Below, piece after piece: positions 1 to 64,000 of a stretch of 64,000 nt of DNA; position 1 is the first letter of the stretch; every line of letters begins with the position of its first letter. Position numbers and translations under genes: made by a program. The stretch is from Mycoplana azooxidifex (lineage in GTDB: Bacteria > Pseudomonadota > Alphaproteobacteria > Rhizobiales > Rhizobiaceae): NCBI RefSeq assembly GCF_014196765.1, contig NZ_JACIEE010000005.1, forward strand, positions 62,001 to 126,000, given 5' to 3'. Below the pieces are notes generated by a model. That model searched no databases, was not told the DNA's origin, and saw only the letters and a program-made list of their open reading frames with translations.

Positions 1-1
1 G

Positions 2-1345
2 GTGGCGACGCTGCTGTCTGATTTCGGCATGCCGCAGGCGGTGTTGCGGTTCGTCGGCCAAGCGGATGGCGGGGAAGGCGCCCGTCCGGGCCTCGTCCTC
101 ACGCTGACGAAGCGCTTCGTGCTGACCACGAGCACGCTTGCCGTCGGCATCGTCGGCTACGCGCTCTGGCTGGACTATACCGGCGAGGCCACCGCCACGC
201 TGATCTGGATCGCGACGGCGGCCCTGTTCCTCTCCTATGCCTATTCGACGATGTCGCTGGGCGCAGCACAGGGGCTCGGCCGGTTTCGCGAAAGCAGCCT
301 CAACACGGCGATCGGCTGCCTGGTGCAGCCTTTCCTCGTCGCCCTCGGCGCCTTCCTGCTGGGACCGGCGGGCGCGATCTTCGGCCATGTCTTCCGCCAT
401 CTTCCGCAGGCGCTGTCCCTGCCGAAATACCTGAAGCCGGCATCGAAGGACATCGAGCCGGTGACGCCACCGATGAAGGCCTATGCGCGCAATGCCTGGC
501 TCTCCGGCGGCATGACCGCACTTCTGGGCTCGCGGGTGGAACTCGCCGTCATCGGCCTGTTCTTCAACCTGACCGCGGTCGGGCACTATGCGATCGCCTC
601 GACCATGGCCGGCATGGTCGTGCAGCTCTCCTATTTCCTGGTGGCCCCGCTGGTGCCGCTGTTCTCCCACCACAGCGACCGCGGCGACCATGCCGCGCTG
701 ACGAAATCCTACCAGCGCAGCCTGCTCGGCCTGTCGCTGGTGGTCGCCCCGATCTGCCTTGGCGGTGCCGCCATATCGCCGGTGCTGATTCCGCTGCTGT
801 TCGGCGAGGCCTTCCGCCCCTCGGTGGCGCTGTCCGTCGTCCTGCTCGGCTTCACCGTGTTCTCCGCCCTCATCACGGTGCCTTATCGCCTGATGCTGGC
901 GCGCGAGAAAAGCGGCGCGGTGCTGCGCCTTTCGGCCTGGGAAGGCATTGCCTGCATCGGCCTGCTCTTTGCGGCCGTCCCTCTCTTCGGCACGATGGGT
1001 GCTGCCGTCGTCAAGGGCCTGACGCTGACAGGAAGCTGCCTCTTCTGCCTCTGGTACTGCCACCGCCGCCTCGGCATCGCCTGCGACCTTCCGGCGCTGG
1101 CGAAGGTCTTGCTGGCCGCAATCCTGTGCGCGGCGGCAGCCGGTGCCTGCATCTGGTGGATGCCGAACCTGGCGGGGATGGTCTTGGGCATCTTCGCCGG
1201 CGCGATCGCCTACGCTCTCGCCCTCGCCGTCCTCGGCGCAGTCCCCGCAGAGGAGCGACGGCTGGTCGCCGATCTGGCCAGGGCCAGGCTGCCCGCGCCG
1301 GTCGCCGGCATGCTCAGCCGCGCCATCCTGGCCGGCCGCGGGTGA
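2..1345 (+). CDS. Polysaccharide/oligosaccharide flippase (Wzx/MATE-like), 5' end cut by window edge
   Basis: At least 447 residues of a polytopic inner-membrane protein made almost entirely of hydrophobic helices separated by short basic or polar loops, as in the polysaccharide-synthesis flippases that move undecaprenyl-linked sugar units across the inner membrane. The recognisable features are the repeated Gly/Ala/Leu-rich helices, an early G-A-A-Q-G-L-G-R motif between helices, and a C-terminal tail rich in Arg and Ala. The frame is open to the first base, so the GTG at 2 may be internal and the true start may lie upstream. No glycosyltransferase is visible next to it, so the polymer served (LPS, capsule or exopolysaccharide) cannot be told. 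It ends before an AT-richer patch that separates it from the zapA/tkt block. Confidence 0.75.
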   Translation: MATLLSDFGMPQAVLRFVGQADGGEGARPGLVLTLTKRFVLTTSTLAVGIVGYALWLDYTGEATATLIWIATAALFLSYAYSTMSLGAAQGLGRFRESSLNTAIGCLVQPFLVALGAFLLGPAGAIFGHVFRHLPQALSLPKYLKPASKDIEPVTPPMKAYARNAWLSGGMTALLGSRVELAVIGLFFNLTAVGHYAIASTMAGMVVQLSYFLVAPLVPLFSHHSDRGDHAALTKSYQRSLLGLSLVVAPICLGGAAISPVLIPLLFGEAFRPSVALSVVLLGFTVFSALITVPYRLMLAREKSGAVLRLSAWEGIACIGLLFAAVPLFGTMGAAVVKGLTLTGSCLFCLWYCHRRLGIACDLPALAKVLLAAILCAAAAGACIWWMPNLAGMVLGIFAGAIAYALALAVLGAVPAEERRLVADLARARLPAPVAGMLSRAILAGRG

Positions 1346-1489
1346 AATCGGCCGTCAGGCCGGTGCTATAGAAATTTCTTTTCACAGAAACGAAGCAAAT
1401 TAGGAAAGGCATCCAATTGCTTGTCAGTCATCTTCATGGGGCGACCTTTCGGTTTGCACCTACGTATGAACGTGCCTTTTATTTGGCAA

Positions 1490-1819
1490 CTATGGCGAGG
1501 AGTTCCTCATGTCAACGGCGCGACCACCCTGCCATCCTGTATTTGAAATCTTTATAAAGTCCTCAAAACCGCAACTGTCGCAGTGAATCCTAAATGCAAG
1601 CGTAAATCCATTCTTGGCCACACTGTGACATTGATCATTGTAGGGGTTCACTGCTTGCTGAGCATGGATGCCATGTTCAAGAACTCGGACGATCTGGTCA
1701 TCTGGACACTTCGGGCAAAAGAAATAAAAATAGTCGGTGTCGACTGTCGCGCCGCGCAACTTGCCGCCCTCTACGTCAGGCGAACCATGGTAGGGCTTCC
1801 CATTGTTGAACTGCTGCAT
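1490..1819 (-). CDS. Small zinc-ribbon-like hypothetical protein
   Basis: A 109-residue protein with two Cys-pair knuckles, F-C-P-K-C near residue 35 and H-C-D-S-C-G-F near residue 80, spaced as in a four-Cys zinc ribbon, with an additional Cys between them (N-D-Q-C-H). I do not recognise a family. The start is supported by a GGAGG ribosome-binding site 9 bases upstream of the ATG at 1819. The gene lies in a stretch that is visibly richer in A and T than the core genes on either side, which suggests recent acquisition. It lies downstream of the 6S RNA gene on the same strand, where many proteobacteria have the 5-formyltetrahydrofolate cyclo-ligase gene. Metal binding is inferred from the Cys spacing only. 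Confidence 0.6.
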   Translation of the reverse strand: MQQFNNGKPYHGSPDVEGGKLRGATVDTDYFYFFCPKCPDDQIVRVLEHGIHAQQAVNPYNDQCHSVAKNGFTLAFRIHCDSCGFEDFIKISNTGWQGGRAVDMRNSSP

Positions 1820-1994
1820 TGCTGTTCATCCTCCAAGCCATCGGATAGTTGACCAAGGTGCACCCGATCCCAATGGCCATCAAACGGAGAGTCCATGTCT
1901 GCTGGCATGCGTGAGGTTCGCTGACATTTACGCCGAGGATCAGCCGAAAACATTGAAATTGAAGAGAAAGAGCGCGATCCGTGGCGACCGATGG

Positions 1995-2130
1995 CATTTT
2001 ACGATCCCGGGTGCCTACAAAGTAGGTGGGCGCCGTGTGTCCGAACCCACGGGTCCGGCCAGGGACAGCTCCCTTGAGATCGTGTATGGCCCCGGGGAAT
2101 GTTGTTGCCTGTCGGGAAGCACAGATCGCT
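1995..2130 (-). ncRNA. ssrS: Probable 6S RNA (ssrS), regulator of RNA polymerase
   Basis: Read on the minus strand this segment can fold into the 6S rod. The ends pair (CGATC near 2125 with GATCG near 2004). A long internal stem uses GGCCA with TGGCC. The apical hairpin AGGGA/TCCCT has a four-base loop. The 3' part carries the hairpin CCTAC-TTT-GTAGG, which I associate with rhizobial 6S RNAs. It lies immediately downstream of zapA, the standard place for ssrS in many proteobacteria. 6S RNA binds the housekeeping sigma holoenzyme and restrains transcription in stationary phase. Both ends are approximate; the 5' end was set from a TATATC -10 box just upstream. Confidence 0.72.
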
Positions 2131-2135
2131 AGGTA

Positions 2136-2141
2136 GATATA
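2136..2141 (-). promoter_or_regulatory. Putative -10 element of the 6S RNA gene
   Basis: TATATC on the minus strand lies about 7 bases before the predicted 6S 5' end. No good -35 hexamer was found at the usual spacing, so transcripts may also enter from zapA. Confidence 0.4.
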
Positions 2142-2178
2142 GGATGAAAGCGGGCGGTCCGCCAGTGGCTATCTTGCC

Positions 2179-2550
2179 TCAGTTCGCGGCCGGCTTACCG
2201 GAAAGCTTCGCGGTCATGCCCTGGATCTGGCTCGTCAGCTCGCCGATCGCGGCAGCGATCGCCTCTTCTTCACGCGAGACCTCGGCGACCGCGCTGTCGC
2301 GTCCCTTGCGCAGCTCCCCCACCTCGCCTTCGAGCGCCGCCAGCCGGCGGGTCATCTCGCTCAGTTCGTCCATGATCATGATGCCGGCCATGACCGTCAG
2401 GCGCAGGTCGCCGATTTCGCCGAACTGGCCCTTGAGGTGGCTGACATAGCGGTCGAAGCCGGCAGCGAGGTCGGTCAGGTGCTGCTCCTGTCCCTCCTCG
2501 CAGGCCATGCGATAGGCCTTGCCATCGATTAGAACCGTTACTTGCGCCAT
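2179..2550 (-). CDS. zapA: Cell division protein ZapA
   Basis: A 123-residue protein with the ZapA layout. An N-terminal beta/alpha head (residues 1-50) opens M-A-Q-V-T-V-L-I-D-G-K-A-Y and contains the H-L-T-D-L-A-A-G-F-D helix. A long C-terminal coiled coil (about 65-115) includes the heptad-like L-A-A-L-E-G-E-V-G-E-L. ZapA binds FtsZ and bundles protofilaments at mid-cell. The length matches alphaproteobacterial homologues. The gene is read together with the DUF4164 gene upstream (42-base gap) and is followed by the 6S RNA gene. Confidence 0.9.
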   Translation of the reverse strand: MAQVTVLIDGKAYRMACEEGQEQHLTDLAAGFDRYVSHLKGQFGEIGDLRLTVMAGIMIMDELSEMTRRLAALEGEVGELRKGRDSAVAEVSREEEAIAAAIGELTSQIQGMTAKLSGKPAAN

Positions 2551-2592
2551 CGAAAACTCCCGCCCTGTCTCACGTGGTATCGGCGCGCATCG

Positions 2593-2865
2593 TCAGCGGT
2601 CGAGAACCGCCCTGATCGTTTCCATGGCCGTGACCAGCCGGCGGGAGACCTCGCGGTTGACCTCCTCGAGCCGGTTCGCCCGGAATTCCGCCTGGTCCAG
2701 TTCCTGGGCCAGGCGCGAGCGGTCGACATTGACGCGACGAACCTCGCCCTCGATCTCGCCGTGATCGCGCTCGCGGTCGAAACGCATGTCGAGGGCGTTG
2801 TCGAGGCTCGTCAAAGCCTTGCTCAACTCCTCGACCGCCGCTCTGATTGTTTCTCCTGCCGCCAT
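2593..2865 (-). CDS. DUF4164 coiled-coil protein
   Basis: A 90-residue, highly charged, predicted all-helical protein with long runs of E, R, D and L in heptad-like spacing over most of its length (about residues 10-85). It fits DUF4164, a small rhizobial coiled-coil family found beside zapA. It has no signal peptide or membrane segment. Co-transcription with zapA (gap 42 bases, same strand) suggests a role connected to the division ring, but no function is established. Both genes read away from tkt, leaving a 327-base divergent promoter region. Confidence 0.75.
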   Translation of the reverse strand: MAAGETIRAAVEELSKALTSLDNALDMRFDRERDHGEIEGEVRRVNVDRSRLAQELDQAEFRANRLEEVNREVSRRLVTAMETIRAVLDR

Positions 2866-3192
2866 GACGCCTTCACCGGCACATCAGTCACGGACGAATC
2901 GCCGTGTGAGCTGTTTGCTTCAAGGTCTTGACAGTATTCAACATCGAACTCCAGCGTCAACCGCCCGTCCGGACTGCGGCCGCTTCCGCTGTGGATGATG
3001 TTTTTGCGCTGCGAAGACACAGGTTTCCCGAGACGAAAATACCATGCAAATTCCGGCGGCAGATCGCCGCAAATTGGGGCAAAAGCGGCGCAATTCGTTG
3101 ACTTGCGCAGTGCACCTGCTATGTGTCACCCGCTTCCTAACCGGTGACCCAACTGGCATCGGCCCTGACACCCCGATTGATTTGGAACAGTC
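2866..3192 (+). promoter_or_regulatory. Divergent intergenic region with candidate tkt promoter
   Basis: This region has no gene. On the plus strand TTGACT at 3098-3103 and TATGTG at 3120-3125 are 16 bases apart, a plausible sigma-70-type promoter about 65 bases upstream of the tkt start. The minus-strand promoter for the DUF4164/zapA unit should also be here but is not obvious. A CbbR or other operator could not be identified. Confidence 0.45.
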
Positions 3193-5175
3193 ATGATCTC
3201 TCGCGAAAAACACGACCGGATGGCGAATGCTATTCGCTTCCTTTCCATGGACGCCGTGGAAAAGGCAAACTCCGGCCATCCCGGCCTTCCGATGGGTGCC
3301 GCGGACATCGCAACGGTCCTTTTTACCCGCTTCATGACCTTCGACCCGAAGGCTCCGTCCTGGCCGAACCGCGACCGCTTCGTGCTGTCGGCCGGCCATG
3401 GCTCGATGCTGCTCTATTCGCTCCTCTACCTGACGGGCTATGAGGACATCACGATCGACGAGATCAAGAACTTCCGCCAGCTCGGCGCCAGGACCGCCGG
3501 CCACCCGGAATACGGCCATGCCGCCGGCATCGAGACGACCACGGGTCCGCTCGGCCAGGGCATCGCCAACTCGGTCGGCATGGCGATCGCCGAGCGCAAG
3601 CTGCGCGAGGAGTTCGGCTCCGACCTGATGGAGCACTACACCTACGTCCTCGTCGGCGACGGCTGCCTGATGGAAGGCATCAGCCAGGAGGCGATCGCCC
3701 TTGCCGGCCACCTGAAGCTCAACAAGCTGATCGTGTTCTGGGACGACAACAACATCTCGATCGACGGTCCGATCTCGATCGCCGACAGTACCGACCAGCA
3801 CGCCCGCTTCCGCGCCAGCCAGTGGAACACGATCGCCGTCGACGGCCATGACCCGGACGCGATTGCAGCCGCGGTCGAACAGGCGCAGAAGTCCGACAAG
3901 CCGACCATGATCGCCTGCAAGACGACCATCGGTTTCGGCGCGCCGAACAAGGCCGGCACCCACAAGGTCCACGGCTCGCCGCTCGGCGCCGAGGAAATCG
4001 CCGCCACCCGCAAGGCGCTGAACTGGGAGGCTGAAGCCTTCTCCGTTCCCTCCGACGTGCTCGACGCCTGGCGCCTGGCCGGCCTGCGCTCCACCAAGGC
4101 GCACAGGGAATGGCAGGAGCGCCTGGAGAAGGCCGACCCGGAGAAGAAGGCACAGTTCGTCCGCCGCTTCGCCGGCGAACTGGAGAGCGGCCTCGATTCG
4201 GCCATCAGCGCCTACAAGAAGAAGCTGGCCGAGACCAAGCCGAACCCGGCGACCCGCAAGGCCTCCGAGGATGCGCTGGAAGTCATCAACGGCGTGCTGA
4301 AGGAAACGATCGGCGGCTCCGCCGACCTGACCGGCTCCAACAACACCAAGACCAGCCAGACCAAGTCGATCACGCCTGACGACTTCTCCGGCCGCTACAT
4401 CCACTACGGCGTGCGCGAGCACGGCATGGCGGCGGCGATGAACGGCATGGCCCTGCACGGCGGCCTCATCCCCTACTCCGGCGGCTTCCTGATCTTCTCG
4501 GACTATTGCCGTCCGTCGATCCGACTTGCGGCCCTCATGGGCATCCGCGTCATCCACGTCCTGACCCACGATTCCATCGGTCTCGGCGAAGACGGCCCGA
4601 CGCACCAGCCGGTCGAGCAGATGGCAGCACTCCGCGCCATCCCGAACCTGATGATGTTCCGCCCGGCCGATGCCACCGAGACGGTGGAGTGCTGGCAACT
4701 GGCGCTCGAGCACAAGCAGCGCCCCTCCGGCATCGCCCTGACACGCCAGAACCTCATGGCCGTCCGCACCGAGTTCGAGGAAGAGAACCTGTGCGCCAAG
4801 GGCGCCTATGACCTGATCTCCGCATCCGACGCCAAGGTGACGATCTTCGCCACCGGCTCGGAAGTCGAGATCGCGGTCAAGGCCTGCGAGGCGCTGACGG
4901 CCAAGGGCGTTTCCACCCGCGTCGTCTCCGTTCCCTGCTTCGAGCTGTTCTACGAGCAGCCGGAAGCCTACCAGAAGGCGATCATCGGCAACTCGCCGGT
5001 CAAGATCGCCGTCGAGGCCGGCATCCGCCAGGGCTGGGACCACATCATCGGCTCGGACGGCACCTTCATCGGCATGTCGTCCTTCGGCGCGTCGGGCCCC
5101 TACAAGGAGCTCTACAAGCACTTCGGCATCACGCCGGAGGCCGTCGTCGCCGCCGCCGAAAAGAAGCTCGGCTGA
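3193..5175 (+). CDS. tkt: Transketolase
   Basis: A 660-residue thiamine-diphosphate enzyme that moves two-carbon ketol units between sugar phosphates in the non-oxidative pentose-phosphate (and Calvin) pathway. The N-terminal PP domain has the G-H-G-S-M segment near residue 64 and the ThDP/metal motif G-D-G-C-L-M-E-G near 155, closing with D-D-N-N about 30 residues later. The Pyr domain (about 350-530) has R-E-H-G-M and the [11 protein letters not shown] motif. A C-terminal transketolase domain ends near 655. The length is normal for the family. It is followed 66 bases later by gap on the same strand, and then pgk and fba, so the cluster supplies and uses triose phosphates. Confidence 0.97.
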
Positions 5176-5241
5176 TCCGTTCCGGCGCGCGGCTCAGCCG
5201 TGCGCCCTTCCACATATCATGTTGACAGGGAGAGACCCGAA

Positions 5242-6252
5242 ATGACCGTGAAAGTTGCCATCAACGGATTTGGCCGCATCGGCCGCAACGTCCTGCGCGC
5301 GATCGTCGAATCCGGCCGCACCGACATCGAAGTCGTGGCGATCAACGACCTTGGTCCGGTCGAGACCAATGCCCACCTGCTGCGCTACGATTCGATCCAC
5401 GGCAAGTTCCCGGCCGAGGTGAAGGTCGAGGGCGACACCATCACCGTCGGCGGCGGCAAGCCGATCAAGGTCACCGCAATCAAGGATCCGGCCACCCTTC
5501 CCCACAAGGAACTGGGTGTCGACATCGCCCTGGAATGCACCGGCATCTTCACGGCACGCGACAAGGCGGCCCTGCACCTGCAGGCCGGCGCCAAGCGCGT
5601 CATCGTCTCGGCCCCGGCCGACGGCGCCGACCTGACCGTCGTCTTCGGCGTCAACAACGACCAGTTGACCAAGGAGCACCTGGTCATCTCCAACGCGTCG
5701 TGCACCACCAACTGCCTGGTTCCGGTGGTCAAGGTTCTCGACGACGTGGTCGGCATCGACCACGGCTTCATGACCACGATCCACTCCTACACCGGCGACC
5801 AGCCGACGCTGGACACGATGCACAAGGATCTCTACCGCGCCCGCGCGGCAGCGCTGTCGATGATCCCGACCTCGACGGGTGCTGCCAAGGCCGTCGGCCT
5901 CGTGCTGCCGCACCTCAAGGGCAAGCTCGACGGCACCTCGATCCGCGTGCCGACCCCGAACGTCTCGGTCGTCGACTTCAAGTTCGTCGCCAAGCGCGAC
6001 ACCACGGTCCAGGAAATCAACGACGCCATCAAGGCCGCCGCCAACGGCGCCCTGAAGGGCATCCTCGGCTACACCGACGAGCCGCTGGTCTCGCGCGACT
6101 TCAACCATGACAGCCATTCGTCGATCTTCGCGATCGACCAGACCAAGGTCATGGAAGGCAAGTTCGTCCGTATCCTCTCCTGGTACGACAACGAATGGGG
6201 CTTCTCCAACCGCATGGCCGACACCGCCGTCGCCTTCGCCAAGCTGATCTGA
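5242..6252 (+). CDS. gap: Glyceraldehyde-3-phosphate dehydrogenase (type I)
   Basis: A 336-residue NAD-type GAPDH oxidising glyceraldehyde 3-phosphate to 1,3-bisphosphoglycerate. The Rossmann start G-F-G-R-I-G-R-N is at residues 8-15, and the catalytic motif S-N-A-S-C-T-T-N-C places the nucleophile at Cys154. The C-terminal [11 protein letters not shown] motif is intact. The ATG at 5242 is chosen because it gives the conserved [10 protein letters not shown] start and has a GGGAGAG site just upstream; the frame is open 14 codons further back without support. It lies between tkt and pgk. Confidence 0.97.
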
Positions 6253-6263
6253 TCGAAATACCA

Positions 6264-6293
6264 CGACACCCGGGCAGCGATGTCCGGGTGTCG
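6264..6293 (+). terminator. Hairpin after gap (weak terminator or 3' stabiliser)
   Basis: CGACACCCGG pairs with CCGGGTGTCG across a 10-base loop. The downstream sequence has only ACCTTTG, so the U-run is weak and read-through into pgk is possible. Confidence 0.45.
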
Positions 6294-6322
6294 ACCTTTG
6301 AGGCCATCGTGACTGAGGTGCC

Positions 6323-6452
6323 CCCATACTTCCGTCACCCCGGACTTGATCCGGGGTCCAGCAGCGCCGCGTCGGCGGCGCGAAAGTGTCTATTGCGCTC
6401 AAGGACTTGAGCGCGCTGGATGCCGGATCAAGTCCGGCATGACGAAGATGGG
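6323..6452. repeat. REP-like palindromic intergenic repeat
   Basis: The left arm holds TCACCCCGGACTTGATCCGG near 6335-6353, itself a hairpin. The right arm holds its inverted counterpart near 6415-6445 (CTGGATGCCGGATCAAGTCC followed by GGCATGACGAAG). The centre is a G/C-rich spacer. Elements of this shape are dispersed in rhizobial and other alphaproteobacterial genomes; copy number in this genome cannot be seen. A shorter relative sits at 28133-28155. Confidence 0.7.
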
Positions 6453-6592
6453 TGCGTTCACGTCCGGGTGCCCGGAAATCTCCTGCCTTCTGGCGTGAAG
6501 GCGGGAAACGCACAATGCAAATCGCCAGCGCAGATACGTGCGTTCGTATCGAGGCGCGGCGCTTCAGGCCCAGAATACGAGGAGCGGTGCCC

Positions 6593-7789
6593 ATGACCTT
6601 CAAGACCCTGGACGACCTCAACGACATCGCCGGCAAGCGCGTCCTTGTCCGCGTCGACCTCAACGTCCCCGTCAAGGACGGCAAGGTGACGGACGCGACC
6701 CGCATCGAGCGCGTCGCCCCCACCATCCTCGAACTGTCGAAGAAGGGCGCCAAGGTCGTCCTGCTCGCCCATTTCGGCCGCCCGAAGGGCGAGCCGGTCG
6801 CCGACCAGTCGCTAGGCCTGATCGTACCCGCCGTAAACGACGTGCTGGGCAAGCAGGTCGCCTTCGCGCAGGACTGCATCGGCGACAAGGCAAAGGCCGC
6901 CGTCGACGCGCTGAAAAACGGCGACATCCTGCTTCTCGAAAACACCCGCTTCCACAAGGGCGAGGAGAAGAACGACACCGACTTCGCCAAGGCGCTTGCG
7001 GCAAACGGCGACATTTACGTCAACGACGCCTTCTCCGCCGCCCACCGCGCCCATGCCTCGACGGAAGGCCTCGCCCATCTGCTGCCCGCCTATGCCGGCC
7101 GCACCATGCAGGCAGAGCTCGAAGCGCTCGAAAAGGGTCTCGGCAATCCGAAGCGCCCGGTCGTCGCCATCGTCGGCGGCGCCAAGGTTTCCACCAAGAT
7201 CGATCTCCTGACGAACCTGGTGAAGAAGGTCGACGCGCTGGTCATCGGCGGCGGCATGGCCAACACCTTCCTCGCCGCCCGCGGCACCGACGTCGGCAAG
7301 TCGCTCTGCGAGCACGACCTTGCCGACACCGCCAAGCAGATCATGATCGAGGCCGCCACCGCCGGCTGCGCGATCATCCTCCCCGAGGACGGCGTCGTCG
7401 CCCGCGAGTTCAAGGCCGGTGCCGACAACCAGGTGGTGGCGATCGACAAGATCCCCGCCGACGCGATGGTGCTGGACGTCGGCCCGAAGTCGGTCGAGGC
7501 GGTCAACGCCTGGATCTCGCGCGCCGAAACGCTGGTCTGGAACGGCCCGCTCGGCGCCTTCGAGATCGCACCCTTCGACACCGCGACCGTCGCGGCGGCA
7601 GAGCATGCGGCAGCGCGCACGAAAGAAGGCGCGCTGGTCTCGGTTGCCGGCGGCGGCGACACGGTCGCAGCCCTCAACCATGCCGGTGTCGCCGACGACT
7701 TCACCTACGTCTCCACCGCCGGCGGCGCCTTCCTCGAATGGATGGAAGGAAAGCCGCTCCCGGGCGTCGATATCCTCCGGCAGAAGTAG
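6593..7789 (+). CDS. pgk: Phosphoglycerate kinase
   Basis: A 398-residue monomeric kinase making ATP and 3-phosphoglycerate from 1,3-bisphosphoglycerate. The N-domain carries the R-V-D-L-N-V-P substrate motif near residue 20 and A-H-F-G-R-P-K near 60. The C-domain carries G-G-A-K-V-S-T-K near 198 and the nucleotide motif G-G-G-D-T-V-A-A near 352. The ATG at 6593 has a GAGGAG site and gives the family N-terminus M-T-F-K-T-L-D-D; the frame is open upstream but that part is not PGK-like. It is followed by a strong terminator before fba. Confidence 0.97.
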
Positions 7790-7815
7790 GCCGGCCGGCA
7801 TCGCCGAACCGACCG

Positions 7816-7849
7816 ATGGCCCTCTCCATTCGCTGGAGAGGGCCATTTT
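7816..7849 (+). terminator. Rho-independent terminator after pgk
   Basis: A 12-bp perfect stem (7816-7827 with 7835-7846) closes a 7-base loop and is followed by TTT. It separates pgk from the aldolase gene, so fba needs its own promoter between about 7850 and 7945. Confidence 0.8.
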
Positions 7850-7959
7850 CGTTGACGCGCCGGATGCCGCGGTCGAAGATATGGACAAGACGGCCACCAG
7901 ATCGTCGTCGAAGACTGGCAGCGGGAAACGGAAACTAGCCCCACGGCAAGGAGAAGCGC

Positions 7960-8985
7960 ATGAGCGAACGACTGGAAGACATCGCCGCCCGCATGATGAC
8001 GGCCGGCAAGGGATTGCTTGCCGCGGACGAATCCACGGCCACCATCAAGAAGCGCTTCGACACGATCGGCCTGGAATCGACGGAGACATCGCGCCGCGAC
8101 TATCGCCAGATGCTGCTCACCGCCGACGAGGCGATGCGCGAGTCGATATCCGGCGTCATCCTCTATGAGGAGACGCTGTTCCAGGCGGCGTCCGACGGCA
8201 GGACGCTTGCCGAGATCATCGTCGCGGCCGGAGCCGTGCCGGGCATCAAGGTCGATACCGGCGCCAAGCCGATGGCGCTCTTTCCCGGCGAGACCGTCAC
8301 CGAAGGCCTCGACGGCCTGGCGGCCCGCCTTGCGAAATACTATGCGGCGGGCGCCCGCTTTGCCAAGTGGCGCGCAGCACTGGCGGTGTCCGACACGCTT
8401 CCGAGCTTCGGCGCCATCAAGGCCAATGCGCACGCGCTCGCCCGCTATGCCGCACTCTGCCAGCAGGCCGGCATCGTGCCGATCGTCGAGCCCGAGGTGC
8501 TGATGGACGGCGAACCGGGCAATCACACGATCGAGCGTTCCGAAGCGGTGACGGAAGAGACGCTGCGCATCACCTTCGAGGAACTGGCCGACCAGCGCGT
8601 CTCGCTCGAGGGCATGATCCTCAAGCCCTCCATGGTCATCGACGGCAGGAAGGCGCGCAGGGCATCGGTGCAGGAGGTGGCCGAGCGGACGCTGCGCGTG
8701 CTCAAGCGTACCGTGCCCGCAGCCGTCCCCGGCATCGCCTTCCTCTCCGGCGGCCAATCGACCGAGGAGGCGACCGCGCACCTTTCGGCGATGAACGCCA
8801 TGGGACCGCTCCCCTGGGCGCTGACCTTCTCCTATGGCCGCGCCCTGCAGACCGAGGCGCTGGAAGCCTGGGGCGGAAGGCCGGAAAACATCGCCGCCGG
8901 CAAGCGCGCCTTCAGCCACCGCGCCAGGATGTGCAGCCTCGCGGCGCGGGGGAAATGGACCAAGGAATTGGAGAAGGCGGCCTGA
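7960..8985 (+). CDS. fba: Class I fructose-bisphosphate aldolase
   Basis: A 341-residue aldolase of the metal-independent, Schiff-base type that cleaves fructose 1,6-bisphosphate (and may condense other triose phosphates). Diagnostic segments are L-A-A-D-E-S-T-A-T-I-K-K-R near residue 22, G-A-R-F-A-K-W-R near 133, the Schiff-base lysine in I-L-K-P-S-M (Lys222), and L-S-G-G-Q-S near 263. Length and motifs match the eukaryote-like class I family found in rhizobia rather than the zinc class II enzyme. The start has an AAGGAGAAG site. It closes the tkt-gap-pgk-fba block but is a separate transcription unit. Confidence 0.95.
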   Translation: MSERLEDIAARMMTAGKGLLAADESTATIKKRFDTIGLESTETSRRDYRQMLLTADEAMRESISGVILYEETLFQAASDGRTLAEIIVAAGAVPGIKVDTGAKPMALFPGETVTEGLDGLAARLAKYYAAGARFAKWRAALAVSDTLPSFGAIKANAHALARYAALCQQAGIVPIVEPEVLMDGEPGNHTIERSEAVTEETLRITFEELADQRVSLEGMILKPSMVIDGRKARRASVQEVAERTLRVLKRTVPAAVPGIAFLSGGQSTEEATAHLSAMNAMGPLPWALTFSYGRALQTEALEAWGGRPENIAAGKRAFSHRARMCSLAARGKWTKELEKAA

Positions 8986-9028
8986 GGCGTCCCGCGCTGC
9001 GTCAACAATAGCAGAAGAAAGCCCTTGC

Positions 9029-9097
9029 ATGACCGCTGCAAGCACCTACATTGCTTTCATCATCAACGAACAGAAAGGAAGGTGGTCCAATGTCTAA
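9029..9097 (+). CDS. Possible 22-residue leader peptide
   Basis: ATG at 9029 opens a 22-codon frame with sequence M-T-A-A-S-T-Y-I-A-F-I-I-N-E-Q ending in W-S-N-V, stopping at TAA 9095-9097 inside the start region of the next frame. Its own ribosome-binding site is weak (AGAAGAAAG), so it may not be translated. The overlap with the following frame would allow translational coupling. Confidence 0.3.
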   Translation: MTAASTYIAFIINEQKGRWSNV

Positions 9098-9164
9098 TGA
9101 GATTTCGGTCTTCGTGACGGCAGTGGGAAATGCGGTGGCAGAAGCGAGGCAGCCCTCGTTCTGA
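9090..9164 (+). CDS. Possible 24-residue microprotein
   Basis: ATG at 9090 is preceded by a strong GGAAGG site and opens a 24-codon frame (M-S-N-E-I-S-V-F-V-T-A-V-G-N-A-V-A-E-A-R ending P-S-F). The peptide could form one amphipathic helix. It overlaps the preceding frame by 8 bases in a different phase and is followed by hairpins at 9192-9206 and 9217-9239. I know no family for it; it could equally be part of a regulatory RNA. Confidence 0.4.
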   Translation: MSNEISVFVTAVGNAVAEARQPSF

Positions 9165-9216
9165 CCCAACCTTCCTCGGCCCAATGGCCGCGGCCTGTCA
9201 CAGGCCAAACCTCATG

Positions 9217-9239
9217 GAGGGCCGCCCAGTGCGGCCCTC
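9217..9239 (+). terminator. Hairpin after the small reading frames
   Basis: GAGGGCCGC pairs with GCGGCCCTC around CCAGT. The 3' side is only weakly U-rich (TTCG), so this is a candidate terminator. The upstream GGCCGCGGCC (9186-9195) could compete for the right arm. Confidence 0.5.
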
Positions 9240-9437
9240 TTCGATTCCGGCGCCAGACAATCGATGCATGGCCGCAATCGTCACAACCGCGTTGCTCACC
9301 TTGTTTACGAAGTCTGCAAGGAATAGTTGCCGGGGCACCGGCGGCAGGCTAATGCTCGCGCCGTCCCGCAACGCCGCACCGCCGAAGAGGCCTCCCCGGC
9401 GCGCAATCCCATCGCCTGAGCCGGAAGGTGGCAGCGC

Positions 9438-10430
9438 ATGTCCACTGTCAGCCCCCGAACGATCGCCACGATGGCGCGCCTTCTCCTCTGGAGCGCGGCA
9501 ATCGCCATCCTGTCGACGGCAACGCTGACCGTGGTTGCGGCGCGGACGTTCTGGCTCGCCGACCTCGCCACCTTCGCCTGGCCCTTTCTCGTGCTGCCGG
9601 CGGTCATCGTGTTCCTGTCGGCAATCCTCGCCCGGCGCCCTGCCCTTATTGCGATCTCGGCAACCGGTCTCGGCATCGCGCTTCTGCCGTCATTCGCGCT
9701 GCCCACCGCCCCACCGGCGACGGGTCAGCCGGGCCTGAGGGTCATCACCGCCAACCTGTTTGTGGAGAACGAGCGCACGCCGGCCGAGTTCATCGATTTC
9801 CTGCACCGCGAAAACCCGGACGTCGTCGTGCTGCAGGAAATCCGCGAGCATTGGCAGGAGGCGCTGGTCCAGTCCGGGCTGCTCCCCTACCAGAGCAGCA
9901 GCGACATCCTGTCGCGAGACCGGATGAAGGTCTTTTCGAAGCTTCCGATCCTGTCCGAAATGCCACTGGCCCCGTATTTCGACGGGGAACAGATCCGCAA
10001 GCGGCCCGTTCGCCTGGTCCTCGACAACGGTGGACGGCCGCTCGTGCTGTATGCGATCCACCCGGAAACGCCGCGAAGGCCGTGGAAGTGGCGCGACCGC
10101 AACAACTATCTGGCCCTGACGGCGCAGGCCGCGCGCGGGGACCTGCAGTCGTCGGACGTCATCGTCGCCGGCGACTGGAACACACCGCCCTGGTCTCCCT
10201 TCTTCGTGGATTTCCTCCGCAACAGCGGGCTGCAGGCGGCCATCGTCGACCTCCTGCCGACGATGACCCGCTTCAGCCTCAGGGCCGCCGGTCTCCTTGG
10301 CATCCACGCCGGCTCGCAGATCGACCACGTCGCGGTCTCCCCGGGGATATCGGTCGGCGGATGGCGCGCCGGCCCGGACTACGGCTCGAACCACCTACCC
10401 GTGATCGTCGACCTCGCCCTGCCGCGATAG
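9438..10430 (+). CDS. Membrane-anchored endonuclease/exonuclease/phosphatase (EEP) family protein
   Basis: A 330-residue protein. The N-terminal 100 residues form about three hydrophobic helices (roughly 10-36, 43-63 and 66-88) that would anchor it in the inner membrane. The rest is an EEP fold with its metal and catalytic motifs in order: I-T-A-N-L-F near residue 107, V-V-L-Q-E-I near 133, A-I-H-P-E-T near 213, G-D-W-N-T-P-P near 251, Q-I-D-H-V-A near 296 and S-N-H-L-P-V near 319. The domain should face the periplasm. Substrates in this superfamily range from nucleic acids to phosphoinositides and phospholipids, so the substrate is not assigned. The start has a GGAAGGTGG site. Confidence 0.85.
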   Translation: MSTVSPRTIATMARLLLWSAAIAILSTATLTVVAARTFWLADLATFAWPFLVLPAVIVFLSAILARRPALIAISATGLGIALLPSFALPTAPPATGQPGLRVITANLFVENERTPAEFIDFLHRENPDVVVLQEIREHWQEALVQSGLLPYQSSSDILSRDRMKVFSKLPILSEMPLAPYFDGEQIRKRPVRLVLDNGGRPLVLYAIHPETPRRPWKWRDRNNYLALTAQAARGDLQSSDVIVAGDWNTPPWSPFFVDFLRNSGLQAAIVDLLPTMTRFSLRAAGLLGIHAGSQIDHVAVSPGISVGGWRAGPDYGSNHLPVIVDLALPR

Positions 10431-10447
10431 CCGGATCAGGGACGTTT

Positions 10448-10603
10448 CTACGGCCGTACCAGCACCGTCAGCATCATCATCACGATCGCGCCGACGGCGA
10501 TCTTCCAGAAATCCCGCCGCTGCCGCAGGCCCGGAAGGCCGAGCGGGCGGATGATGTGCAACACCATCGCAATCAGGAGCAGGATCGGAAGGACTTTCGA
10601 CAT
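10448..10603 (-). CDS. 51-residue membrane microprotein
   Basis: A short frame on the minus strand opening M-S-K-V-L-P-I-L-L-L-I-A-M-V-L. There are two hydrophobic segments (about 3-15 and 33-48) separated by a basic loop with R-Q-R-R, which predicts a two-pass inner-membrane hairpin. The start codon at 10603 has a well-placed AGGAA site, which raises it above chance. It faces the EEP gene tail to tail and is divergent from the MFS gene. No family recognised. Confidence 0.6.
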   Translation of the reverse strand: MSKVLPILLLIAMVLHIIRPLGLPGLRQRRDFWKIAVGAIVMMMLTVLVRP

Positions 10604-10762
10604 GGCAGTTCCTCTTTCCCTGCGTTCCTGTCACAACGCCGACACTTTTCCAAGTCGAGGTCCGACTGGATGGCACGATTCTCCGATCGCCGAAATTCGG
10701 CTATGGAAATCAGGCGCTTGCCGACATAATTCATTGCGATTGCGAATTTCCAGGGATCACCG

Positions 10763-12073
10763 ATGCGAAATAACCTCGTCTCCGTCTTCGCGCTTCTGCT
10801 CGGCACCCTGTTTCTGTTCCTCGGCAACGGCCTGCACGGCCTCTTGCTTCCCGTCCGCGGCGCGTTCGAAGGCTACCCGACGACCCTGCTCGGCCTGATC
10901 GGAACCTCCTGGGCCTCCGGCTTCGTACTCGGCTGCCTGCTGGCGCCGAAGGTGGTCAAGCGCATCGGCCATGTGCGCGCCTTTTCCGGCTTCGCCTCGC
11001 TGATCGCGATCATCGCACTTCTGACCGGCATCCTCGTCGATCCGTTCTGGTGGGTGGCGCTGCGCGCCGTCACCGGCTTCTCCATTGCCGGCACCTCGAT
11101 GATCATCGAAAGCTGGCTGAACGAGCGGGCGTCGAACGAGAGCCGTGGCGTCGTCTTTTCGCTCTATATCGCCATCACCCTGTTCGGCGTCGTCGGCGGC
11201 CAGATGATGGTGACCCTCGGCGACATCGAAACGCCCATCCTCTTCATGGTCGCGGGCATCCTCTATTGCTTCGCCATGCTGCCGACGACGCTGTCGACCG
11301 CGGCCTCCCCCCAGCCGCTCAAGCAGGTCAGCCTCGACATCCCCACCCTCTTCCGCACCTCGCCCGTCGCCTGCGTCGGCATCGTGCTGATCGGGATCTC
11401 CAACGGCGCCTTCGGAACGCTGGGCGCCGTCTTCGGTGCCGAGGCCGGGTTGGCCTCCAGCACGATCGCGATGATGATGAGCGTGACGATCTTCGCCGGC
11501 GCCGTCATGCAACTGCCCGCCGGCCGCCTCTCCGACCGCGTCGACCGGCGCTATGTGCTGGCGGCGCTGGCGGCGGTGGCGGCCCTGGCCGGCCTGCTGA
11601 TGTTCGTCCTGCAGCCGGTCTCGGTCATTCCGCTGCTGATCGTCGTCGCCATCTACGGCGCTGCGGCCAATGCGCTCTATCCGATCGCGGTCTCGCATGC
11701 GAACGACTTTGCAAGCTCGGAGGATTTCGTGAAGGTGTCCGGCGGCCTGCTGCTGCTCTATGGCGTCGGCACGATCATCGGGCCGACGCTCGGCGGCCCG
11801 GTCATGACCTCCGCGGGTCCCTATTCGCTGTTCGTCGTCACCTGCGTCTCCCACCTCCTGATCACCGCTTATGCGATGTTCCGCAGCAAGCGCCGCGCCG
11901 CCCTTCCCGCCAGCGAGCGCGAAAACTACACCACCATCAATCCCGGCACGCTGACGACACCGGAAAGCCTGCGCATGTCGCCGCGCGCCAGCCAGGCCGG
12001 GAGCGCGCCGGAAGCCGGCCCGCAAGTCGACCCACAGGGCGACCCACAGGCCACGACGGAGGAAGAGCGATGA
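10763..12073 (+). CDS. MFS transporter (YfkF/YcaD-type)
   Basis: A 436-residue major-facilitator protein with about twelve transmembrane helices. The loop between helices 2 and 3 (about 55-75) is G-C-L-L-A-P-K-V-V-K-R-I-G-H-V-R, and a second MFS signature occurs after helix 8 (G-R-L-S-D-R-V-D-R-R-Y near 250). After residue 385 there is a hydrophilic tail rich in Ala, Ser, Gly, Gln and Pro. It resembles the uncharacterised YcaD/YfkF drug-efflux-like branch; the substrate is unknown. Its stop overlaps the start of the DUF1192 gene (ATGA), so the two are co-translated. Confidence 0.85.
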   Translation: MRNNLVSVFALLLGTLFLFLGNGLHGLLLPVRGAFEGYPTTLLGLIGTSWASGFVLGCLLAPKVVKRIGHVRAFSGFASLIAIIALLTGILVDPFWWVALRAVTGFSIAGTSMIIESWLNERASNESRGVVFSLYIAITLFGVVGGQMMVTLGDIETPILFMVAGILYCFAMLPTTLSTAASPQPLKQVSLDIPTLFRTSPVACVGIVLIGISNGAFGTLGAVFGAEAGLASSTIAMMMSVTIFAGAVMQLPAGRLSDRVDRRYVLAALAAVAALAGLLMFVLQPVSVIPLLIVVAIYGAAANALYPIAVSHANDFASSEDFVKVSGGLLLLYGVGTIIGPTLGGPVMTSAGPYSLFVVTCVSHLLITAYAMFRSKRRAALPASERENYTTINPGTLTTPESLRMSPRASQAGSAPEAGPQVDPQGDPQATTEEER

Positions 12074-12258
12074 GCATCAACGACGAAGACCGCGCCGCCC
12101 GCAAGGTGGCCCACGAGATCGGCTGCGACCTGTCGCTGCTTTCGGTGGACGAGTTGGCGCTACGCGTCGAACTCCTGAAGGCGGAGATCGCAAGGCTGGA
12201 GGAGGAGAAAGCCCGCAAGGGCGCCAGCCGGTCGGCCGCGGAGAAGCTGTTCCGCTGA
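12070..12258 (+). CDS. DUF1192 small protein
   Basis: A 62-residue acidic/basic protein with the DUF1192 signature: a short N-terminal segment, then L-S-V-D-E-L-A-L-R-V-E-L-L-K-A-E-I-A-R-L forming a coiled coil (about 25-50) and a basic C-terminus ending A-E-K-L-F. The family is confined to alphaproteobacteria and its function is unknown. The start overlaps the MFS stop by four bases. It lies just upstream of the CtrA-controlled small RNA and rcdA. Confidence 0.85.
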   Translation: MSINDEDRAARKVAHEIGCDLSLLSVDELALRVELLKAEIARLEEEKARKGASRSAAEKLFR

Positions 12259-12316
12259 CCTGCGCGCCGGCCGCGTGGGCAAAAGCCGAGCGACGAAGAG
12301 CGATCCGGCATCACAG

Positions 12317-12331
12317 TTAACCGGGCGTTAA
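12317..12331 (+). promoter_or_regulatory. CtrA box 1 (TTAA-N7-TTAA)
   Basis: TTAA, seven bases, TTAA: an exact match to the alphaproteobacterial CtrA consensus. TATTAA at 12343-12348 is suitably placed as a -10 box for a start near 12355, which would make CtrA an activator of the small RNA that follows. Confidence 0.75.
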
Positions 12332-12354
12332 GCTTCATCAGCTATTAATCGCAT

Positions 12355-12455
12355 GTCCGGATCCGTCCGGACTCAGACATTTTCGCCGCTTGGGGAATGG
12401 GTCTGATTTTCTCCCTGTTTTACCTTGAGAGCCGCTTTCCCGCGGCTCTTTTTTT
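12355..12455 (+). ncRNA. Candidate CtrA-dependent trans-acting small RNA
   Basis: About 100 bases between CtrA box 1 and a strong terminator. Predicted structure: hairpin 1 (GTCCGG/CCGGAC, starting near 12355), hairpin 2 (TCAGAC near 12371 with GTCTGA near 12400), an unpaired pyrimidine-rich linker containing TTCTCCCTG near 12406-12414, then the terminator hairpin with a seven-U tail. The linker is complementary to Shine-Dalgarno sequences. This layout is typical of Hfq-dependent rhizobial small RNAs. Cell-cycle small RNAs are known in Sinorhizobium (EcpR1, GspR), but I cannot assign this one to either from sequence memory. A 17-codon frame starting at 12353 is present and probably meaningless. 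Confidence 0.6.
12429..12455 (+). terminator. Rho-independent terminator of the candidate small RNA
   Basis: GAGCCGC pairs with GCGGCTC around a TTTCCC loop and is followed by seven T residues (12449-12455). One of the clearest intrinsic terminators in the window. Confidence 0.9.
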
Positions 12456-12500
12456 GTGCCCTTCCCACCTGTCCCAAGCCGTTGTAAAGAATTGTGGAGA

Positions 12501-12515
12501 TTAACCCTTTCTTAA
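12501..12515 (+). promoter_or_regulatory. CtrA box 2, upstream of rcdA
   Basis: A second exact TTAA-N7-TTAA, located after the terminator and 122 bases before the rcdA start. Direct CtrA control of rcdA fits the known role of RcdA in CtrA proteolysis in the Caulobacter/Sinorhizobium circuits. Confidence 0.75.
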
Positions 12516-12637
12516 GATCGTGCTTGCGCGAAATGGGCTATGCCTCCATCGTACCTGCATGAAACCCCGACCAGTGGAACCCTTCTCCACCGATGCGGGT
12601 TACCTGAATTGTGATGCGTTTAACGGGAAATGGGGCC

Positions 12638-13156
12638 ATGTCCGAAAGAGGATTGAATACCGTCAGCTTCGCTGGCCACGTCGCCACCTCGTCGCAGTTC
12701 AAGAACCTCTATGCCGAGGGCATGGGTCTGGTCGAGGAAACGGCAACCTATCTCGACGGCCCCGGCCGCCAGGCCGCCAAGGTGCTGCCGCGCATGGCCT
12801 CCGTCCTCTACGCTGCCGAATCCATGCGGTTGACGACCCGCCTGATGCAGATGGCGTCCTGGCTGCTGCTGCAGCGCGCCGTCAACAACGGCGAGATGAC
12901 CCGCGACCAGGTCCTTTCGGAGAAGAGCAAGGTCCGCCTCGACGGCTTCAATGTCGATCGCGCCGCGCCCGGCTGGAACGACCTGCCGGAATCCTTCCGC
13001 GACCTCGTCGAACGCTCGCTGCGCCTGCAGAACCGCGTCGCCCTGCTGGACCGCGAGATGTATCGCCCGCAGGAAACCCAGCCCTTCGTCCCGGACAACC
13101 AGAATAGCGTCCAGGCCCAGCTCAGCCTGCTGCAGACCGCCTTCAGCAACACTTGA
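12638..13156 (+). CDS. rcdA: RcdA/DUF1465 family, regulator of CtrA degradation
   Basis: A 172-residue helical protein of the DUF1465 family. In Caulobacter RcdA works with CpdR and PopA to deliver CtrA to ClpXP at the cell pole. Recognisable segments are the helix with F-K-N-L-Y-A-E-G-M-G-L-V-E-E-T-A near residue 22, the long helix A-E-S-M-R-L-T-T-R-L-M-Q-M-A-S-W-L-L near 67, and D-R-E-M-Y near 137, with a disordered tail. The ATG at 12638 is preferred because GGGAAATGGGG precedes it; an upstream start at 12614 would add eight residues. Regulation by CtrA is indicated by the box at 12501. A terminator follows at 13184. Confidence 0.85.
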   Translation: MSERGLNTVSFAGHVATSSQFKNLYAEGMGLVEETATYLDGPGRQAAKVLPRMASVLYAAESMRLTTRLMQMASWLLLQRAVNNGEMTRDQVLSEKSKVRLDGFNVDRAAPGWNDLPESFRDLVERSLRLQNRVALLDREMYRPQETQPFVPDNQNSVQAQLSLLQTAFSNT

Positions 13157-13183
13157 GCCGTCGCTCCCTTGGAGGCAACGAGA

Positions 13184-13207
13184 CCCGGCCAGGCGCCGGG
13201 TTTTTTT
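13184..13207 (+). terminator. Rho-independent terminator after rcdA
   Basis: CCCGGC pairs with GCCGGG around a five-base loop, followed by seven T residues. Confidence 0.85.
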
Positions 13208-13237
13208 ATTGCCGGCTGATGACCCTGCAAACGCAAA

Positions 13238-13259
13238 AAGCCCGGGCGGACCCGGGCTT
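13238..13259 (-). terminator. Rho-independent terminator after rpmE
   Basis: On the minus strand a 9-bp stem (AAGCCCGGG with CCCGGGCTT) closes a four-base loop and runs into TTTTG. It lies 26 bases beyond the rpmE stop. Confidence 0.85.
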
Positions 13260-13285
13260 CGTCATTATCGCAATCGGTGAAAAAC

Positions 13286-13507
13286 TTAGAGGCCGAGGCC
13301 TTCGAAGCGCTTCTTGAACTTGGAGACGCGGCCGCCGCGGTCCAGCATCTGCTGGTTGCCGCCGGTCCAGGCCGGGTGCGAGGTCGGATCGATTTCGAGG
13401 TTCATGACCGCACCTTCGGAACCCCAGGTCGAACGGGTCTCGTATTCGGTGCCGTCGGTCATGACAACCTTGATGGTGTGGTATTCGGGATGGATATCAG
13501 CCTTCAT
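13286..13507 (-). CDS. rpmE: Ribosomal protein bL31, zinc-free form
   Basis: A 73-residue 50S protein with the bL31 core: M-K-A-D-I-H-P-E-Y at the start, R-S-T-W-G near 31, S-H-P-A-W-T-G near 49 and [11 protein letters not shown] near 63. It has no cysteine at all, so it is the C-minus (non-zinc) type. The ATG at 13507 is used because M-K-A-D-I-H-P is the family N-terminus; the open frame continues 13 codons upstream without similarity. Divergent from the ABC exporter gene. Confidence 0.95.
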
Positions 13508-13704
13508 GACAATCTTCCTGCGTGTTCCGGAGACCATTTGTCGCAAGCGGTTGCGGCAGCCGGGTCAAAGACGTAAATGAAGCCGCGACCCATCAGGCCA
13601 GCGGCTTCCCAATTCGATGGCGAGCCTATACATGAAGGCCGGCGGGATAACAAGAGCCGAAAGAGAATTCGGCGCCCGGGGTCCCGGTAACCGATGAGGT
13701 GGAC

Positions 13705-15528
13705 GTGAGCACAGAGACACAAGTCGGCCCCGATGCCGGCCCTGCCCGCAAGGGCGAGCGCAAATCCTTGAAGCCGCTTGCGACGCTTGTGCCCTATCTC
13801 GCCCGTTATCGCGGCCTTGTCGCCGGCGCCGGGATCGCGCTCGTCACCGCCGCCGTCACCACGCTGGCTCTGCCGACCGCCGTGCGCCGGATGATCGACC
13901 ATGGCTTCTCCGAGGCGGATGCCGGCTTCATCGACACCTATTTCGTGATGCTGTTCGCGCTGGCCATCCTGCTCGCGCTGGCCAGCGCCTTTCGCTACTA
14001 TTTCGTCATCACCCTCGGCGAGAGGATCGTCTTTGACCTGCGCCGCGATGTCTTCGACCACGTCACCCGGCTGTCGCCCTCCTTCTTCGACCAGAACCAG
14101 TCCGGCGAGATCGTCTCGCGGCTGACGGCCGACACCACGCAGATCAAGTCCGCGGTCGGTGCGACCGCGTCCGTGGCCCTACGCAACCTGATTCTCTGTC
14201 TCGGCGCCATCGCCATGATGATCGTCACCAGCCCGAAGCTCTCCAGCCTCGTGCTCGCCGCCATCCCGATCATCGTCTTCCCGCTCGTCGCATTCGGCCG
14301 CTCCGTGCGCCGCCGGTCGCGTCAGGCGCAGGACACGCTGGCGTCCGCGTCGGCCTATGCCGGTGAGGTGATCGGCGCGGCGCGCACCGTGCAGGCCTTC
14401 AACGCCGAACCCGCCGCCCGCTCCCGCTTCGGCGAGGCCGTGGAGAGCGCCTTCGGGGCGGCGCGCGCGGCCGTTCTCGCCCGCGCCTTGCTGACCGGGT
14501 TTGCCATCGCCATGATCTTCGGCAGCGTCGTCGCCGTGCTCTGGTTCGGCGCCCAGGACGTGCTGTCGGGCAACATCACCGCCGGCACGCTCGGGCAGTT
14601 CCTGCTCTATTCCGTCTTTGCCGCCGGCAGCCTCGGCTCGCTGTCGGAGGTGTGGGGCGAGCTTTCGCAGGCCTCCGGCGCCGCCGAGCGGCTGACCGAA
14701 CTGCTCGACGAGAAGCCCGCGATCGCCGCGCCCGCCAATCCTGTCGCGCTGCCCGAGCCCGGCCGCGGCGCGCTGGAGTTCGCAGACGTCCATTTTTCCT
14801 ATCCCTCGCGGCCCGGCTATCGCAGCCTGAACGGCCTGTCGTTTTCGATCAAGCCCGGCGAGACGGTGGCCGTCGTCGGCCCCTCGGGCGCCGGCAAGAG
14901 CACGATCCTGTCGCTCGTGTTGCGCTATTACGATCCGACCAGCGGTGTCGTCCGGCTGGATGGCATCGACCTGCGCACGGCCGAGCCGCAAGGTGTCCGC
15001 AGCCGCATCGCGGTGGTCCCGCAGGACGTGACGATCTTTGCCTCCACCGTCGCCGACAACATCGCCTTCGGCATGCCCGGCGCCACGCGCGAGCGCGTGG
15101 TCGCTGCAGCCAGGGCCGCGCAGGCTGAAGAGTTCATCAACCGGCTCGACAACGGCTTCGACACCATGGTCGGCGAGCGCGGCATCACCCTTTCCGGCGG
15201 CCAGCGGCAGCGCATCGCAATTGCGCGGGCGATCCTGAAGGACGCCCCGCTGCTCCTGCTCGACGAGGCGACCTCCGCTCTCGACGCCGAAAGCGAGACG
15301 CTGGTGCAGAAGGCGCTGGAGGAACTGATCGGGCAGCGCACGACGATCGTCATCGCCCACAGGCTCGCAACCGTGCTGAAGGCGGACCGGATCCTCGTCA
15401 TGGAACACGGCCGCATCGTCGAGGAAGGCACGCACCAGTCGCTCGTCCGCCAGGGCGGCCTCTATGCCAAGCTGGCCAGGCTGCAGTTCGACCATGCAAC
15501 GGAAGAACGCGCAGCAGCGGCACTCTGA
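13705..15528 (+). CDS. ABC exporter half-transporter (transmembrane domain fused to ATPase)
   Basis: About 607 residues. The first 330 hold six transmembrane helices of the type-1 exporter fold (first helix near 40, R-Y-Y-F-V-I-T-L-G-E-R near 97). The ATPase follows with Walker A G-P-S-G-A-G-K-S-T near 392, the Q-loop P-Q-D-V-T near 440, signature L-S-G-G-Q near 496, Walker B L-L-L-L-D-E-A-T near 516 and the switch His in I-A-H-R. It resembles MsbA/multidrug lipid exporters and would act as a homodimer; substrate unknown. Start GTG at 13705 has a GAGGTGG site; an in-frame GTG at 13699 adds two residues. Standing alone, it is convergent with the flavoprotein gene. Confidence 0.9.
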   Translation: MSTETQVGPDAGPARKGERKSLKPLATLVPYLARYRGLVAGAGIALVTAAVTTLALPTAVRRMIDHGFSEADAGFIDTYFVMLFALAILLALASAFRYYFVITLGERIVFDLRRDVFDHVTRLSPSFFDQNQSGEIVSRLTADTTQIKSAVGATASVALRNLILCLGAIAMMIVTSPKLSSLVLAAIPIIVFPLVAFGRSVRRRSRQAQDTLASASAYAGEVIGAARTVQAFNAEPAARSRFGEAVESAFGAARAAVLARALLTGFAIAMIFGSVVAVLWFGAQDVLSGNITAGTLGQFLLYSVFAAGSLGSLSEVWGELSQASGAAERLTELLDEKPAIAAPANPVALPEPGRGALEFADVHFSYPSRPGYRSLNGLSFSIKPGETVAVVGPSGAGKSTILSLVLRYYDPTSGVVRLDGIDLRTAEPQGVRSRIAVVPQDVTIFASTVADNIAFGMPGATRERVVAAARAAQAEEFINRLDNGFDTMVGERGITLSGGQRQRIAIARAILKDAPLLLLDEATSALDAESETLVQKALEELIGQRTTIVIAHRLATVLKADRILVMEHGRIVEEGTHQSLVRQGGLYAKLARLQFDHATEERAAAAL

Positions 15529-15564
15529 CCGGGAAAGCGGCCGCCTGCGCTTCCCTTAGGGCGG

Positions 15565-17208
15565 CTAAGCGCAGACGCTGCGCCCCGCGACGCGTCCGGA
15601 AAAGATGCAGCCGCCGAGGAACGTCCCCTCCAGCGCATTGTAGCCGTGCACCCCACCACCGCCGAAGCCCGCCACCTCGCCGGCCGCATAGAGGCCCGGA
15701 ACGGGCGCGCCCGACAATTCCAGCACCCGGCTCGACAGATCGGTCTGCAGCCCGCCGAGCGTCTTGCGCGTCAGCAAGTGGAGGCGCACCGCAATCAGCG
15801 GCCCGGCTTTCGGATCAAGGATGCGGTGCGGCCGCGCCGTGCGCATCAGCCGATCGCCCAGATAGCCGCGCGCGCCGCGGATCGCCGTCACCTGCGCGTC
15901 CTTGGAAAATGCGTTGGCCACCTCGCGGTCGCGCGCCTCGACCTGCGCGCGGATTTGGGCGGGATCGAGCCGCGCCGCACCGGCGAGCCTGTTCATCCCC
16001 TCGACAAGGTCTTCCAGGTTGTCACGGACGATGAAATCCTCGCCCTTGTCCATGAAGGCCTGCACCGGGCCCGGCGGGTTCCGACCCAGCCGCTTCAGCA
16101 GCAGGCGGATATCCTTGCCGGTCAGGTCCGGGTTCTGCTCCGACCCGGAGAGCGCGAACTCCTTCTTGATGATCGCCTTGGTCAGGATGAACCAGCTGTA
16201 GTCGTGGCCCGAAGCCTTGATTGCCTTCAGCGTCCCTAGCGTATCGTAGCCCGGCATGGCGGGTGCGGAAAAACGGTTGCCGTCCGCGTCGAACCAGAGG
16301 GACGACGGCCCGGGCAGGATGCGGATCCCGTGGTTCGGCCAGATCGGATCCCAGTTGCGCAGCCCCTCGGTATAGTGCCACATCCGGTCGCCATTGATGA
16401 CGGAGCCGCCGGCCTCCTGCGAGATCGCCAGCATCCGGCCGTCGACATGATGCGGCACGCCGCTGACCATGGATGTTGGCGGCGGGCCGAGGCGACCGGT
16501 CGGCCAGTTCCGGCGCACCAGTTCGTGGTTGCCGCCGATGCCGCCGGAGGCGACGACGACCGCGTCCGCCGAGATCGAGAACGCCCCGACCGCCTCGCGC
16601 GAGCTCGTCCTTCCTCGCCCGGCCCCGTCGTCCTTGAGCACCGAGCCTTCCGCCCCGCGGACGGCGCCGTTGGTGACGATCAGCCGGTCGACCTGATGGC
16701 GGAAGCAGAACGACAGCCGCCCCTTGACCTCCGCCTCCCGCGCGCGCCGCACGAACGGCGCCAGCACGCCCGGCCCCGTCCCCCAGGTCACGTGGAAGCG
16801 CGGCACGGAATTGCCGTGGCCCGACGCAAGGCTGCCTCCGCGCTCGGCCCAGCCGACGACCGGGAACCAGCGCATGCCCTGCGCATGCAGCCAGGCACGC
16901 TTCTCGCCCGCGGCGAAATCGAGATAGGCGTCCGCCCACAGCCGCGGCCAATGATCCTCCGGACGATCGAACTGGGCCGAGCCCAGCCAATCCTGCCATG
17001 CGAGATCGCGGCTGTCGCGGATGCGCATGCGGCGCTGCTCGGGGCTGTCGACGAAGAAGAGACCGCCCAACGACCAGAACGCTTGGCCGCCGAGGTTCTG
17101 CTCCCCCTCCTGGTCGAGCACGGTGACCCGCAGCCCGCGGTCGACAGCCTCCGTCGCCGCGACGAGACCCGCAAGCCCCGCGCCGATCACCAGCACATCG
17201 CAATCCAT
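15565..17208 (-). CDS. FAD-dependent dehydrogenase (fumarate reductase/KstD-like)
   Basis: A 547-residue flavoprotein with the N-terminal dinucleotide motif V-I-G-A-G-L-A-G-L-V-A-A near residue 7 and a second FAD contact A-V-V-V-A-S-G-G-I-G-G-N near 225. A closing FAD-binding segment lies near the C-terminus (G-L-Y-A-A-G-E-V-A-G-F-G-G-G-G). The fold fits the FAD_binding_2 family (3-ketosteroid dehydrogenase, fumarate reductase-like). No haem-binding or membrane-anchor part is present, and no pathway neighbours indicate the substrate. The ATG at 17208 has GGGAGG upstream; 14 codons of open frame before it have no support. It reads away from a RIME element. Confidence 0.85.
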   Translation of the reverse strand: MDCDVLVIGAGLAGLVAATEAVDRGLRVTVLDQEGEQNLGGQAFWSLGGLFFVDSPEQRRMRIRDSRDLAWQDWLGSAQFDRPEDHWPRLWADAYLDFAAGEKRAWLHAQGMRWFPVVGWAERGGSLASGHGNSVPRFHVTWGTGPGVLAPFVRRAREAEVKGRLSFCFRHQVDRLIVTNGAVRGAEGSVLKDDGAGRGRTSSREAVGAFSISADAVVVASGGIGGNHELVRRNWPTGRLGPPPTSMVSGVPHHVDGRMLAISQEAGGSVINGDRMWHYTEGLRNWDPIWPNHGIRILPGPSSLWFDADGNRFSAPAMPGYDTLGTLKAIKASGHDYSWFILTKAIIKKEFALSGSEQNPDLTGKDIRLLLKRLGRNPPGPVQAFMDKGEDFIVRDNLEDLVEGMNRLAGAARLDPAQIRAQVEARDREVANAFSKDAQVTAIRGARGYLGDRLMRTARPHRILDPKAGPLIAVRLHLLTRKTLGGLQTDLSSRVLELSGAPVPGLYAAGEVAGFGGGGVHGYNALEGTFLGGCIFSGRVAGRSVCA

Positions 17209-17578
17209 GAATGCCCTCCCAAGCTGTCCCCGGCGGGAAGTTACGCGCACGTCAGCGTAAGGGCAATGCGGAAATGGCAGTGGCGGGAGGGCTGGGGAAT
17301 GAATAGCGAAGATGCGGTTTGCGTCGCGGCCGCCGCAGCCCCCTCATCCGGCCCTTCGGGCCACCTTCTCCCCGGAGGGGAGAAGAGGGAGGGCTCGTTT
17401 GCCGGCCAGCCCAAAGGTTCACGCTGGATCTGCTGCGAACAACGGATCCGTCGCACGATGCCGGTGCGTCTTGCCTCTTCTCCCCCACCGGGGAGAAGTG
17501 CCGGAGCATAGCGAGGCGATGAGGGGGGACGCCGGGCGCGAAGTTGCAAGATCGGCTCTCTCCTGCCGAGAGGCCCGC
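17209..17578. other. Intergenic region holding a RIME-like element
   Basis: 370 bases between two minus-strand genes. Positions 17338-17531 are a palindromic mosaic repeat; about 130 bases next to the flavoprotein gene form its promoter region with no clear -35/-10. No gene seen. Confidence 0.7.
17338..17531. repeat. RIME-like (rhizobial intergenic mosaic) element
   Basis: The left end reads CCCCCTCATCCGGCCC and the right end reads GATGAGGGGGG in inverted orientation. Inside each arm is a TTCTCCCC...GGGGAGAAG hairpin (about 17368-17385 and 17478-17498). Paired palindromes with these words are the hallmark of the repeated intergenic mosaic elements described in Rhizobium and Sinorhizobium. 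The spacer between the arms (about 17390-17470) is unique-looking. Confidence 0.75.
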
Positions 17579-18610
17579 CTACTTCTCCGTCAGCTTCAGT
17601 TCGATGCGGCGATTGGTGGCGCGCGCCTCCGGGCTTTCACCCGGCGCCAGCGGCTGGAATTCGCCGAAGCCGGCGGCGACCAGGCGGTCTGCCGGAACGC
17701 CGTTGGCGATCAGGAACTTCACAACCGAGGTCGCGCGCGCCGAGGAAAGCTCCCAGTTGTCGACGTAGCGCCCCGTGCCCGAAAGCGGGACATTGTCGGT
17801 ATGCCCGTCGACGCGCAGCACCCAGTTGATCTCGGCCGGGATCTCCTTGGCGAGGTCGAGGAGCGCCGTGGCGAGCTTTTGCATTTCGACCTGCCCTTCC
17901 GGGTTCAGGTTGCTGCCGCCGGACGGAAACAGCACTTCCGACTGGAACACGAAGCGGTCGCCGACGATCCGGATGTTCTCCCGGTCGGACAGGATCTCGC
18001 GCAGGCGGCCGAAGAAGTCGGAGCGATACCGGTTCAACTCCTGGACCCGCTGGGCGAGCGCGACGTTGAGCCGGCGGCCGAGATCGGCGATCTTGGTCTG
18101 CGAGGACGCATCCTTCGCCTCGGATGCCTGGAGTGCGCCCTCGACCGCTGCGATCTGGCTGCGCAAGGCCGCGATCTGCTGGTTGAGCAGTTCGATCTGG
18201 CTCATCGCGCGCGCAGACACCTGCCGCTCGCTGTCGATCGTCTCGTTCAGCTCGGAAACTTTCGCATTGGCGGCGTCGGATGCGCCGGCACCCTGATTGA
18301 GGACCTGCTGCAGGCGCGAGCGCTCGCCTTCCGATTCGGCCAGCGAAGCCTGCAGGTTGACGAGCGAATCCTCCAGGTCCTGCTTGCCGCTCTTCTCTAG
18401 CGCCAGAAGCTGGGTCAGTTCGTTCACCTGGCTTGTCAGCCGGTCGAGCACCTCGTCCTTGCCGCTGATCTCGCGGCTCAGGAAGAACTGGGCAAGCACG
18501 AACACGCAGAGCAGGAACATGATCGCCAAAAGCAGCGTCGACAGCGCATCGACGAAGCCCGGCCAGTAATCGACCGCGCGTTGCGAACGGCGGGTGCGGG
18601 CAAGCGCCAT
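17579..18610 (-). CDS. MotB/OmpA-like protein with long coiled coil
   Basis: A 343-residue inner-membrane protein. One N-terminal transmembrane helix (about 17-42) begins with F-V-D-A-L-S-T-L-L-L, with an Asp in the position of the MotB proton-carrying residue. A long coiled coil follows (about 50-205). The C-terminus is an OmpA-type peptidoglycan-binding domain with V-D-G-H-T-D-N-V-P-L near 268, N-W-E-L-S-S-A-R-A near 285 and a closing A-T-N-R-R-I-E near 333. It pairs with the MotA-like gene upstream (3-base gap), so the two should form a proton-driven stator-like complex. No flagellar gene is near. The coiled coil is far longer than in MotB. Confidence 0.85.
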   Translation of the reverse strand: MALARTRRSQRAVDYWPGFVDALSTLLLAIMFLLCVFVLAQFFLSREISGKDEVLDRLTSQVNELTQLLALEKSGKQDLEDSLVNLQASLAESEGERSRLQQVLNQGAGASDAANAKVSELNETIDSERQVSARAMSQIELLNQQIAALRSQIAAVEGALQASEAKDASSQTKIADLGRRLNVALAQRVQELNRYRSDFFGRLREILSDRENIRIVGDRFVFQSEVLFPSGGSNLNPEGQVEMQKLATALLDLAKEIPAEINWVLRVDGHTDNVPLSGTGRYVDNWELSSARATSVVKFLIANGVPADRLVAAGFGEFQPLAPGESPEARATNRRIELKLTEK

Positions 18611-18613
18611 GGG

Positions 18614-19696
18614 CTATTCGCCCCCTGCGGGATCGCGAAGCCGTTCGCGGCTGCGCTCCGAACTGCGCTCGCCGTTGAGGTCGCCTGAACGCGCGGCCAG
18701 CCGGTCGAGCGTGCGCCGCAGCGCCTTTGCCTCTTCCTGCTGCGCCTCGATCCAGTCGCGCAGCATCTGCTGCTCGTTGCGCATGTTCTTCACGAGCCCT
18801 TGGATGCCTTCGGCAAGGCTCGCCATGGCGGCGGTCGAGCGGCTGTGTCCGCCCTCCTGCGAAAGCTTCAGGATCTGCTCGGCCAGCGCCTTGACGTCGG
18901 CGGTCTCTCCGCTGTTTGCGGCAAGCGCCGGCGAAACGTCGGAGGAGACATCGGTCACCGACGAGAGCCAGTTTTCCAGCTCCATGTAGAAGCGGTTCTG
19001 CGCCCGGCCCGCCTGCAGGTCGAGAAAGCCGAGGATGAGCGAGCCGGAGAGGCCGAACAGCGAGGTCGAGAACGCCGTACCCATGCCCGAAAGCGGCGCG
19101 GACAGGCCCTCCTTCAAGGCGGACAGGACGTCGTTTGCCGTTCCCGCGCCGGCATCGAGCGACTGGATCACCGTGTTGATCGAACCGATCGTGCCAAGCA
19201 GGCCCCAGAAGGTTCCGAGCAGCCCGAGAAAGACGAGAAGGCCGATCAGGTAGCGCGAGGTGTCGCGCGATTCGTCGAGCCGGGTCGCGATCGAATCGAG
19301 GATGGAGCGAAGAGCCGCGGTCGAGATGGCGATCGAATGATGCTTGCCGATCAGCGCCCGCATCGGCGCCAGCAGCACCGGGTTCCGCCCGACCTTCTCC
19401 GCGCTGCCGGCGGCCCGGAAGGAATTGAACCACCGCACCTCGGGCCGCAGCGACAGCACATGGCTGAACACAAGGAGGATGCCGATCACAAGCACGCCGA
19501 TGATCAGGCCGTTGAGGCCGGGATTGCTGGTGAAGGCCGCATGCGCCTGGCGAAACAAGATGGCGCCCACGAATCCGACGATGATCAGGAAGATCACCAT
19601 CGTCCAGAAGAACGGCATCGGACTCGATAGCTTGTGGGGAAAATCCTCCCCGCCCTCGGCCGGCTCCTCCCACCCCGACAGCGCCAGCTTTGCCAT
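18614..19696 (-). CDS. MotA/TolQ/ExbB-like proton channel protein
   Basis: A 360-residue protein with four predicted membrane segments: about 27-46 (P-F-F-W-T-M-V-I-F-L), 53-75, 157-182 (L-V-F-L-G-L-L-G-T-F-W-G-L-L-G-T) and 205-232. The third and fourth carry the Gly/Ala/Thr-rich channel signature of the MotA/TolQ/ExbB family. A charged, probably coiled tail after 280 ends in an Arg-rich stretch (R-S-S-E-R-S-R-E-R-L). The ATG at 19696 has a GGAGA site; eight more in-frame codons upstream lack one. Immediately followed by the MotB-like partner. Function is unknown; energy transduction to the envelope is inferred from the fold. Confidence 0.85.
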   Translation of the reverse strand: MAKLALSGWEEPAEGGEDFPHKLSSPMPFFWTMVIFLIIVGFVGAILFRQAHAAFTSNPGLNGLIIGVLVIGILLVFSHVLSLRPEVRWFNSFRAAGSAEKVGRNPVLLAPMRALIGKHHSIAISTAALRSILDSIATRLDESRDTSRYLIGLLVFLGLLGTFWGLLGTIGSINTVIQSLDAGAGTANDVLSALKEGLSAPLSGMGTAFSTSLFGLSGSLILGFLDLQAGRAQNRFYMELENWLSSVTDVSSDVSPALAANSGETADVKALAEQILKLSQEGGHSRSTAAMASLAEGIQGLVKNMRNEQQMLRDWIEAQQEEAKALRRTLDRLAARSGDLNGERSSERSRERLRDPAGGE

Positions 19697-19840
19697 GGTC
19701 TCCGCGTCTCCTGCTCTCAACTAAAGGCGGAGCCTAGAGGAAGATTGCGCCGAATTGAAGGGCCGAATTTTGGTGTACGTCCATTGACTTGCGGCAATCC
19801 GGGCACCGCTGGCCGGCCGTCGGGAGAAGGTCCGGCAGCC

Positions 19841-20641
19841 TCAGCGCGTGGGGACCGGACGGTGGACGACGTCTGACAGCGCCTTGCGGATGTATTCGTT
19901 GCCGGCCACCAACGTTCCCGTCTCCAGCATGGCATTACCGCCCTCGAGGTCGGTGACGAAACCGCCGGCCTCGCGGATCAAAAGAATGCCCGCCGCGATG
20001 TCCCAGGCCGAAAGGTCGCGCTCCCACATGCCGTCGAAGCGGCCGGCGGCGACGTAGCCGAGATCGAGCGAGGCGGCCCCCGTCCGGCGGACGCCGGCGA
20101 CTTCGCCCATGACATGGCGCAGTTCCACCAGGAACTTGCCGTGGTTGCCTCGGCCGAGGTGCGGCACGCCGCAGCTGACGACGCTGTCGGACAGCTCCTT
20201 GCGGGCGGCCACGCGCAGTCGGCGATCGTTCAGGAACGCTCCGCCGCCCTTCTCAGCCGTGTAGAGCTCGTCCGTCGCCGGATTGAGCACGACGGCGGCA
20301 ACGATCTCGCCGTTGCGCTCGAGCGCGATCGAGGAGGCGAAGCAGGGAATGCCGTGCAGGAAGTTGGTCGTGCCGTCGAGCGGATCGACGATCCAGCGGT
20401 GCGCGCCGTCGGTGCCCTTGATCTCCTCGGATTCCTCGCCGAGGAAACCATAGGTCGGGCGCGCCTTGAGCAGTTCCTCGCGGATCAGCTTCTCGGCCTT
20501 GCGGTCGGCCTGCGAGACGTAGTCACCAGGCCCCTTGAGCGAGACCTGGAGGTTCTGCACCTCGCCGAAATCGCGCGAGAGCGACTTGCCGGCCTTGAAG
20601 GCGGCCTGGACCATCACGTTGAGAAGAGCTGAGCGAGCCAT
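19841..20641 (-). CDS. Inositol monophosphatase family protein
   Basis: A 266-residue Mg-dependent phosphatase of the IMPase/SuhB superfamily. Metal ligands are visible in G-E-E-S-E-E near residue 68 and W-I-V-D-P-L-D-G-T-T-N-F near 83, and in the C-terminal W-D-I-A-A-G-I-L-L near 212. Members dephosphorylate myo-inositol 1-phosphate and, as SuhB, interact with transcription and ribosome maturation in enterobacteria. The length is typical. It sits between efp (78 bases upstream) and the Mot-like pair on the same strand. Confidence 0.9.
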   Translation of the reverse strand: MARSALLNVMVQAAFKAGKSLSRDFGEVQNLQVSLKGPGDYVSQADRKAEKLIREELLKARPTYGFLGEESEEIKGTDGAHRWIVDPLDGTTNFLHGIPCFASSIALERNGEIVAAVVLNPATDELYTAEKGGGAFLNDRRLRVAARKELSDSVVSCGVPHLGRGNHGKFLVELRHVMGEVAGVRRTGAASLDLGYVAAGRFDGMWERDLSAWDIAAGILLIREAGGFVTDLEGGNAMLETGTLVAGNEYIRKALSDVVHRPVPTR

Positions 20642-20719
20642 CGGGGCCTGTCCTTGTCAGTTGTCCGGCGGGCGAACACGGTCGTGCTGCCCATCATCGA
20701 AGCCGGCGGATATATCCTA

Positions 20720-21283
20720 TCAGTCGGCGCGGCGAAGATAGGTGATTTCGTTGGTGTCGACGAGAATGCGCTCGCCGGCCTCGATGAACGGCGGCACGAG
20801 CACGCGCACGCCGTTCTCCAGGATCGCCGGCTTGTAGGAAGAAGCCGCCGTCTGCCCCTTGATCACCGGATCCGCCTCGGCAATAGCAAGGACGACCTGG
20901 TCGGGCAGCGAAACGCCGATCGGCTTGTCGTCGTAGAGCTGGACCGTCACCATCATGCCGTCCTGCAGGAACGCGGCACGGTCGCCGACGAATTCCTTCT
21001 GCAGTTCGAGCTGGTCGTAGCTGTCGACATCCATGAAAACGAGGCCCTCGCCCTGCTCGAACAGGAACTGAAAGTCCTTCTTCTCGAGCTCGACGCGCTC
21101 GACCGTCTCCGACGAGCGGAAGCGCTCGTTGAGCTTGGTGCCGTCCATCAGGTTCTTCAGCTCGACCTGGTTGAAGGCGCCGCCCTTGCCCGGCTTCACC
21201 GCATTGCACTTCACCGCCGCCCAAAGGCCGCCGTTGTGCTCGATGAGATTGCCCGGCTTGATTTCACTGCCGTTGATTTTCAT
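20720..21283 (-). CDS. efp: Translation elongation factor P
   Basis: A 187-residue, three-domain beta-barrel protein that relieves ribosome stalling at polyproline. The first domain holds the modification loop with V-K-P-G-K-G-G-A-F, where the lysine near residue 36 is the usual site of beta-lysylation. The second and third OB domains follow, with [12 protein letters not shown] near 165 and the closing D-T-N-E-I-T-Y. The epmA and epmB modification genes are not in view. The gene heads a minus-strand group with the IMPase gene. Confidence 0.95.
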
Positions 21284-21435
21284 GAGAATTTCCGTAGAGA
21301 TCTTTGCGGTTCCGCGCGATCGGAGCGATCGCGAACCCGTCTTGCGGCCTCAAGACCACAAATCCCTTCAAAGTTCAAGCCTTCGGCACGGAACGCAGCC
21401 ATTCGCCCGGCGCAGGGCTCGAGCACATGGGCCCG

Positions 21436-22743
21436 CTATCGCACCCGGAACTTGTTTGCAGCCGAGATCGCGGCCTTCTGCTGTTCGTCGGTCAGGCCCA
21501 GGTAGAAGTCCTCGAGCCCCGCATCGTTCAGGCCGGCGCGCCGCGACAGCACGAACCACTTGCCGGCCTCGATCGGGTCCGGCTTCGTTCCGAGCGCGTT
21601 GATGTAGAGATAGGCGAGACGGTTCTGCGCCACGACGTTACCGCCGTCGGCCGCCCGCTTCAGCCACTTGAACCCGGCCTCGTAGTCCCGCTCGCCCGCC
21701 ACGCCGTTGACGAGCCAGATGCCGAGATCGAGTTGCGCGGTGTCGAAGCCGGCGCGGGCGGCGCGCACCAGCCATTCGCGGGCGCGGCTCGTCTTCTCGG
21801 GCGGCAGGTCGGCCAGGTTGGTATAGAGCTGGGACAGGGCATACTGCGCGTCGGCGATGCCCTGTTCGGCCGATTTCTCGTAGTAGGGCAGCGCCGCGCG
21901 CAGCCCCGTATCACCTGCACCATCGGCCACGAGCATCTGGCCGTAGTTGAACTGCGCGGAAGGATTGCCGGCATCCGCGGCCTTCTTCATGAACTCGTCG
22001 GCCTTCTTGCGGTCCCGCTCGACCTGGCGCCCGTCCATCAGGAGCAACGCATACTTGAACATGCCGGCCGGGTCGCCGCCCTCGGCGGCCTGCTTGTACC
22101 AGAAGGCGGCCTGGCTGCGGTCGCGCTTGACCGCAAGCCCCTGTTCGAACAGTTCGGCCACCAGCGTCTGGGCGGCAGGGTCGCCGTTCTGGGCCCGCGG
22201 CAGAGCGCTGTCCATCGCCGTCAGGTAGAAGCCACGCTGGTATGCGCCATAGGCCTCGTCCACCTTGCCGGTGAAGGCCTTTTCCGCCGGCAGGTCGGGC
22301 AGCGGCGCGCCCATGCGATCGAGCACGCCGAGGCCGGCAGAAGGCGCGGGCTGGGCAGCCGCATCACCGTTCGGTGAAAGCCTGCCGACCGCGCCGTCGT
22401 TTGCTGGATCCAGCAGGCGCGAACTGCGTTCGTCCGGAGCCGGCCCGTCGAGCGCCGAGGCATTGCCTTCGCCGTCCTCGTCCGCAGCGCCGGGAAAATC
22501 GGCCGCGCCGGCAGCAGTGCCGGCAGGCGCGCCCGGTAGGCCGGGAAGCGTTACAGTCGGCCCCGCGCTAGCTGCCGGAGCCGCGTCGGGCGTGGTTGCC
22601 GGTGCCGTAACATTTCCGCCTTCGACCTTGGGCGCCGTCTCCGGACCGGGAGAATCCTGACCGAATGCCGGCGCCGCCGCGACGAGCGCGCAACAAAATA
22701 GCGTTGTCAGCCGCAATGGCCGGTGATCGAAAGCCCTCTTCAT
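21436..22743 (-). CDS. Secreted Sel1-repeat (TPR-like) protein
   Basis: 435 residues. A signal peptide covers about 1-29 (hydrophobic core L-T-T-L-F-C-C-A-L-V-A-A). A Pro/Ala/Gly-rich linker runs to about 165. A series of Sel1 repeats follows, each with A-x-x-W-x-x-x-A-A-x-x-G-x-x-x-A-Q-x-x-L spacing (for example F-W-Y-K-Q-A-A-E-G-G-D-P near 218 and W-L-V-R-A-A-R-A-G-F near 320). Sel1 proteins are scaffolds, in rhizobia tied to exopolysaccharide regulation (ExoR-like) or envelope signalling. Start at 22743 is set by the signal peptide. It follows the ThiE-like gene by 10 bases, so they are an operon. Confidence 0.85.
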   Translation of the reverse strand: MKRAFDHRPLRLTTLFCCALVAAAPAFGQDSPGPETAPKVEGGNVTAPATTPDAAPAASAGPTVTLPGLPGAPAGTAAGAADFPGAADEDGEGNASALDGPAPDERSSRLLDPANDGAVGRLSPNGDAAAQPAPSAGLGVLDRMGAPLPDLPAEKAFTGKVDEAYGAYQRGFYLTAMDSALPRAQNGDPAAQTLVAELFEQGLAVKRDRSQAAFWYKQAAEGGDPAGMFKYALLLMDGRQVERDRKKADEFMKKAADAGNPSAQFNYGQMLVADGAGDTGLRAALPYYEKSAEQGIADAQYALSQLYTNLADLPPEKTSRAREWLVRAARAGFDTAQLDLGIWLVNGVAGERDYEAGFKWLKRAADGGNVVAQNRLAYLYINALGTKPDPIEAGKWFVLSRRAGLNDAGLEDFYLGLTDEQQKAAISAANKFRVR

Positions 22744-22753
22744 CCGCACGGCT

Positions 22754-23407
22754 TTAATCCTCGAACCGTGGCGCTTTTTCGTCAAGAAGCGCATTGACCG
22801 ACGCGACCACCTGCGCGGCATTGGCCGGCTCGGCAAAGACGGCCTGGCAGAGCGCCACGAACTCGGCGCCCGTCTCGGCGACTGCGAGCACCGACTCAGG
22901 GTCGGTGCCACCCATCACGATGCAGGGGACTTCGACCATCGAGGCCCACCATTCGGCAAGCGCGAGGTTCTTCGGATGCGCCTCCGGCTTGATGTCGCCA
23001 CCGATCTTTCCAAAGAGAATGTAGTCCGGTCCGACGTCGCCGATCTCCAGCGCCTGGTGCCGGTCCTTGGCATTGCCGCCGCCGACGATCAGCTTCGGGG
23101 AATGCTTCTCCATAGCCTCGGCGAGCACTTCCGCCCCGCCCGTGACGTGAATGCCGTCGGCCCTGGAGCGGCCGGCCACCCGCGTGTCACCGGCAACCAG
23201 CGCAGCCGCGCCGGCATCCTGGATCACCGGCACCAGGGCTTCCGCATGCTTCTGGAACTCGCCGTCGTCGAGCCCGTATTGCGGCACGATCACCGATGCG
23301 ACGTCGCCGCCGCGCAGCGCATCCTCGAGCATCGTCTTTCGTGCGGAGACGTCATCGCCCTCCGGCACGACCAGGACGAGGCGGCAGCGATCTTCGATTG
23401 CAGTCAT
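22754..23407 (-). CDS. Thiamine-phosphate synthase-like protein (ThiE family)
   Basis: A 217-residue TIM-barrel protein of the ThiE/TenI family. Conserved pieces are A-L-V-A-G-D-T-R-V-A near residue 69, G-R-S-R-A-D-G-I-H-V-T near 80, the phosphate loop G-G-G-N-A-K-D-R-H near 108, the D-Y-I-L-F-G-K-I-G-G segment near 128, and I-V-M-G-G-T near 162. True ThiE joins the pyrimidine and thiazole moieties. The gene has no other thiamine gene around it, so it may be a paralogue of altered function. The ATG at 23407 gives a compact domain; an open frame extends 21 codons upstream. Divergent from the TSUP exporter. Confidence 0.75.
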   Translation of the reverse strand: MTAIEDRCRLVLVVPEGDDVSARKTMLEDALRGGDVASVIVPQYGLDDGEFQKHAEALVPVIQDAGAAALVAGDTRVAGRSRADGIHVTGGAEVLAEAMEKHSPKLIVGGGNAKDRHQALEIGDVGPDYILFGKIGGDIKPEAHPKNLALAEWWASMVEVPCIVMGGTDPESVLAVAETGAEFVALCQAVFAEPANAAQVVASVNALLDEKAPRFED

Positions 23408-23510
23408 CGGACTTCCATTTCTTCCGCATTCGGGAGCGGGCCGTCTGCCCCTCTCGCAATATTGTTGCAAAGCCGATAGACCGCTTGCACCAAAGGATCA
23501 ATCGCCCCGC

Positions 23511-24281
23511 ATGTCCATCGACCCCAGCATATACCTCGCCGCCATCCCCGCCGTCATGCTCGTCGGCCTGACCAAGGGCGGCATGGGCGAGGCCCTGGCG
23601 CTGATGGGCGTGCCCATCCTTGCCATGGTGGTTTCGCCGGTGCAAGCCGCAGCCATCCTGCTGCCGATCCTGATCGTCAGCGACATCGTCTCGCTCTACA
23701 TCTGGCGTCATCACAACGACCGCCGCACGCTGATCTTTCTCCTGCCCGGCGGCATCTTCGGCATCGCGCTCGGCTGGGCGACCTCGGCCTATGTCCCGCG
23801 CGACGCGCTGCGGTTGATCATCGGCCTGATCACCGTCTTCTTCGCCGCCCGCTACTTCTACAACCAGTGGCGCATCCGCAAGGGCATCGTGATTGCGGCA
23901 AAACCGCAGCGCATCGGCCCCGCCGCCTTCTTCGGCACCCTTTCGGGCTATGGCAGCTTCGTCGCCCATGCCGGCGGTGCGCCCTTCCAGGTTTACGCGC
24001 TGCCGCTGAAGCTCTCCCCGCGCGACTATACTGGAGCCGCCGTCCGCTTCTTCGCCACCATGAACGCGCTGAAGCTCATCCCCTATTTCGCGCTCGGCCA
24101 GCTCGACACGACGAACCTGACGATTTCGGCGACGCTGATGCCGCTCGCCATGGCGATGACCGCGCTCGGCGGCTACCTCGTCAAGCGCATGAAGCCGGAC
24201 ATCTTCTATCCCTTCATGTACGGCATGGCGCTGGCAGCGGGACTGAAGCTCGTCACCGACGGCATCGCCGCGCTCTCCTGA
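23511..24281 (+). CDS. TSUP family exporter (TauE/SafE)
   Basis: A 256-residue membrane protein with about eight hydrophobic helices and the two-fold repeated sequence of the sulfite/organosulfur exporter TauE/SafE family. The first repeat opens with L-V-G-L-T-K-G-G-M-G-E-A near residue 18 and the second with G-T-L-S-G-Y-G-S-F-V-A-H near 142. Substrates in this family include sulfite, sulfolactate and sulfoacetate. No sulfur metabolism gene is next to it, but a small ArsR-type regulator follows 90 bases downstream. Confidence 0.85.
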   Translation: MSIDPSIYLAAIPAVMLVGLTKGGMGEALALMGVPILAMVVSPVQAAAILLPILIVSDIVSLYIWRHHNDRRTLIFLLPGGIFGIALGWATSAYVPRDALRLIIGLITVFFAARYFYNQWRIRKGIVIAAKPQRIGPAAFFGTLSGYGSFVAHAGGAPFQVYALPLKLSPRDYTGAAVRFFATMNALKLIPYFALGQLDTTNLTISATLMPLAMAMTALGGYLVKRMKPDIFYPFMYGMALAAGLKLVTDGIAALS

Positions 24282-24371
24282 GTGCCAAGGCCCCGGTTTT
24301 CCGGGCCGCCGGCGATGCGGCACTGCACAAATCACTTGACCGTTTGCGCTGCGATGCCATAACTTTTCCGC

Positions 24372-24632
24372 ATGGTGACGCCGGACCCCTTCGCCGCTAT
24401 AGCCGATCCGAACCGCCGGTTCCTGCTGGAGGAGTTGCGGCGCGCGCCGAAGACGGTCAACGAGCTGTCGCAGGGCCTGCCGATCAGCCGCCCGGCCGTC
24501 TCCCAACACCTCAAGGCCCTGCTCGACTGCAACCTCGTCAGCGTCACCGCCCAGGGCACCCGCCGCATCTACGCGATCAATTCGGCCGGCTTCAATCGCC
24601 TGAACTTCTGGCTCGACCAGTTCTGGAACTGA
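24372..24632 (+). CDS. Small ArsR-type winged-helix regulator
   Basis: An 86-residue winged helix-turn-helix protein: A-I-A-D-P-N-R-R-F-L-L-E-E-L at residues 9-22, the recognition helix I-S-R-P-A-V-S-Q-H-L-K-A-L near 38, and a wing with G-T-R-R-I-Y-A-I near 62. It ends soon after the wing, at the short end for the family, and has a single Cys in the wing region, so no obvious metal site. It may control the TSUP gene just upstream. The nearest alternative is a ligand-free autorepressor. Confidence 0.85.
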   Translation: MVTPDPFAAIADPNRRFLLEELRRAPKTVNELSQGLPISRPAVSQHLKALLDCNLVSVTAQGTRRIYAINSAGFNRLNFWLDQFWN

Positions 24633-24781
24633 GTGCCGGAGAAAGAAAAGTCCCGGCTGCATGGGACAACCGGGACATCGTAGTTACTGAATGGAATTAA
24701 GCCTTTCGGCCCGTTTCTGCCATCGATTGCGATGACGGGGCGGCCCCCTTCTTCGTTCCTCCTCGGAACCTATCGTTTCGA

Positions 24782-24955
24782 TCAGTTCACGGACGAGCGA
24801 ATCTTTTCGATCTCGTCCTTGATGCGCAACTTCCGCCGCTTGATGTCGGCAATGGCCTCGTCCTCGTATGACGGACGCGTCATTGCTTCGTGAAGCTCTT
24901 CCTCGAGGGCGAAGTGCTTCTTTTCAAGCGTGGCAAGATGAGCCTCAATCGACAT
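24782..24955 (-). CDS. YdcH/DUF465 family protein
   Basis: A 57-residue helical hairpin of the DUF465 family: M-S-I-E-A-H-L-A-T-L-E-K-K-H at the start, E-L-H-E-A near 21, and I-A-D-I-K-R-R-K-L-R-I-K-D-E-I near 35. The ATG at 24955 has a GGAACTG site. Homologues are ubiquitous in alphaproteobacteria and of unknown function. It is divergent from a second member of the same family. Confidence 0.85.
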   Translation of the reverse strand: MSIEAHLATLEKKHFALEEELHEAMTRPSYEDEAIADIKRRKLRIKDEIEKIRSSVN

Positions 24956-25165
24956 GTGACAGTTCCTTCCTTTTGTTCGCTGCCGGACGATGGCGCGCCC
25001 GGAGGCAAGGTTGCAACAGACAAAGTCTGCCATGCTATTTTTCATTTGTCGAAGGCGAAATCGTGGCCGAGGATAACTTCCCGACAGGTTGCCTTTTGTG
25101 ATAGGAGCAGCCTTCTTGCTGCATGCGAATGGCAGGCGCAGACCGCCATAGGTGAGGGACGGGGA

Positions 25166-25375
25166 ATGAGAATGCCAGATCAGGACCAGGCGGAATTGCG
25201 GTTGGCGATGGCCAGACTGCGACAGGAGCACGAAGACTACGATGCTGCCATCAATGCCATGATCCAGGTCGGCTGCGACGCCCTCCGGGTACAGCGGATG
25301 AAGAAGAAGAAGCTCGTGATCAAGGACCGGATCTCCAAGATCGAGGACCAGATCATTCCCGACATCATCGCCTGA
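25166..25375 (+). CDS. YdcH/DUF465 family protein, second copy
   Basis: A 69-residue protein of the same family with a longer N-terminus. The helix [13 protein letters not shown] near residue 17 and the basic second helix [13 protein letters not shown] near 44 match DUF465. The ATG at 25166 follows GGGACGGGG; an ATG two codons later is also possible. Its stop is 13 bases before purE, so it leads a ydcH-purE-purK operon. Confidence 0.8.
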
Positions 25376-25388
25376 AACGGAAAACACG

Positions 25389-25892
25389 TTGAAGACACCT
25401 CAGACGCCCCCCGTCGCCATCGTCATGGGCAGCCAGTCCGACTGGGAGACGATGAAGAACGCCGCCGATACCCTCGACGCGCTTGAGGTCGACTACGAGG
25501 CGCGGATCGTCTCCGCCCACCGCACGCCGGAAAGGCTCTACGAGTTTGCCAGGACCGCGCGAACGGAAGGCTTCAAGATCATCATCGCCGGTGCCGGCGG
25601 CGCGGCCCATCTGCCCGGCATGATCGCAGCGCTGACTTCGCTGCCGGTCTTCGGCGTTCCCGTCCAGTCGAAGGCGCTGTCGGGCCAGGACAGCCTGCTG
25701 TCGATCGTGCAGATGCCGGCCGGCATTCCGGTCGGAACGCTGGCGATCGGCAAGGCCGGCGCCGTCAATGCCGCCCTGCTCGCCTCCGCCGTCCTTGCGC
25801 TCTCCGATCCGGAACTGGCGCTGCGCCTGGACGAATGGCGCGAGAACCAGAGCGCGTCGGTTGCCGACTATCCGGTGGATGGCCCGCTATGA
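25389..25892 (+). CDS. purE: N5-carboxyaminoimidazole ribonucleotide mutase (PurE class I)
   Basis: A 167-residue enzyme of purine synthesis converting N5-CAIR to CAIR. It has the substrate loop [11 protein letters not shown] near residue 11, the S-A-H-R-T-P-E-R loop near 41, and the [13 protein letters not shown] segment near 70. The start is TTG at 25389, the only codon that gives a complete N-terminus before the first conserved strand. Its stop overlaps the purK start (ATGA). Confidence 0.95.
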
Positions 25893-26944
25893 CGGCCAAG
25901 ACCATCGGCATCATCGGCGGCGGCCAGCTCGGCCGCATGCTCGCCATGGCCGCGGCACGCCTCGGCATCAGGACGATCATCCTCGAACCGCAGCCCGAGT
26001 GCCCGGCAGACCAGGTTGCCAACGCCCAGATCGTCGCCGCCTATGACGATCCCGAGGCGCTGGCCGAACTCGCGCGGCGCTGCGACGTCGTCACCTACGA
26101 GTTCGAGAACGTTCCGGTATCCGCAGCCGAGCTTTTGGTGCAATCGGTCCCGGTGTTTCCGCCGCCGAAAGCATTGGAAGTCTCGCAGGACCGGTTGGTG
26201 GAAAAGCGCTTCATCAACGCCTGCGGCATCCCCACCGCTCCCTTCGAGGCCATCGACAGCCAGGCCGATCTCGACGCCGCCCTCGATGCGTTCGACGGCA
26301 TCGGCGTCCTGAAGACCCGCCGCCTCGGCTATGACGGCAAGGGGCAGCGCATGTTCCGCTCGCCCGCCGAACGCCGCGAGGACGCCTTCGCCGAGCTCGG
26401 CTCGGTGCCGCAGCTCCTCGAAGGGCTGATCGCCTTCGAGCGGGAGATCTCCATTATCGCCGCGCGCGCACAGGACGGCACCATCGTCTGCTACGACCCG
26501 GCAGAGAATATCCATCGCAACGGCATTCTCCACACATCGACGGTTCCGGCCGCAATCAACGAATCGACCGCCGACCAGGCGCGGCGCGCGGCCCGTGCCA
26601 TCCTCGATCGGCTCGACTATGTCGGCGTCATAGGGGTGGAGTTCTTCGTGCTCGGCGACGGCCAGCTCGTCGCCAACGAGATGGCGCCGCGCGTGCACAA
26701 TTCCGGCCACTGGACGGAAGCGGCCTGCGTCATCTCGCAGTTCGAGCAGCACATCCGCGCCGTCGCAGGCCTCTGCCTCGGCGATCCGCGCCGGCATTCG
26801 GATTGCGTGATGCAGAACCTGATCGGCGACGATATCGAGGCGGTCCCCGCCTGGCTCAACACCCCGGACGTCCTCGTCCATCTCTACGGCAAGGAAGAAT
26901 CGCGCCCCGGCCGCAAGATGGGCCACGTCACCGAATTGCGGTGA
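25889..26944 (+). CDS. purK: N5-carboxyaminoimidazole ribonucleotide synthase (PurK)
   Basis: A 351-residue ATP-grasp enzyme that carboxylates AIR with bicarbonate and ATP. The N-terminal G-G-G-Q-L-G-R-M is at residues 10-17, Y-E-F-E-N-V-P near 71, the ATP-grasp loop R-L-G-Y-D-G-K-G-Q near 148, and [14 protein letters not shown] near 265. The ATG at 25889 overlaps the purE stop by four bases, the normal arrangement for translational coupling. Confidence 0.95.
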
Positions 26945-27082
26945 AGAACAGCGCCGCCTCCGGTGGACATCCCGGCATCCGGGCGCCAAAACACCCTCAA
27001 AACCGCCTCAAAACCCCCTCAAAGTCCCTGGCCGCGGTTGACAGGGCCCGGACGAACAGGTACACGAGCGCCAACCTGAGAG

Positions 27083-27105
27083 CGCGCCCGAAACGGCGCG
27101 TTTTT
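27083..27105 (+). terminator. Intrinsic terminator between purK and rpmJ
   Basis: CGCGCC pairs with GGCGCG around a CGAAAC loop and is followed by five T residues. A TTGACA at 27038-27043 with a weak TACACG 17 bases on lies just upstream, and a second TTGACA overlaps the region immediately after it (27108-27113). Confidence 0.65.
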
Positions 27106-27160
27106 AATTGACAAGATTTCGGGCGGATAAGCTTCCTCCCCAGCATCGCGGATCAGAAAC

Positions 27161-27286
27161 ATGAAGATCAAGAATTCGCTCAAGTCTCTCAAGACGCGCC
27201 ACCGCGAAAACCGTCTGGTTCGCCGCAAGGGCCGCATCTACATCATCAACAAGTCGAATCCGCGTTTCAAGGCCCGCCAGGGCTGA
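27161..27286 (+). CDS. rpmJ: Ribosomal protein bL36, zinc-free form
   Basis: A 41-residue, strongly basic protein opening [11 protein letters not shown] and ending N-P-R-F-K-A-R-Q-G, the size and shape of bL36. The four zinc ligands of the C-plus form are absent and there is no Cys. The ATG at 27161 follows a short AGAAAC site. It is a stand-alone gene after a terminator. Length and motifs agree with the rhizobial protein. Confidence 0.95.
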
Positions 27287-27363
27287 GACCGGCGCACAGG
27301 CTTTCTGCCTGCTGTAGCAAGATAGTGATTTGCTTTGAAGCGCACGCGGTTTAGCATAACCGC

Positions 27364-27963
27364 ATGCGCTTCAAATCTGTTTTTGCCACTCTCCTCGTCC
27401 TCGCCGCGCCCTTCCCCGGCGCCCTGGCCCAGACCTCCGACACGGCTGCCGTTGCCGAGAGCGTTCCGGCCGAGACCAGTCCGGCCGCGCGGCTCGACGC
27501 CCTCTTCGACGAACTGAAGCATCAGGGCGACCAGGAGAAGGCCAAGGCGATCTCCGACAACATTCGGCTTGCATGGCGCGATTCGGGCAGCGCCACCGTC
27601 AACTTCCTGATGCTGCAGTCCGACAAGGCGATCGCGGAAGGCAAGGACACTGCCGCCTTCGACTACCTCGACGAGGTCATCCAGCTCGCCCCCACCTATG
27701 TCGAGGGCTGGAACCAGCGCGCCACGCTGCATTTCAAGGCCGGCAACTACAGAAAGTCGATGTCGGACATCAATCGCGTGCTGGCGCTCGAGCCGCGCCA
27801 TTTCGGCGCCATCGCCGGCATGGCGGCGATCCTCACGAGCTATGGCCGCGACGAACGCGCCATGGAAGCCTGGCAGCGCTTCCTCGACATCTACCCGGCC
27901 GAACGCCGCGCCCAGAAGTCACTCGGCGACCTCGCCGACAAGCTTGCCGGCAGCCAGACCTGA
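27364..27963 (+). CDS. Secreted TPR protein
   Basis: A 199-residue protein with a signal peptide (residues 1-22, core F-A-T-L-L-V-L-A-A-P, cleavage after A-L-A). About three tetratricopeptide repeats follow (roughly 85-185), including A-F-D-Y-L-D-E-V-I-Q-L-A-P-T-Y near 99 and A-M-E-A-W-Q-R-F-L-D-I-Y-P near 172. It should lie in the periplasm and bind other proteins; no partner is indicated by the neighbours (rpmJ upstream, pyk convergent downstream). Confidence 0.8.
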   Translation: MRFKSVFATLLVLAAPFPGALAQTSDTAAVAESVPAETSPAARLDALFDELKHQGDQEKAKAISDNIRLAWRDSGSATVNFLMLQSDKAIAEGKDTAAFDYLDEVIQLAPTYVEGWNQRATLHFKAGNYRKSMSDINRVLALEPRHFGAIAGMAAILTSYGRDERAMEAWQRFLDIYPAERRAQKSLGDLADKLAGSQT

Positions 27964-28132
27964 GCCCCTCACGACCGTAGATGACAGTGGATGTGGCGAA
28001 CTTTCGCCGGCCTCCCGCTGCCGGCCATTCTCAGCGCCATCATACCCGGCCCTGAGTCCATCATCTGAATACGCTTCCGATTGCAGACCGACCATTGTTG
28101 CGACCGCCCTGCCCTGCCGCGCCCGATAGCAA

Positions 28133-28155
28133 ATCCCCGGCACAAGGCCGGGGAT
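28133..28155. repeat. Short palindromic repeat before pyk terminus
   Basis: ATCCCCGGC pairs with GCCGGGGAT around a five-base loop and is followed by GACG. It resembles half of the larger palindromic repeat at 6323-6452 and may also end the TPR or pyk transcripts. No gene was seen in the surrounding 27964-28197 gap. Confidence 0.5.
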
Positions 28156-28197
28156 GACGTGGAGACAACGGTGGAATGGTGAAGTCCGGGCCCGCGT

Positions 28198-29637
28198 TTA
28201 CAGGCCGCTGGCGCCGTCCGAGCCGATATAGGCGATGCGCAGCATGTTGGTCGCGCCGGGCGTGCCCAGCGGCACGCCGGCCGAGATGATGATGCGGTCG
28301 CCCGGCTTGCCGAAGCCTTCACTGACGGTGATGCGGCAGGCGCGATTGACCATGTCGTCGAGGTTCTCGGCATCGCCGGTGACGACGCAGTGCAGGCCCC
28401 AGACGACCGAGAGCCGGCGTGCCGTCTCGATGATCGGCGACAGCGCCAGGATCGGCACTTCCGGGCGCTCGCGGGCGGCCCGCAGGCCGGTGGTGCCCGA
28501 CGAGGTGTAGGTCACGATGGCCGACAGGTTCAGCGTCTCGGCAATCTGGCGGGCGGCGAGCGAGATCGCATCCGCGCCGGTTGCTTCCGGCGGCGTGCGC
28601 TGGGCGTAGATTATGCCCGGATAGTGCGGGTCGCGCTCGACCTTGCTGGCGATCGAAGCCATCGTGGTGACGGCTTCGATCGGATAGTCGCCGGAGGCCG
28701 ACTCGGCCGAGAGCATGATCGCGTCTGCGCCTTCGAACACGGCGGTGGCGACGTCGGAAACCTCCGCACGGGTCGGCACCGGCGCCGAGATCATCGATTC
28801 CAGCATCTGGGTGGCGACGACCACCGGCTTGCCAGCGCGGCGGCAGGCACGGATCAACTGCTTCTGCAGGCCCGGAACGGCCTCCAGCGGCATCTCGACG
28901 CCGAGGTCGCCGCGGGCGACCATCAGCGCATCCGACAGCTCGATGATCTCGTCGATGCGCTCGATCGCCTGCGGCTTCTCGATCTTCGACATCAGGCCGA
29001 CGCGGCCGCGCGAGACCTTGCGGACCTCCGCCAGGTCTTCGGGGCGCTGGATGAAGGACAGCGCGACCCAGTCGACGCTGCCGGTCGCCAGCACCGCATC
29101 AAGGTCGGTGCGGTCCTTCTCTGTCAGGGCGCCGACGCCGAGCAGGGTGTCGGGAAGGCTGACGCCCTTGCGGTCGGAAATCTTGGTGCCGGCGATAACC
29201 GTACAGACGATCTTCTTGCCATCGGCCTGGTCGGCGCGCAGGTGCAGCTTGCCGTCGTCGATCAGCAGGCGATGGCCCGGCTTGACCGCTTCGAGGATTT
29301 CGGGATGCGGCAGGAAGACGCGCGTGGCATCGCCCGGCTCGTCACGGTTGTCGAGCGTGAAGGTCTGGCCGGGAACGAGATCGACCTTGCCGTCCTTGAA
29401 CTTGCCGACGCGGAGCTTCGGGCCCTGCAGGTCGGCCAGTATGCCGATCGGCCGGCCGCAGCGCGCCTCGACGGCGCGGATCCGGCTGATCAGCGTGCGC
29501 ATCACCTCGTGGCTGGCGTGGCTCATGTTGATGCGGAAAAGATCGGCCCCCGCCTCATGCAGCTTCTGGATCATCTCTTCTTCGGCCGACGCCGGTCCGA
29601 GCGTGGCGAGGATCTTTACTCTTCTGTTCCGCTTCAT
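28198..29637 (-). CDS. pyk: Pyruvate kinase
   Basis: A 479-residue glycolytic enzyme making pyruvate and ATP from phosphoenolpyruvate and ADP. Catalytic segments: T-L-G-P-A-S near residue 12, N-M-S-H-A-S near 37, S-K-I-E-K-P-Q-A-I near 221 with the catalytic lysine, M-V-A-R-G-D-L-G-V-E near 244, and the C-terminal regulatory domain after about 345. The ATG at 29637 overlaps the stop of the DUF1036 gene by one base (TGATG), so the two are translationally coupled. The length is normal. Confidence 0.97.
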   Translation of the reverse strand: MKRNRRVKILATLGPASAEEEMIQKLHEAGADLFRINMSHASHEVMRTLISRIRAVEARCGRPIGILADLQGPKLRVGKFKDGKVDLVPGQTFTLDNRDEPGDATRVFLPHPEILEAVKPGHRLLIDDGKLHLRADQADGKKIVCTVIAGTKISDRKGVSLPDTLLGVGALTEKDRTDLDAVLATGSVDWVALSFIQRPEDLAEVRKVSRGRVGLMSKIEKPQAIERIDEIIELSDALMVARGDLGVEMPLEAVPGLQKQLIRACRRAGKPVVVATQMLESMISAPVPTRAEVSDVATAVFEGADAIMLSAESASGDYPIEAVTTMASIASKVERDPHYPGIIYAQRTPPEATGADAISLAARQIAETLNLSAIVTYTSSGTTGLRAARERPEVPILALSPIIETARRLSVVWGLHCVVTGDAENLDDMVNRACRITVSEGFGKPGDRIIISAGVPLGTPGATNMLRIAYIGSDGASGL

Positions 29638-30146
29638 CAATTCTGGCTTTCCTGGGGGCCAGGCGTGTCGGAGAGCTGGACCATCCAGCTGCCCTGGCGC
29701 CCGGTATCATATTCCTTGAACCCGTTCTTCTGGAATCCGCGGGCGAAGCAGTCCTGGACGCCGGTGATCTTGAACTCGTTCTCGGCGACGCACATGTTCA
29801 CTTCGCCGGTCCAGCGGCCGCCGCGGGCGGCGTCTTCGGCGTAGAGATAGTAGTAGCGCGACTGCAGCTCGCCCTCGATCAGCGTGGCGCAGGTCGTCGC
29901 CGGGATCTGCCACCAGCCTTCCGTCACCCAGCCTTCGGTGGCGCGGTAGCCGATCGCGACGCCGACCAGGTTCTGCGTTCCGTTGCAGACACGGAAGTCC
30001 GCACGCGCAGCCCCGGGAGCTGCGAGGGTGAAGAATGCGGCAGCGGCAAACAGTCCGAGGAAGGAAAGGCCGGACGCCGAACGGAGGGGGCGTGAGTGCG
30101 AATGATCTGGCACGGTTTCCAATGGGAACTCCGTTGATTTGGTCAC
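29637..30146 (-). CDS. DUF1036 exported protein
   Basis: A 169-residue protein with a hydrophobic signal segment (about 27-49, ending A-A-R-A-D) and a DUF1036 domain: F-R-V-C-N-G-T near 51, W-V-T-E-G-W-W near 74, and T-G-E-V-N-M-C-V near 113. Four Cys in the mature part suggest two disulfides in the periplasm. The function is unknown. Its coupling to pyruvate kinase is a repeated rhizobial arrangement to the best of my knowledge, but the reason for it is not known. Confidence 0.85.
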   Translation of the reverse strand: MTKSTEFPLETVPDHSHSRPLRSASGLSFLGLFAAAAFFTLAAPGAARADFRVCNGTQNLVGVAIGYRATEGWVTEGWWQIPATTCATLIEGELQSRYYYLYAEDAARGGRWTGEVNMCVAENEFKITGVQDCFARGFQKNGFKEYDTGRQGSWMVQLSDTPGPQESQN

Positions 30147-30318
30147 GCGCTTTCTTGCGACGGCAAGCGTCGAATGTCAACGCAACTCTAATCGATTATA
30201 TTGTGATCCAGCCCCTGCCCGCGCTCCGAAATCGCCCCGAATCCGCCGCGCAGCTGCGACTTGCGATTGCCGACCGCCCATGTCATCAAGCCTCGGACGT
30301 CCATGACGAAGAGATCGC

Positions 30319-31119
30319 ATGAAAATGCCTCAACCGGATGACAGCCCATTCGAGATTCTCGACGGCGACAGGAGCCGCGGCCTCGTCCTTCTTGCCGACC
30401 ACGCCACCAATCGCGTGCCTGCGGCCTATGGCCGGTTGGGTCTGCCGGGGGCCGCCTTCGAACGCCACATCGCCTATGACATCGGCATCGAGGGGCTGAC
30501 GCGGGCGCTGGCGGAGCGGCTGGACGTGCCGGCGGTCATGAGCCGCTTCTCGCGCCTCCTGATCGATCCGAACCGCGCCGAGGACGACCCGACCCTGATC
30601 ATGCGGATCTCCGACGGCGCGATCGTGCCCGGCAACCATCCGATCACCGCGGACGAGTGGCGCCACCGGCTGGAGACCTACCACCGGCCCTACCATGGCG
30701 CCGTGTCGGAAACGATCGGCAAGGTGGCGGAGGCAAGCGGCCGGGCGCCGCTGGTGGTCTCGCTGCATTCCTTCACGCCCTTCTGGAAAGGCACGCCGCG
30801 CCCCTGGCATATCACCGTGCTGTGGGACAGCGACCATCGCGCCGTCGACCCGCTGCTCGCAGAACTGGCCGCGATTCCCGGCGTCGTGACCGCAAGCAAC
30901 GAGCCCTATGACGGCGCCTTGCGCGGCGACACCATGTTCCGCCATTGCATGAAGGCGGGCATCCCGCACGCCCTGATCGAGGTCCGCCAGGACGAGATCG
31001 GCGACGAGGCCGGCATCGCGCGATGGGCGGAACGCCTCGCCCCCGTCCTCGCCCGCTTGAATGCCGACGAAGCGCTTCACACCTATCTGACATTCCCCTC
31101 CCGCACCGGCCCCTACTGA
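30319..31119 (+). CDS. N-formylglutamate amidohydrolase family protein
   Basis: A 266-residue hydrolase of the FGase family (HutG-like/DUF): L-A-D-H-A-T-N-R near residue 25, F-S-R-L-L-I-D-P-N-R near 77, Y-H-R-P-Y-H near 120, V-S-L-H-S-F-T-P near 145, and A-L-I-E-V-R-Q-D near 219. The His and Glu/Asp motifs would bind a zinc ion. In rhizobia such genes outside hut operons are annotated as N-formylglutamate amidohydrolase, but the substrate is not certain here because no histidine-degradation gene is near. Confidence 0.85.
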   Translation: MKMPQPDDSPFEILDGDRSRGLVLLADHATNRVPAAYGRLGLPGAAFERHIAYDIGIEGLTRALAERLDVPAVMSRFSRLLIDPNRAEDDPTLIMRISDGAIVPGNHPITADEWRHRLETYHRPYHGAVSETIGKVAEASGRAPLVVSLHSFTPFWKGTPRPWHITVLWDSDHRAVDPLLAELAAIPGVVTASNEPYDGALRGDTMFRHCMKAGIPHALIEVRQDEIGDEAGIARWAERLAPVLARLNADEALHTYLTFPSRTGPY

Positions 31120-31184
31120 CCGGGATGGACGAGGATCGAAGCCGGGCGGCATGGACAGCATGGCCCGCCCATCGGAGGAACGAC

Positions 31185-31490
31185 ATGGACGAACTGAGCG
31201 AAGAACAACGTATCGCCTTCGAGGCCGCCGCCTTCCGGCGGCTCGTATCGCACCTGCGCGAGCGCCCCGACGTGCAGAACATCGACCTGATGAACCTTGC
31301 CGGCTTCTGCCGCAACTGCCTGTCGAACTGGTATCGCGAGGCGGCCAATGCCGCAGGCGTGGCGATGGACAAGGAGGCGTCCCGCGAGATCGTCTACGGA
31401 ATGCCCTACGACGTCTGGCGCGACCTGCACCAGAAGGAGGCCAGCACCGAGCAGCAGGCCGCCTTCGAGGTCAACCGCCCGCACGAATGA
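31185..31490 (+). CDS. DUF1244 family protein
   Basis: A 101-residue protein with the DUF1244 core: A-F-R-R-L-V-x-H-L-R-E-R-P-D-V-Q-N-I-D near residue 16 and L-A-G-F-C-R-N-C-L-S-N-W-Y near 41, including a C-x-x-C pair that could bind metal, then I-V-Y-G-M-P-Y near 71. Start ATG at 31185 has GGAGGAACG. It is 65 bases after the FGase gene, likely one operon. The family is widespread in alpha- and gammaproteobacteria and unassigned. Confidence 0.85.
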   Translation: MDELSEEQRIAFEAAAFRRLVSHLRERPDVQNIDLMNLAGFCRNCLSNWYREAANAAGVAMDKEASREIVYGMPYDVWRDLHQKEASTEQQAAFEVNRPHE

Positions 31491-31650
31491 CCCATGCGGC
31501 TCCTGGCGAATGCCGGACGGGGATAGCGTGGGTATCTTGTATAAGCTGCGAAAAATCCGGCGGCCTTGCGGATAGGCCTTGATCTCGCCGGAACTTCGCG
31601 GCAGATCACCCCATCACGTCCATTCATTTTCCCTAGTCAAGGAGAAGACC

Positions 31651-31914
31651 ATGTCCGATGCTCACGGCGTCGCCCGCGACCAGCTTCGTGCTTTCATCGA
31701 GCGGATCGAGCGCCTGGAAGAAGAAAAGAAGACCATCGCCGACGACATCAAGGATGTCTACGGCGAGGCCAAGGGCGTCGGCTTCGACACCAAGATCCTG
31801 CGCAAGGTGATCCAGATCCGCAAGCAGGACAAGGACGAGCGCATGGAGCAGGAAGCGATCCTGGATACCTACCTGCAGGCGCTGGGCATGGTCGAACTGC
31901 CGCCGGAAGAATGA
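31651..31914 (+). CDS. gapR: GapR-like nucleoid-associated protein (DUF2312/UPF0335)
   Basis: An 87-residue helical protein with the DUF2312 signature: [18 protein letters not shown] near residue 10, V-Y-G-E-A-K near 36, [11 protein letters not shown] near 43 and a short acidic tail. In Caulobacter GapR binds overtwisted DNA ahead of replication and is essential for normal growth. The ATG at 31651 has AAGGAGAA. No CtrA box is seen in the 160-base gap upstream. Confidence 0.9.
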
Positions 31915-31981
31915 TCGGCTGACCGGAAGGTCGCAAGAAAGCCCGCCGAACCAGGTTCGGCGGGGTCCGCGACCGCGACGG

Positions 31982-33835
31982 TCAGTCGGTTTCGGAGAAC
32001 TTCTGGACTTCCATGAAATTGACGGCCGTGCCGCTGAACCGGCCCGCGTCCATCCCGGCCGTCTCCGGCTGGAAGCCGGCCTTGTAGACGGTCGTCGGGG
32101 CTTCGCGCATCGACCGGCTGACGAAACGCGGTGCCTTCACCGGCTTCGACAGCGTCGCGACCCGGCCCTGCGTCAGGGCCCATTGCGAGATGATCTTCTG
32201 GGTCAGCTTCGGCTCGGTGCGGATGGCCCCGCGCGCAGCCGCTTCGGCATCCTGCTTCTTCGGACGGCCGCCCTTGGCGGGAACCTCGTTCATGGGAACG
32301 TCGAAGGCGGTCAGCGCTTCACGCGCAGCCCCCGAGGGGCGTGGCACGAAGGCGGCGAGCTCGACCGGCTCCTCGCCCGCGATCTCGTTGCTGGGCGCAG
32401 CAAGCGCGACACGCGTCGCAGCTTCTGCCGAGATCCCGCCGTCGGGCTTCGCCTCGGCGAAGGCCGCGACATCCGTGGCAGCGGTCAGGGTCGGGGCGCC
32501 GACGTCCGCTTCCGCCACGGCGAGCCATGCCGCGTCGTCGCCCGGGCGCGAGCCCGGAACGGGGATCAGGGCCGCAGTCATCGTGCCCTGCTCCGCTTCG
32601 CCCGGAAGCGTGCGCGGACCGAGCAGTTCGGGGACCGGAACCTTGTAGGCGCCGAGGTCGGCGAATTCGCTCTGCGGCAATGCGGCCACAGGCGTCGCCG
32701 GCGAAGCGGCATCGAGTGCTGCTGCCGCAGTGTTGGCCGCCGGCGAGACCAGCGCCAATTCGGAGGCTGCCGGCGCCGCGGGAGGCACGGCGGCGGGAAC
32801 GGCGTTGTCGCGGAAGGCCGGACGAACCAGCGGAATGGGTGCGTTCAGCTCGGCGATTTCGGTTTCGGTGACGGTCGGCGCGGCGGCAGGCACTGCCTCT
32901 GCCGGCGCGGATCCGCCGACGCCCGGCAGCGCTTCGGCGGTTGCGGGTGCCGACGCGCTGGCCCTTGCGGCGGGCTTGGCTTCCTCCAGCGGCTCGGCGC
33001 TGGCGATTGCCGTGGGTTCTTCATCCTCATCCCCGCCGCCGCCGAAGAGGGCTGCGAAGAAATTCTTGCGCTTGGCGGACTTCTCGTCCGCCGATCCGCC
33101 GCCTGCGACCTGGACTGCATCGCCGCCGACGCGGCGCTTGTAGTCGGCAACCGCCTGCTGGTAGCCGGGCAGCGGCCTGCCGTCGGAGGGGACGTGCATC
33201 GTCTTGCCGTCGGGGAAGAGCGATACGAGTTCCTGCCGGTTCATGCGCGGCCAGGCGCGCACGCTGCCGACGTCCATGTGGACGAAGGGCGAACCGGACG
33301 TGGGATAGTAGCCGACGCCGCCGACCTGGAACTTCATGCCGATCTCGCGCAGCTTCTTCAGCTTCACGTCGGGCAGGTAGAAGTCCATCGCCTTGCCGAG
33401 CATGTGCTGGCTCTTCTTGGCCACGCCCTTGGAGCGCGAACGCAGCATCGAGTTGGTGGCGGGCGAGCGATAGGCGGAAACGACGTGGATATAACCGCGC
33501 GACCCGCTCTTCTGGTAGACTTCCCAGACGAGATCGAAGAGCCGCGGGTCCATCTTGGTTGGCTCGTTGCGGCGCCAGTCGCGCAGGAAACGGTTGAGCT
33601 GCTGGAGACCCTTCTGGTCATAGCGCCCGTTGCGCTTGAAGGTGATCTCCGCCTTTTCATTGGTGTGGACGAAATAGACTTTCAGCGTGCGCGTGCCGGA
33701 CGCGGCGTCGGTCGCCGATGGGACCAGCGCCGGAACGACGAGCGAAACGGCCATGGCAGCGATGGTCAGAGCCTTCGGCGTCTTCGTGAGCGCCGCTTTG
33801 CACATGGCTAGCGCGCTGGCTCCCCGGAGCGTCAT
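31982..33835 (-). CDS. DUF882/peptidase M15-like envelope protein with long disordered tail
   Basis: About 617 residues. A basic N-terminus and hydrophobic segment (near 25-42, A-A-M-A-V-S-L-V-V-P-A) form a signal or anchor. The DUF882 (YcbK-like, M15A) domain covers about 45-215, with S-A-Y-R-S-P-A-T-N near 121, the zinc motif S-Q-H-M-L-G-K-A-M-D-F-Y near 142 and H-M-D-V-G-S near 187. After 240 there are nearly 380 residues rich in Ala, Pro, Val and Glu, then a conserved-looking end (A-L-T-Q-G-R-V near 553). The family remodels or trims peptidoglycan. The start is uncertain: M at 33835 or at 33805; the ribosome-binding sites are weak. Confidence 0.7.
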   Translation of the reverse strand: MTLRGASALAMCKAALTKTPKALTIAAMAVSLVVPALVPSATDAASGTRTLKVYFVHTNEKAEITFKRNGRYDQKGLQQLNRFLRDWRRNEPTKMDPRLFDLVWEVYQKSGSRGYIHVVSAYRSPATNSMLRSRSKGVAKKSQHMLGKAMDFYLPDVKLKKLREIGMKFQVGGVGYYPTSGSPFVHMDVGSVRAWPRMNRQELVSLFPDGKTMHVPSDGRPLPGYQQAVADYKRRVGGDAVQVAGGGSADEKSAKRKNFFAALFGGGGDEDEEPTAIASAEPLEEAKPAARASASAPATAEALPGVGGSAPAEAVPAAAPTVTETEIAELNAPIPLVRPAFRDNAVPAAVPPAAPAASELALVSPAANTAAAALDAASPATPVAALPQSEFADLGAYKVPVPELLGPRTLPGEAEQGTMTAALIPVPGSRPGDDAAWLAVAEADVGAPTLTAATDVAAFAEAKPDGGISAEAATRVALAAPSNEIAGEEPVELAAFVPRPSGAAREALTAFDVPMNEVPAKGGRPKKQDAEAAARGAIRTEPKLTQKIISQWALTQGRVATLSKPVKAPRFVSRSMREAPTTVYKAGFQPETAGMDAGRFSGTAVNFMEVQKFSETD

Positions 33836-34034
33836 CGTTCCGATAAAATTTGCCAACTCTATCCCCGTCCTGCGGACAATGGTCGTCCCTGATAGATCAG
33901 ATGACGACCAATTGCGGTAACAGCATGGCAAATCCGCCACAGTTGCCAATACAGTCCCCTTATAGTGAACGATCCACTAACAAGGCATGAACGGCAACCG
34001 GAAAAGCACGAGGCGTTTGAGAAATCAACTGAAT

Positions 34035-35573
34035 TCAGGCTACTTCCCTTAATGGATTGTCTGGATCAATGCCATAATCCTTCAATTTTCGATACAAGGT
34101 CGACCTGCCGATGCCCAATTTGCGGGCAACCTGGCTCATCTGGCCATGATAGAACTTCAAGGCGAACCGGATCAGTTCCTCTTCTACATCCGCCAGGCGA
34201 CGCACCTGCCCGCCCCCGTCGAGGCTCGGTATGCCGTTTTCGTTCCCGGCCGGCGTACGTGATTCGGCCTGTTCTTCGCTGCGAAACTCGGGATAGACGG
34301 ATGGCAGACGGGACGGCGCCATCCGCGGCGCCGGCGGGGCGTTGGCGACGTCCCAAGACACGGTGCCCTCGGCCGAAATCGCATGCCCCGGCACCTGCGT
34401 TGCGATCTGCGGGAAATCGGAGGTGTGCAGTTCCGAGCCTTGAGCGAGCACGACGGCGCGGAAGATCGCGTTCTCCAGCTGGCGGATATTGCCCGGCCAG
34501 TCGAAGGCGGTAAGCAGCGCCAGGGCGGCCGCGGAGACCGTCAGCGGCGTCGACAGCTTCTGCTCGCCGGCAAAGCGCTCGACGAACGAGCGCACCAGCA
34601 CCGGGATGTCCTCCTTGCGCCTGCGCAGCGCCGGGATCGTGATCGGGAAGACGTTGAGACGATAGTAGAGGTCCTCGCGGAAGCGCCCCTCCTTCACCTC
34701 GGTGATCAGGTCCTTGTTGGTGGCCGAGATCAGCCGGACGTTGACCTTCTGCGGTGAGCGCGCGCCGACCGTCTCGATCTCGCCCTGCTGGACCGCACGC
34801 AACAGCTTGACCTGAACCTCGAGCGGCAGGTCGCCGATCTCGTCGAGGAAGATCGTGCCGCCGTCGGCCTCGGCGAACTTGCCGATATGCCGCTCGGTCG
34901 CCCCGGTGAAGGCGCCCTTCTCGTGGCCGAACAGGATGCTTTCGACGAGGTTGTGCGGGATCGCGCCACAATTGACGGTGACGAACGGCTTGTTGGCCCG
35001 GTCGCTTGCCGCCTGGATGGCGCGGGCGATCATCTCCTTGCCGACGCCGGATTCGCCCTCGATCACCACGGGAATGTTCGACTGCGCGGCACGGCGAGCC
35101 AGCTCGATCACCCGCAGCATTTCCGGGCTCGCCGAAACGATATCGTCGAACTGGACCGCTTCGCTGCGGCCGCGGCGGCTGGTGCGGCCGCGATAGTCGC
35201 GCTGCTCGAGCTTCAGCGCATTGTCGATCGCCACGCCGAGCCGCTCGGGCGACACCGGCTTGACGACGAAGTCGAAGGCGCCGGCGCGCATCGCCATCAC
35301 CACGGTCTCGAGCCCGCCCTGCCCGGTCTGGACGACGACGGGAATGCCGATTTCGCGCTCGGCGAGCGCCTCGAGGAAGGCGCTGCCGTTCATCTCCGGC
35401 ATCATGAGATCCAGGAGGATGACGCTGATGAGACCGCCCTTGCGGTCGAGAACTTCCAGGCCCTGGCGGCCGTTTTCGGCCATGTGCGCGACATGGCCAT
35501 TGCGTTCGATCATGTTCTTGAGAAGCCTGCGCTGGACAGGATCATCGTCGATGACAAGAATGTGGGCCGTCAT
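34035..35573 (-). CDS. Sigma-54-dependent response regulator (NtrC family)
   Basis: A 512-residue activator. The receiver domain (1-120) has the phosphoacceptor Asp55 in L-L-D-L-M-M-P-E-M-N-G and a Lys near 108 (V-V-K-P-V-S-P). The AAA+ domain (about 150-385) has Walker A G-E-S-G-V-G-K-E, the sigma-54-contacting G-A-F-T-G-A loop and Walker B T-I-F-L-D-E-I-G-D. A long unstructured linker (about 400-465) leads to a Fis-type helix-turn-helix near the C-terminus (V-A-R-K-L-G-I-G-R-S-T-L-Y-R). No histidine kinase is adjacent, so it is an orphan; the target is unknown. Confidence 0.9.
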   Translation of the reverse strand: MTAHILVIDDDPVQRRLLKNMIERNGHVAHMAENGRQGLEVLDRKGGLISVILLDLMMPEMNGSAFLEALAEREIGIPVVVQTGQGGLETVVMAMRAGAFDFVVKPVSPERLGVAIDNALKLEQRDYRGRTSRRGRSEAVQFDDIVSASPEMLRVIELARRAAQSNIPVVIEGESGVGKEMIARAIQAASDRANKPFVTVNCGAIPHNLVESILFGHEKGAFTGATERHIGKFAEADGGTIFLDEIGDLPLEVQVKLLRAVQQGEIETVGARSPQKVNVRLISATNKDLITEVKEGRFREDLYYRLNVFPITIPALRRRKEDIPVLVRSFVERFAGEQKLSTPLTVSAAALALLTAFDWPGNIRQLENAIFRAVVLAQGSELHTSDFPQIATQVPGHAISAEGTVSWDVANAPPAPRMAPSRLPSVYPEFRSEEQAESRTPAGNENGIPSLDGGGQVRRLADVEEELIRFALKFYHGQMSQVARKLGIGRSTLYRKLKDYGIDPDNPLREVA

Positions 35574-35734
35574 TGGTACATCTCCTTGCCCTCCACACAT
35601 CATGCGCGGAGTTGGCACAACAATACCGCCGGACCTTGGCACGAAGGGTTGAACATGCCGTTTTGAGAAAGGCTTGCATTTTAACCAACGACGCCGCAAG
35701 CAAACGCCAATCGCATCAGATACGAGGCCAACCG

Positions 35735-37588
35735 ATGTCCCACCTGAAGAACTCGTCCGCCATCCACCATGCGACGGCCACCGCCGGCGCCCTTTCCGGA
35801 GATCTCGGCGACCTGCCGCGGTGGAACCTCGGCGACCTCTACGCCTCGCCCAAGGCGCCGGAGTTTGCGGCCGACCTGAAGCGCGGCGAGACGGACGCGC
35901 TCGCCTTCGAGGCCAGGTGGAAAGGCAAGCTCGACGAGGCGGCCGGCACGATCGGCGCCCACGGCATCGGCCAGGCGGTGAAGGAGTTCGAGGCGCTCGA
36001 CGACCTGCTCGGCCGCATCTCCTCCTTCGCCGGGTTGACCTATTTCTCCGACACCACCGATCCGGCCAACGGCAAGCTCTATGGCGACGTCCAGTCGAAG
36101 ATCACCGACATCTCCGCGCACCTTCTGTTTTTCGCCTTGGAATTGAACAGGATAGACGACGCGCGCCTTCAAGCCTGCCTGGAGAGGGACGAAGTCGCCG
36201 GCCACTACCGCCCGTGGATCGAGGACCTGCGCAAGGAAAAGCCGCACCAGTTGGACGACCGGACGGAGCAACTGTTCCTGGAGAAATCCATCACCGGCGC
36301 GGCCGCTTGGAACCGCCTGTTCGACGAGACCATGGCCTCGCTGCGCTACGAGATCGACGGCGAGGAGGTGCCGCTCGAGGTGGCGCTGAACCTGATGCAG
36401 GACGCCAATGGCGAGACGCGCCGCAAGGCTGCGATGGCGCTTGCCGAGACGTTCGAGGAGAACATCCGTACCTTCACGCTGATCACAAACACGCTGGCCA
36501 AGGACAAGGAAATCTCCGACCGCTGGCGCGGCTTCGATGACATCGCCGACAGCCGGCATCTGGCCAACCGCGTCGAGCGCGAGGTTGTCGATGCGCTTGC
36601 CGCCGCCGTCCGCGACGCCTATCCGCGGCTGTCGCACCGTTACTATGCGATGAAGGCGAAGTGGCTCGGAATGGAACAGCTGGAGTTCTGGGACCGCAAC
36701 GCGCCGCTGCCGGAGACCCCCAACACGCTGATCCCCTGGGGCGATGCGAAGGACACCGTGCTGTCGGCCTATCGCGCCTTCGCACCCGAGATGGCCGCCA
36801 TCGCCGGCCGCTTCTTCGACGAGAACTGGATCGATGCGCCGGTGCGCCCCGGCAAGGCACCCGGCGCCTTCGCCCATCCGACGGTGCCCTCGGCACACCC
36901 TTATGTGCTCGTCAACTACATGGGCAAGCCGCGCGACGTGATGACGCTGGCCCACGAGCTCGGCCACGGCGTCCACCAGGTGCTCGCCGCCGGCCAGGGC
37001 GCGCTGATGGCCTCCACGCCGCTGACGCTCGCCGAGACCGCCTCGGTGTTCGGCGAGATGCTGACCTTCCGCTCGCTGCTCGACCGGACGAAGGACAAGC
37101 GGGAGCGCAAGGCGATGCTCGCCCAGAAGGTGGAGGACATGATCAACACGGTCGTGCGCCAGATCGCCTTCTACGAATTCGAGCGCAAGGTCCACGCCGC
37201 GCGCAAGGAGGGCGAACTGACCGCCGAGCATATCGGCGAGCTGTGGCTGTCCGTCCAGGCCGACAGCCTCGGTCCGGCGATCCGGATCTCCGAGGGCTAC
37301 GAGACCTACTGGGCCTATATCCCCCACTTCATCCATTCGCCGTTCTACGTCTACGCCTACGCCTTCGGCGACTGCCTGGTGAATTCGCTCTATGCCGTCT
37401 ACCAGCAGGCCGAGAGCGGCTTCCAGGAGAAGTATTTCGAGATGCTCAAGGCCGGCGGCACCCGCCATCACTCCGACCTGCTGCGTCCCTTCGGCCTGAA
37501 TGCCGCCGACCCGTCGTTCTGGAGCAAGGGCCTGTCGATGATCGAAGGACTCATCGACGAGCTGGAGGCGCTTGATAAGGCTGACTGA
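35735..37588 (+). CDS. pepF: Oligoendopeptidase F (M3 family)
   Basis: A 617-residue cytoplasmic zinc peptidase degrading short peptides. The zinc signature H-E-L-G-H is at residues 407-411 (A-H-E-L-G-H-G-V-H-Q), with the third ligand in the following helix (L-A-E-T-A-S-V-F-G-E). A helical N-domain precedes it. The length fits the M3B subfamily. The ATG at 35735 has ACGAGGCC upstream; the open frame runs 54 codons further back through a non-coding promoter region. It is divergent from the sigma-54 regulator. Confidence 0.93.
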   Translation: MSHLKNSSAIHHATATAGALSGDLGDLPRWNLGDLYASPKAPEFAADLKRGETDALAFEARWKGKLDEAAGTIGAHGIGQAVKEFEALDDLLGRISSFAGLTYFSDTTDPANGKLYGDVQSKITDISAHLLFFALELNRIDDARLQACLERDEVAGHYRPWIEDLRKEKPHQLDDRTEQLFLEKSITGAAAWNRLFDETMASLRYEIDGEEVPLEVALNLMQDANGETRRKAAMALAETFEENIRTFTLITNTLAKDKEISDRWRGFDDIADSRHLANRVEREVVDALAAAVRDAYPRLSHRYYAMKAKWLGMEQLEFWDRNAPLPETPNTLIPWGDAKDTVLSAYRAFAPEMAAIAGRFFDENWIDAPVRPGKAPGAFAHPTVPSAHPYVLVNYMGKPRDVMTLAHELGHGVHQVLAAGQGALMASTPLTLAETASVFGEMLTFRSLLDRTKDKRERKAMLAQKVEDMINTVVRQIAFYEFERKVHAARKEGELTAEHIGELWLSVQADSLGPAIRISEGYETYWAYIPHFIHSPFYVYAYAFGDCLVNSLYAVYQQAESGFQEKYFEMLKAGGTRHHSDLLRPFGLNAADPSFWSKGLSMIEGLIDELEALDKAD

Positions 37589-37662
37589 TATGGATCGGCC
37601 GCGCCACGCTCCTTATGGGCGCCGGGCGCGGCAAGAGGGATGAATTGTCGAGTTCTGACGAG

Positions 37663-38820
37663 ATGACCGACCGCCAACGCTTTGTACTCCTGCGCGACGA
37701 CAGCGCGGACAGGACGACGGTCTTTGCCGATCCCTTGCGCATGGTGACGGTGCGCCGGCGCGCCGATTTCGAGCCGGCCTTCCGAACACTGCAGGCCGCC
37801 CACGACGAAGGCCGGTGGATCGTCGGCTTCATGAGCTACGAGGCCGGGCACCTGTTCGAGGACAAGCTCGCCCCCTTCGCGATCGAGGGACGCGAGACGC
37901 CGCTCTTGAGCTTCGGCATCTTCGACGCACCGGCGGAGGATCATCCACTCGCCACACCGCGGCAGCGCACGGAAAACGAGCCCTTCGTCACAGAACCGAG
38001 GGCGGATTGGGATCTCGCGGCCTACCGCAACCGCTTCGATCGCCTCCACCGGCATCTGCGCGAGGGCGACTGCTACCAGGCTAACCTGACCATGCCGATC
38101 CGCGCGCGCTGGAACGGCGATCCGGTGGCAGCCTTCTGGTCGCTGATCGAGCGCCAGCCCGTCAAATACGGCGCGCTCGTCTCGCTCGACGGCCCGGTTC
38201 TGCTCTCGCGCTCGCCGGAGCTGTTCTTCCGCGTGGGTACGGACGGCTGGATCGAGACGCATCCGATGAAGGGAACCGCGCCACGCGGGGCGAGCGCGGC
38301 TGAGGACGACGCGATCGTTGCCGCCATGCTGGCCGACCCCAAGTCGCAGGCGGAAAACCGCATGATCGTCGATCTGCTCCGCAATGATATTTCGAGGGTG
38401 AGCGAGGTCGGCACGCTGGAGGTGCCGAAGCTCTTTGAAGTCGAGACCTATCCGACCCTGCACCAGATGGTCAGCCACGTGCGCGCGCAGCTCGTTCCCG
38501 GTACATCGATCCGCGACATCTTCGCCGCCCTCTTCCCCTGCGGCTCCATCACCGGCGCGCCTAAAATGCGGGCGATGGAGATCCTGCACGACCTGGAAGT
38601 CGGCCCGCGCGATGCCTATTGCGGCGCGATCGGCATGATCGCCCCGGACGGCACCATGCAGTTCAACGTGGCGATTCGCACGATTTCCCTCTTTCCCGGC
38701 AGCGAGGCCGTCTTCAATGTCGGCGGCGGCATCGTCTTCGATTCGACCGCCGAGGCCGAGTACGAGGAATGTCTGCTGAAGGCGCGCTACGCGGTGGGGG
38801 ACCAATGGATCTCTCGCTGA
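37663..38820 (+). CDS. pabB: Aminodeoxychorismate synthase component I
   Basis: A 385-residue chorismate-utilising enzyme that, with PabA, makes 4-amino-4-deoxychorismate for folate. Motifs: F-M-S-Y-E-A-G near residue 55, Y-Q-A-N-L-T near 138, S-R-S-P-E-L-F-F near 184, the catalytic P-M-K-G-T-A-P-R-G near 203, and G-S-I-T-G-A-P-K near 297. ATG at 37663 is used; a TTG at 37645 with an AGAGGGATG site in front would add six residues. The end overlaps the pabC-like gene by 16 bases. No pabA is in view. Confidence 0.9.
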   Translation: MTDRQRFVLLRDDSADRTTVFADPLRMVTVRRRADFEPAFRTLQAAHDEGRWIVGFMSYEAGHLFEDKLAPFAIEGRETPLLSFGIFDAPAEDHPLATPRQRTENEPFVTEPRADWDLAAYRNRFDRLHRHLREGDCYQANLTMPIRARWNGDPVAAFWSLIERQPVKYGALVSLDGPVLLSRSPELFFRVGTDGWIETHPMKGTAPRGASAAEDDAIVAAMLADPKSQAENRMIVDLLRNDISRVSEVGTLEVPKLFEVETYPTLHQMVSHVRAQLVPGTSIRDIFAALFPCGSITGAPKMRAMEILHDLEVGPRDAYCGAIGMIAPDGTMQFNVAIRTISLFPGSEAVFNVGGGIVFDSTAEAEYEECLLKARYAVGDQWISR

Positions 38821-39461
38821 TCGAGACCCTGCGCTGGGAGCCGCAAGCCGGCTTCGTCCGGCTGGAACGGCATCTGGCACGGCTGGCGCGCTCGGCCGCG
38901 GCCCTCGGGCTGCCGGGCGCGGAAGGCGCGCGGACGGCGCTGACGGAGGCGGTGGATGCGGCTTTCGGGCCGGCCGCAACCCCCTCTGCCACCCAGCCTA
39001 CGCCCCTCCGCATCCGCCTCGAACTATTCGGCAACGGCCGGATCGAGGTGAAGACCGCAACCTTCGTGCCGCTTGCGGCCGGCACCGTCTGGACCGTCAG
39101 GATCGCCGCGACGACGCTCCGATCGGATGATCCGCTGCTCCGCCACAAGACGTCCCGTCGCGCAGCCTACGAGGCCGCCCGCGCCGAGTTCCCCGCAGGC
39201 GGGGTGGACGAGGTTGTTCTCCTCAACGAACGCGGCGAGGTCTGCGAGGGCACCATCACCTCCGTCTTCCTCGACGACGGCGGCGGCATCCTCAGGACGC
39301 CGCCGCTCGCCTGCGGCCTGCTGGCCGGCGTGCTGCGCGAGGAACTGTTCGAAAGCGGCCGGGCGCGGGAGACAGTGCTGCACGTGGACGACCTTGCCGC
39401 AGGCAGGCTGTTCGTCGGCAATTCCCTGCGTGGGTTGATCCCGGCAAGGCTGAGCCTTTGA
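38805..39461 (+). CDS. Aminotransferase class IV protein (PabC-like lyase)
   Basis: A 218-residue PLP fold-type IV protein. The lysine expected to bind PLP is in L-L-R-H-K-T-S-R-R near residue 108, followed by D-E-V-V-L-L-N-E-R-G near 134, C-E-G-T-I-T-S-V-F near 147 and L-F-V-G-N-S-L-R-G near 203. Position directly behind pabB, with a 16-base overlap, makes 4-amino-4-deoxychorismate lyase the likely role (release of p-aminobenzoate). It is at the short end for the family. Confidence 0.8.
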   Translation: MDLSLIETLRWEPQAGFVRLERHLARLARSAAALGLPGAEGARTALTEAVDAAFGPAATPSATQPTPLRIRLELFGNGRIEVKTATFVPLAAGTVWTVRIAATTLRSDDPLLRHKTSRRAAYEAARAEFPAGGVDEVVLLNERGEVCEGTITSVFLDDGGGILRTPPLACGLLAGVLREELFESGRARETVLHVDDLAAGRLFVGNSLRGLIPARLSL

Positions 39462-39487
39462 GGAAAAGGACGACGACCTTGGCGCAT

Positions 39488-39793
39488 TCAATCGCCCGGA
39501 TTCGATTCCAGATCCGCGCGCGGAGCCCTTTGCCTGCCGTCGAAGACTTCGAGGATTTCGATGTCCCCTTCCTCCACGCGGTAGGGAAGGGAATAGAAGG
39601 TCCCGGCGACGATGAGGCGCCGGACATCCGTGCGATGCGTGGGAAGGCCGAGATGGGGTTGCTGTTGCAGCAGCTCGGCGGCATGCAGGATGCGTCGGGC
39701 GACACCGTTGACAGCGGCAGGATTATGCTCGGCGATATAGGCGCGGATGGCGACGAGGTCGGCAATGGCCAGGCGCGACCATATGACCTTCAT
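39488..39793 (-). CDS. ParE/RelE family toxin
   Basis: A 101-residue protein with the ParE layout: V-I-W-S-R-L-A-I-A-D-L-V-A-I-R-A-Y-I-A at residues 3-21, A-R-R-I-L-H-A-A-E-L-L near 32, L-G-L-P-T-H-R near 48, and the toxic beta-sheet Y-S-L-P-Y-R-V-E near 67 followed by I-E-I-L-E-V-F-D-G-R. Members bind DNA gyrase (ParE) or cut mRNA (RelE); the motifs favour ParE. Its start overlaps the antitoxin stop by four bases (ATGA). It converges on the pabC-like gene. Confidence 0.9.
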   Translation of the reverse strand: MKVIWSRLAIADLVAIRAYIAEHNPAAVNGVARRILHAAELLQQQPHLGLPTHRTDVRRLIVAGTFYSLPYRVEEGDIEILEVFDGRQRAPRADLESNPGD

Positions 39794-40074
39794 CGCGCGC
39801 GCTTCGCCGGCCCGGCGACAGGTGGCTGTTTCTCGTTCTCGGTGCCCCAGCTGGAGAGCCAGTCTGCCACCGCCTCGTGCGAGGCGAACTGCCCGTCCCC
39901 GGCGGCCTCGACCGCTTCATCAATCGCCGCGACCTGCCAGCCGTGCCGGTCGAGATACTCGGCAAGCGCTTCCTGCGCCAGGAAGGATCGCGGCCGCCGC
40001 GTGGCCGCGGCAAGCTGGTCCAGGCGGTCCTTCATCTCGTCCGAGACCCGCAGCGAAATGACGTTTTGTGACAT
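39790..40074 (-). CDS. Ribbon-helix-helix antitoxin of the ParE toxin
   Basis: A 94-residue protein with an N-terminal ribbon-helix-helix (V-I-S-L-R-V-S-D-E-M-K-D-R-L-D-Q-L-A at 5-22, then R-P-R-S-F-L-A-Q-E-A-L near 27) and a C-terminal part that should wrap the toxin (W-L-S-S-W-G near 72). The gene is upstream of and coupled to the toxin. A TGTATACA palindrome at 40096-40103, just upstream of the start, is a likely autorepression operator. Confidence 0.88.
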   Translation of the reverse strand: MSQNVISLRVSDEMKDRLDQLAAATRRPRSFLAQEALAEYLDRHGWQVAAIDEAVEAAGDGQFASHEAVADWLSSWGTENEKQPPVAGPAKRAR

Positions 40075-40095
40075 GGCGTCTACCCTTGACTACGA

Positions 40096-40103
40096 TGTAT
40101 ACA
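40096..40103. promoter_or_regulatory. Palindrome, putative toxin-antitoxin operator
   Basis: TGTATACA lies 22 bases upstream of the antitoxin start and also 37 bases from the GTG start of the divergent DUF3445 gene. Ribbon-helix-helix repressors commonly bind short palindromes of this kind in their own promoters. Confidence 0.45.
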
Positions 40104-40140
40104 GAATAACACGATACCGTGCCCCTTCACAATCGGATGG

Positions 40141-41088
40141 GTGCCACCGCAAACGAACGCGCCGCAGATGACCCTCCCGGCCTACACGCCCTATGACGGT
40201 TCCGCCCGCCTTTTCACGATCGGCCTCGGCCAGCTCGACCCGGATCGCTGGATCGAGCCGGATGACGACCTCGAACGCTATCTGGCCGAGAAGGAGCGCG
40301 TGCTGGCGCAGCATCGCGACCAGGTCTTCGTCGAAGAGGACGGCACGCGCGATGCCCAGGCCGAGGTCCTTGCCCTGGTCGCCGATTTCGTCACCCGGCA
40401 TCATCCGGGGCGTTATCGCCGCGACGGCGAGGCGATCGCCGTCGCGCACGAAACCGCTACATGCCGTGTCCGGCTCGACGATCCGGAAACACCGCCGCTG
40501 CTGACCGCTGGCACCCTGATCCAGGACGATCTGGTGCTCATGCGCAGGCGCGAGACGGGCTGGCACCTCGTCGCGGGCTACGTCTCCTTCCCCTCCTCCT
40601 GGTCGCTGCCGGAAAAGTTCGGCCGGCGGATGGAGGATATCCATGCGCCCGTCCCGGATTTCGGCGACGGCACGCGCAACGCCGGCCTCATCAACCGCAT
40701 GTTCGACAACCTGCCGGTGGAAAGACCCGTCTTCCGCTTCAACTGGTCGATCAATCCCGACGCCGACCTCTACTATCCGGCCTCGAAGGCGCATGGCGCG
40801 CTGCCGTCCCGCCACGACCTTGCGCTGGAGCGGACGTTTGCGAGGGTCGAGCGCCAGACGCTCCGCCGCCTGCCGCTTTCGGGCGACATTCTCTTCACGA
40901 TCCGCATCTATAACGACCCGCTGGCCGCCATCCGCAGCCTGCCGAACGCCGCCGCAGTCGCCTCGACCTTTGCCGCCCAACTCGAGGAACTGACCGACCC
41001 GCAGGCCGCCTACAAGGGCCTGGTCGACAAGCGCGCATCGCTCGCCCGGCTGCTGCGGTCGCAGACCCCGGTTGACACAGCCGGCTGA
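40141..41088 (+). CDS. DUF3445, haem-dependent oxidative N-demethylase-like protein
   Basis: A 315-residue protein with the DUF3445 core: L-G-Q-L-D-P-D-R-W-I-E near residue 28, the central Y-V-S-F-P-S-S-W-S-L-P-E-K-F-G near 147, H-A-P-V-P near 168, F-R-F-N-W-S-I near 198, and R-V-E-R-Q-T-L-R-R-L-P near 237. The family includes haem-dependent enzymes that remove methyl groups from amines, but many members are unassigned. Start GTG at 40141; an internal ATG nine codons later is possible. It is divergent from the toxin-antitoxin operon. Confidence 0.8.
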   Translation: MPPQTNAPQMTLPAYTPYDGSARLFTIGLGQLDPDRWIEPDDDLERYLAEKERVLAQHRDQVFVEEDGTRDAQAEVLALVADFVTRHHPGRYRRDGEAIAVAHETATCRVRLDDPETPPLLTAGTLIQDDLVLMRRRETGWHLVAGYVSFPSSWSLPEKFGRRMEDIHAPVPDFGDGTRNAGLINRMFDNLPVERPVFRFNWSINPDADLYYPASKAHGALPSRHDLALERTFARVERQTLRRLPLSGDILFTIRIYNDPLAAIRSLPNAAAVASTFAAQLEELTDPQAAYKGLVDKRASLARLLRSQTPVDTAG

Positions 41089-41163
41089 CAATGCCGGCGC
41101 GAACCGCTTTGCCCACTTTATTGTGACGGAATTCTATGCTCTAGGCTGTTTCCGGATTGAAAA

Positions 41164-41185
41164 AGGGCCCCGAGGCCCTCTTTTT
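41164..41185 (+). terminator. Intrinsic terminator between DUF3445 and hss
   Basis: AGGGCC pairs with GGCCCT around CCGA and is followed by CTTTTT. It is only 37 bases before the hss start codon, with a TATGCT -10-like box at 41135-41140 upstream of it, so it may also sit inside the hss leader. A perfect GGGACGCGTCCC palindrome follows at 41194-41205. Confidence 0.65.
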
Positions 41186-41222
41186 GCGAGATCGGGACGC
41201 GTCCCGTCAGGAGAACGAGAGA

Positions 41223-42674
41223 ATGGCAGAAACGAGCTATCCGGTTTACGGCGAAATCACGGGCCCGATCATCATGATCGGCTTCGGTTCCATCGGTCGC
41301 GGCACCCTGCCGCTGATCGAGCGTCACTTCAAGTACGACAAGAACCGCCTGATCGTCATCGAACCGCGCAAGGATGCTGCCGACGACGAGATCTTCGCCC
41401 GCCATGGCGTGCGCCACGTCACCGAATTCGTGACCAAGGACAATTACAAGGAACTGCTGAAGCCGCTTCTGACGGAGGGTGACGGCCAGGCCTTCGTCGT
41501 CAACCTCTCCGTCGACACCGGTTCCGTTGACCTGATCAAATTCTGCCGCAAGCACGACGCTCTCTACATCGACACGGTCATCGAGCCCTGGCTCGGCTTC
41601 TATTTCGACAAGAACATGAAGAATGCCGAGCGCACCAACTATGCGCTGCGCGAGACCCTACGCAAGGAGAAGGCAAAGAACCCCGGCGGCACGACGGCCG
41701 TTTCCACCTGTGGCGCCAACCCGGGCATGGTCTCGTGGTTCGTCAAGGAGGGCCTGGTCAATCTCGCAAACGACCTCGGCGTCAAGCACGAGGTGCCCGG
41801 GCAGGACGACCGCGAGGGCTGGGCCAAGCTGATGAAGAAGGTCGGCGTGAAGGGCATCCACATCGCCGAGCGCGACACCCAGCGCACCAAGCTGCCGAAG
41901 CCGCTCGACACTTTCTGGAACACATGGTCGGTCGAAGGCTTCATCTCCGAAGGCCTGCAGCCGGCCGAGCTCGGCTGGGGCACCCACGAGAACTGGATGC
42001 CGAAGAACGCCAAGAAGCACAAGAAGGGCTGCAAAGCGGCAATCTACCTGGAACAGCCCGGCGCCAATACGCGCGTGCGCACCTGGTGCCCGACGCCCGG
42101 CCCGCAGTATGGCTTCCTCGTCACCCACAACGAGTCGATCTCGATCGCCGACTTCTTCACCGTCCGCGACAAGGACGGCGACGTGACCTACCGCCCGACC
42201 TGCCACTACGCCTACCATCCGGCCAACGACGCGGTGCTGTCGCTTCATGAAATGTTCGGCAACGGCGGCAACGCCCAGCCGGTCCACCACGTCCTCGACG
42301 AGAACGAACTGGTCGACGGCGTCGACGAACTCGGCGTGCTGCTCTACGGCCACGACAAGAACGCCTACTGGTACGGCTCGCGCCTGTCGCTGAAAGAGAC
42401 CCGCAAGATCGCCCCCTACCAGAATGCCACCGGCATGCAGGTAACCTCCGCCGTGCTCGCCGGCATGGTCTGGGCGCTCGAGAACCCCAAGGCCGGCATC
42501 GTCGAGGCCGACGAGATGGACTACCGCCGCTGCCTCGAGGTCCAGCGCCCCTATCTCGGCCCGGTCGAAGGCCACTATACCGACTGGACCCCGCTCGACG
42601 GACGTCCGGGCCTGTTTCCGGAAGACCTCGACACCAAGGACCCGTGGCAGTTCCGCAACATCCTCTTCCGATAA
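41223..42674 (+). CDS. hss: Homospermidine synthase
   Basis: A 483-residue NAD-dependent enzyme that makes sym-homospermidine from putrescine, the major polyamine of rhizobia. The N-terminal Rossmann motif is I-G-F-G-S-I-G-R-G near residue 19. Further family segments are S-T-C-G-A-N-P-G-M-V-S near 161, T-H-E-N-W-M-P near 257, C-P-T-P-G-P-Q near 286 and C-H-Y-A-Y-H-P near 330. The length is normal. The start has CAGGAGAAC. It is monocistronic, with a terminator after it at 42710. Confidence 0.95.
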   Translation: MAETSYPVYGEITGPIIMIGFGSIGRGTLPLIERHFKYDKNRLIVIEPRKDAADDEIFARHGVRHVTEFVTKDNYKELLKPLLTEGDGQAFVVNLSVDTGSVDLIKFCRKHDALYIDTVIEPWLGFYFDKNMKNAERTNYALRETLRKEKAKNPGGTTAVSTCGANPGMVSWFVKEGLVNLANDLGVKHEVPGQDDREGWAKLMKKVGVKGIHIAERDTQRTKLPKPLDTFWNTWSVEGFISEGLQPAELGWGTHENWMPKNAKKHKKGCKAAIYLEQPGANTRVRTWCPTPGPQYGFLVTHNESISIADFFTVRDKDGDVTYRPTCHYAYHPANDAVLSLHEMFGNGGNAQPVHHVLDENELVDGVDELGVLLYGHDKNAYWYGSRLSLKETRKIAPYQNATGMQVTSAVLAGMVWALENPKAGIVEADEMDYRRCLEVQRPYLGPVEGHYTDWTPLDGRPGLFPEDLDTKDPWQFRNILFR

Positions 42675-42709
42675 GCGCGGTTTAAGCAGATTCGCGCCTC
42701 AGACCAGGG

Positions 42710-42733
42710 AACGCCCGCCATCGTGCGGGCGTT
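42710..42733 (+). terminator. Rho-independent terminator after hss
   Basis: AACGCCCGC pairs with GCGGGCGTT across a six-base loop, followed by a short T-rich stretch (TGCCTTT). Confidence 0.75.
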
Positions 42734-42853
42734 TGCCTTTGCGGCGGATAACACCTCCCTTTCGGGGGCGTCTCTTGCTTTCACTGTCCGATCACGGCAT
42801 GTTCGGGCGACTTTTTCAAAACCCGTACGCTGGGTAAGTCTGCGGAGTACCTG

Positions 42854-43222
42854 ATGAAACCCTTGATCCTCGTTTCCCTGCTGGCCGGTGCCGCAACACT
42901 CGCTTCCTGCCAGAGTTCGGAGCGCGCGAACACATATGCGCCCGCTGCCCAGGCACCACGGGGCGTAGACGGATCCTGGGTGGATGCGAACGGCCTGGTC
43001 TCGACGTTCAACGGCGGCCAGTTCGCCACGCGGACGACCGACACCAACACGACGATGGCAACCGGCACCTATGTCCAGCAGCCGGGCGGGCTGATCGAGA
43101 TCAGCCTCTTCTCCAACATTTCCAAGTCGGCTTCCAAGGCCAACTGCTCGCTCGTCTCCCAGCGCCAGCTGAACTGCACCTCGGGTTCCGGCGCGCAGTT
43201 CACGCTGAACCGCCAGGGCTGA
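42854..43222 (+). CDS. omp10: Omp10-like outer-membrane lipoprotein
   Basis: A 122-residue lipoprotein. The signal peptide has a lipobox L-A-S-C with Cys19 as the acylated residue. The mature part carries G-S-W-V-D-A-N-G near 40, F-N-G-G-x-F-A-T-R-T-T-D-T-N near 52 and Q-L-N-C-T-S-G near 108, closely following Brucella Omp10. Two further Cys residues may form a disulfide. Omp10 is a surface-exposed lipoprotein of Brucella and relatives; its molecular role is unclear. A phzF fragment begins directly at its stop codon. Confidence 0.88.
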   Translation: MKPLILVSLLAGAATLASCQSSERANTYAPAAQAPRGVDGSWVDANGLVSTFNGGQFATRTTDTNTTMATGTYVQQPGGLIEISLFSNISKSASKANCSLVSQRQLNCTSGSGAQFTLNRQG

Positions 43223-43446
43223 GGCTGAGGCCGTCAACCCCTTCGCATCCGGCGGCGTCTACGAGGATCCGGTGACGGGGGCCGCTGCCGTTGCCGGATA
43301 CCTGCGCGATCTCGGCTGGCCGCACCAAGGATCGATCGAGATCGTCCAGGGCCAAGGCATGCGCTCGCGCCTCCATGCTGGCATTCCACCGCAAACCGGG
43401 CAGCTCGATCCGCGTCAGCGGCACCGCACGGATCATGCAGGATTGA
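43221..43446 (+). pseudogene. Decayed 3' fragment of a PhzF-family gene
   Basis: One frame reads N-P-F-A-S-G-G-V-Y-E-D-P-V-T-G-A-A near 43234-43290, the classic PhzF C-domain motif. It continues through Y-L-R-D-L-G-W-P-H and I-E-I-V-Q-G to about 43395. The rest of the family C-terminus (S-S-I-R-V-S-G-T-A-R-I-M) continues in the next frame to TGA at 43444. So the fragment has lost its 5' two-thirds at the junction with omp10 and carries at least one frameshift. PhzF-like proteins are isomerase/epimerases; this copy is dead. Confidence 0.8.
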
Positions 43447-43613
43447 GGCGGCACGGCGGCGCTTAACCTTCTTCCACAAGCAGCACCGGCCCGTTCCGTT
43501 TTCCTCTTGAAGTTGCGCCTGCGCGGTGGAACCATCGGTTCCGTTCGGGAACCACGGCTGCCCGGCTGTTGCCTGAGAAGCGGCCTTCCCGTGGGAAACA
43601 GGAGAACCTGCCC
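43223..43613 (+). other. Intergenic region after omp10
   Basis: Apart from the phzF remnant, 43447-43613 carries no gene. It ends in the GGAG site of the nucleotidase gene; no clear promoter was seen. Confidence 0.6.
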
Positions 43614-45479
43614 ATGAATTGCCTTCGCATCGGCCTCTTGGCCACGTCCCTGCTGGCCCTGTCCGGCGGCACGGCTTTCGCCGACTACGAACTGAACATC
43701 CTCCACATCAACGACCTGCACTCGCGCATCGAGCCCATCAACAAGTACGATTCCACCTGCTCGGCCGAGGAGGAAGGCAAGAACGAGTGCTTCGGCGGCA
43801 TCGCCCGCGTGAAGGCCGCAATCGACGCGCGCCGCAAGACGTTGACCGATGCCGGCGCGAACGTGCTGGTGCTCGACGCCGGCGACCAGTTCCAGGGTTC
43901 GCTGTTCTACACGACCTACAAGAGCGGGGCCGTGGCCGATTTCATGAACGGCATCGGCTTCGACGCCATGGCGGTCGGCAATCACGAATTCGACAACGGC
44001 CCGGAGGAACTGGCGAAGTTCCTCGACAAGGCGAAATTCCCGATCATCTCCGGCAACACCGTCGCCGGCGCCGACACGCCGATCGCCAACCGCATTCCGG
44101 GCTATGTGATCAAGGATATCGGCGGCCAGAGGGTGGCGATCATCTCCGTGCTCGCGACCGATACCGGCGAGACCTCGTCCCCCGGCAAGAGCGTCTTCTT
44201 CGACGACGAGATCGCCTATCTGAAGGGCGTCATCCCGACGATACAGGCCGAGGGCGTCAACAAGATCGTGCTTCTCTCCCACGTCGGCTACCGGCGCGAC
44301 CAGGAGATCGCCCGCGCCGTGGACGGCATCGACGTCATCGTCGGCGGTCACAGCCACACGCTTCTGTCTAACACCGACGAGAAGGCCACCGGCCCCTACC
44401 CGACCTTCGTCAGGAATCCCGCCGGCATCGACGTCCCGATCGTGCAGGCCTATGCCTATTCCAAGTATCTCGGCGATCTGAAGGTGGTCTTCGACGACGC
44501 CGGCAACGTCAAGTCGACGAGCGGCGCGCCGATCCTGCTCGATTCATCCTTCACGCCGGATGCCGGCTTCGTAGCGAAGGTCAAGGAGCTTGCAGGCCCG
44601 CTCGAGGAGATGAAGTCGAAGATCGTCGCCGAAACCGCCGCCCCGATCGACGGAAGGGGCGAAAGCTGCCGCGCCGGCGAGTGCGAGATGGGCAACCTCG
44701 TCGCCGATGCCTTGCTCGACCGGACGAAAGGACAAGGCGTGACCGCCGTGATCACCAACGGTGGCGGGCTGCGCGCCTCGATCAACGCCGGCCCGGTCTC
44801 CATGGGCGAGGTCATCACCGTGCTGCCCTTCCAGAACACCGTCTCGACCTTCGGGCTGAAGGGTTCCGACATCGTTGTGGCGCTGGAGAACGGACTGAGC
44901 GAGATCGAGGACGGAGCGGGCCGCTTCCCGCAGGTCGCCGGCATGAAGTTCACCTTCGACACGTCGAAGCCTGCAGGCCACCGCGTCGTCGCCGTGCAGA
45001 TGCAGGAGGACGACGCCTTCGTCCCGCTCGACCCCGACAAGGTCTATACGCTGGCCTCCAACAACTACATGCGCGCCGGCGGCGACGGCTATGAGATTTT
45101 CGCCACGGCGGCGACGAACGCCTACGACTACGGGCCGACGCTCGACGAGGTGCTCGCCGACTACTTAGCCGCCCACCGGCCCTACAAGCCCTACACCGAT
45201 GGCCGCATCGCCACCACCATCGGCACGGCCGTGGCTGCCCCTGCAACTGCGCCCGCAGCGCCGGACACTGCGACCGCGCCCACGACGGCTACTCCGGCAG
45301 CAGCACCCGCCCCGTCCACCGCCTCCAGGCACGTCATCGTGCGCGGCGACACGCTGTGGGATCTCGCCGAGGATGCCTATGGCGACGGATTCCAGTGGCG
45401 AAAGATTTCCGAAGCCAACGGCAATCCGGAACCGCGCGCGCTCACAATCGGTTCGGAGCTTGAGGTCCCAGCCCAATAA
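43614..45479 (+). CDS. Secreted 5'-nucleotidase/UDP-sugar hydrolase with C-terminal LysM
   Basis: 621 residues. The signal peptide is 1-23 (L-L-A-T-S-L-L-A-L-S-G-G-T-A-F-A). The metallophosphatase domain has I-L-H-I-N-D-L-H-S-R near 28, D-A-G-D-Q-F-Q-G near 87, V-G-N-H-E-F-D-N near 122, L-S-H-V-G-Y near 221 and V-G-G-H-S-H near 243. The 5'-nucleotidase C-terminal domain covers about 340-510 (I-T-N-G-G-G-L-R-A near 380). A linker of Ala, Pro and Thr (530-570) leads to a LysM domain (V-R-G-D-T-L-W-D-L-A near 577). It should hydrolyse nucleotides in the periplasm while held to peptidoglycan; LysM is not usual in this family. Confidence 0.9.
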   Translation: MNCLRIGLLATSLLALSGGTAFADYELNILHINDLHSRIEPINKYDSTCSAEEEGKNECFGGIARVKAAIDARRKTLTDAGANVLVLDAGDQFQGSLFYTTYKSGAVADFMNGIGFDAMAVGNHEFDNGPEELAKFLDKAKFPIISGNTVAGADTPIANRIPGYVIKDIGGQRVAIISVLATDTGETSSPGKSVFFDDEIAYLKGVIPTIQAEGVNKIVLLSHVGYRRDQEIARAVDGIDVIVGGHSHTLLSNTDEKATGPYPTFVRNPAGIDVPIVQAYAYSKYLGDLKVVFDDAGNVKSTSGAPILLDSSFTPDAGFVAKVKELAGPLEEMKSKIVAETAAPIDGRGESCRAGECEMGNLVADALLDRTKGQGVTAVITNGGGLRASINAGPVSMGEVITVLPFQNTVSTFGLKGSDIVVALENGLSEIEDGAGRFPQVAGMKFTFDTSKPAGHRVVAVQMQEDDAFVPLDPDKVYTLASNNYMRAGGDGYEIFATAATNAYDYGPTLDEVLADYLAAHRPYKPYTDGRIATTIGTAVAAPATAPAAPDTATAPTTATPAAAPAPSTASRHVIVRGDTLWDLAEDAYGDGFQWRKISEANGNPEPRALTIGSELEVPAQ

Positions 45480-45505
45480 AAGGACAATTTGTCTCCACAT
45501 TTCAT

Positions 45506-45541
45506 GCCGGCTCGGGCTTTCCCGGGCCGGCTTTTCTTTTT
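45506..45541 (+). terminator. Rho-independent terminator after the nucleotidase gene
   Basis: An 11-bp stem (45506-45516 with 45521-45531, one G-U pair) with a CTTT loop is followed by TTTCTTTTT. Confidence 0.85.
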
Positions 45542-45605
45542 AGAACAATTACAGAAGAGTTCCGGCCGGTACCGCCGCCGTCAGACCGAATGCACAGGAC
45601 CCAAA

Positions 45606-46637
45606 ATGCACGATGCCGCCACGAAGTCCGCCGACCATCCTTCCGTCCAGCACGGCCGGGTCGGCGTCCTGCTCGTCAATCTAGGCACCCCGGACGGCAC
45701 CGACTATGCCTCGATGCGGCGCTACCTGAAGGAGTTCCTCACCGACAAGCGGGTGATCGAATGGCCGAAGATCGCCTGGTACCCGATCCTGTTCGGCATC
45801 GTTCTCAACACCCGGCCGGGCAAGGTGGGCAAGGCCTATGAGCTGATCTGGAACAAGGAGAAGAACGAGAGCTTCCTTCGCACCTACACGCGCAACCAGG
45901 CCGAACTGATGTCAGCAGCGCTTGCCGGCCATCCCGACGCCGTCGTCGACTGGGCGATGCGCTACGGCCAGCCGTCAATCGCCTCGCGGCTGGAGCATCT
46001 GCAGCAGCAGGGCTGCGAGCGCATCCTGCTCTTTCCCCTCTACCCGCAATACGCGGCCGCCACCACGGCGACGGTCAACGACAAGGCCTTCGAGGCGCTC
46101 CTGAAGATGCGCTGGCAGCCGGCGCTGCGCACGGTTCCGCCCTATCACGACGACCCGAGCTATATCGAGGCGCTCGCCAACTCCATCACCGGGCGTCTTT
46201 CCACGCTGGACTGGGAGCCGGAAGTGGTGCTCGCCTCGTTCCACGGCATTCCCAAATCCTATTTCGACAAGGGCGATCCCTATTACTGTCAATGCCAGAA
46301 GACCGCCCGCCTGCTGCGCGACAGGCTCGGCTGGTCGAAGGAAAAGCTGCAGGTGACCTTCCAGTCGCGATTCGGCCCGGAGGAATGGCTGCAGCCCTAT
46401 ACCGACAAGACGGTGGAAAGGCTGGCGCAGGAGGGCGTCAAGCGCATCGCCGTCCTCAATCCCGGCTTCGTCTCCGACTGCCTCGAGACGCTGGAGGAGA
46501 TCGCCGTCCAGGCGGCCGAGAGCTTCCACCACAACGGCGGCGAGAAGTTCGCCCATATCCCCTGCCTGAACGACAGCCCCGATGGCATGGCGGTGCTGGA
46601 GAAGGTCGTCCGCCGCGAACTCGGCGGCTGGATCTGA
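45606..46637 (+). CDS. hemH: Ferrochelatase
   Basis: A 343-residue enzyme that inserts Fe(II) into protoporphyrin IX. It has V-G-V-L-L-V-N-L-G-T-P near residue 19, L-F-P-L-Y-P-Q-Y near 142, the metal-site His in S-F-H-G-I-P-K near 215, and the Glu/His region after residue 280 (P-G-F-V-S-D-C-L-E-T-L-E-E). The ATG at 45606 has an AGGAC site; codons further upstream run through the previous gene's terminator. No other haem gene is near. Confidence 0.95.
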   Translation: MHDAATKSADHPSVQHGRVGVLLVNLGTPDGTDYASMRRYLKEFLTDKRVIEWPKIAWYPILFGIVLNTRPGKVGKAYELIWNKEKNESFLRTYTRNQAELMSAALAGHPDAVVDWAMRYGQPSIASRLEHLQQQGCERILLFPLYPQYAAATTATVNDKAFEALLKMRWQPALRTVPPYHDDPSYIEALANSITGRLSTLDWEPEVVLASFHGIPKSYFDKGDPYYCQCQKTARLLRDRLGWSKEKLQVTFQSRFGPEEWLQPYTDKTVERLAQEGVKRIAVLNPGFVSDCLETLEEIAVQAAESFHHNGGEKFAHIPCLNDSPDGMAVLEKVVRRELGGWI

Positions 46638-46786
46638 CCGCCCGAAGCCGTCCCCGATTTGCCGGAACAACGGCGGAGGGTCGCACCAAATTGCGCTGGC
46701 CTTGGGGCGCAGATTGCGTAGAGTGTCGCAGATAACGCGTTGAATCTGCGCACAATCCTGGCCGGGCACCTGCCTGGAGGAACGCC

Positions 46787-47824
46787 GTGCGCAAGCCGAG
46801 GGGTCGGGGCATGTCTTTGGACGGTTTGGATATTTTTGTCGTAGCACTGGTCATCCTGGTCCTGTGGCTGCTGTTTGCCGGGATCAAGACCGTGCCGCAG
46901 GGCTACCAGTACACTGTCGAACGATTCGGCCGTTATATCCGCACCCTGCAGCCGGGCCTCAACCTCATCATCCCCTTCTTCGACAAGATCGGTGCGCGGA
47001 TGAACGTCATGGAGCAGGTTCTGGAGATCCCGACCCAGGAGGTCATCACCCGCGACAATGCCAGCGTCTCCGCCGACGCCGTCGCCTTCTTCCAGGTGTT
47101 GAACGCAGCCCAGGCCGCCTACCAGGTCTCCAATCTCGAGAATGCGGTCATGAACCTGACGATGACCAACATCCGCTCGGTCATGGGCTCGATGGATCTC
47201 GACGAACTGCTCTCCAACCGCGATGCGATCAACGAGCGGCTCCTGCACGTGGTCGATGACGCCGCCACCCCCTGGGGCTTGAAGATCACCCGTGTCGAGA
47301 TCAAGGACATCGCGCCGCCGAAGGATCTCGTCGACGCCATGGCCCGGCAGATGAAGGCCGAGCGCGAGAAGCGGGCGCAGGTGCTGGAAGCCGAAGGCGC
47401 GCGCAATGCCCAGATCCTGCGGGCCGAGGGCGCGAAGCAGTCGGCGATCCTCCAGGCCGAGGGCCAGCGCGAAGCCGCCTTCCGCGATGCCGAGGCGCGC
47501 GAGCGCCTGGCCGAAGCCGAGGCCAAGGCGACGAAGATGGTGTCGGAGGCGATCGCCGCCGGCAACGTGCAGGCGATCAACTACTTCGTGGCGCAGAAAT
47601 ACACCGAGGCGCTGGCCACGGTCGGCGCGGCACCGAACTCCAAGATCGTGCTGATGCCGATGGAAGCCTCTTCCCTGATCGGCTCGCTCGGCGGCATCGG
47701 CGCGATCGCGCGCGAGGTCTTCGGCGATGGCCCGCAGCCGGCCCCGCCCCGTCCGCGCGCCTCGACGCCGGCGACCGCCACGGCCGTCCGCAACCCCTTC
47801 GACACCACCCAGCGGGAAAGCTGA
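46787..47824 (+). CDS. SPFH/stomatin-like membrane protein (QmcA type)
   Basis: A 345-residue protein with one N-terminal transmembrane helix (about 15-34, [15 protein letters not shown]). An SPFH/band-7 domain (35-200) carries [12 protein letters not shown] near 57 and I-T-R-D-N-A-S-V near 86. A long coiled-coil helix of Ala/Glu/Arg repeats (about 190-255) drives oligomer rings. Start GTG at 46787 is preferred because GGAGGAACG precedes it at ideal spacing; an ATG eight codons in is the alternative. The next gene is nfeD-like, 4 bases on, the classic pair for membrane quality control with FtsH. Confidence 0.9.
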
Positions 47825-47828
47825 GTCC

Positions 47829-48287
47829 ATGATCGCCAAGATCGCAGCCGAACTCGGCCCCTGGGCCTGGTGGGTGCTCGGCGTCGTGCTCCTGACGCTG
47901 GAAGTGCTGATGCCCGGCGTGTTCCTCGTCTGGATCGGCGTCGCCGCCGTGCTCACCGGCGCCCTGTCGCTGCTCCTGTGGGAGGCGGGCTGGTGGGTCT
48001 GGCAGGTGCAGTGGCTCGTCTTCGCCGCCCTCTCCATCGCAGCCGTATTGGTGGGACGCCGGCTCGTCGCCCGCAACGAGAAGCGCACCGACGAGCCCTT
48101 CCTGAACCAGCGCGGCCAGAGCCTCATCGGCCGCACCGCCACGCTCGAGCAGCCGATCGCCGAGGGCCGCGGGCGCATCCGGCTGGACGACACCATGTGG
48201 AACGTGCAGGGGCCGGACCTGCCGGTCGGCACGCGCGTGCGCGTCGTGGCAAGCTCCGGCCGCGACTTGACGGTGGAGCCGGTTTAG
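47829..48287 (+). CDS. NfeD family protein
   Basis: A 152-residue protein with two to three membrane segments in the first 75 residues (W-A-W-W-V-L-G-V-V-L-L-T-L-E-V-L and A-L-S-I-A-A-V-L-V). A soluble OB-fold domain (about 95-152) has G-R-T-A-T-L-E near 100 and W-N-V-Q-G near 124. This is the short NfeD1b form without a protease domain. It partners the SPFH gene just upstream and is thought to work with it in the inner membrane. Confidence 0.9.
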   Translation: MIAKIAAELGPWAWWVLGVVLLTLEVLMPGVFLVWIGVAAVLTGALSLLLWEAGWWVWQVQWLVFAALSIAAVLVGRRLVARNEKRTDEPFLNQRGQSLIGRTATLEQPIAEGRGRIRLDDTMWNVQGPDLPVGTRVRVVASSGRDLTVEPV

Positions 48288-48370
48288 CCGTCGACCCGAG
48301 AAACGAAAAATTCCGCCGCGGCGGTGCCGGCGGCGGGACCATGATCGTCAGCGCATGCCGGCTGCAGCCC

Positions 48371-49366
48371 TCAGGCGACGCCGATGCGCAGGAGGTCGTG
48401 GAAATGCACGATGCCGACCGGCCGCACGGTCTCGTCGGTGACGATCAGCGCCGAGATGTTGTGCTGGTTCAGGAGCCCGAGTGCCGCCGTTGCGAGCGTC
48501 GTCGGGCGCACGGTCTTCGGCGTGCGCGTCATGATGTCATCGACGTCGAGCGCGGCCAGGTTGCGCGACAGGTTGCGGGCGATGTCGCCGTCGGTGACGA
48601 TGCCGACCAGCTTGCCTTCGTCGCTGACGACCCCGACACAGCCGTAGTGCTTCTGCGACAGAAGCAGGACGGCGGCCGGCATCGAGGTGCCGAGCGGCAC
48701 GAGCGGCATGTTCTCGCCGCTATGCATGATATCGCCGACATGGGTCAGGCTCGCGCCCAGCTTGCCACCGGGATGGAAGGTCTTGAAATCGGTGGCGGTG
48801 AAGCCGCGCGCCTCGAGCAGGGCCACGACCAGCGCGTCGCCGAGCGAAAGCTGCATCAGCGTGGAAGTGGTCGGCGCCAGCCCGTGCGGGCAGGCTTCCT
48901 GCGCCTTCGGCAGTAGCAGCACGATGTCGGACTCGCGCGCCAGCGCCGAGCGTTCGCCGGAGGTGATCGCGATCAGCGGGATCGAAAAACGCCGGGAATA
49001 GGAGACGATCCCCTGCAACTCGGAGGTCTCGCCGCTCCAGGACATGGCGAGGATGACGTCGTCCGGGCCGATCATCCCCAGGTCGCCGTGATTGGCCTCG
49101 ACCGGGTGAACGAAAAAGGCGGGGGTGCCGGTGGAGGCAAGCGAGGCGGCGATCTTGCTGCCGATATGGCCGGACTTGCCGATGCCGGTGACGATGACCC
49201 GTCCCCGGATGTCGCCGATCGTGCGCACCGCTTCGCAGAAGGCCGCGTAGAGGGAGCCGTTCAGCGCGTCGGCCAGGGCTTCGAGGCCGGCACGCTCGGT
49301 TTCGACGGTACGGAGCGCAGAGGCGATCGCACCGCTGCTTTCCACGAGAGCTTGTCTTTTGATCAT
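48371..49366 (-). CDS. kdsD: D-arabinose 5-phosphate isomerase (KpsF/GutQ family)
   Basis: A 331-residue isomerase that makes arabinose 5-phosphate, the precursor of Kdo in LPS. A SIS sugar-isomerase domain (about 40-180) has G-I-G-K-S-G-H-I-G near 61 and S-W-S-G-E-T-S-E near 109, with D-A-L-V-V-A-L-L near 176. A pair of CBS domains (about 210-330) has D-I-M-H-S near 212 and I-V-T-D-G-D-I-A-R near 260. The order and length fit KdsD/KpsF. The start has no strong site. It is divergent from the outer-membrane beta-barrel gene, with a repeat element between them. Confidence 0.92.
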   Translation of the reverse strand: MIKRQALVESSGAIASALRTVETERAGLEALADALNGSLYAAFCEAVRTIGDIRGRVIVTGIGKSGHIGSKIAASLASTGTPAFFVHPVEANHGDLGMIGPDDVILAMSWSGETSELQGIVSYSRRFSIPLIAITSGERSALARESDIVLLLPKAQEACPHGLAPTTSTLMQLSLGDALVVALLEARGFTATDFKTFHPGGKLGASLTHVGDIMHSGENMPLVPLGTSMPAAVLLLSQKHYGCVGVVSDEGKLVGIVTDGDIARNLSRNLAALDVDDIMTRTPKTVRPTTLATAALGLLNQHNISALIVTDETVRPVGIVHFHDLLRIGVA

Positions 49367-49777
49367 GCCAGCCTGTTAGCGCTTTTGCCCCGCGATGTCC
49401 ATCAGGCGCCGCATCCGACCCGGTCACACAGCGTAATACCAACCTGCACTGATATTGACCGATTGCGTGGGACCGCCTGCGGTCATCCGGCGAGGAGCAT
49501 ACCGCAGAGCGATGCCTGGGCATCGGTCGAGGATTGCGACGCTGTCGGTGGCCGACAGACGGCCCACCCGGAGGGCCGGGCGCTTTTGGCCTGCGGACGG
49601 CGTCGAAAATCCTCGCCGGACCGACAGGTCCGGCTGCGGTTTTCTCCTGGCCGCAGGCCAAAATCGCTCCGGCGCAATCGGTCAATATCAGCGCAGGTTG
49701 GTATAAGCCACGGAAACCGAACGTTAACCCTGTTGCTTTACCTGTGGTTAGGAATTTCAGAAATCATTGCGAACACC
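49367..49777. other. Intergenic region between kdsD and the beta-barrel gene
   Basis: 411 bases, of which 49435-49705 is a MITE-like element. About 70 bases on each side must hold the promoters of the two divergent genes; no consensus was clear. Confidence 0.7.
49435..49705. mobile_element. MITE-like element with 32-bp terminal inverted repeats
   Basis: The left end (49436-49467) and right end (49673-49704) are inverted copies of a 32-bp sequence that starts ATACCAACCTGC and differs at one position. The 205-base interior is G/C rich with further internal palindromes and no credible gene. Size, perfect-looking ends and lack of coding make this a non-autonomous element mobilised by a transposase elsewhere. 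The flanks show TA on the left and AA on the right, so a target duplication is not certain. Confidence 0.75.
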
Positions 49778-51262
49778 ATGGCATACCGGCACGACAAACC
49801 AGACACGGTGCGACAGATCGCTCCGCCGCACCGCAAGGCTGCCGGCGTGCTCGTCGTCGCCACGCTGCTGGCCGTCGCCCCGGTGCACGCGCAGGAAGCC
49901 GATCCGTCCGCGCTCGGCACCGTCGAACCCATAGGCACCGCGGCCTCGCTCCAGGCGCTGGATGCCGCAGCCACGGCCGCCCCCCAGGGCGCCTCGTTCG
50001 CAGCGCCCGCCCCGACCGCTCCAGCCGCACCCGACGCGATCGAGACGAAAGCCGTCGAGGCGGCGCCGGATGCCGGCCGGCAGAACCTGCCGACGGCCTC
50101 CGTCGAAGGCTTTCGCGCCGGCGGCGTCCCCTATTCCGAAGACCCTCCGGGCATCGGCATCGGCACCTTCACGCTGCGGCCCTCGATCTCCCAGGGCATC
50201 GGCTACGAACGCACCAAGACCGGCGACCAGACCGACACGCGCAGCTTCTCCACGACCACGCTGCGCGGATCGCTCGTCTCCGACTGGTCGCGCCACCAGT
50301 TGACGATCGACGGTGCGGGCACATACGAGCGCAACTTCACCAGCAGCGACAACACCGAGCCCGAGCTCGATATCGGCGCCGACCTGCGGCTCGACCTCTC
50401 CGACCAGACGACCGCCGACCTCACCGCCGGCTACAGCCTGGAGCGGGAGGACATGGCCGATCCGAACGCCATCTCGGGCGCTGCGGTGCAGTCGGCGGTC
50501 CAGACGTTCAGCGGCGGCGCCCGCATCCAGCGCGACTTCGGCCTGATTCGCGGCACGCTGGGCGGAACGGTCGACCGCGAGACCTATGGCGACGTGGAGC
50601 TGTCGGATGGCTCCGAACTGTCGCAGAAGGATCGCAACACCACCACCGGCATCCTCACCGCCAGGATCGGTTATGAGATCTCGCCGGCGCTGATCCCCTT
50701 CGTCGAAGCGTCGGGCGGGCGCGTCCGCTACGACGAGGAGCGCGATTCGTCAGGCTACGCGCGCTCCGGCGACCTCTATGCCGGACGCGCCGGCGTGGAA
50801 CTCGATCTCGGCGAGAAACTGCGCGGCGAACTGGGCATCGGCTTTGATCGCCAGACCTTCGACGACGACCGCCTGAAGGCCATCAACGCCTTTGCCGCTG
50901 ACGGCGCAGTCGACTGGTCGCCCCAGCGCGGCACGAACGTCAACCTGGGGCTCAGAACCTCGATCGAGCCCTCCACTGCGCCCGGTGAGAGCGGCTACGT
51001 CTCCTATCTCGCCAGCAGCGAGATCACCCAGGACGTGCGCAGCAATCTCGTGGCGCGGCTGACCGGATCCTACGAGTGGCGCGATTTCCAGACGGCCTCG
51101 GCGTCCGACCAGAACGTCTACATCGTCGGCACCGGGCTCGCCTGGAACTTCAACCGCTACGTGGCGCTGAGCGGCGACGTCTCCTATGAACTGACGACGC
51201 AGAAGAACACCGAGGACACCGGCGTCACGCGCGCCGGACTGGGACTTGTCCTGCGCCGTTGA
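49778..51262 (+). CDS. Outer-membrane beta-barrel protein (BBP2/EpsL-like)
   Basis: A 494-residue protein with a long signal segment (about 20-38, A-G-V-L-V-V-A-T-L-L-A-V-A). An Ala/Pro-rich stretch (40-100) precedes a beta-barrel of about 390 residues made of alternating polar/hydrophobic strands, starting I-G-I-G-T-F-T-L-R-P-S near 127 and ending with the outer-membrane signature G-L-V-L-R-R. The barrel resembles putative beta-barrel porin-2 proteins tied to exopolysaccharide export. The ATG at 49778 is the first good start after the repeat element. Convergent with galU. Confidence 0.75.
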   Translation: MAYRHDKPDTVRQIAPPHRKAAGVLVVATLLAVAPVHAQEADPSALGTVEPIGTAASLQALDAAATAAPQGASFAAPAPTAPAAPDAIETKAVEAAPDAGRQNLPTASVEGFRAGGVPYSEDPPGIGIGTFTLRPSISQGIGYERTKTGDQTDTRSFSTTTLRGSLVSDWSRHQLTIDGAGTYERNFTSSDNTEPELDIGADLRLDLSDQTTADLTAGYSLEREDMADPNAISGAAVQSAVQTFSGGARIQRDFGLIRGTLGGTVDRETYGDVELSDGSELSQKDRNTTTGILTARIGYEISPALIPFVEASGGRVRYDEERDSSGYARSGDLYAGRAGVELDLGEKLRGELGIGFDRQTFDDDRLKAINAFAADGAVDWSPQRGTNVNLGLRTSIEPSTAPGESGYVSYLASSEITQDVRSNLVARLTGSYEWRDFQTASASDQNVYIVGTGLAWNFNRYVALSGDVSYELTTQKNTEDTGVTRAGLGLVLRR

Positions 51263-51278
51263 GCCTTCGGTTTTCCAG

Positions 51279-51335
51279 AAAAAGAGACGCCGGCCCGGAG
51301 CATGCGGGCTCCGGCGGAGGTTCCGCGCCGGAGCC
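51279..51335 (-). terminator. Palindromic terminator region after galU
   Basis: Two overlapping palindromes (51295-51314 and 51307-51335) share the word GGCTCCGG. On the minus strand they run into TCTCTTTTT (51279-51287), so the group probably ends the galU transcript. Part may also serve the convergent beta-barrel gene. Confidence 0.5.
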
Positions 51336-51355
51336 GGCGCGGAACGGGAAGCGAC

Positions 51356-52243
51356 CTACTTCAATCCCTTGAGCAGGGATGCAAGCGGGCCTTCCACCGT
51401 GGGGCGGATGTCGGCGCGCGCCAGCGCAAAGGCGACGTTGGCGAGGATGAAGCCGTCCTTGGCGCCGCAGTCGTAGGTCTCGCCCTCGAAGTGGTAGGCA
51501 GCGAACGGCTGGTCCTTCAAAAGCTTCAGCATCGCATCCGTCAGCTGGATCTCGTTGCCGGCACCGCGCTCCTGGGTGGCGAGAATCGAGAAGATCTCCG
51601 GCTGCAGGATGTAGCGGCCGTTGATGAAGAAGTTCGACGGGGCCGTGCCCGGCGCCGGCTTTTCCACCATCGCGGTGATCCGGCGGCCGTCGCCGACCTT
51701 CTCGCCGACGCCGACGATGCCGTATTTGTGCGCCTGGTCCGGCGCGCATTCCTCGACGGCGATCACGTTGCCGCCATCGTGGTCATAGAGCTCGACCATG
51801 CCCGACAGGCAGCCCTTCGGCGCCTTCATGATCATGTCCGGCAGAAGCAGCGCGAAGGGCTCGTTGCCGACGAGATCGCGCGCGCACCAGACGGCGTGGC
51901 CAAGGCCCAGCGGCTCCTGCTGGCGGGTGAAGCTGGTCGAACCCGCGACCGGCAGGATGCTCTCCAGGAGCGTCAGTTCCGCGGCCTTGTTGCGCTGGCG
52001 CAGCGTCTGCTCCAACTCGACCTGGATGTCGAAATAATCCTCGATGACCGCCTTGGAGCGGCCGGTGACGAAGATCAGGTGCTCGATGCCCGCCTCCAGC
52101 GCCTCGTCGACGACATACTGGATCACCGGCTTGTCGACGACGGTCAGCATTTCCTTCGGAACAGCCTTGGTGGCGGGGAGGAATCGCGTCCCCAGACCCG
52201 CAACCGGGAACACTGCTTTTCGTACCTTGCGTTTTTCGGCCAT
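51356..52243 (-). CDS. galU: UTP-glucose-1-phosphate uridylyltransferase
   Basis: A 295-residue enzyme making UDP-glucose for exopolysaccharide, LPS and cyclic glucan. The nucleotidyltransferase motif [11 protein letters not shown] is near residue 15, with P-K-E-M near 28, Q-Y-V-V-D-E-A near 41, G-L-G-H-A-V near 111 and the metal site L-L-P-D-M near 133. Start at 52243 is chosen because TGAGG lies 5 bases upstream; two ATGs further back (52246, 52255) are possible. It stands alone, with the murein hydrolase gene divergent. Confidence 0.95.
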
Positions 52244-52447
52244 CATCAACCTCATATTGGCCCCTCGATCATCGAGGGCTTAGTTCAGTCCTGCATTAGC
52301 TTCAATTTGCTATCATTTTGCAAAGAGAGACGCGCTGGGGATTCCATGGTAAAGAATTTGTTGACTTCATGTCTGTAGGCTGAGCTTTCCACCGGAAGCT
52401 TACTGCTCCGCCCTGTCGAAATTTCGAAAGACGGAAACCAACGACCG

Positions 52448-53671
52448 ATGCATCAGCTTAGCAACTCCAGGCTCCTTCGCTCCGCACGCGCCATTGTCGT
52501 CTCCGCAGCTCTCCTGGTTCCCGCCACGGCCGCGCATGCCGACGCGGGCTTCCAGAAGTGGATCGCCAATTTCTACGCGACGGCAGCCAAGGGCGGCATC
52601 TCAAAATCGACCTACCAACAGGCGTTCAAGGGCGTCAAGACGCCCGATCCCGACGTCCTGGAAAAAGCCGGCTACCAGCCGGAGTTCAAGCACAAGATCT
52701 GGGACTACCTCGATTCGCGCGTGAACCCCTACACCGTCAAGATCGGCCAGGAAATGGCTGCCAAGTACGGCCGCACCCTCGCCGCCGTGGAGAAGCGCTA
52801 CGGCGTCGACCGCAACATCCTGCTCGCCATCTGGTCGATGGAATCGAACTATGGCGCCGTGCTGTCGAAGGAGGACCGCCTCCATTACGTGCCGCGCGCG
52901 CTCGCTACCCTTGCCTATGCTGACCCGAAACGGGCCAAGTTCGCCCGCACCCAGCTAATCTCCGCCCTCAAGATCATCCAGAACGGCGACATCCCGGCCT
53001 CCGAGATGACCGGCTCCTGGGCAGGCGCGATGGGCCACACCCAGTTCATTCCGTCGAGCTACCTGCTCTACGCTGTCGACGCGGACGGCAACGGCCACCG
53101 CGACATCTGGAACTCGGTTCCCGATGCGCTGGCAACGGCCGCCAATCTGCTCCACAAGAACGGCTGGCAGCCGGGCAGGACCTGGGGTTACGAGGTGGTG
53201 ACGCCTGGCGGCGGCAGCGCCTATGAAGGCCAGACGAAGACGCTGGCGCAGTGGCAGAAACTCGGCTTCAAGCGGCCGACCGGCAGCGGCTTCAAAAACG
53301 GCGGCGAGCGCGCCGAATTGCTGATGCCGGCCGGCGCGGACGGCCCGGCATTCCTGATGACGCGCAATTTCTTCGTCATCAAGCGCTACAATGCCTCGAA
53401 CTCCTATGCCATGGGCGTCGGCATGCTGGCCGACCAGCTCGCCGGCTACGGCGGCGTCAAGCAGCGCTGGCCGCGCCCGGACGGCGCCCTCGACATTTCC
53501 GAGAAGTTCGAGCTGCAGACACGGCTGAAGGAACTCGGCTACTACGAAGGGGAAGTCGACGGCAATCTCGGCTCCGGATCCAAGGCCGCCATCGAGGCCG
53601 TCCAGAGCCGACTCGGGCTGGCGGCGGACGGCCAGCCGAGCACCCGCCTGCTGCAGGCCCTGCGGAAGTAG
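52448..53671 (+). CDS. Lytic murein transglycosylase (MltB/GH103) with PG-binding domain
   Basis: 407 residues. Signal peptide 1-31 (A-L-L-V-P-A-T-A-A-H-A). The GH103 domain covers about 34-325, with the catalytic Glu132 in W-S-M-E-S-N-Y-G and family words S-W-A-G-A-M-G-H-T-Q-F-I-P near 194 and G-N-G-H-R-D-I-W near 216. The C-terminal peptidoglycan-binding_1 domain (about 345-406) has L-Q-T-R-L-K-E-L-G-Y-Y near 357 and A-I-E-A-V-Q-S-R near 379. It cleaves glycan strands in the periplasm with 1,6-anhydro ends. There is no lipobox, so it is soluble, unlike E. coli MltB. Confidence 0.93.
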   Translation: MHQLSNSRLLRSARAIVVSAALLVPATAAHADAGFQKWIANFYATAAKGGISKSTYQQAFKGVKTPDPDVLEKAGYQPEFKHKIWDYLDSRVNPYTVKIGQEMAAKYGRTLAAVEKRYGVDRNILLAIWSMESNYGAVLSKEDRLHYVPRALATLAYADPKRAKFARTQLISALKIIQNGDIPASEMTGSWAGAMGHTQFIPSSYLLYAVDADGNGHRDIWNSVPDALATAANLLHKNGWQPGRTWGYEVVTPGGGSAYEGQTKTLAQWQKLGFKRPTGSGFKNGGERAELLMPAGADGPAFLMTRNFFVIKRYNASNSYAMGVGMLADQLAGYGGVKQRWPRPDGALDISEKFELQTRLKELGYYEGEVDGNLGSGSKAAIEAVQSRLGLAADGQPSTRLLQALRK

Positions 53672-53695
53672 GGCCAGCCACATCGCAGACCCATG

Positions 53696-53717
53696 ACGGG
53701 CGCCATCCGGCGCCCGT
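53696..53717 (+). terminator. Hairpin after the transglycosylase gene
   Basis: ACGGGCGCC pairs with GGCGCCCGT around ATCC. Only ATT follows, so termination strength is uncertain. Confidence 0.5.
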
Positions 53718-53850
53718 ATTCGTCAGCCCGGCACGCATGAACCGCACCTTGATGGGCATTGACGCTTTCCCGATCCCGCGCAATTTGCGATGATCGCCTG
53801 AAAGGGATGCCGGCTGCCCGGCTCAGACAGCAACGAGGACCCCGCCGCGC

Positions 53851-55065
53851 ATGGTACGCTTCCACCGCCTGCTGGTGTTTCTGGCCTGCCTTGTGATCGC
53901 CGTGCCACCGGCCGCGATCTATTCGGACGCCGTTGCGCAGGAGCGGGTACAGCGCCGCACCGTGCTTGATTTTCTCTTTGGCGGATTCCGGCGCCGGCCC
54001 CGGGCGGAAGCGCAGCCGCGCGCGCAGCAGCGGGTGCAGCCCCGCCGCACCCAGGCGAGGAGCCAGAAGCCCAAGGCCCGCACGAAGGCGCCGCAGGTCG
54101 CCGCTCCCGCAGCCCCCGTCGTGGTCGATAAACTTGCCGACGCCCGCCGGGTGCTCATCGTCGGCGATTTCGTCGCAAGCGGCATCGGCGACGGCCTGAC
54201 CGAGGCCTTCCTGCAGATACCGGGGGTCGCGATCGAGGCGCGCACAAACGGCTCGTCCGGCCTCGTGCGCCAGGACTACTATAACTGGGATCAGGAACTC
54301 CCGGCGCTGATCGACGAGATAAAGCCGGCGGTCGTCGTCCTCAGCCTCGGCGCCAACGACCGCCAGATGATGTCGATCGGCGGCGCCAAGGAGAAGTTCC
54401 GCAGCGAGGCCTGGACGGCGGAATATGCACGCCGCGTCGCAAAACTCGCAACCGACATCCGCGCCAAGGACGTGCCGCTCCTGTGGGTCGGCATGCCTGC
54501 CTTCCCCACGGCGTCGATGACCGCCGACATGTCCGCGTTCAATACCGTCTATCGCAGTGCGGTGGAAAAGGCCGGCGGCACCTTCATCGACATCTGGGAC
54601 GGCTTCGTCGACGAGGGCGGCAAGTTTGTCGTCACCGGCTCCGACATCAACGGCCAGCAGGTGCGCCTGCGCGGCTCCGACGGGATCTCGATGACCAAGG
54701 CGGGCAAGCGCAAGCTGGCCTTCTACGTCGAGAAGGACATCCGCCGGCTGCTGGGCGACGCCATGACCACGGACGGCCAGCAGCCAGGCGGCGAGGCGGT
54801 TTCCGACACCCTCGTAATGGCCCCCGCCGATCCGGCCGATATCCTCCGGACCCAGCCGATCAGCCTGACCGACCCCACGCTCGACGGCGGCCTGGTCCTT
54901 CTGGGCGGCACCGCGCCCGACAAGGCCAGCGGCCGCAGCCCGCGGGACCGGATGATCGAAAAAGGCGATTTCGCCGAAGCCCCCGCCGGCCGCGTCGACG
55001 ACTTCCGCCTGGACAAGCTCCGCCCGGCGATCAATGCGGCACCGGCAAGACAGGATTCCCCATGA
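53851..55065 (+). CDS. DUF459 SGNH-hydrolase-like envelope protein
   Basis: A 404-residue protein with a signal peptide (1-30, L-L-V-F-L-A-C-L-V-I-A-V). A basic, Arg/Gln/Pro-rich stretch (36-85) is followed by a DUF459/SGNH domain (about 95-305): I-V-G-D-F-V-A near 101 in place of the usual GDS block, L-G-A-N-D-R-Q near 166, W-V-G-M-P near 212 and D-G-I-S-M-T-K-A-G-K near 276. The tail is acidic and Pro-rich. SGNH relatives remove acyl groups from envelope polymers; here the normal Ser of block I looks replaced by F, so activity is doubtful. The stop overlaps the VOC gene start. Confidence 0.8.
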   Translation: MVRFHRLLVFLACLVIAVPPAAIYSDAVAQERVQRRTVLDFLFGGFRRRPRAEAQPRAQQRVQPRRTQARSQKPKARTKAPQVAAPAAPVVVDKLADARRVLIVGDFVASGIGDGLTEAFLQIPGVAIEARTNGSSGLVRQDYYNWDQELPALIDEIKPAVVVLSLGANDRQMMSIGGAKEKFRSEAWTAEYARRVAKLATDIRAKDVPLLWVGMPAFPTASMTADMSAFNTVYRSAVEKAGGTFIDIWDGFVDEGGKFVVTGSDINGQQVRLRGSDGISMTKAGKRKLAFYVEKDIRRLLGDAMTTDGQQPGGEAVSDTLVMAPADPADILRTQPISLTDPTLDGGLVLLGGTAPDKASGRSPRDRMIEKGDFAEAPAGRVDDFRLDKLRPAINAAPARQDSP

Positions 55066-55463
55066 CAGACGACACGGCGGCCAAAGTCCGCTCGACCTTC
55101 CTCGCCGTTGAGCCGCAGCTCTTCGTCACCAATGTCGAGGCGGCTTGCGACTATTTCAGCGACAAACTCGGCTTCGCCGTCGCCTTCCTCTACGGCGAGC
55201 CGCCCTACTATGCGCAGGTCCATCGCGACGGCGTGCATCTGAACCTGCGCCAGGTAGACGAGCTGCCGCTCAGTGCCGACTTCCGCGCAAGGGAGGAGGA
55301 CGCGCTCGCAGCGACGATCCTCGTCGAGGACGTGGCAGGACTTGCAGCAGAATACGAGGCCTCGGGCGCCACGTTCCACCAGATCCTGCGCACGGAGGAA
55401 TGGGGCACGAGCACCATCATCGTGGCCGACCCGGACGGCAATCTGATCGCCTTCGCCAGTTGA
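55062..55463 (+). CDS. VOC-superfamily (glyoxalase/bleomycin-resistance-like) protein
   Basis: A 133-residue protein with two beta-alpha-beta-beta-beta modules: [13 protein letters not shown] near residue 20 and [10 protein letters not shown] near 100, ending [11 protein letters not shown] His in Q-V-H-R-D-G near 53 and the late Glu/Asp could bind metal. Substrate unknown. ATG at 55062 overlaps the DUF459 stop by four bases; translational coupling is expected. Confidence 0.85.
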
Positions 55464-55490
55464 ACCGGCGCCGAAACGCAATATGCGAAT

Positions 55491-55524
55491 AGCCCCGCAT
55501 GTCGGCCGGACATGCGGGGCTTTC
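55491..55524 (+). terminator. Rho-independent terminator after the VOC gene
   Basis: A 13-bp perfect stem (55491-55503 with 55509-55521) around GGCCG, followed by TTT. It also separates this plus-strand unit from the convergent gltD. Confidence 0.8.
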
Positions 55525-55550
55525 GTGTCTCGCGAGATCGACGGGCCTCT

Positions 55551-57008
55551 TCAGCGCGGAAGCGTCGTCGAGCCCATCAGCGCCTCGTCGATCGCGCGCG
55601 CGGCCTGGCGGCCTTCGCGGATCGCCCAGACGACCAGCGACTGGCCGCGGCGGACGTCGCCCGCGGTCCAGAGCTTGTCGACCGAGGTCTTGTAGTCGCG
55701 GTCGTTGGCGACGACGTTGGAGGAGCCGCGCTTGTCGGTGTTGATCGTCAGCCGCTCGCCGAGGTCGTCCAGCACGCTGTCGGTGAAGGGGCCGCGGAAA
55801 CCGATGGCGATGAAGACGAGATCGGCCTTGATGATGAATTCCGTACCGGCGATCGGCTTGCGGCGATCGTCCACCTGGCAGCACTTTACGCCTGTCAGGA
55901 CGCCGTCCTCGTCGCCGACGAATTCGAGCGTGCCGACCTGGAACTCGCGAACGGCGCCTTCGGCCTGCGAGGAGGACGTGCGCATCTTTGTCGCCCAGAA
56001 CGGCCAGACGGCGAGCTTGTCTTCCTTCTCCGGCGGCTGCGGGCGGATATCGAGCTGGGTGACCTTGACCGCGCCCTGGCGGAAGGCGGTGCCGACGCAG
56101 TCGGACGCCGTGTCGCCGCCGCCGACGACGACGACATGCTTGCCGCCGGCCAGGATCGGATCGGACGGCCAGCCGACGCTGTCGACATTCTCGCGGCCGA
56201 CGCGGCGGTTCTGCTGCACGAGGTACGGCATGGCATCGTGGACGCCGGCGAAACCGACACCAGGAATGCCGGCGTCGCGCGGGGTTTCCGAGCCGCCGCA
56301 ATAGAGCACGGCGTCGAATTCGGAGAGAAGCTCGTCCATCTTCTTGTCGACGCCGACATTGACGCCGCAATGGAAGGTGACGCCCTCGCCGCGCATCTGG
56401 TCCACACGGCGGTCGATGAAGTTCTTCTCCATCTTGAAGTCGGGAATGCCGTAGCGCAGCAGGCCGCCGGCCTTGGATTCGCGCTCGAAGACGTGGACTT
56501 CGTGGCCGGCGCGGGCAAGCTGCTGCGCCGCCGCCATGCCGGCCGGGCCGGAACCGATGACGGCCGTCTTCTTGCCCGTCTTCACCGTCGCCGGCTGCGG
56601 CACGATGTAGCCCATCTCGTAGGCCTTGTCGGCGATCGCCTGTTCGACCGTCTTGATCGCGACCGGCGCATCCTCGAGGTTCAGCGTGCAGGCTTCCTCG
56701 CAAGGCGCGGGGCAGACGCGACCGGTGAATTCGGGGAAGTTGTTGGTCGAGTGCAGGTTGCGGATCGCCAGTTCCCAGTTGCCGCTGTAGACGAGGTCGT
56801 TCCAGTCCGGGATCTGGTTATGGACCGGACAACCCGTCGGGCCGTGGCAATAGGGAATGCCGCAGTCCATGCAGCGCGCGGCCTGCTTCTGGACCTCCTG
56901 GTCCGACATGGGGATGGCGAATTCGCGGAAGTGGCGGATGCGATCGGACGCCGGCTGGTACTTCGCAACCTGACGATCGATCTCCAAGAAACCTGTAACC
57001 TTACCCAC
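55551..57008 (-). CDS. gltD: Glutamate synthase small subunit
   Basis: A 485-residue NADPH-dependent flavoprotein passing electrons to GltB for glutamate synthesis. The N-terminal iron-sulfur region has [10 protein letters not shown] near residue 48 and C-P-A-P-C-E-E-A-C near 104. FAD and NADPH sites follow at [10 protein letters not shown] near 152 and V-V-V-G-G-G-D-T near 296, with W-T-A-G-D-V-R-R near 452. Start GTG at 57008 gives the family N-terminus (G-K-V-T-G-F-L-E) and has GAGGA upstream; the frame is open 30 codons further. It follows gltB and a 56-residue gene. Confidence 0.95.
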
Positions 57009-57024
57009 GAGTGTAGTCCTCACT

Positions 57025-57191
57025 TCATAGCGGGGGAACCGATGGTCCCCAGTACCAGTAGGCAAATCCCGTTGCCGCACCCAGTACGATAAACTCAAAA
57101 CCGATTTCGCCGTTCATCCAAAAGGCGGCCGCCGGAACAGCGACCGCGATGCCGACAGAAATCACCCGGTGAATGATGGCCGGCCGGCCAC

Positions 57192-57195
<4 letters not shown>
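57025..57195 (-). CDS. 56-residue membrane microprotein between gltB and gltD
   Basis: A frame from GTG at 57195 (GTGA overlap with the gltB stop) to TGA at 57025, 16 bases before the gltD start. The product has a short basic N-terminus (S-G-R-P-A-I-I-H-R), one hydrophobic helix (about 11-27), a short E-I-G-F-E-F stretch, a second hydrophobic, aromatic helix (about 36-50, [11 protein letters not shown]) and a P-S-V-P-P-L tail. It could be a small inner-membrane hairpin. No function known. Its fit between two coupled genes argues it is real. Confidence 0.65.
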
Positions 57196-61913
<4,718 letters not shown>

Positions 61914-62472
61914 CGTCTTCCCTCCTGTGGCCCGCTCGGGCGCGGGCAGGCTTTCGCCCGCGTGCCGACCGTCTGCAATCCTTGCAGTCCGGCCCCGCGG
62001 GCATCATCGTTGCATGAACCGTACCGGGCGGCAAACTGAAGCCGGCCCGATCAGGCATAAACGTCAGAAACCGTCGCAATCTGCATAGCATTCGCGATCG
62101 GCTTGCGATCCGCGGCACTTGCATCGCGCCCGAACGCCCGCAAAGGGCGAGAGATCGGACAGCGTTTCGGTCCCTTGACCGAAATAGGACAGCAAGACTG
62201 TCCTATTTCGTAGGTTCTATGCCAGAAACGGCCCGGCACCGCAAGGGCATCTGGCCAAAATATTAACATCCAATGACGAAAGATTGCGAATGGGCGCGTC
62301 ACTTTTGAAATTTAATTACGACATTGCGACCGAAGGTTTCGGTTAATTCCAAAATCGCGCCCCGCCACCGTTTTGCCACCGTTTCGCCGCCGGATCCCGT
62401 TGATCGCCGTCCACGCTCGGCTATGGTCGCATCGATCGATGACACTGGAGCCGGCCGAGCCGGAAGAACCGC
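61914..62472. other. Long regulatory gap between gltB and ltaE
   Basis: 559 bases without a gene. It contains two linked inverted repeats at 62165-62210 (see next entry) and an AT-rich stretch at 62200-62340 that should hold promoters for gltB (minus) and ltaE (plus). No sigma-54 -24/-12 box matching consensus was found. The gltB leader would be long if transcription starts beyond the hairpins. Confidence 0.6.
62165..62210. promoter_or_regulatory. Competing inverted repeats upstream of gltB
   Basis: CGAAATAGGACAG (62180-62192) is perfectly inverted at 62198-62210 with a 5-base gap. The left copy also overlaps TTTCGG...CCGAAA (62165-62184). The two cannot form together, which is the geometry of an attenuator or of a large operator. 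Position is about 250 bases upstream of the gltB start. Confidence 0.5.
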
Positions 62473-63525
62473 ATGTATTTCGCCTCCGACAACTGGGCAG
62501 GCGCCCATCCCGAGATTGCCCGCAGCCTTGGCGAAGCCGCCGGCGGTTTCGCCAAGGCGTATGGCGCAAGCGATCTCGACAAGAAGGTGGAGCACACCTT
62601 CAGCGAGATCTTCGAGCGCGACGTCGCCGTCTTCTTCGTCGGCACGGGAACGGCGGCCAATTCGCTCGCGCTCGCGAGCTACAACCGCCCCGGGGGCCAG
62701 GTCTTCTGCCACGCCGAGGCCCATGTGAACGTCGACGAGTGCAACGCGCCGGAGTTCTTCGCAACCGGCGCCAAGCTCGTTTCCGTCGCAGGGCAAGAGG
62801 CACGTATGGCGCCCGAGGCGCTGGCAGCCGCGATCGCCCGCTTCCCGCCCGATTTCGTCCATGGCGGCCAGCCGATGGCCGTCACCCTGACGCAGGCGAC
62901 CGAGGCCGGAACGGTCTATGGACTGGACGAGATCGCCGCGATCGGCAGGATCGCCCACGACGCGAAGTTGCCTCTTCACATGGACGGCGCGCGTTTCGCC
63001 AATGCGCTGGTGACGCTCGACACCACGCCGGCGGAAATGACCTGGAAGCGCGGCGTCGACATCCTCTCCTTCGGCGGAACCAAGAACGGCTGCTGGTGCG
63101 CCGAGGCGCTGGTGCTCTTCGATCCCGGCCGCGCCCGCGAGATGCACTACCTGCGCAAGCGCTCCGCCCAGCTCTTCTCCAAGTCCCGCTTCATCGCCGC
63201 CCAGTTCGACGCCTATTTCCGCGACGGCTTGTGGCTCGAGCTCGCCCGGTCGTCGAACGCCATGGCGTCGCGACTGGCAGACGGCTTCGCCGCGGCGAAA
63301 TCCGCTCGCCTCGCCTGGCCGACCGGATCCAACGAGGTCTTCGCCATCCTGAAGAATGCCACCCTGCAGGCCCTGCGTGACGAGGGAGCCGTCTTCTACG
63401 ACTGGCCCGCCCCGGCCGGCATCCGCGAAACCATGGCCGCGGACGAGACGATGATCCGCCTCGTCACCAGCTTTGCCACGACCGGGGACGACGTCGACCG
63501 CTTCCTGTCGATCTGCACGCGCTGA
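62473..63525 (+). CDS. ltaE: Low-specificity L-threonine aldolase
   Basis: A 350-residue PLP fold-type I enzyme that cleaves L-threonine and L-allo-threonine to glycine and acetaldehyde. Key places: S-D-N-W-A-G near residue 5, G-T-G-T-A-A-N near 58, H-M-D-G-A-R-F-A near 172 and the PLP lysine Lys204 in S-F-G-G-T-K-N-G. The length is normal. Start ATG at 62473 follows GGAAGAACC. It converges on a LysR-type gene. Confidence 0.93.
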   Translation: MYFASDNWAGAHPEIARSLGEAAGGFAKAYGASDLDKKVEHTFSEIFERDVAVFFVGTGTAANSLALASYNRPGGQVFCHAEAHVNVDECNAPEFFATGAKLVSVAGQEARMAPEALAAAIARFPPDFVHGGQPMAVTLTQATEAGTVYGLDEIAAIGRIAHDAKLPLHMDGARFANALVTLDTTPAEMTWKRGVDILSFGGTKNGCWCAEALVLFDPGRAREMHYLRKRSAQLFSKSRFIAAQFDAYFRDGLWLELARSSNAMASRLADGFAAAKSARLAWPTGSNEVFAILKNATLQALRDEGAVFYDWPAPAGIRETMAADETMIRLVTSFATTGDDVDRFLSICTR

Positions 63526-63547
63526 ATCTGCAAGCGCTGCGCGCGCA

Positions 63548-64000
63548 TCAGTCGGCGCCGTGCGGCAGGATGCGGGCGACGATCAGGCTGGAAAGCGCCT
63601 CCGTCAGCGCCGCATCGGCTCCGCGCCGGGGAATCAGCATGAACTCGACGTCCTCGAGCTGCGGCAGGCGGTCGGCGGGGATCTCTTTCAGCCCGGACGG
63701 CACCATGCTGCGCGGCTGCACCAGCACGCCCATGCCGGCGCGCGCCGCCGCCGTAAGCCCGCTGAGGCTGCCGCAGGTGCAGACGATGCGCCAGGCGATC
63801 TTCGCCCGGTCGAGCGCCTCCTGCGCTGCCCGGCGGGTGATGCTCGGCGCCGGGAAGGCGATCAGCGGCAGGGCGTCGCCCCGCGACATCACCAGATCCG
63901 GATCGCGCGCCAGCCAGACCAGCGGCTCGCGATAGAGAAGCTGCCCCTGTGTCTCGCCGGCGTGCCGCTTGGCGAGCACCAGATCGAGGTCGCCGGCCTC
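63548..64000 (-). CDS. LysR-type transcriptional regulator, C-terminal part
   Basis: At least 151 residues of the effector-binding (substrate-binding-like) domain of a LysR regulator; the frame is open to the window edge, so the DNA-binding half lies outside. Typical landmarks are D-L-D-L-V-L-A at the start of the visible part, L-L-Y-R-E-P-L-V-W-L-A, and the hinge region A-A-R-A-G-M-G-V-L-V-Q-P-R. It is convergent with ltaE and need not regulate it. Confidence 0.85.
   Translation of the reverse strand, partial: EAGDLDLVLAKRHAGETQGQLLYREPLVWLARDPDLVMSRGDALPLIAFPAPSITRRAAQEALDRAKIAWRIVCTCGSLSGLTAAARAGMGVLVQPRSMVPSGLKEIPADRLPQLEDVEFMLIPRRGADAALTEALSSLIVARILPHGAD

Follow-up and report, generated by a model that had tools for sequence, protein, structure and literature searches.

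A 64,000-base stretch of the Mycoplana azooxidifex genome (hereafter, the window) contains, at positions 12353-12455 of the plus strand, a gene for a small RNA (sRNA) that by sequence comparison is a homologue of SmelC671/Sm84, a known RNA of Sinorhizobium meliloti, and that belongs with Rfam family RF02356 (BjrC1505). From the computed gene, family, covarying structure, linker core and upstream CtrA box, we infer, with a probability of about 70%, that this sRNA is activated by CtrA and acts through its linker on ribosome-binding sites. The sRNA itself was already known; the present analysis adds that a CtrA box is conserved with it, how far the family extends, that it does not depend on rcdA and that SmelC671 and BjrC1505 are one family. 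CtrA is known mainly via the proteins under its control. If our reading is correct, this sRNA, present mostly as a single copy and preceded by a CtrA box in almost all order genomes examined, would be a shared post-transcriptional arm of the cell cycle in the order Rhizobiales, covering symbionts as well as plant- and animal-associated bacteria, and an RNA that is conserved but has had no known role would gain a named regulator.

Locus, structure and identity of the sRNA

The sRNA gene lies downstream of a DUF1192 gene (12070-12258) and upstream of rcdA (12638-13156), with all three on the plus strand, and the same arrangement on one strand is found in S. meliloti Ak57, where blastn located the same RNA between the DUF1192 and DUF1465 genes. 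That the adjoining gene is rcdA, as had been proposed in the original prediction, was borne out, since its product, the protease adaptor RcdA, scored 210.7 bits against the NCBIfam equivalog NF051867 (cut-off 170) and also matched Pfam DUF1465. The Ak57 record (CP090106.1; L026 and L027) is titled plasmid pSymB, is 3.7 Mb long and holds rpmE, gap and ctrA; it is probably a mislabelled chromosome. A 6S RNA gene (RF00013, 76.3 bits) was also observed on the minus strand of the window at 1972-2130. It lies upstream of the sRNA at a distance of ~10.2 kb in the window, 12.8 kb in Ak57 and 14.2 kb by Rm1021 coordinates, a shift of 1.3 kb from one S. meliloti strain to the other.

The sRNA begins with hairpin 1 (7 bp, 12355-12372) and hairpin 2 (12373-12406), the latter lineage-specific in sequence, followed by a pyrimidine-rich, unpaired linker of 20 nt (12407-12426) that contains the word TTCTCCCTG, and by an intrinsic terminator (12427-12455) consisting of a stem-loop (12427-12450) and seven T (12449-12455). 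Its 5' end was placed at 12353 using the 100-nt length of the S. meliloti RNA and covariance model R1, which was built from 26 seed sequences and covers nothing but the transcript. Folding of 12353-12455 gave -43.0 kcal/mol, a value that none of 200 shuffles reached (z -4.8), in agreement with the two hairpins, linker and seven-T terminator originally predicted. Terminator-like sites by themselves are not rare, as a scan of 12200-12700 found 1 against 0.8 expected. At the junction of the two hairpins (12370-12374) is a GANTC site, GACTC, the methylation motif of CcrM, which is present in S. meliloti too.

Of the 297 order genomes, 256 were matched by model R1, with two hits in eight of these and a single hit in the remainder; in a class sample it matched 52 of 240 genomes, three of which were from the order. 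Fourteen of its 26 seeds came from a pattern search that required the CtrA box, and the modelled columns leave the box out. Among 98 aligned homologues, compensatory changes occurred at all 13 modelled pairs (5/5 in hairpin 1 and 8/8 in the terminator, hairpin 2 being outside the count), and 97.7% of cells were paired versus 26-48% with the partner slid, in an alignment fitted to this same structure. Within the linker core, CTCCCTGTT (12411-12419), the letters CTCCCTG were identical in 98/98 homologues. Taken together, the sequences support a small-RNA gene that is conserved and carries a terminator of its own, and they contradict the non-conservation of linker and hairpins that the original prediction had named as telling against it. 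Apparent tandem copies were seen in L313 (7536-7561 and 7736-7761, 200 bases apart), and of the three R1 hits in genome G528, two are separated by 198 bases.

In S. meliloti, sm84 was described as lying between SMc03988 and SMc03989 on the strand of both genes, and a Northern blot showed a signal of ~80 nt (Valverde et al., 2008; PMC2573895), and SmelC671 was mapped by RNA-seq to 2986421-2986520, a length of 100 nt (Schluter et al., 2010; PMC2873474, Table 4). The hallmark of SmelC671 is a long unpaired domain with CUCCCUGU, situated between a variable hairpin part and the 3' terminator hairpin, and its counterpart in R. etli is ReC71 (Reinkensmeier et al.; PMC3927594). The window sRNA has this unpaired CUCCCUGU domain before its terminator hairpin, as judged by its fold and by the invariant CTCCCTG, and its synteny reproduces the one-strand position between SMc03988 and SMc03989; from the synteny of Ak57 and the window, SMc03989 would be rcdA. 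Gene order, strand, linker, terminator and a length of ~100 nt are thus features that the window sRNA shares with SmelC671/Sm84 and ReC71. Whereas the original prediction had left the sRNA unmatched, it is a homologue of the already known SmelC671/Sm84; the absence of a transcript, also named there as telling against the gene, is countered by the homologous S. meliloti transcript reported from Northern blots and RNA-seq. Two other S. meliloti sRNAs, GspR (SmelC775; SMc03844-SMc03845) and EcpR1 (SmelC291; divK-pleD/rpmG), are likewise rhizobial, trans-encoded and tied to the cell cycle, but were rejected as identities on the basis of their loci.

The Rfam search suggested with the original prediction led to family RF02356, although the window scored below its threshold: the match was full-length at 30.3 bits (E 6e-4, permissive search of 451 bases) versus a gathering score of 50, and a scan of the window at the gathering threshold reported 6S RNA alone and no RF02356. 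At threshold, RF02356 matched four of the five relatives scanned over its full length and gave no hit on S. meliloti (L026). A search with RF02356 found no match in 14 control genomes, Caulobacter vibrioides included. The window and S. meliloti RNAs differ from BjrC1505 in hairpin 2 and in the linker flank. Model R1, which has both types among its seeds, covers the window and the RF02356 members that pass threshold with E-values of 2e-12 and better. By this comparison SmelC671 and BjrC1505 form one family, a unity that the present study adds.

Conservation of the CtrA box

An exact CtrA box, TTAA-N7-TTAA (TTAACCGGGCGTTAA), is located at 12317-12331, with its 5' base ~36 nt before the inferred start, and a -10-like TATTAA is present at 12343-12348; both had been predicted. 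Exact boxes occur twice in the 64,000 bases, with 0.01 expected from 100 shuffles, and both lie in the DUF1192-rcdA gap. The second (12501-12515), nearer rcdA, was absent from the earlier description. A scan of 12200-12700 for a canonical sigma-70 -35/-10 pair found none.

Across the order, the box followed after 65-95 nt by CTCCCTGTT was found in 80 of 297 genomes, versus one match for a reversed control pattern. The box was then scored in 108 genomes of the order for which R1 hits stood among the matches listed; these derive from the 30 best hits and 76 stretches hand-picked for family spread with the box-pattern results already in view, with L265 dropped because the script located no core motif in it, and with the addition of G000, G066 and G106. 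At least seven of the eight half-site bases were present upstream of the sRNA in 104 of these 108 genomes, and the position of the box varied little, its first base lying 84-103 nt ahead of the core. The same test on a stretch of equal size further upstream succeeded in 3/108. Since the region is A/T-rich, other controls at the 7/8 level were not empty: spacings of 4, 5, 6, 8, 9 and 10 gave 25, 22, 24, 11, 23 and 29 of 108, respectively, and permuted half-sites gave 1 to 47, the maximum being ATTA. Exact TTAA-N7-TTAA, however, was found in 49/108, compared with 0-4 when the spacing was changed and 0-7 when the half-sites were permuted. A good box was missing in 4/108 genomes, among the matches listed, and in some weak hits outside the order. 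The box nearer rcdA reached at least 7/8 in 33 of 106 order genomes, versus 5 in one shuffle (this count used longer stretches, each shuffled once). Because these levels are 104/108 and 33/106, the sRNA box is, by this measure, the better conserved of the two. As for the RNA driven by CtrA in the original prediction, the box stands as a conserved element next to rcdA, and control by CtrA itself is a prediction from sequence comparison, which supports it strongly.

The Rfam model extends over the promoter box and assigns it base pairs, as if it were RNA (L172, L203), and misses the S. meliloti type at threshold. Were the model right, TTAA-N7-TTAA would be part of the RNA and not a promoter site, a reading we consider very improbable. 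The box and the RNA through to the last base of the T-run would together measure 138 nt in S. meliloti, whereas SmelC671 measured 100 nt by RNA-seq (PMC2873474), and several 5' pairs of the model are broken in both alignments shown. Moreover, the half-site columns are conserved at 79-100% but the spacer columns at 41-67%, except for the first base (C, 78%).

Independence from rcdA and relation to published CtrA data

In the order, rcdA follows the sRNA on the same strand in 106 of the 108 genomes, among the matches listed, and in 30/30 loci of the pattern search. This constancy, and a report of several start sites for agrobacterial rcdA, together with a possible CtrA site (PMC10469942), would suit a different reading, namely that the RNA is a terminated leader of rcdA, with CtrA acting on rcdA through the sRNA promoter and the terminator serving as an attenuator. 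Loci beyond the order speak against it. There, 49 class genomes had an R1 hit and 27 had loci, of which 26 were counted after L231 was dropped, weak hits possibly including false ones; the box was kept in 20/26 and rcdA was downstream in 10/26, and 12 of the 16 genomes without rcdA downstream retained the box. A pattern scan of named contigs added 32 loci with 33 matches, mostly from Sneathiella, Rhodospirillaceae and unplaced alphaproteobacteria, plus one Minwuiaceae and one record named Rhizobiales. All 33 matches had at least 7/8 box bases (23 were exact), versus 1/31 in a stretch 80 nt further upstream. In five of the 33, among which two form a tandem pair, rcdA lies downstream, and in nine a metY-like gene does; the 28 without rcdA keep the box. 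Since the box is kept where rcdA is not downstream (12/16 genomes, 28/33 matches), these comparisons indicate that it goes with the RNA rather than with rcdA, and that the rcdA neighbourhood is old, yet not required. The leader reading is also at odds with the conservation of the terminator through compensatory changes and with the unchanged expression of rcdA on CtrA depletion in S. meliloti (PMC4433202), and we regard it as unlikely. In L205, L208, L209 and L213, with and without rcdA, the upstream minus-strand gene looked alike by eye (quinone oxidoreductase-like starts) and is perhaps an older neighbour of the sRNA.

The position of the box fits activation by CtrA. In Caulobacter, the 5' base of the full CtrA motif lies near -35 in genes that follow CtrA levels, half-sites elsewhere accompany repression, and six non-coding RNAs have a CtrA motif with ChIP support (PMC4287350). 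The 5' base of the window box is at ~-36 from the inferred start, which by analogy would place it in the activating position. In S. meliloti, ChIP-seq detected CtrA bound before rcdA, and rcdA was unchanged when CtrA was depleted (PMC4433202); therefore, this binding may serve the sRNA promoter, which would explain in a simple way why CtrA binds there and yet leaves rcdA unaffected. One of the agrobacterial rcdA starts could similarly be the start of the sRNA. A comparable case, as far as its description goes, is CcnA of Caulobacter crescentus, an sRNA with an upstream CtrA box whose levels follow CtrA; CcnA, however, is 182 nt long, lies at the replication origin, a locus unlike that of the window sRNA, and acts on ctrA and gcrA.

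Several points could be held against activation. It may be the second box on which the S. meliloti ChIP-seq summit falls; for sm84, a sigma-70 promoter was put forward (Valverde et al., 2008; PMC2573895); and the table of a 2020 review names no regulator for SmelC671. With the repression that accompanies half-sites at other positions in Caulobacter (PMC4287350), these would accord with a box that is repressive, or with binding before rcdA that concerns the second box alone, so that CtrA would not activate the sRNA. We judge this improbable, given that the full motif stands ~36 nt before the inferred start, the position of activation in Caulobacter, and that the second box is less conserved (33/106). 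The open-access literature searched yielded no CtrA link, function or target for SmelC671/Sm84, and the link of SmelC671/BjrC1505 with CtrA appears to be new.

We favour, then, activation of the sRNA by CtrA. CtrA would bind 12317-12331 at the -35 region and turn on transcription of the sRNA, probably late in the cell cycle, and transcription would end at the terminator, before rcdA. On a broader scale, it seems reasonably likely, if less so than the reading of the window itself, that SmelC671/BjrC1505 has long been an RNA output of CtrA in Alphaproteobacteria and predates the tie to rcdA, that CtrA drives it in other lineages and in the greater part of the order, and that what CtrA binds before rcdA in S. 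meliloti, with no effect on rcdA, is the sRNA promoter.

The linker and candidate targets

The linker word CUCCCUGUU is complementary to the Shine-Dalgarno-like AACAGGGAG, and for this reason the sRNA most likely acts by keeping ribosomes from binding, by analogy with the AbcR and NfeR1 sRNAs, which have such motifs and block ribosome binding (PMC7143759). The sRNA would thus pair through its unpaired linker with the ribosome-binding sites of several mRNAs and lower their translation. In the window's own genome, ACAGGGAG preceded ATG at 30 places versus 5 for the reversed pattern, an excess that is no proof of targets because the word resembles a Shine-Dalgarno site. When AACAGGGAG before ATG was searched in 12 genomes or records, only three groups of similar downstream proteins emerged, by eye aldehyde dehydrogenases and transporter-type proteins, and none of the groups was spread over the order. 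The 12-mer ACAGGGAGGCGT, searched in 20 genomes, found the sRNA gene itself in each and otherwise scattered sites (30 of 32 places read).

The original prediction had suggested a target search that included the ctrA and gcrA leaders, and pairing with these was not consistently good in six genomes or records. In the window's own genome, the ctrA leader gave -11.2 and the gcrA leader -14.8 kcal/mol, whereas 56 window ORFs, a background that includes doubtful ORFs, had a median of -11.7 and reached -22.6 at the lowest. The best value from a relative, -19.6 kcal/mol for gcrA of G305, would rank fourth, and the six genomes disagree; the window linker was used for all of them.

Seed-word and leader-pairing searches found no conserved target common to lineages, and the targets of the sRNA may vary from lineage to lineage, like the linker flanks. 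Upstream of cdnL (CarD family), the leader contained ACAGGGAG in four of the five Rhizobiaceae tested (L391, L389, L388 and L392) and in 0/7 genomes tested outside this family; cdnL was also found in G305 by the AACAGGGAG search and in the window's own genome with a shorter seed. The leader of gap (GAPDH) contains ACAGGGAGA at window positions 5225-5233 and in S. meliloti, and its pairing energy was the second-lowest of the 56 window ORFs; CAGGGAG preceded gap in only 6/30 genomes. The ribosome-binding site of gap in the window (5225-5244) reads TGACAGGGAGAGACCCG, which is complementary to the sRNA linker, and it is the same in S. meliloti.
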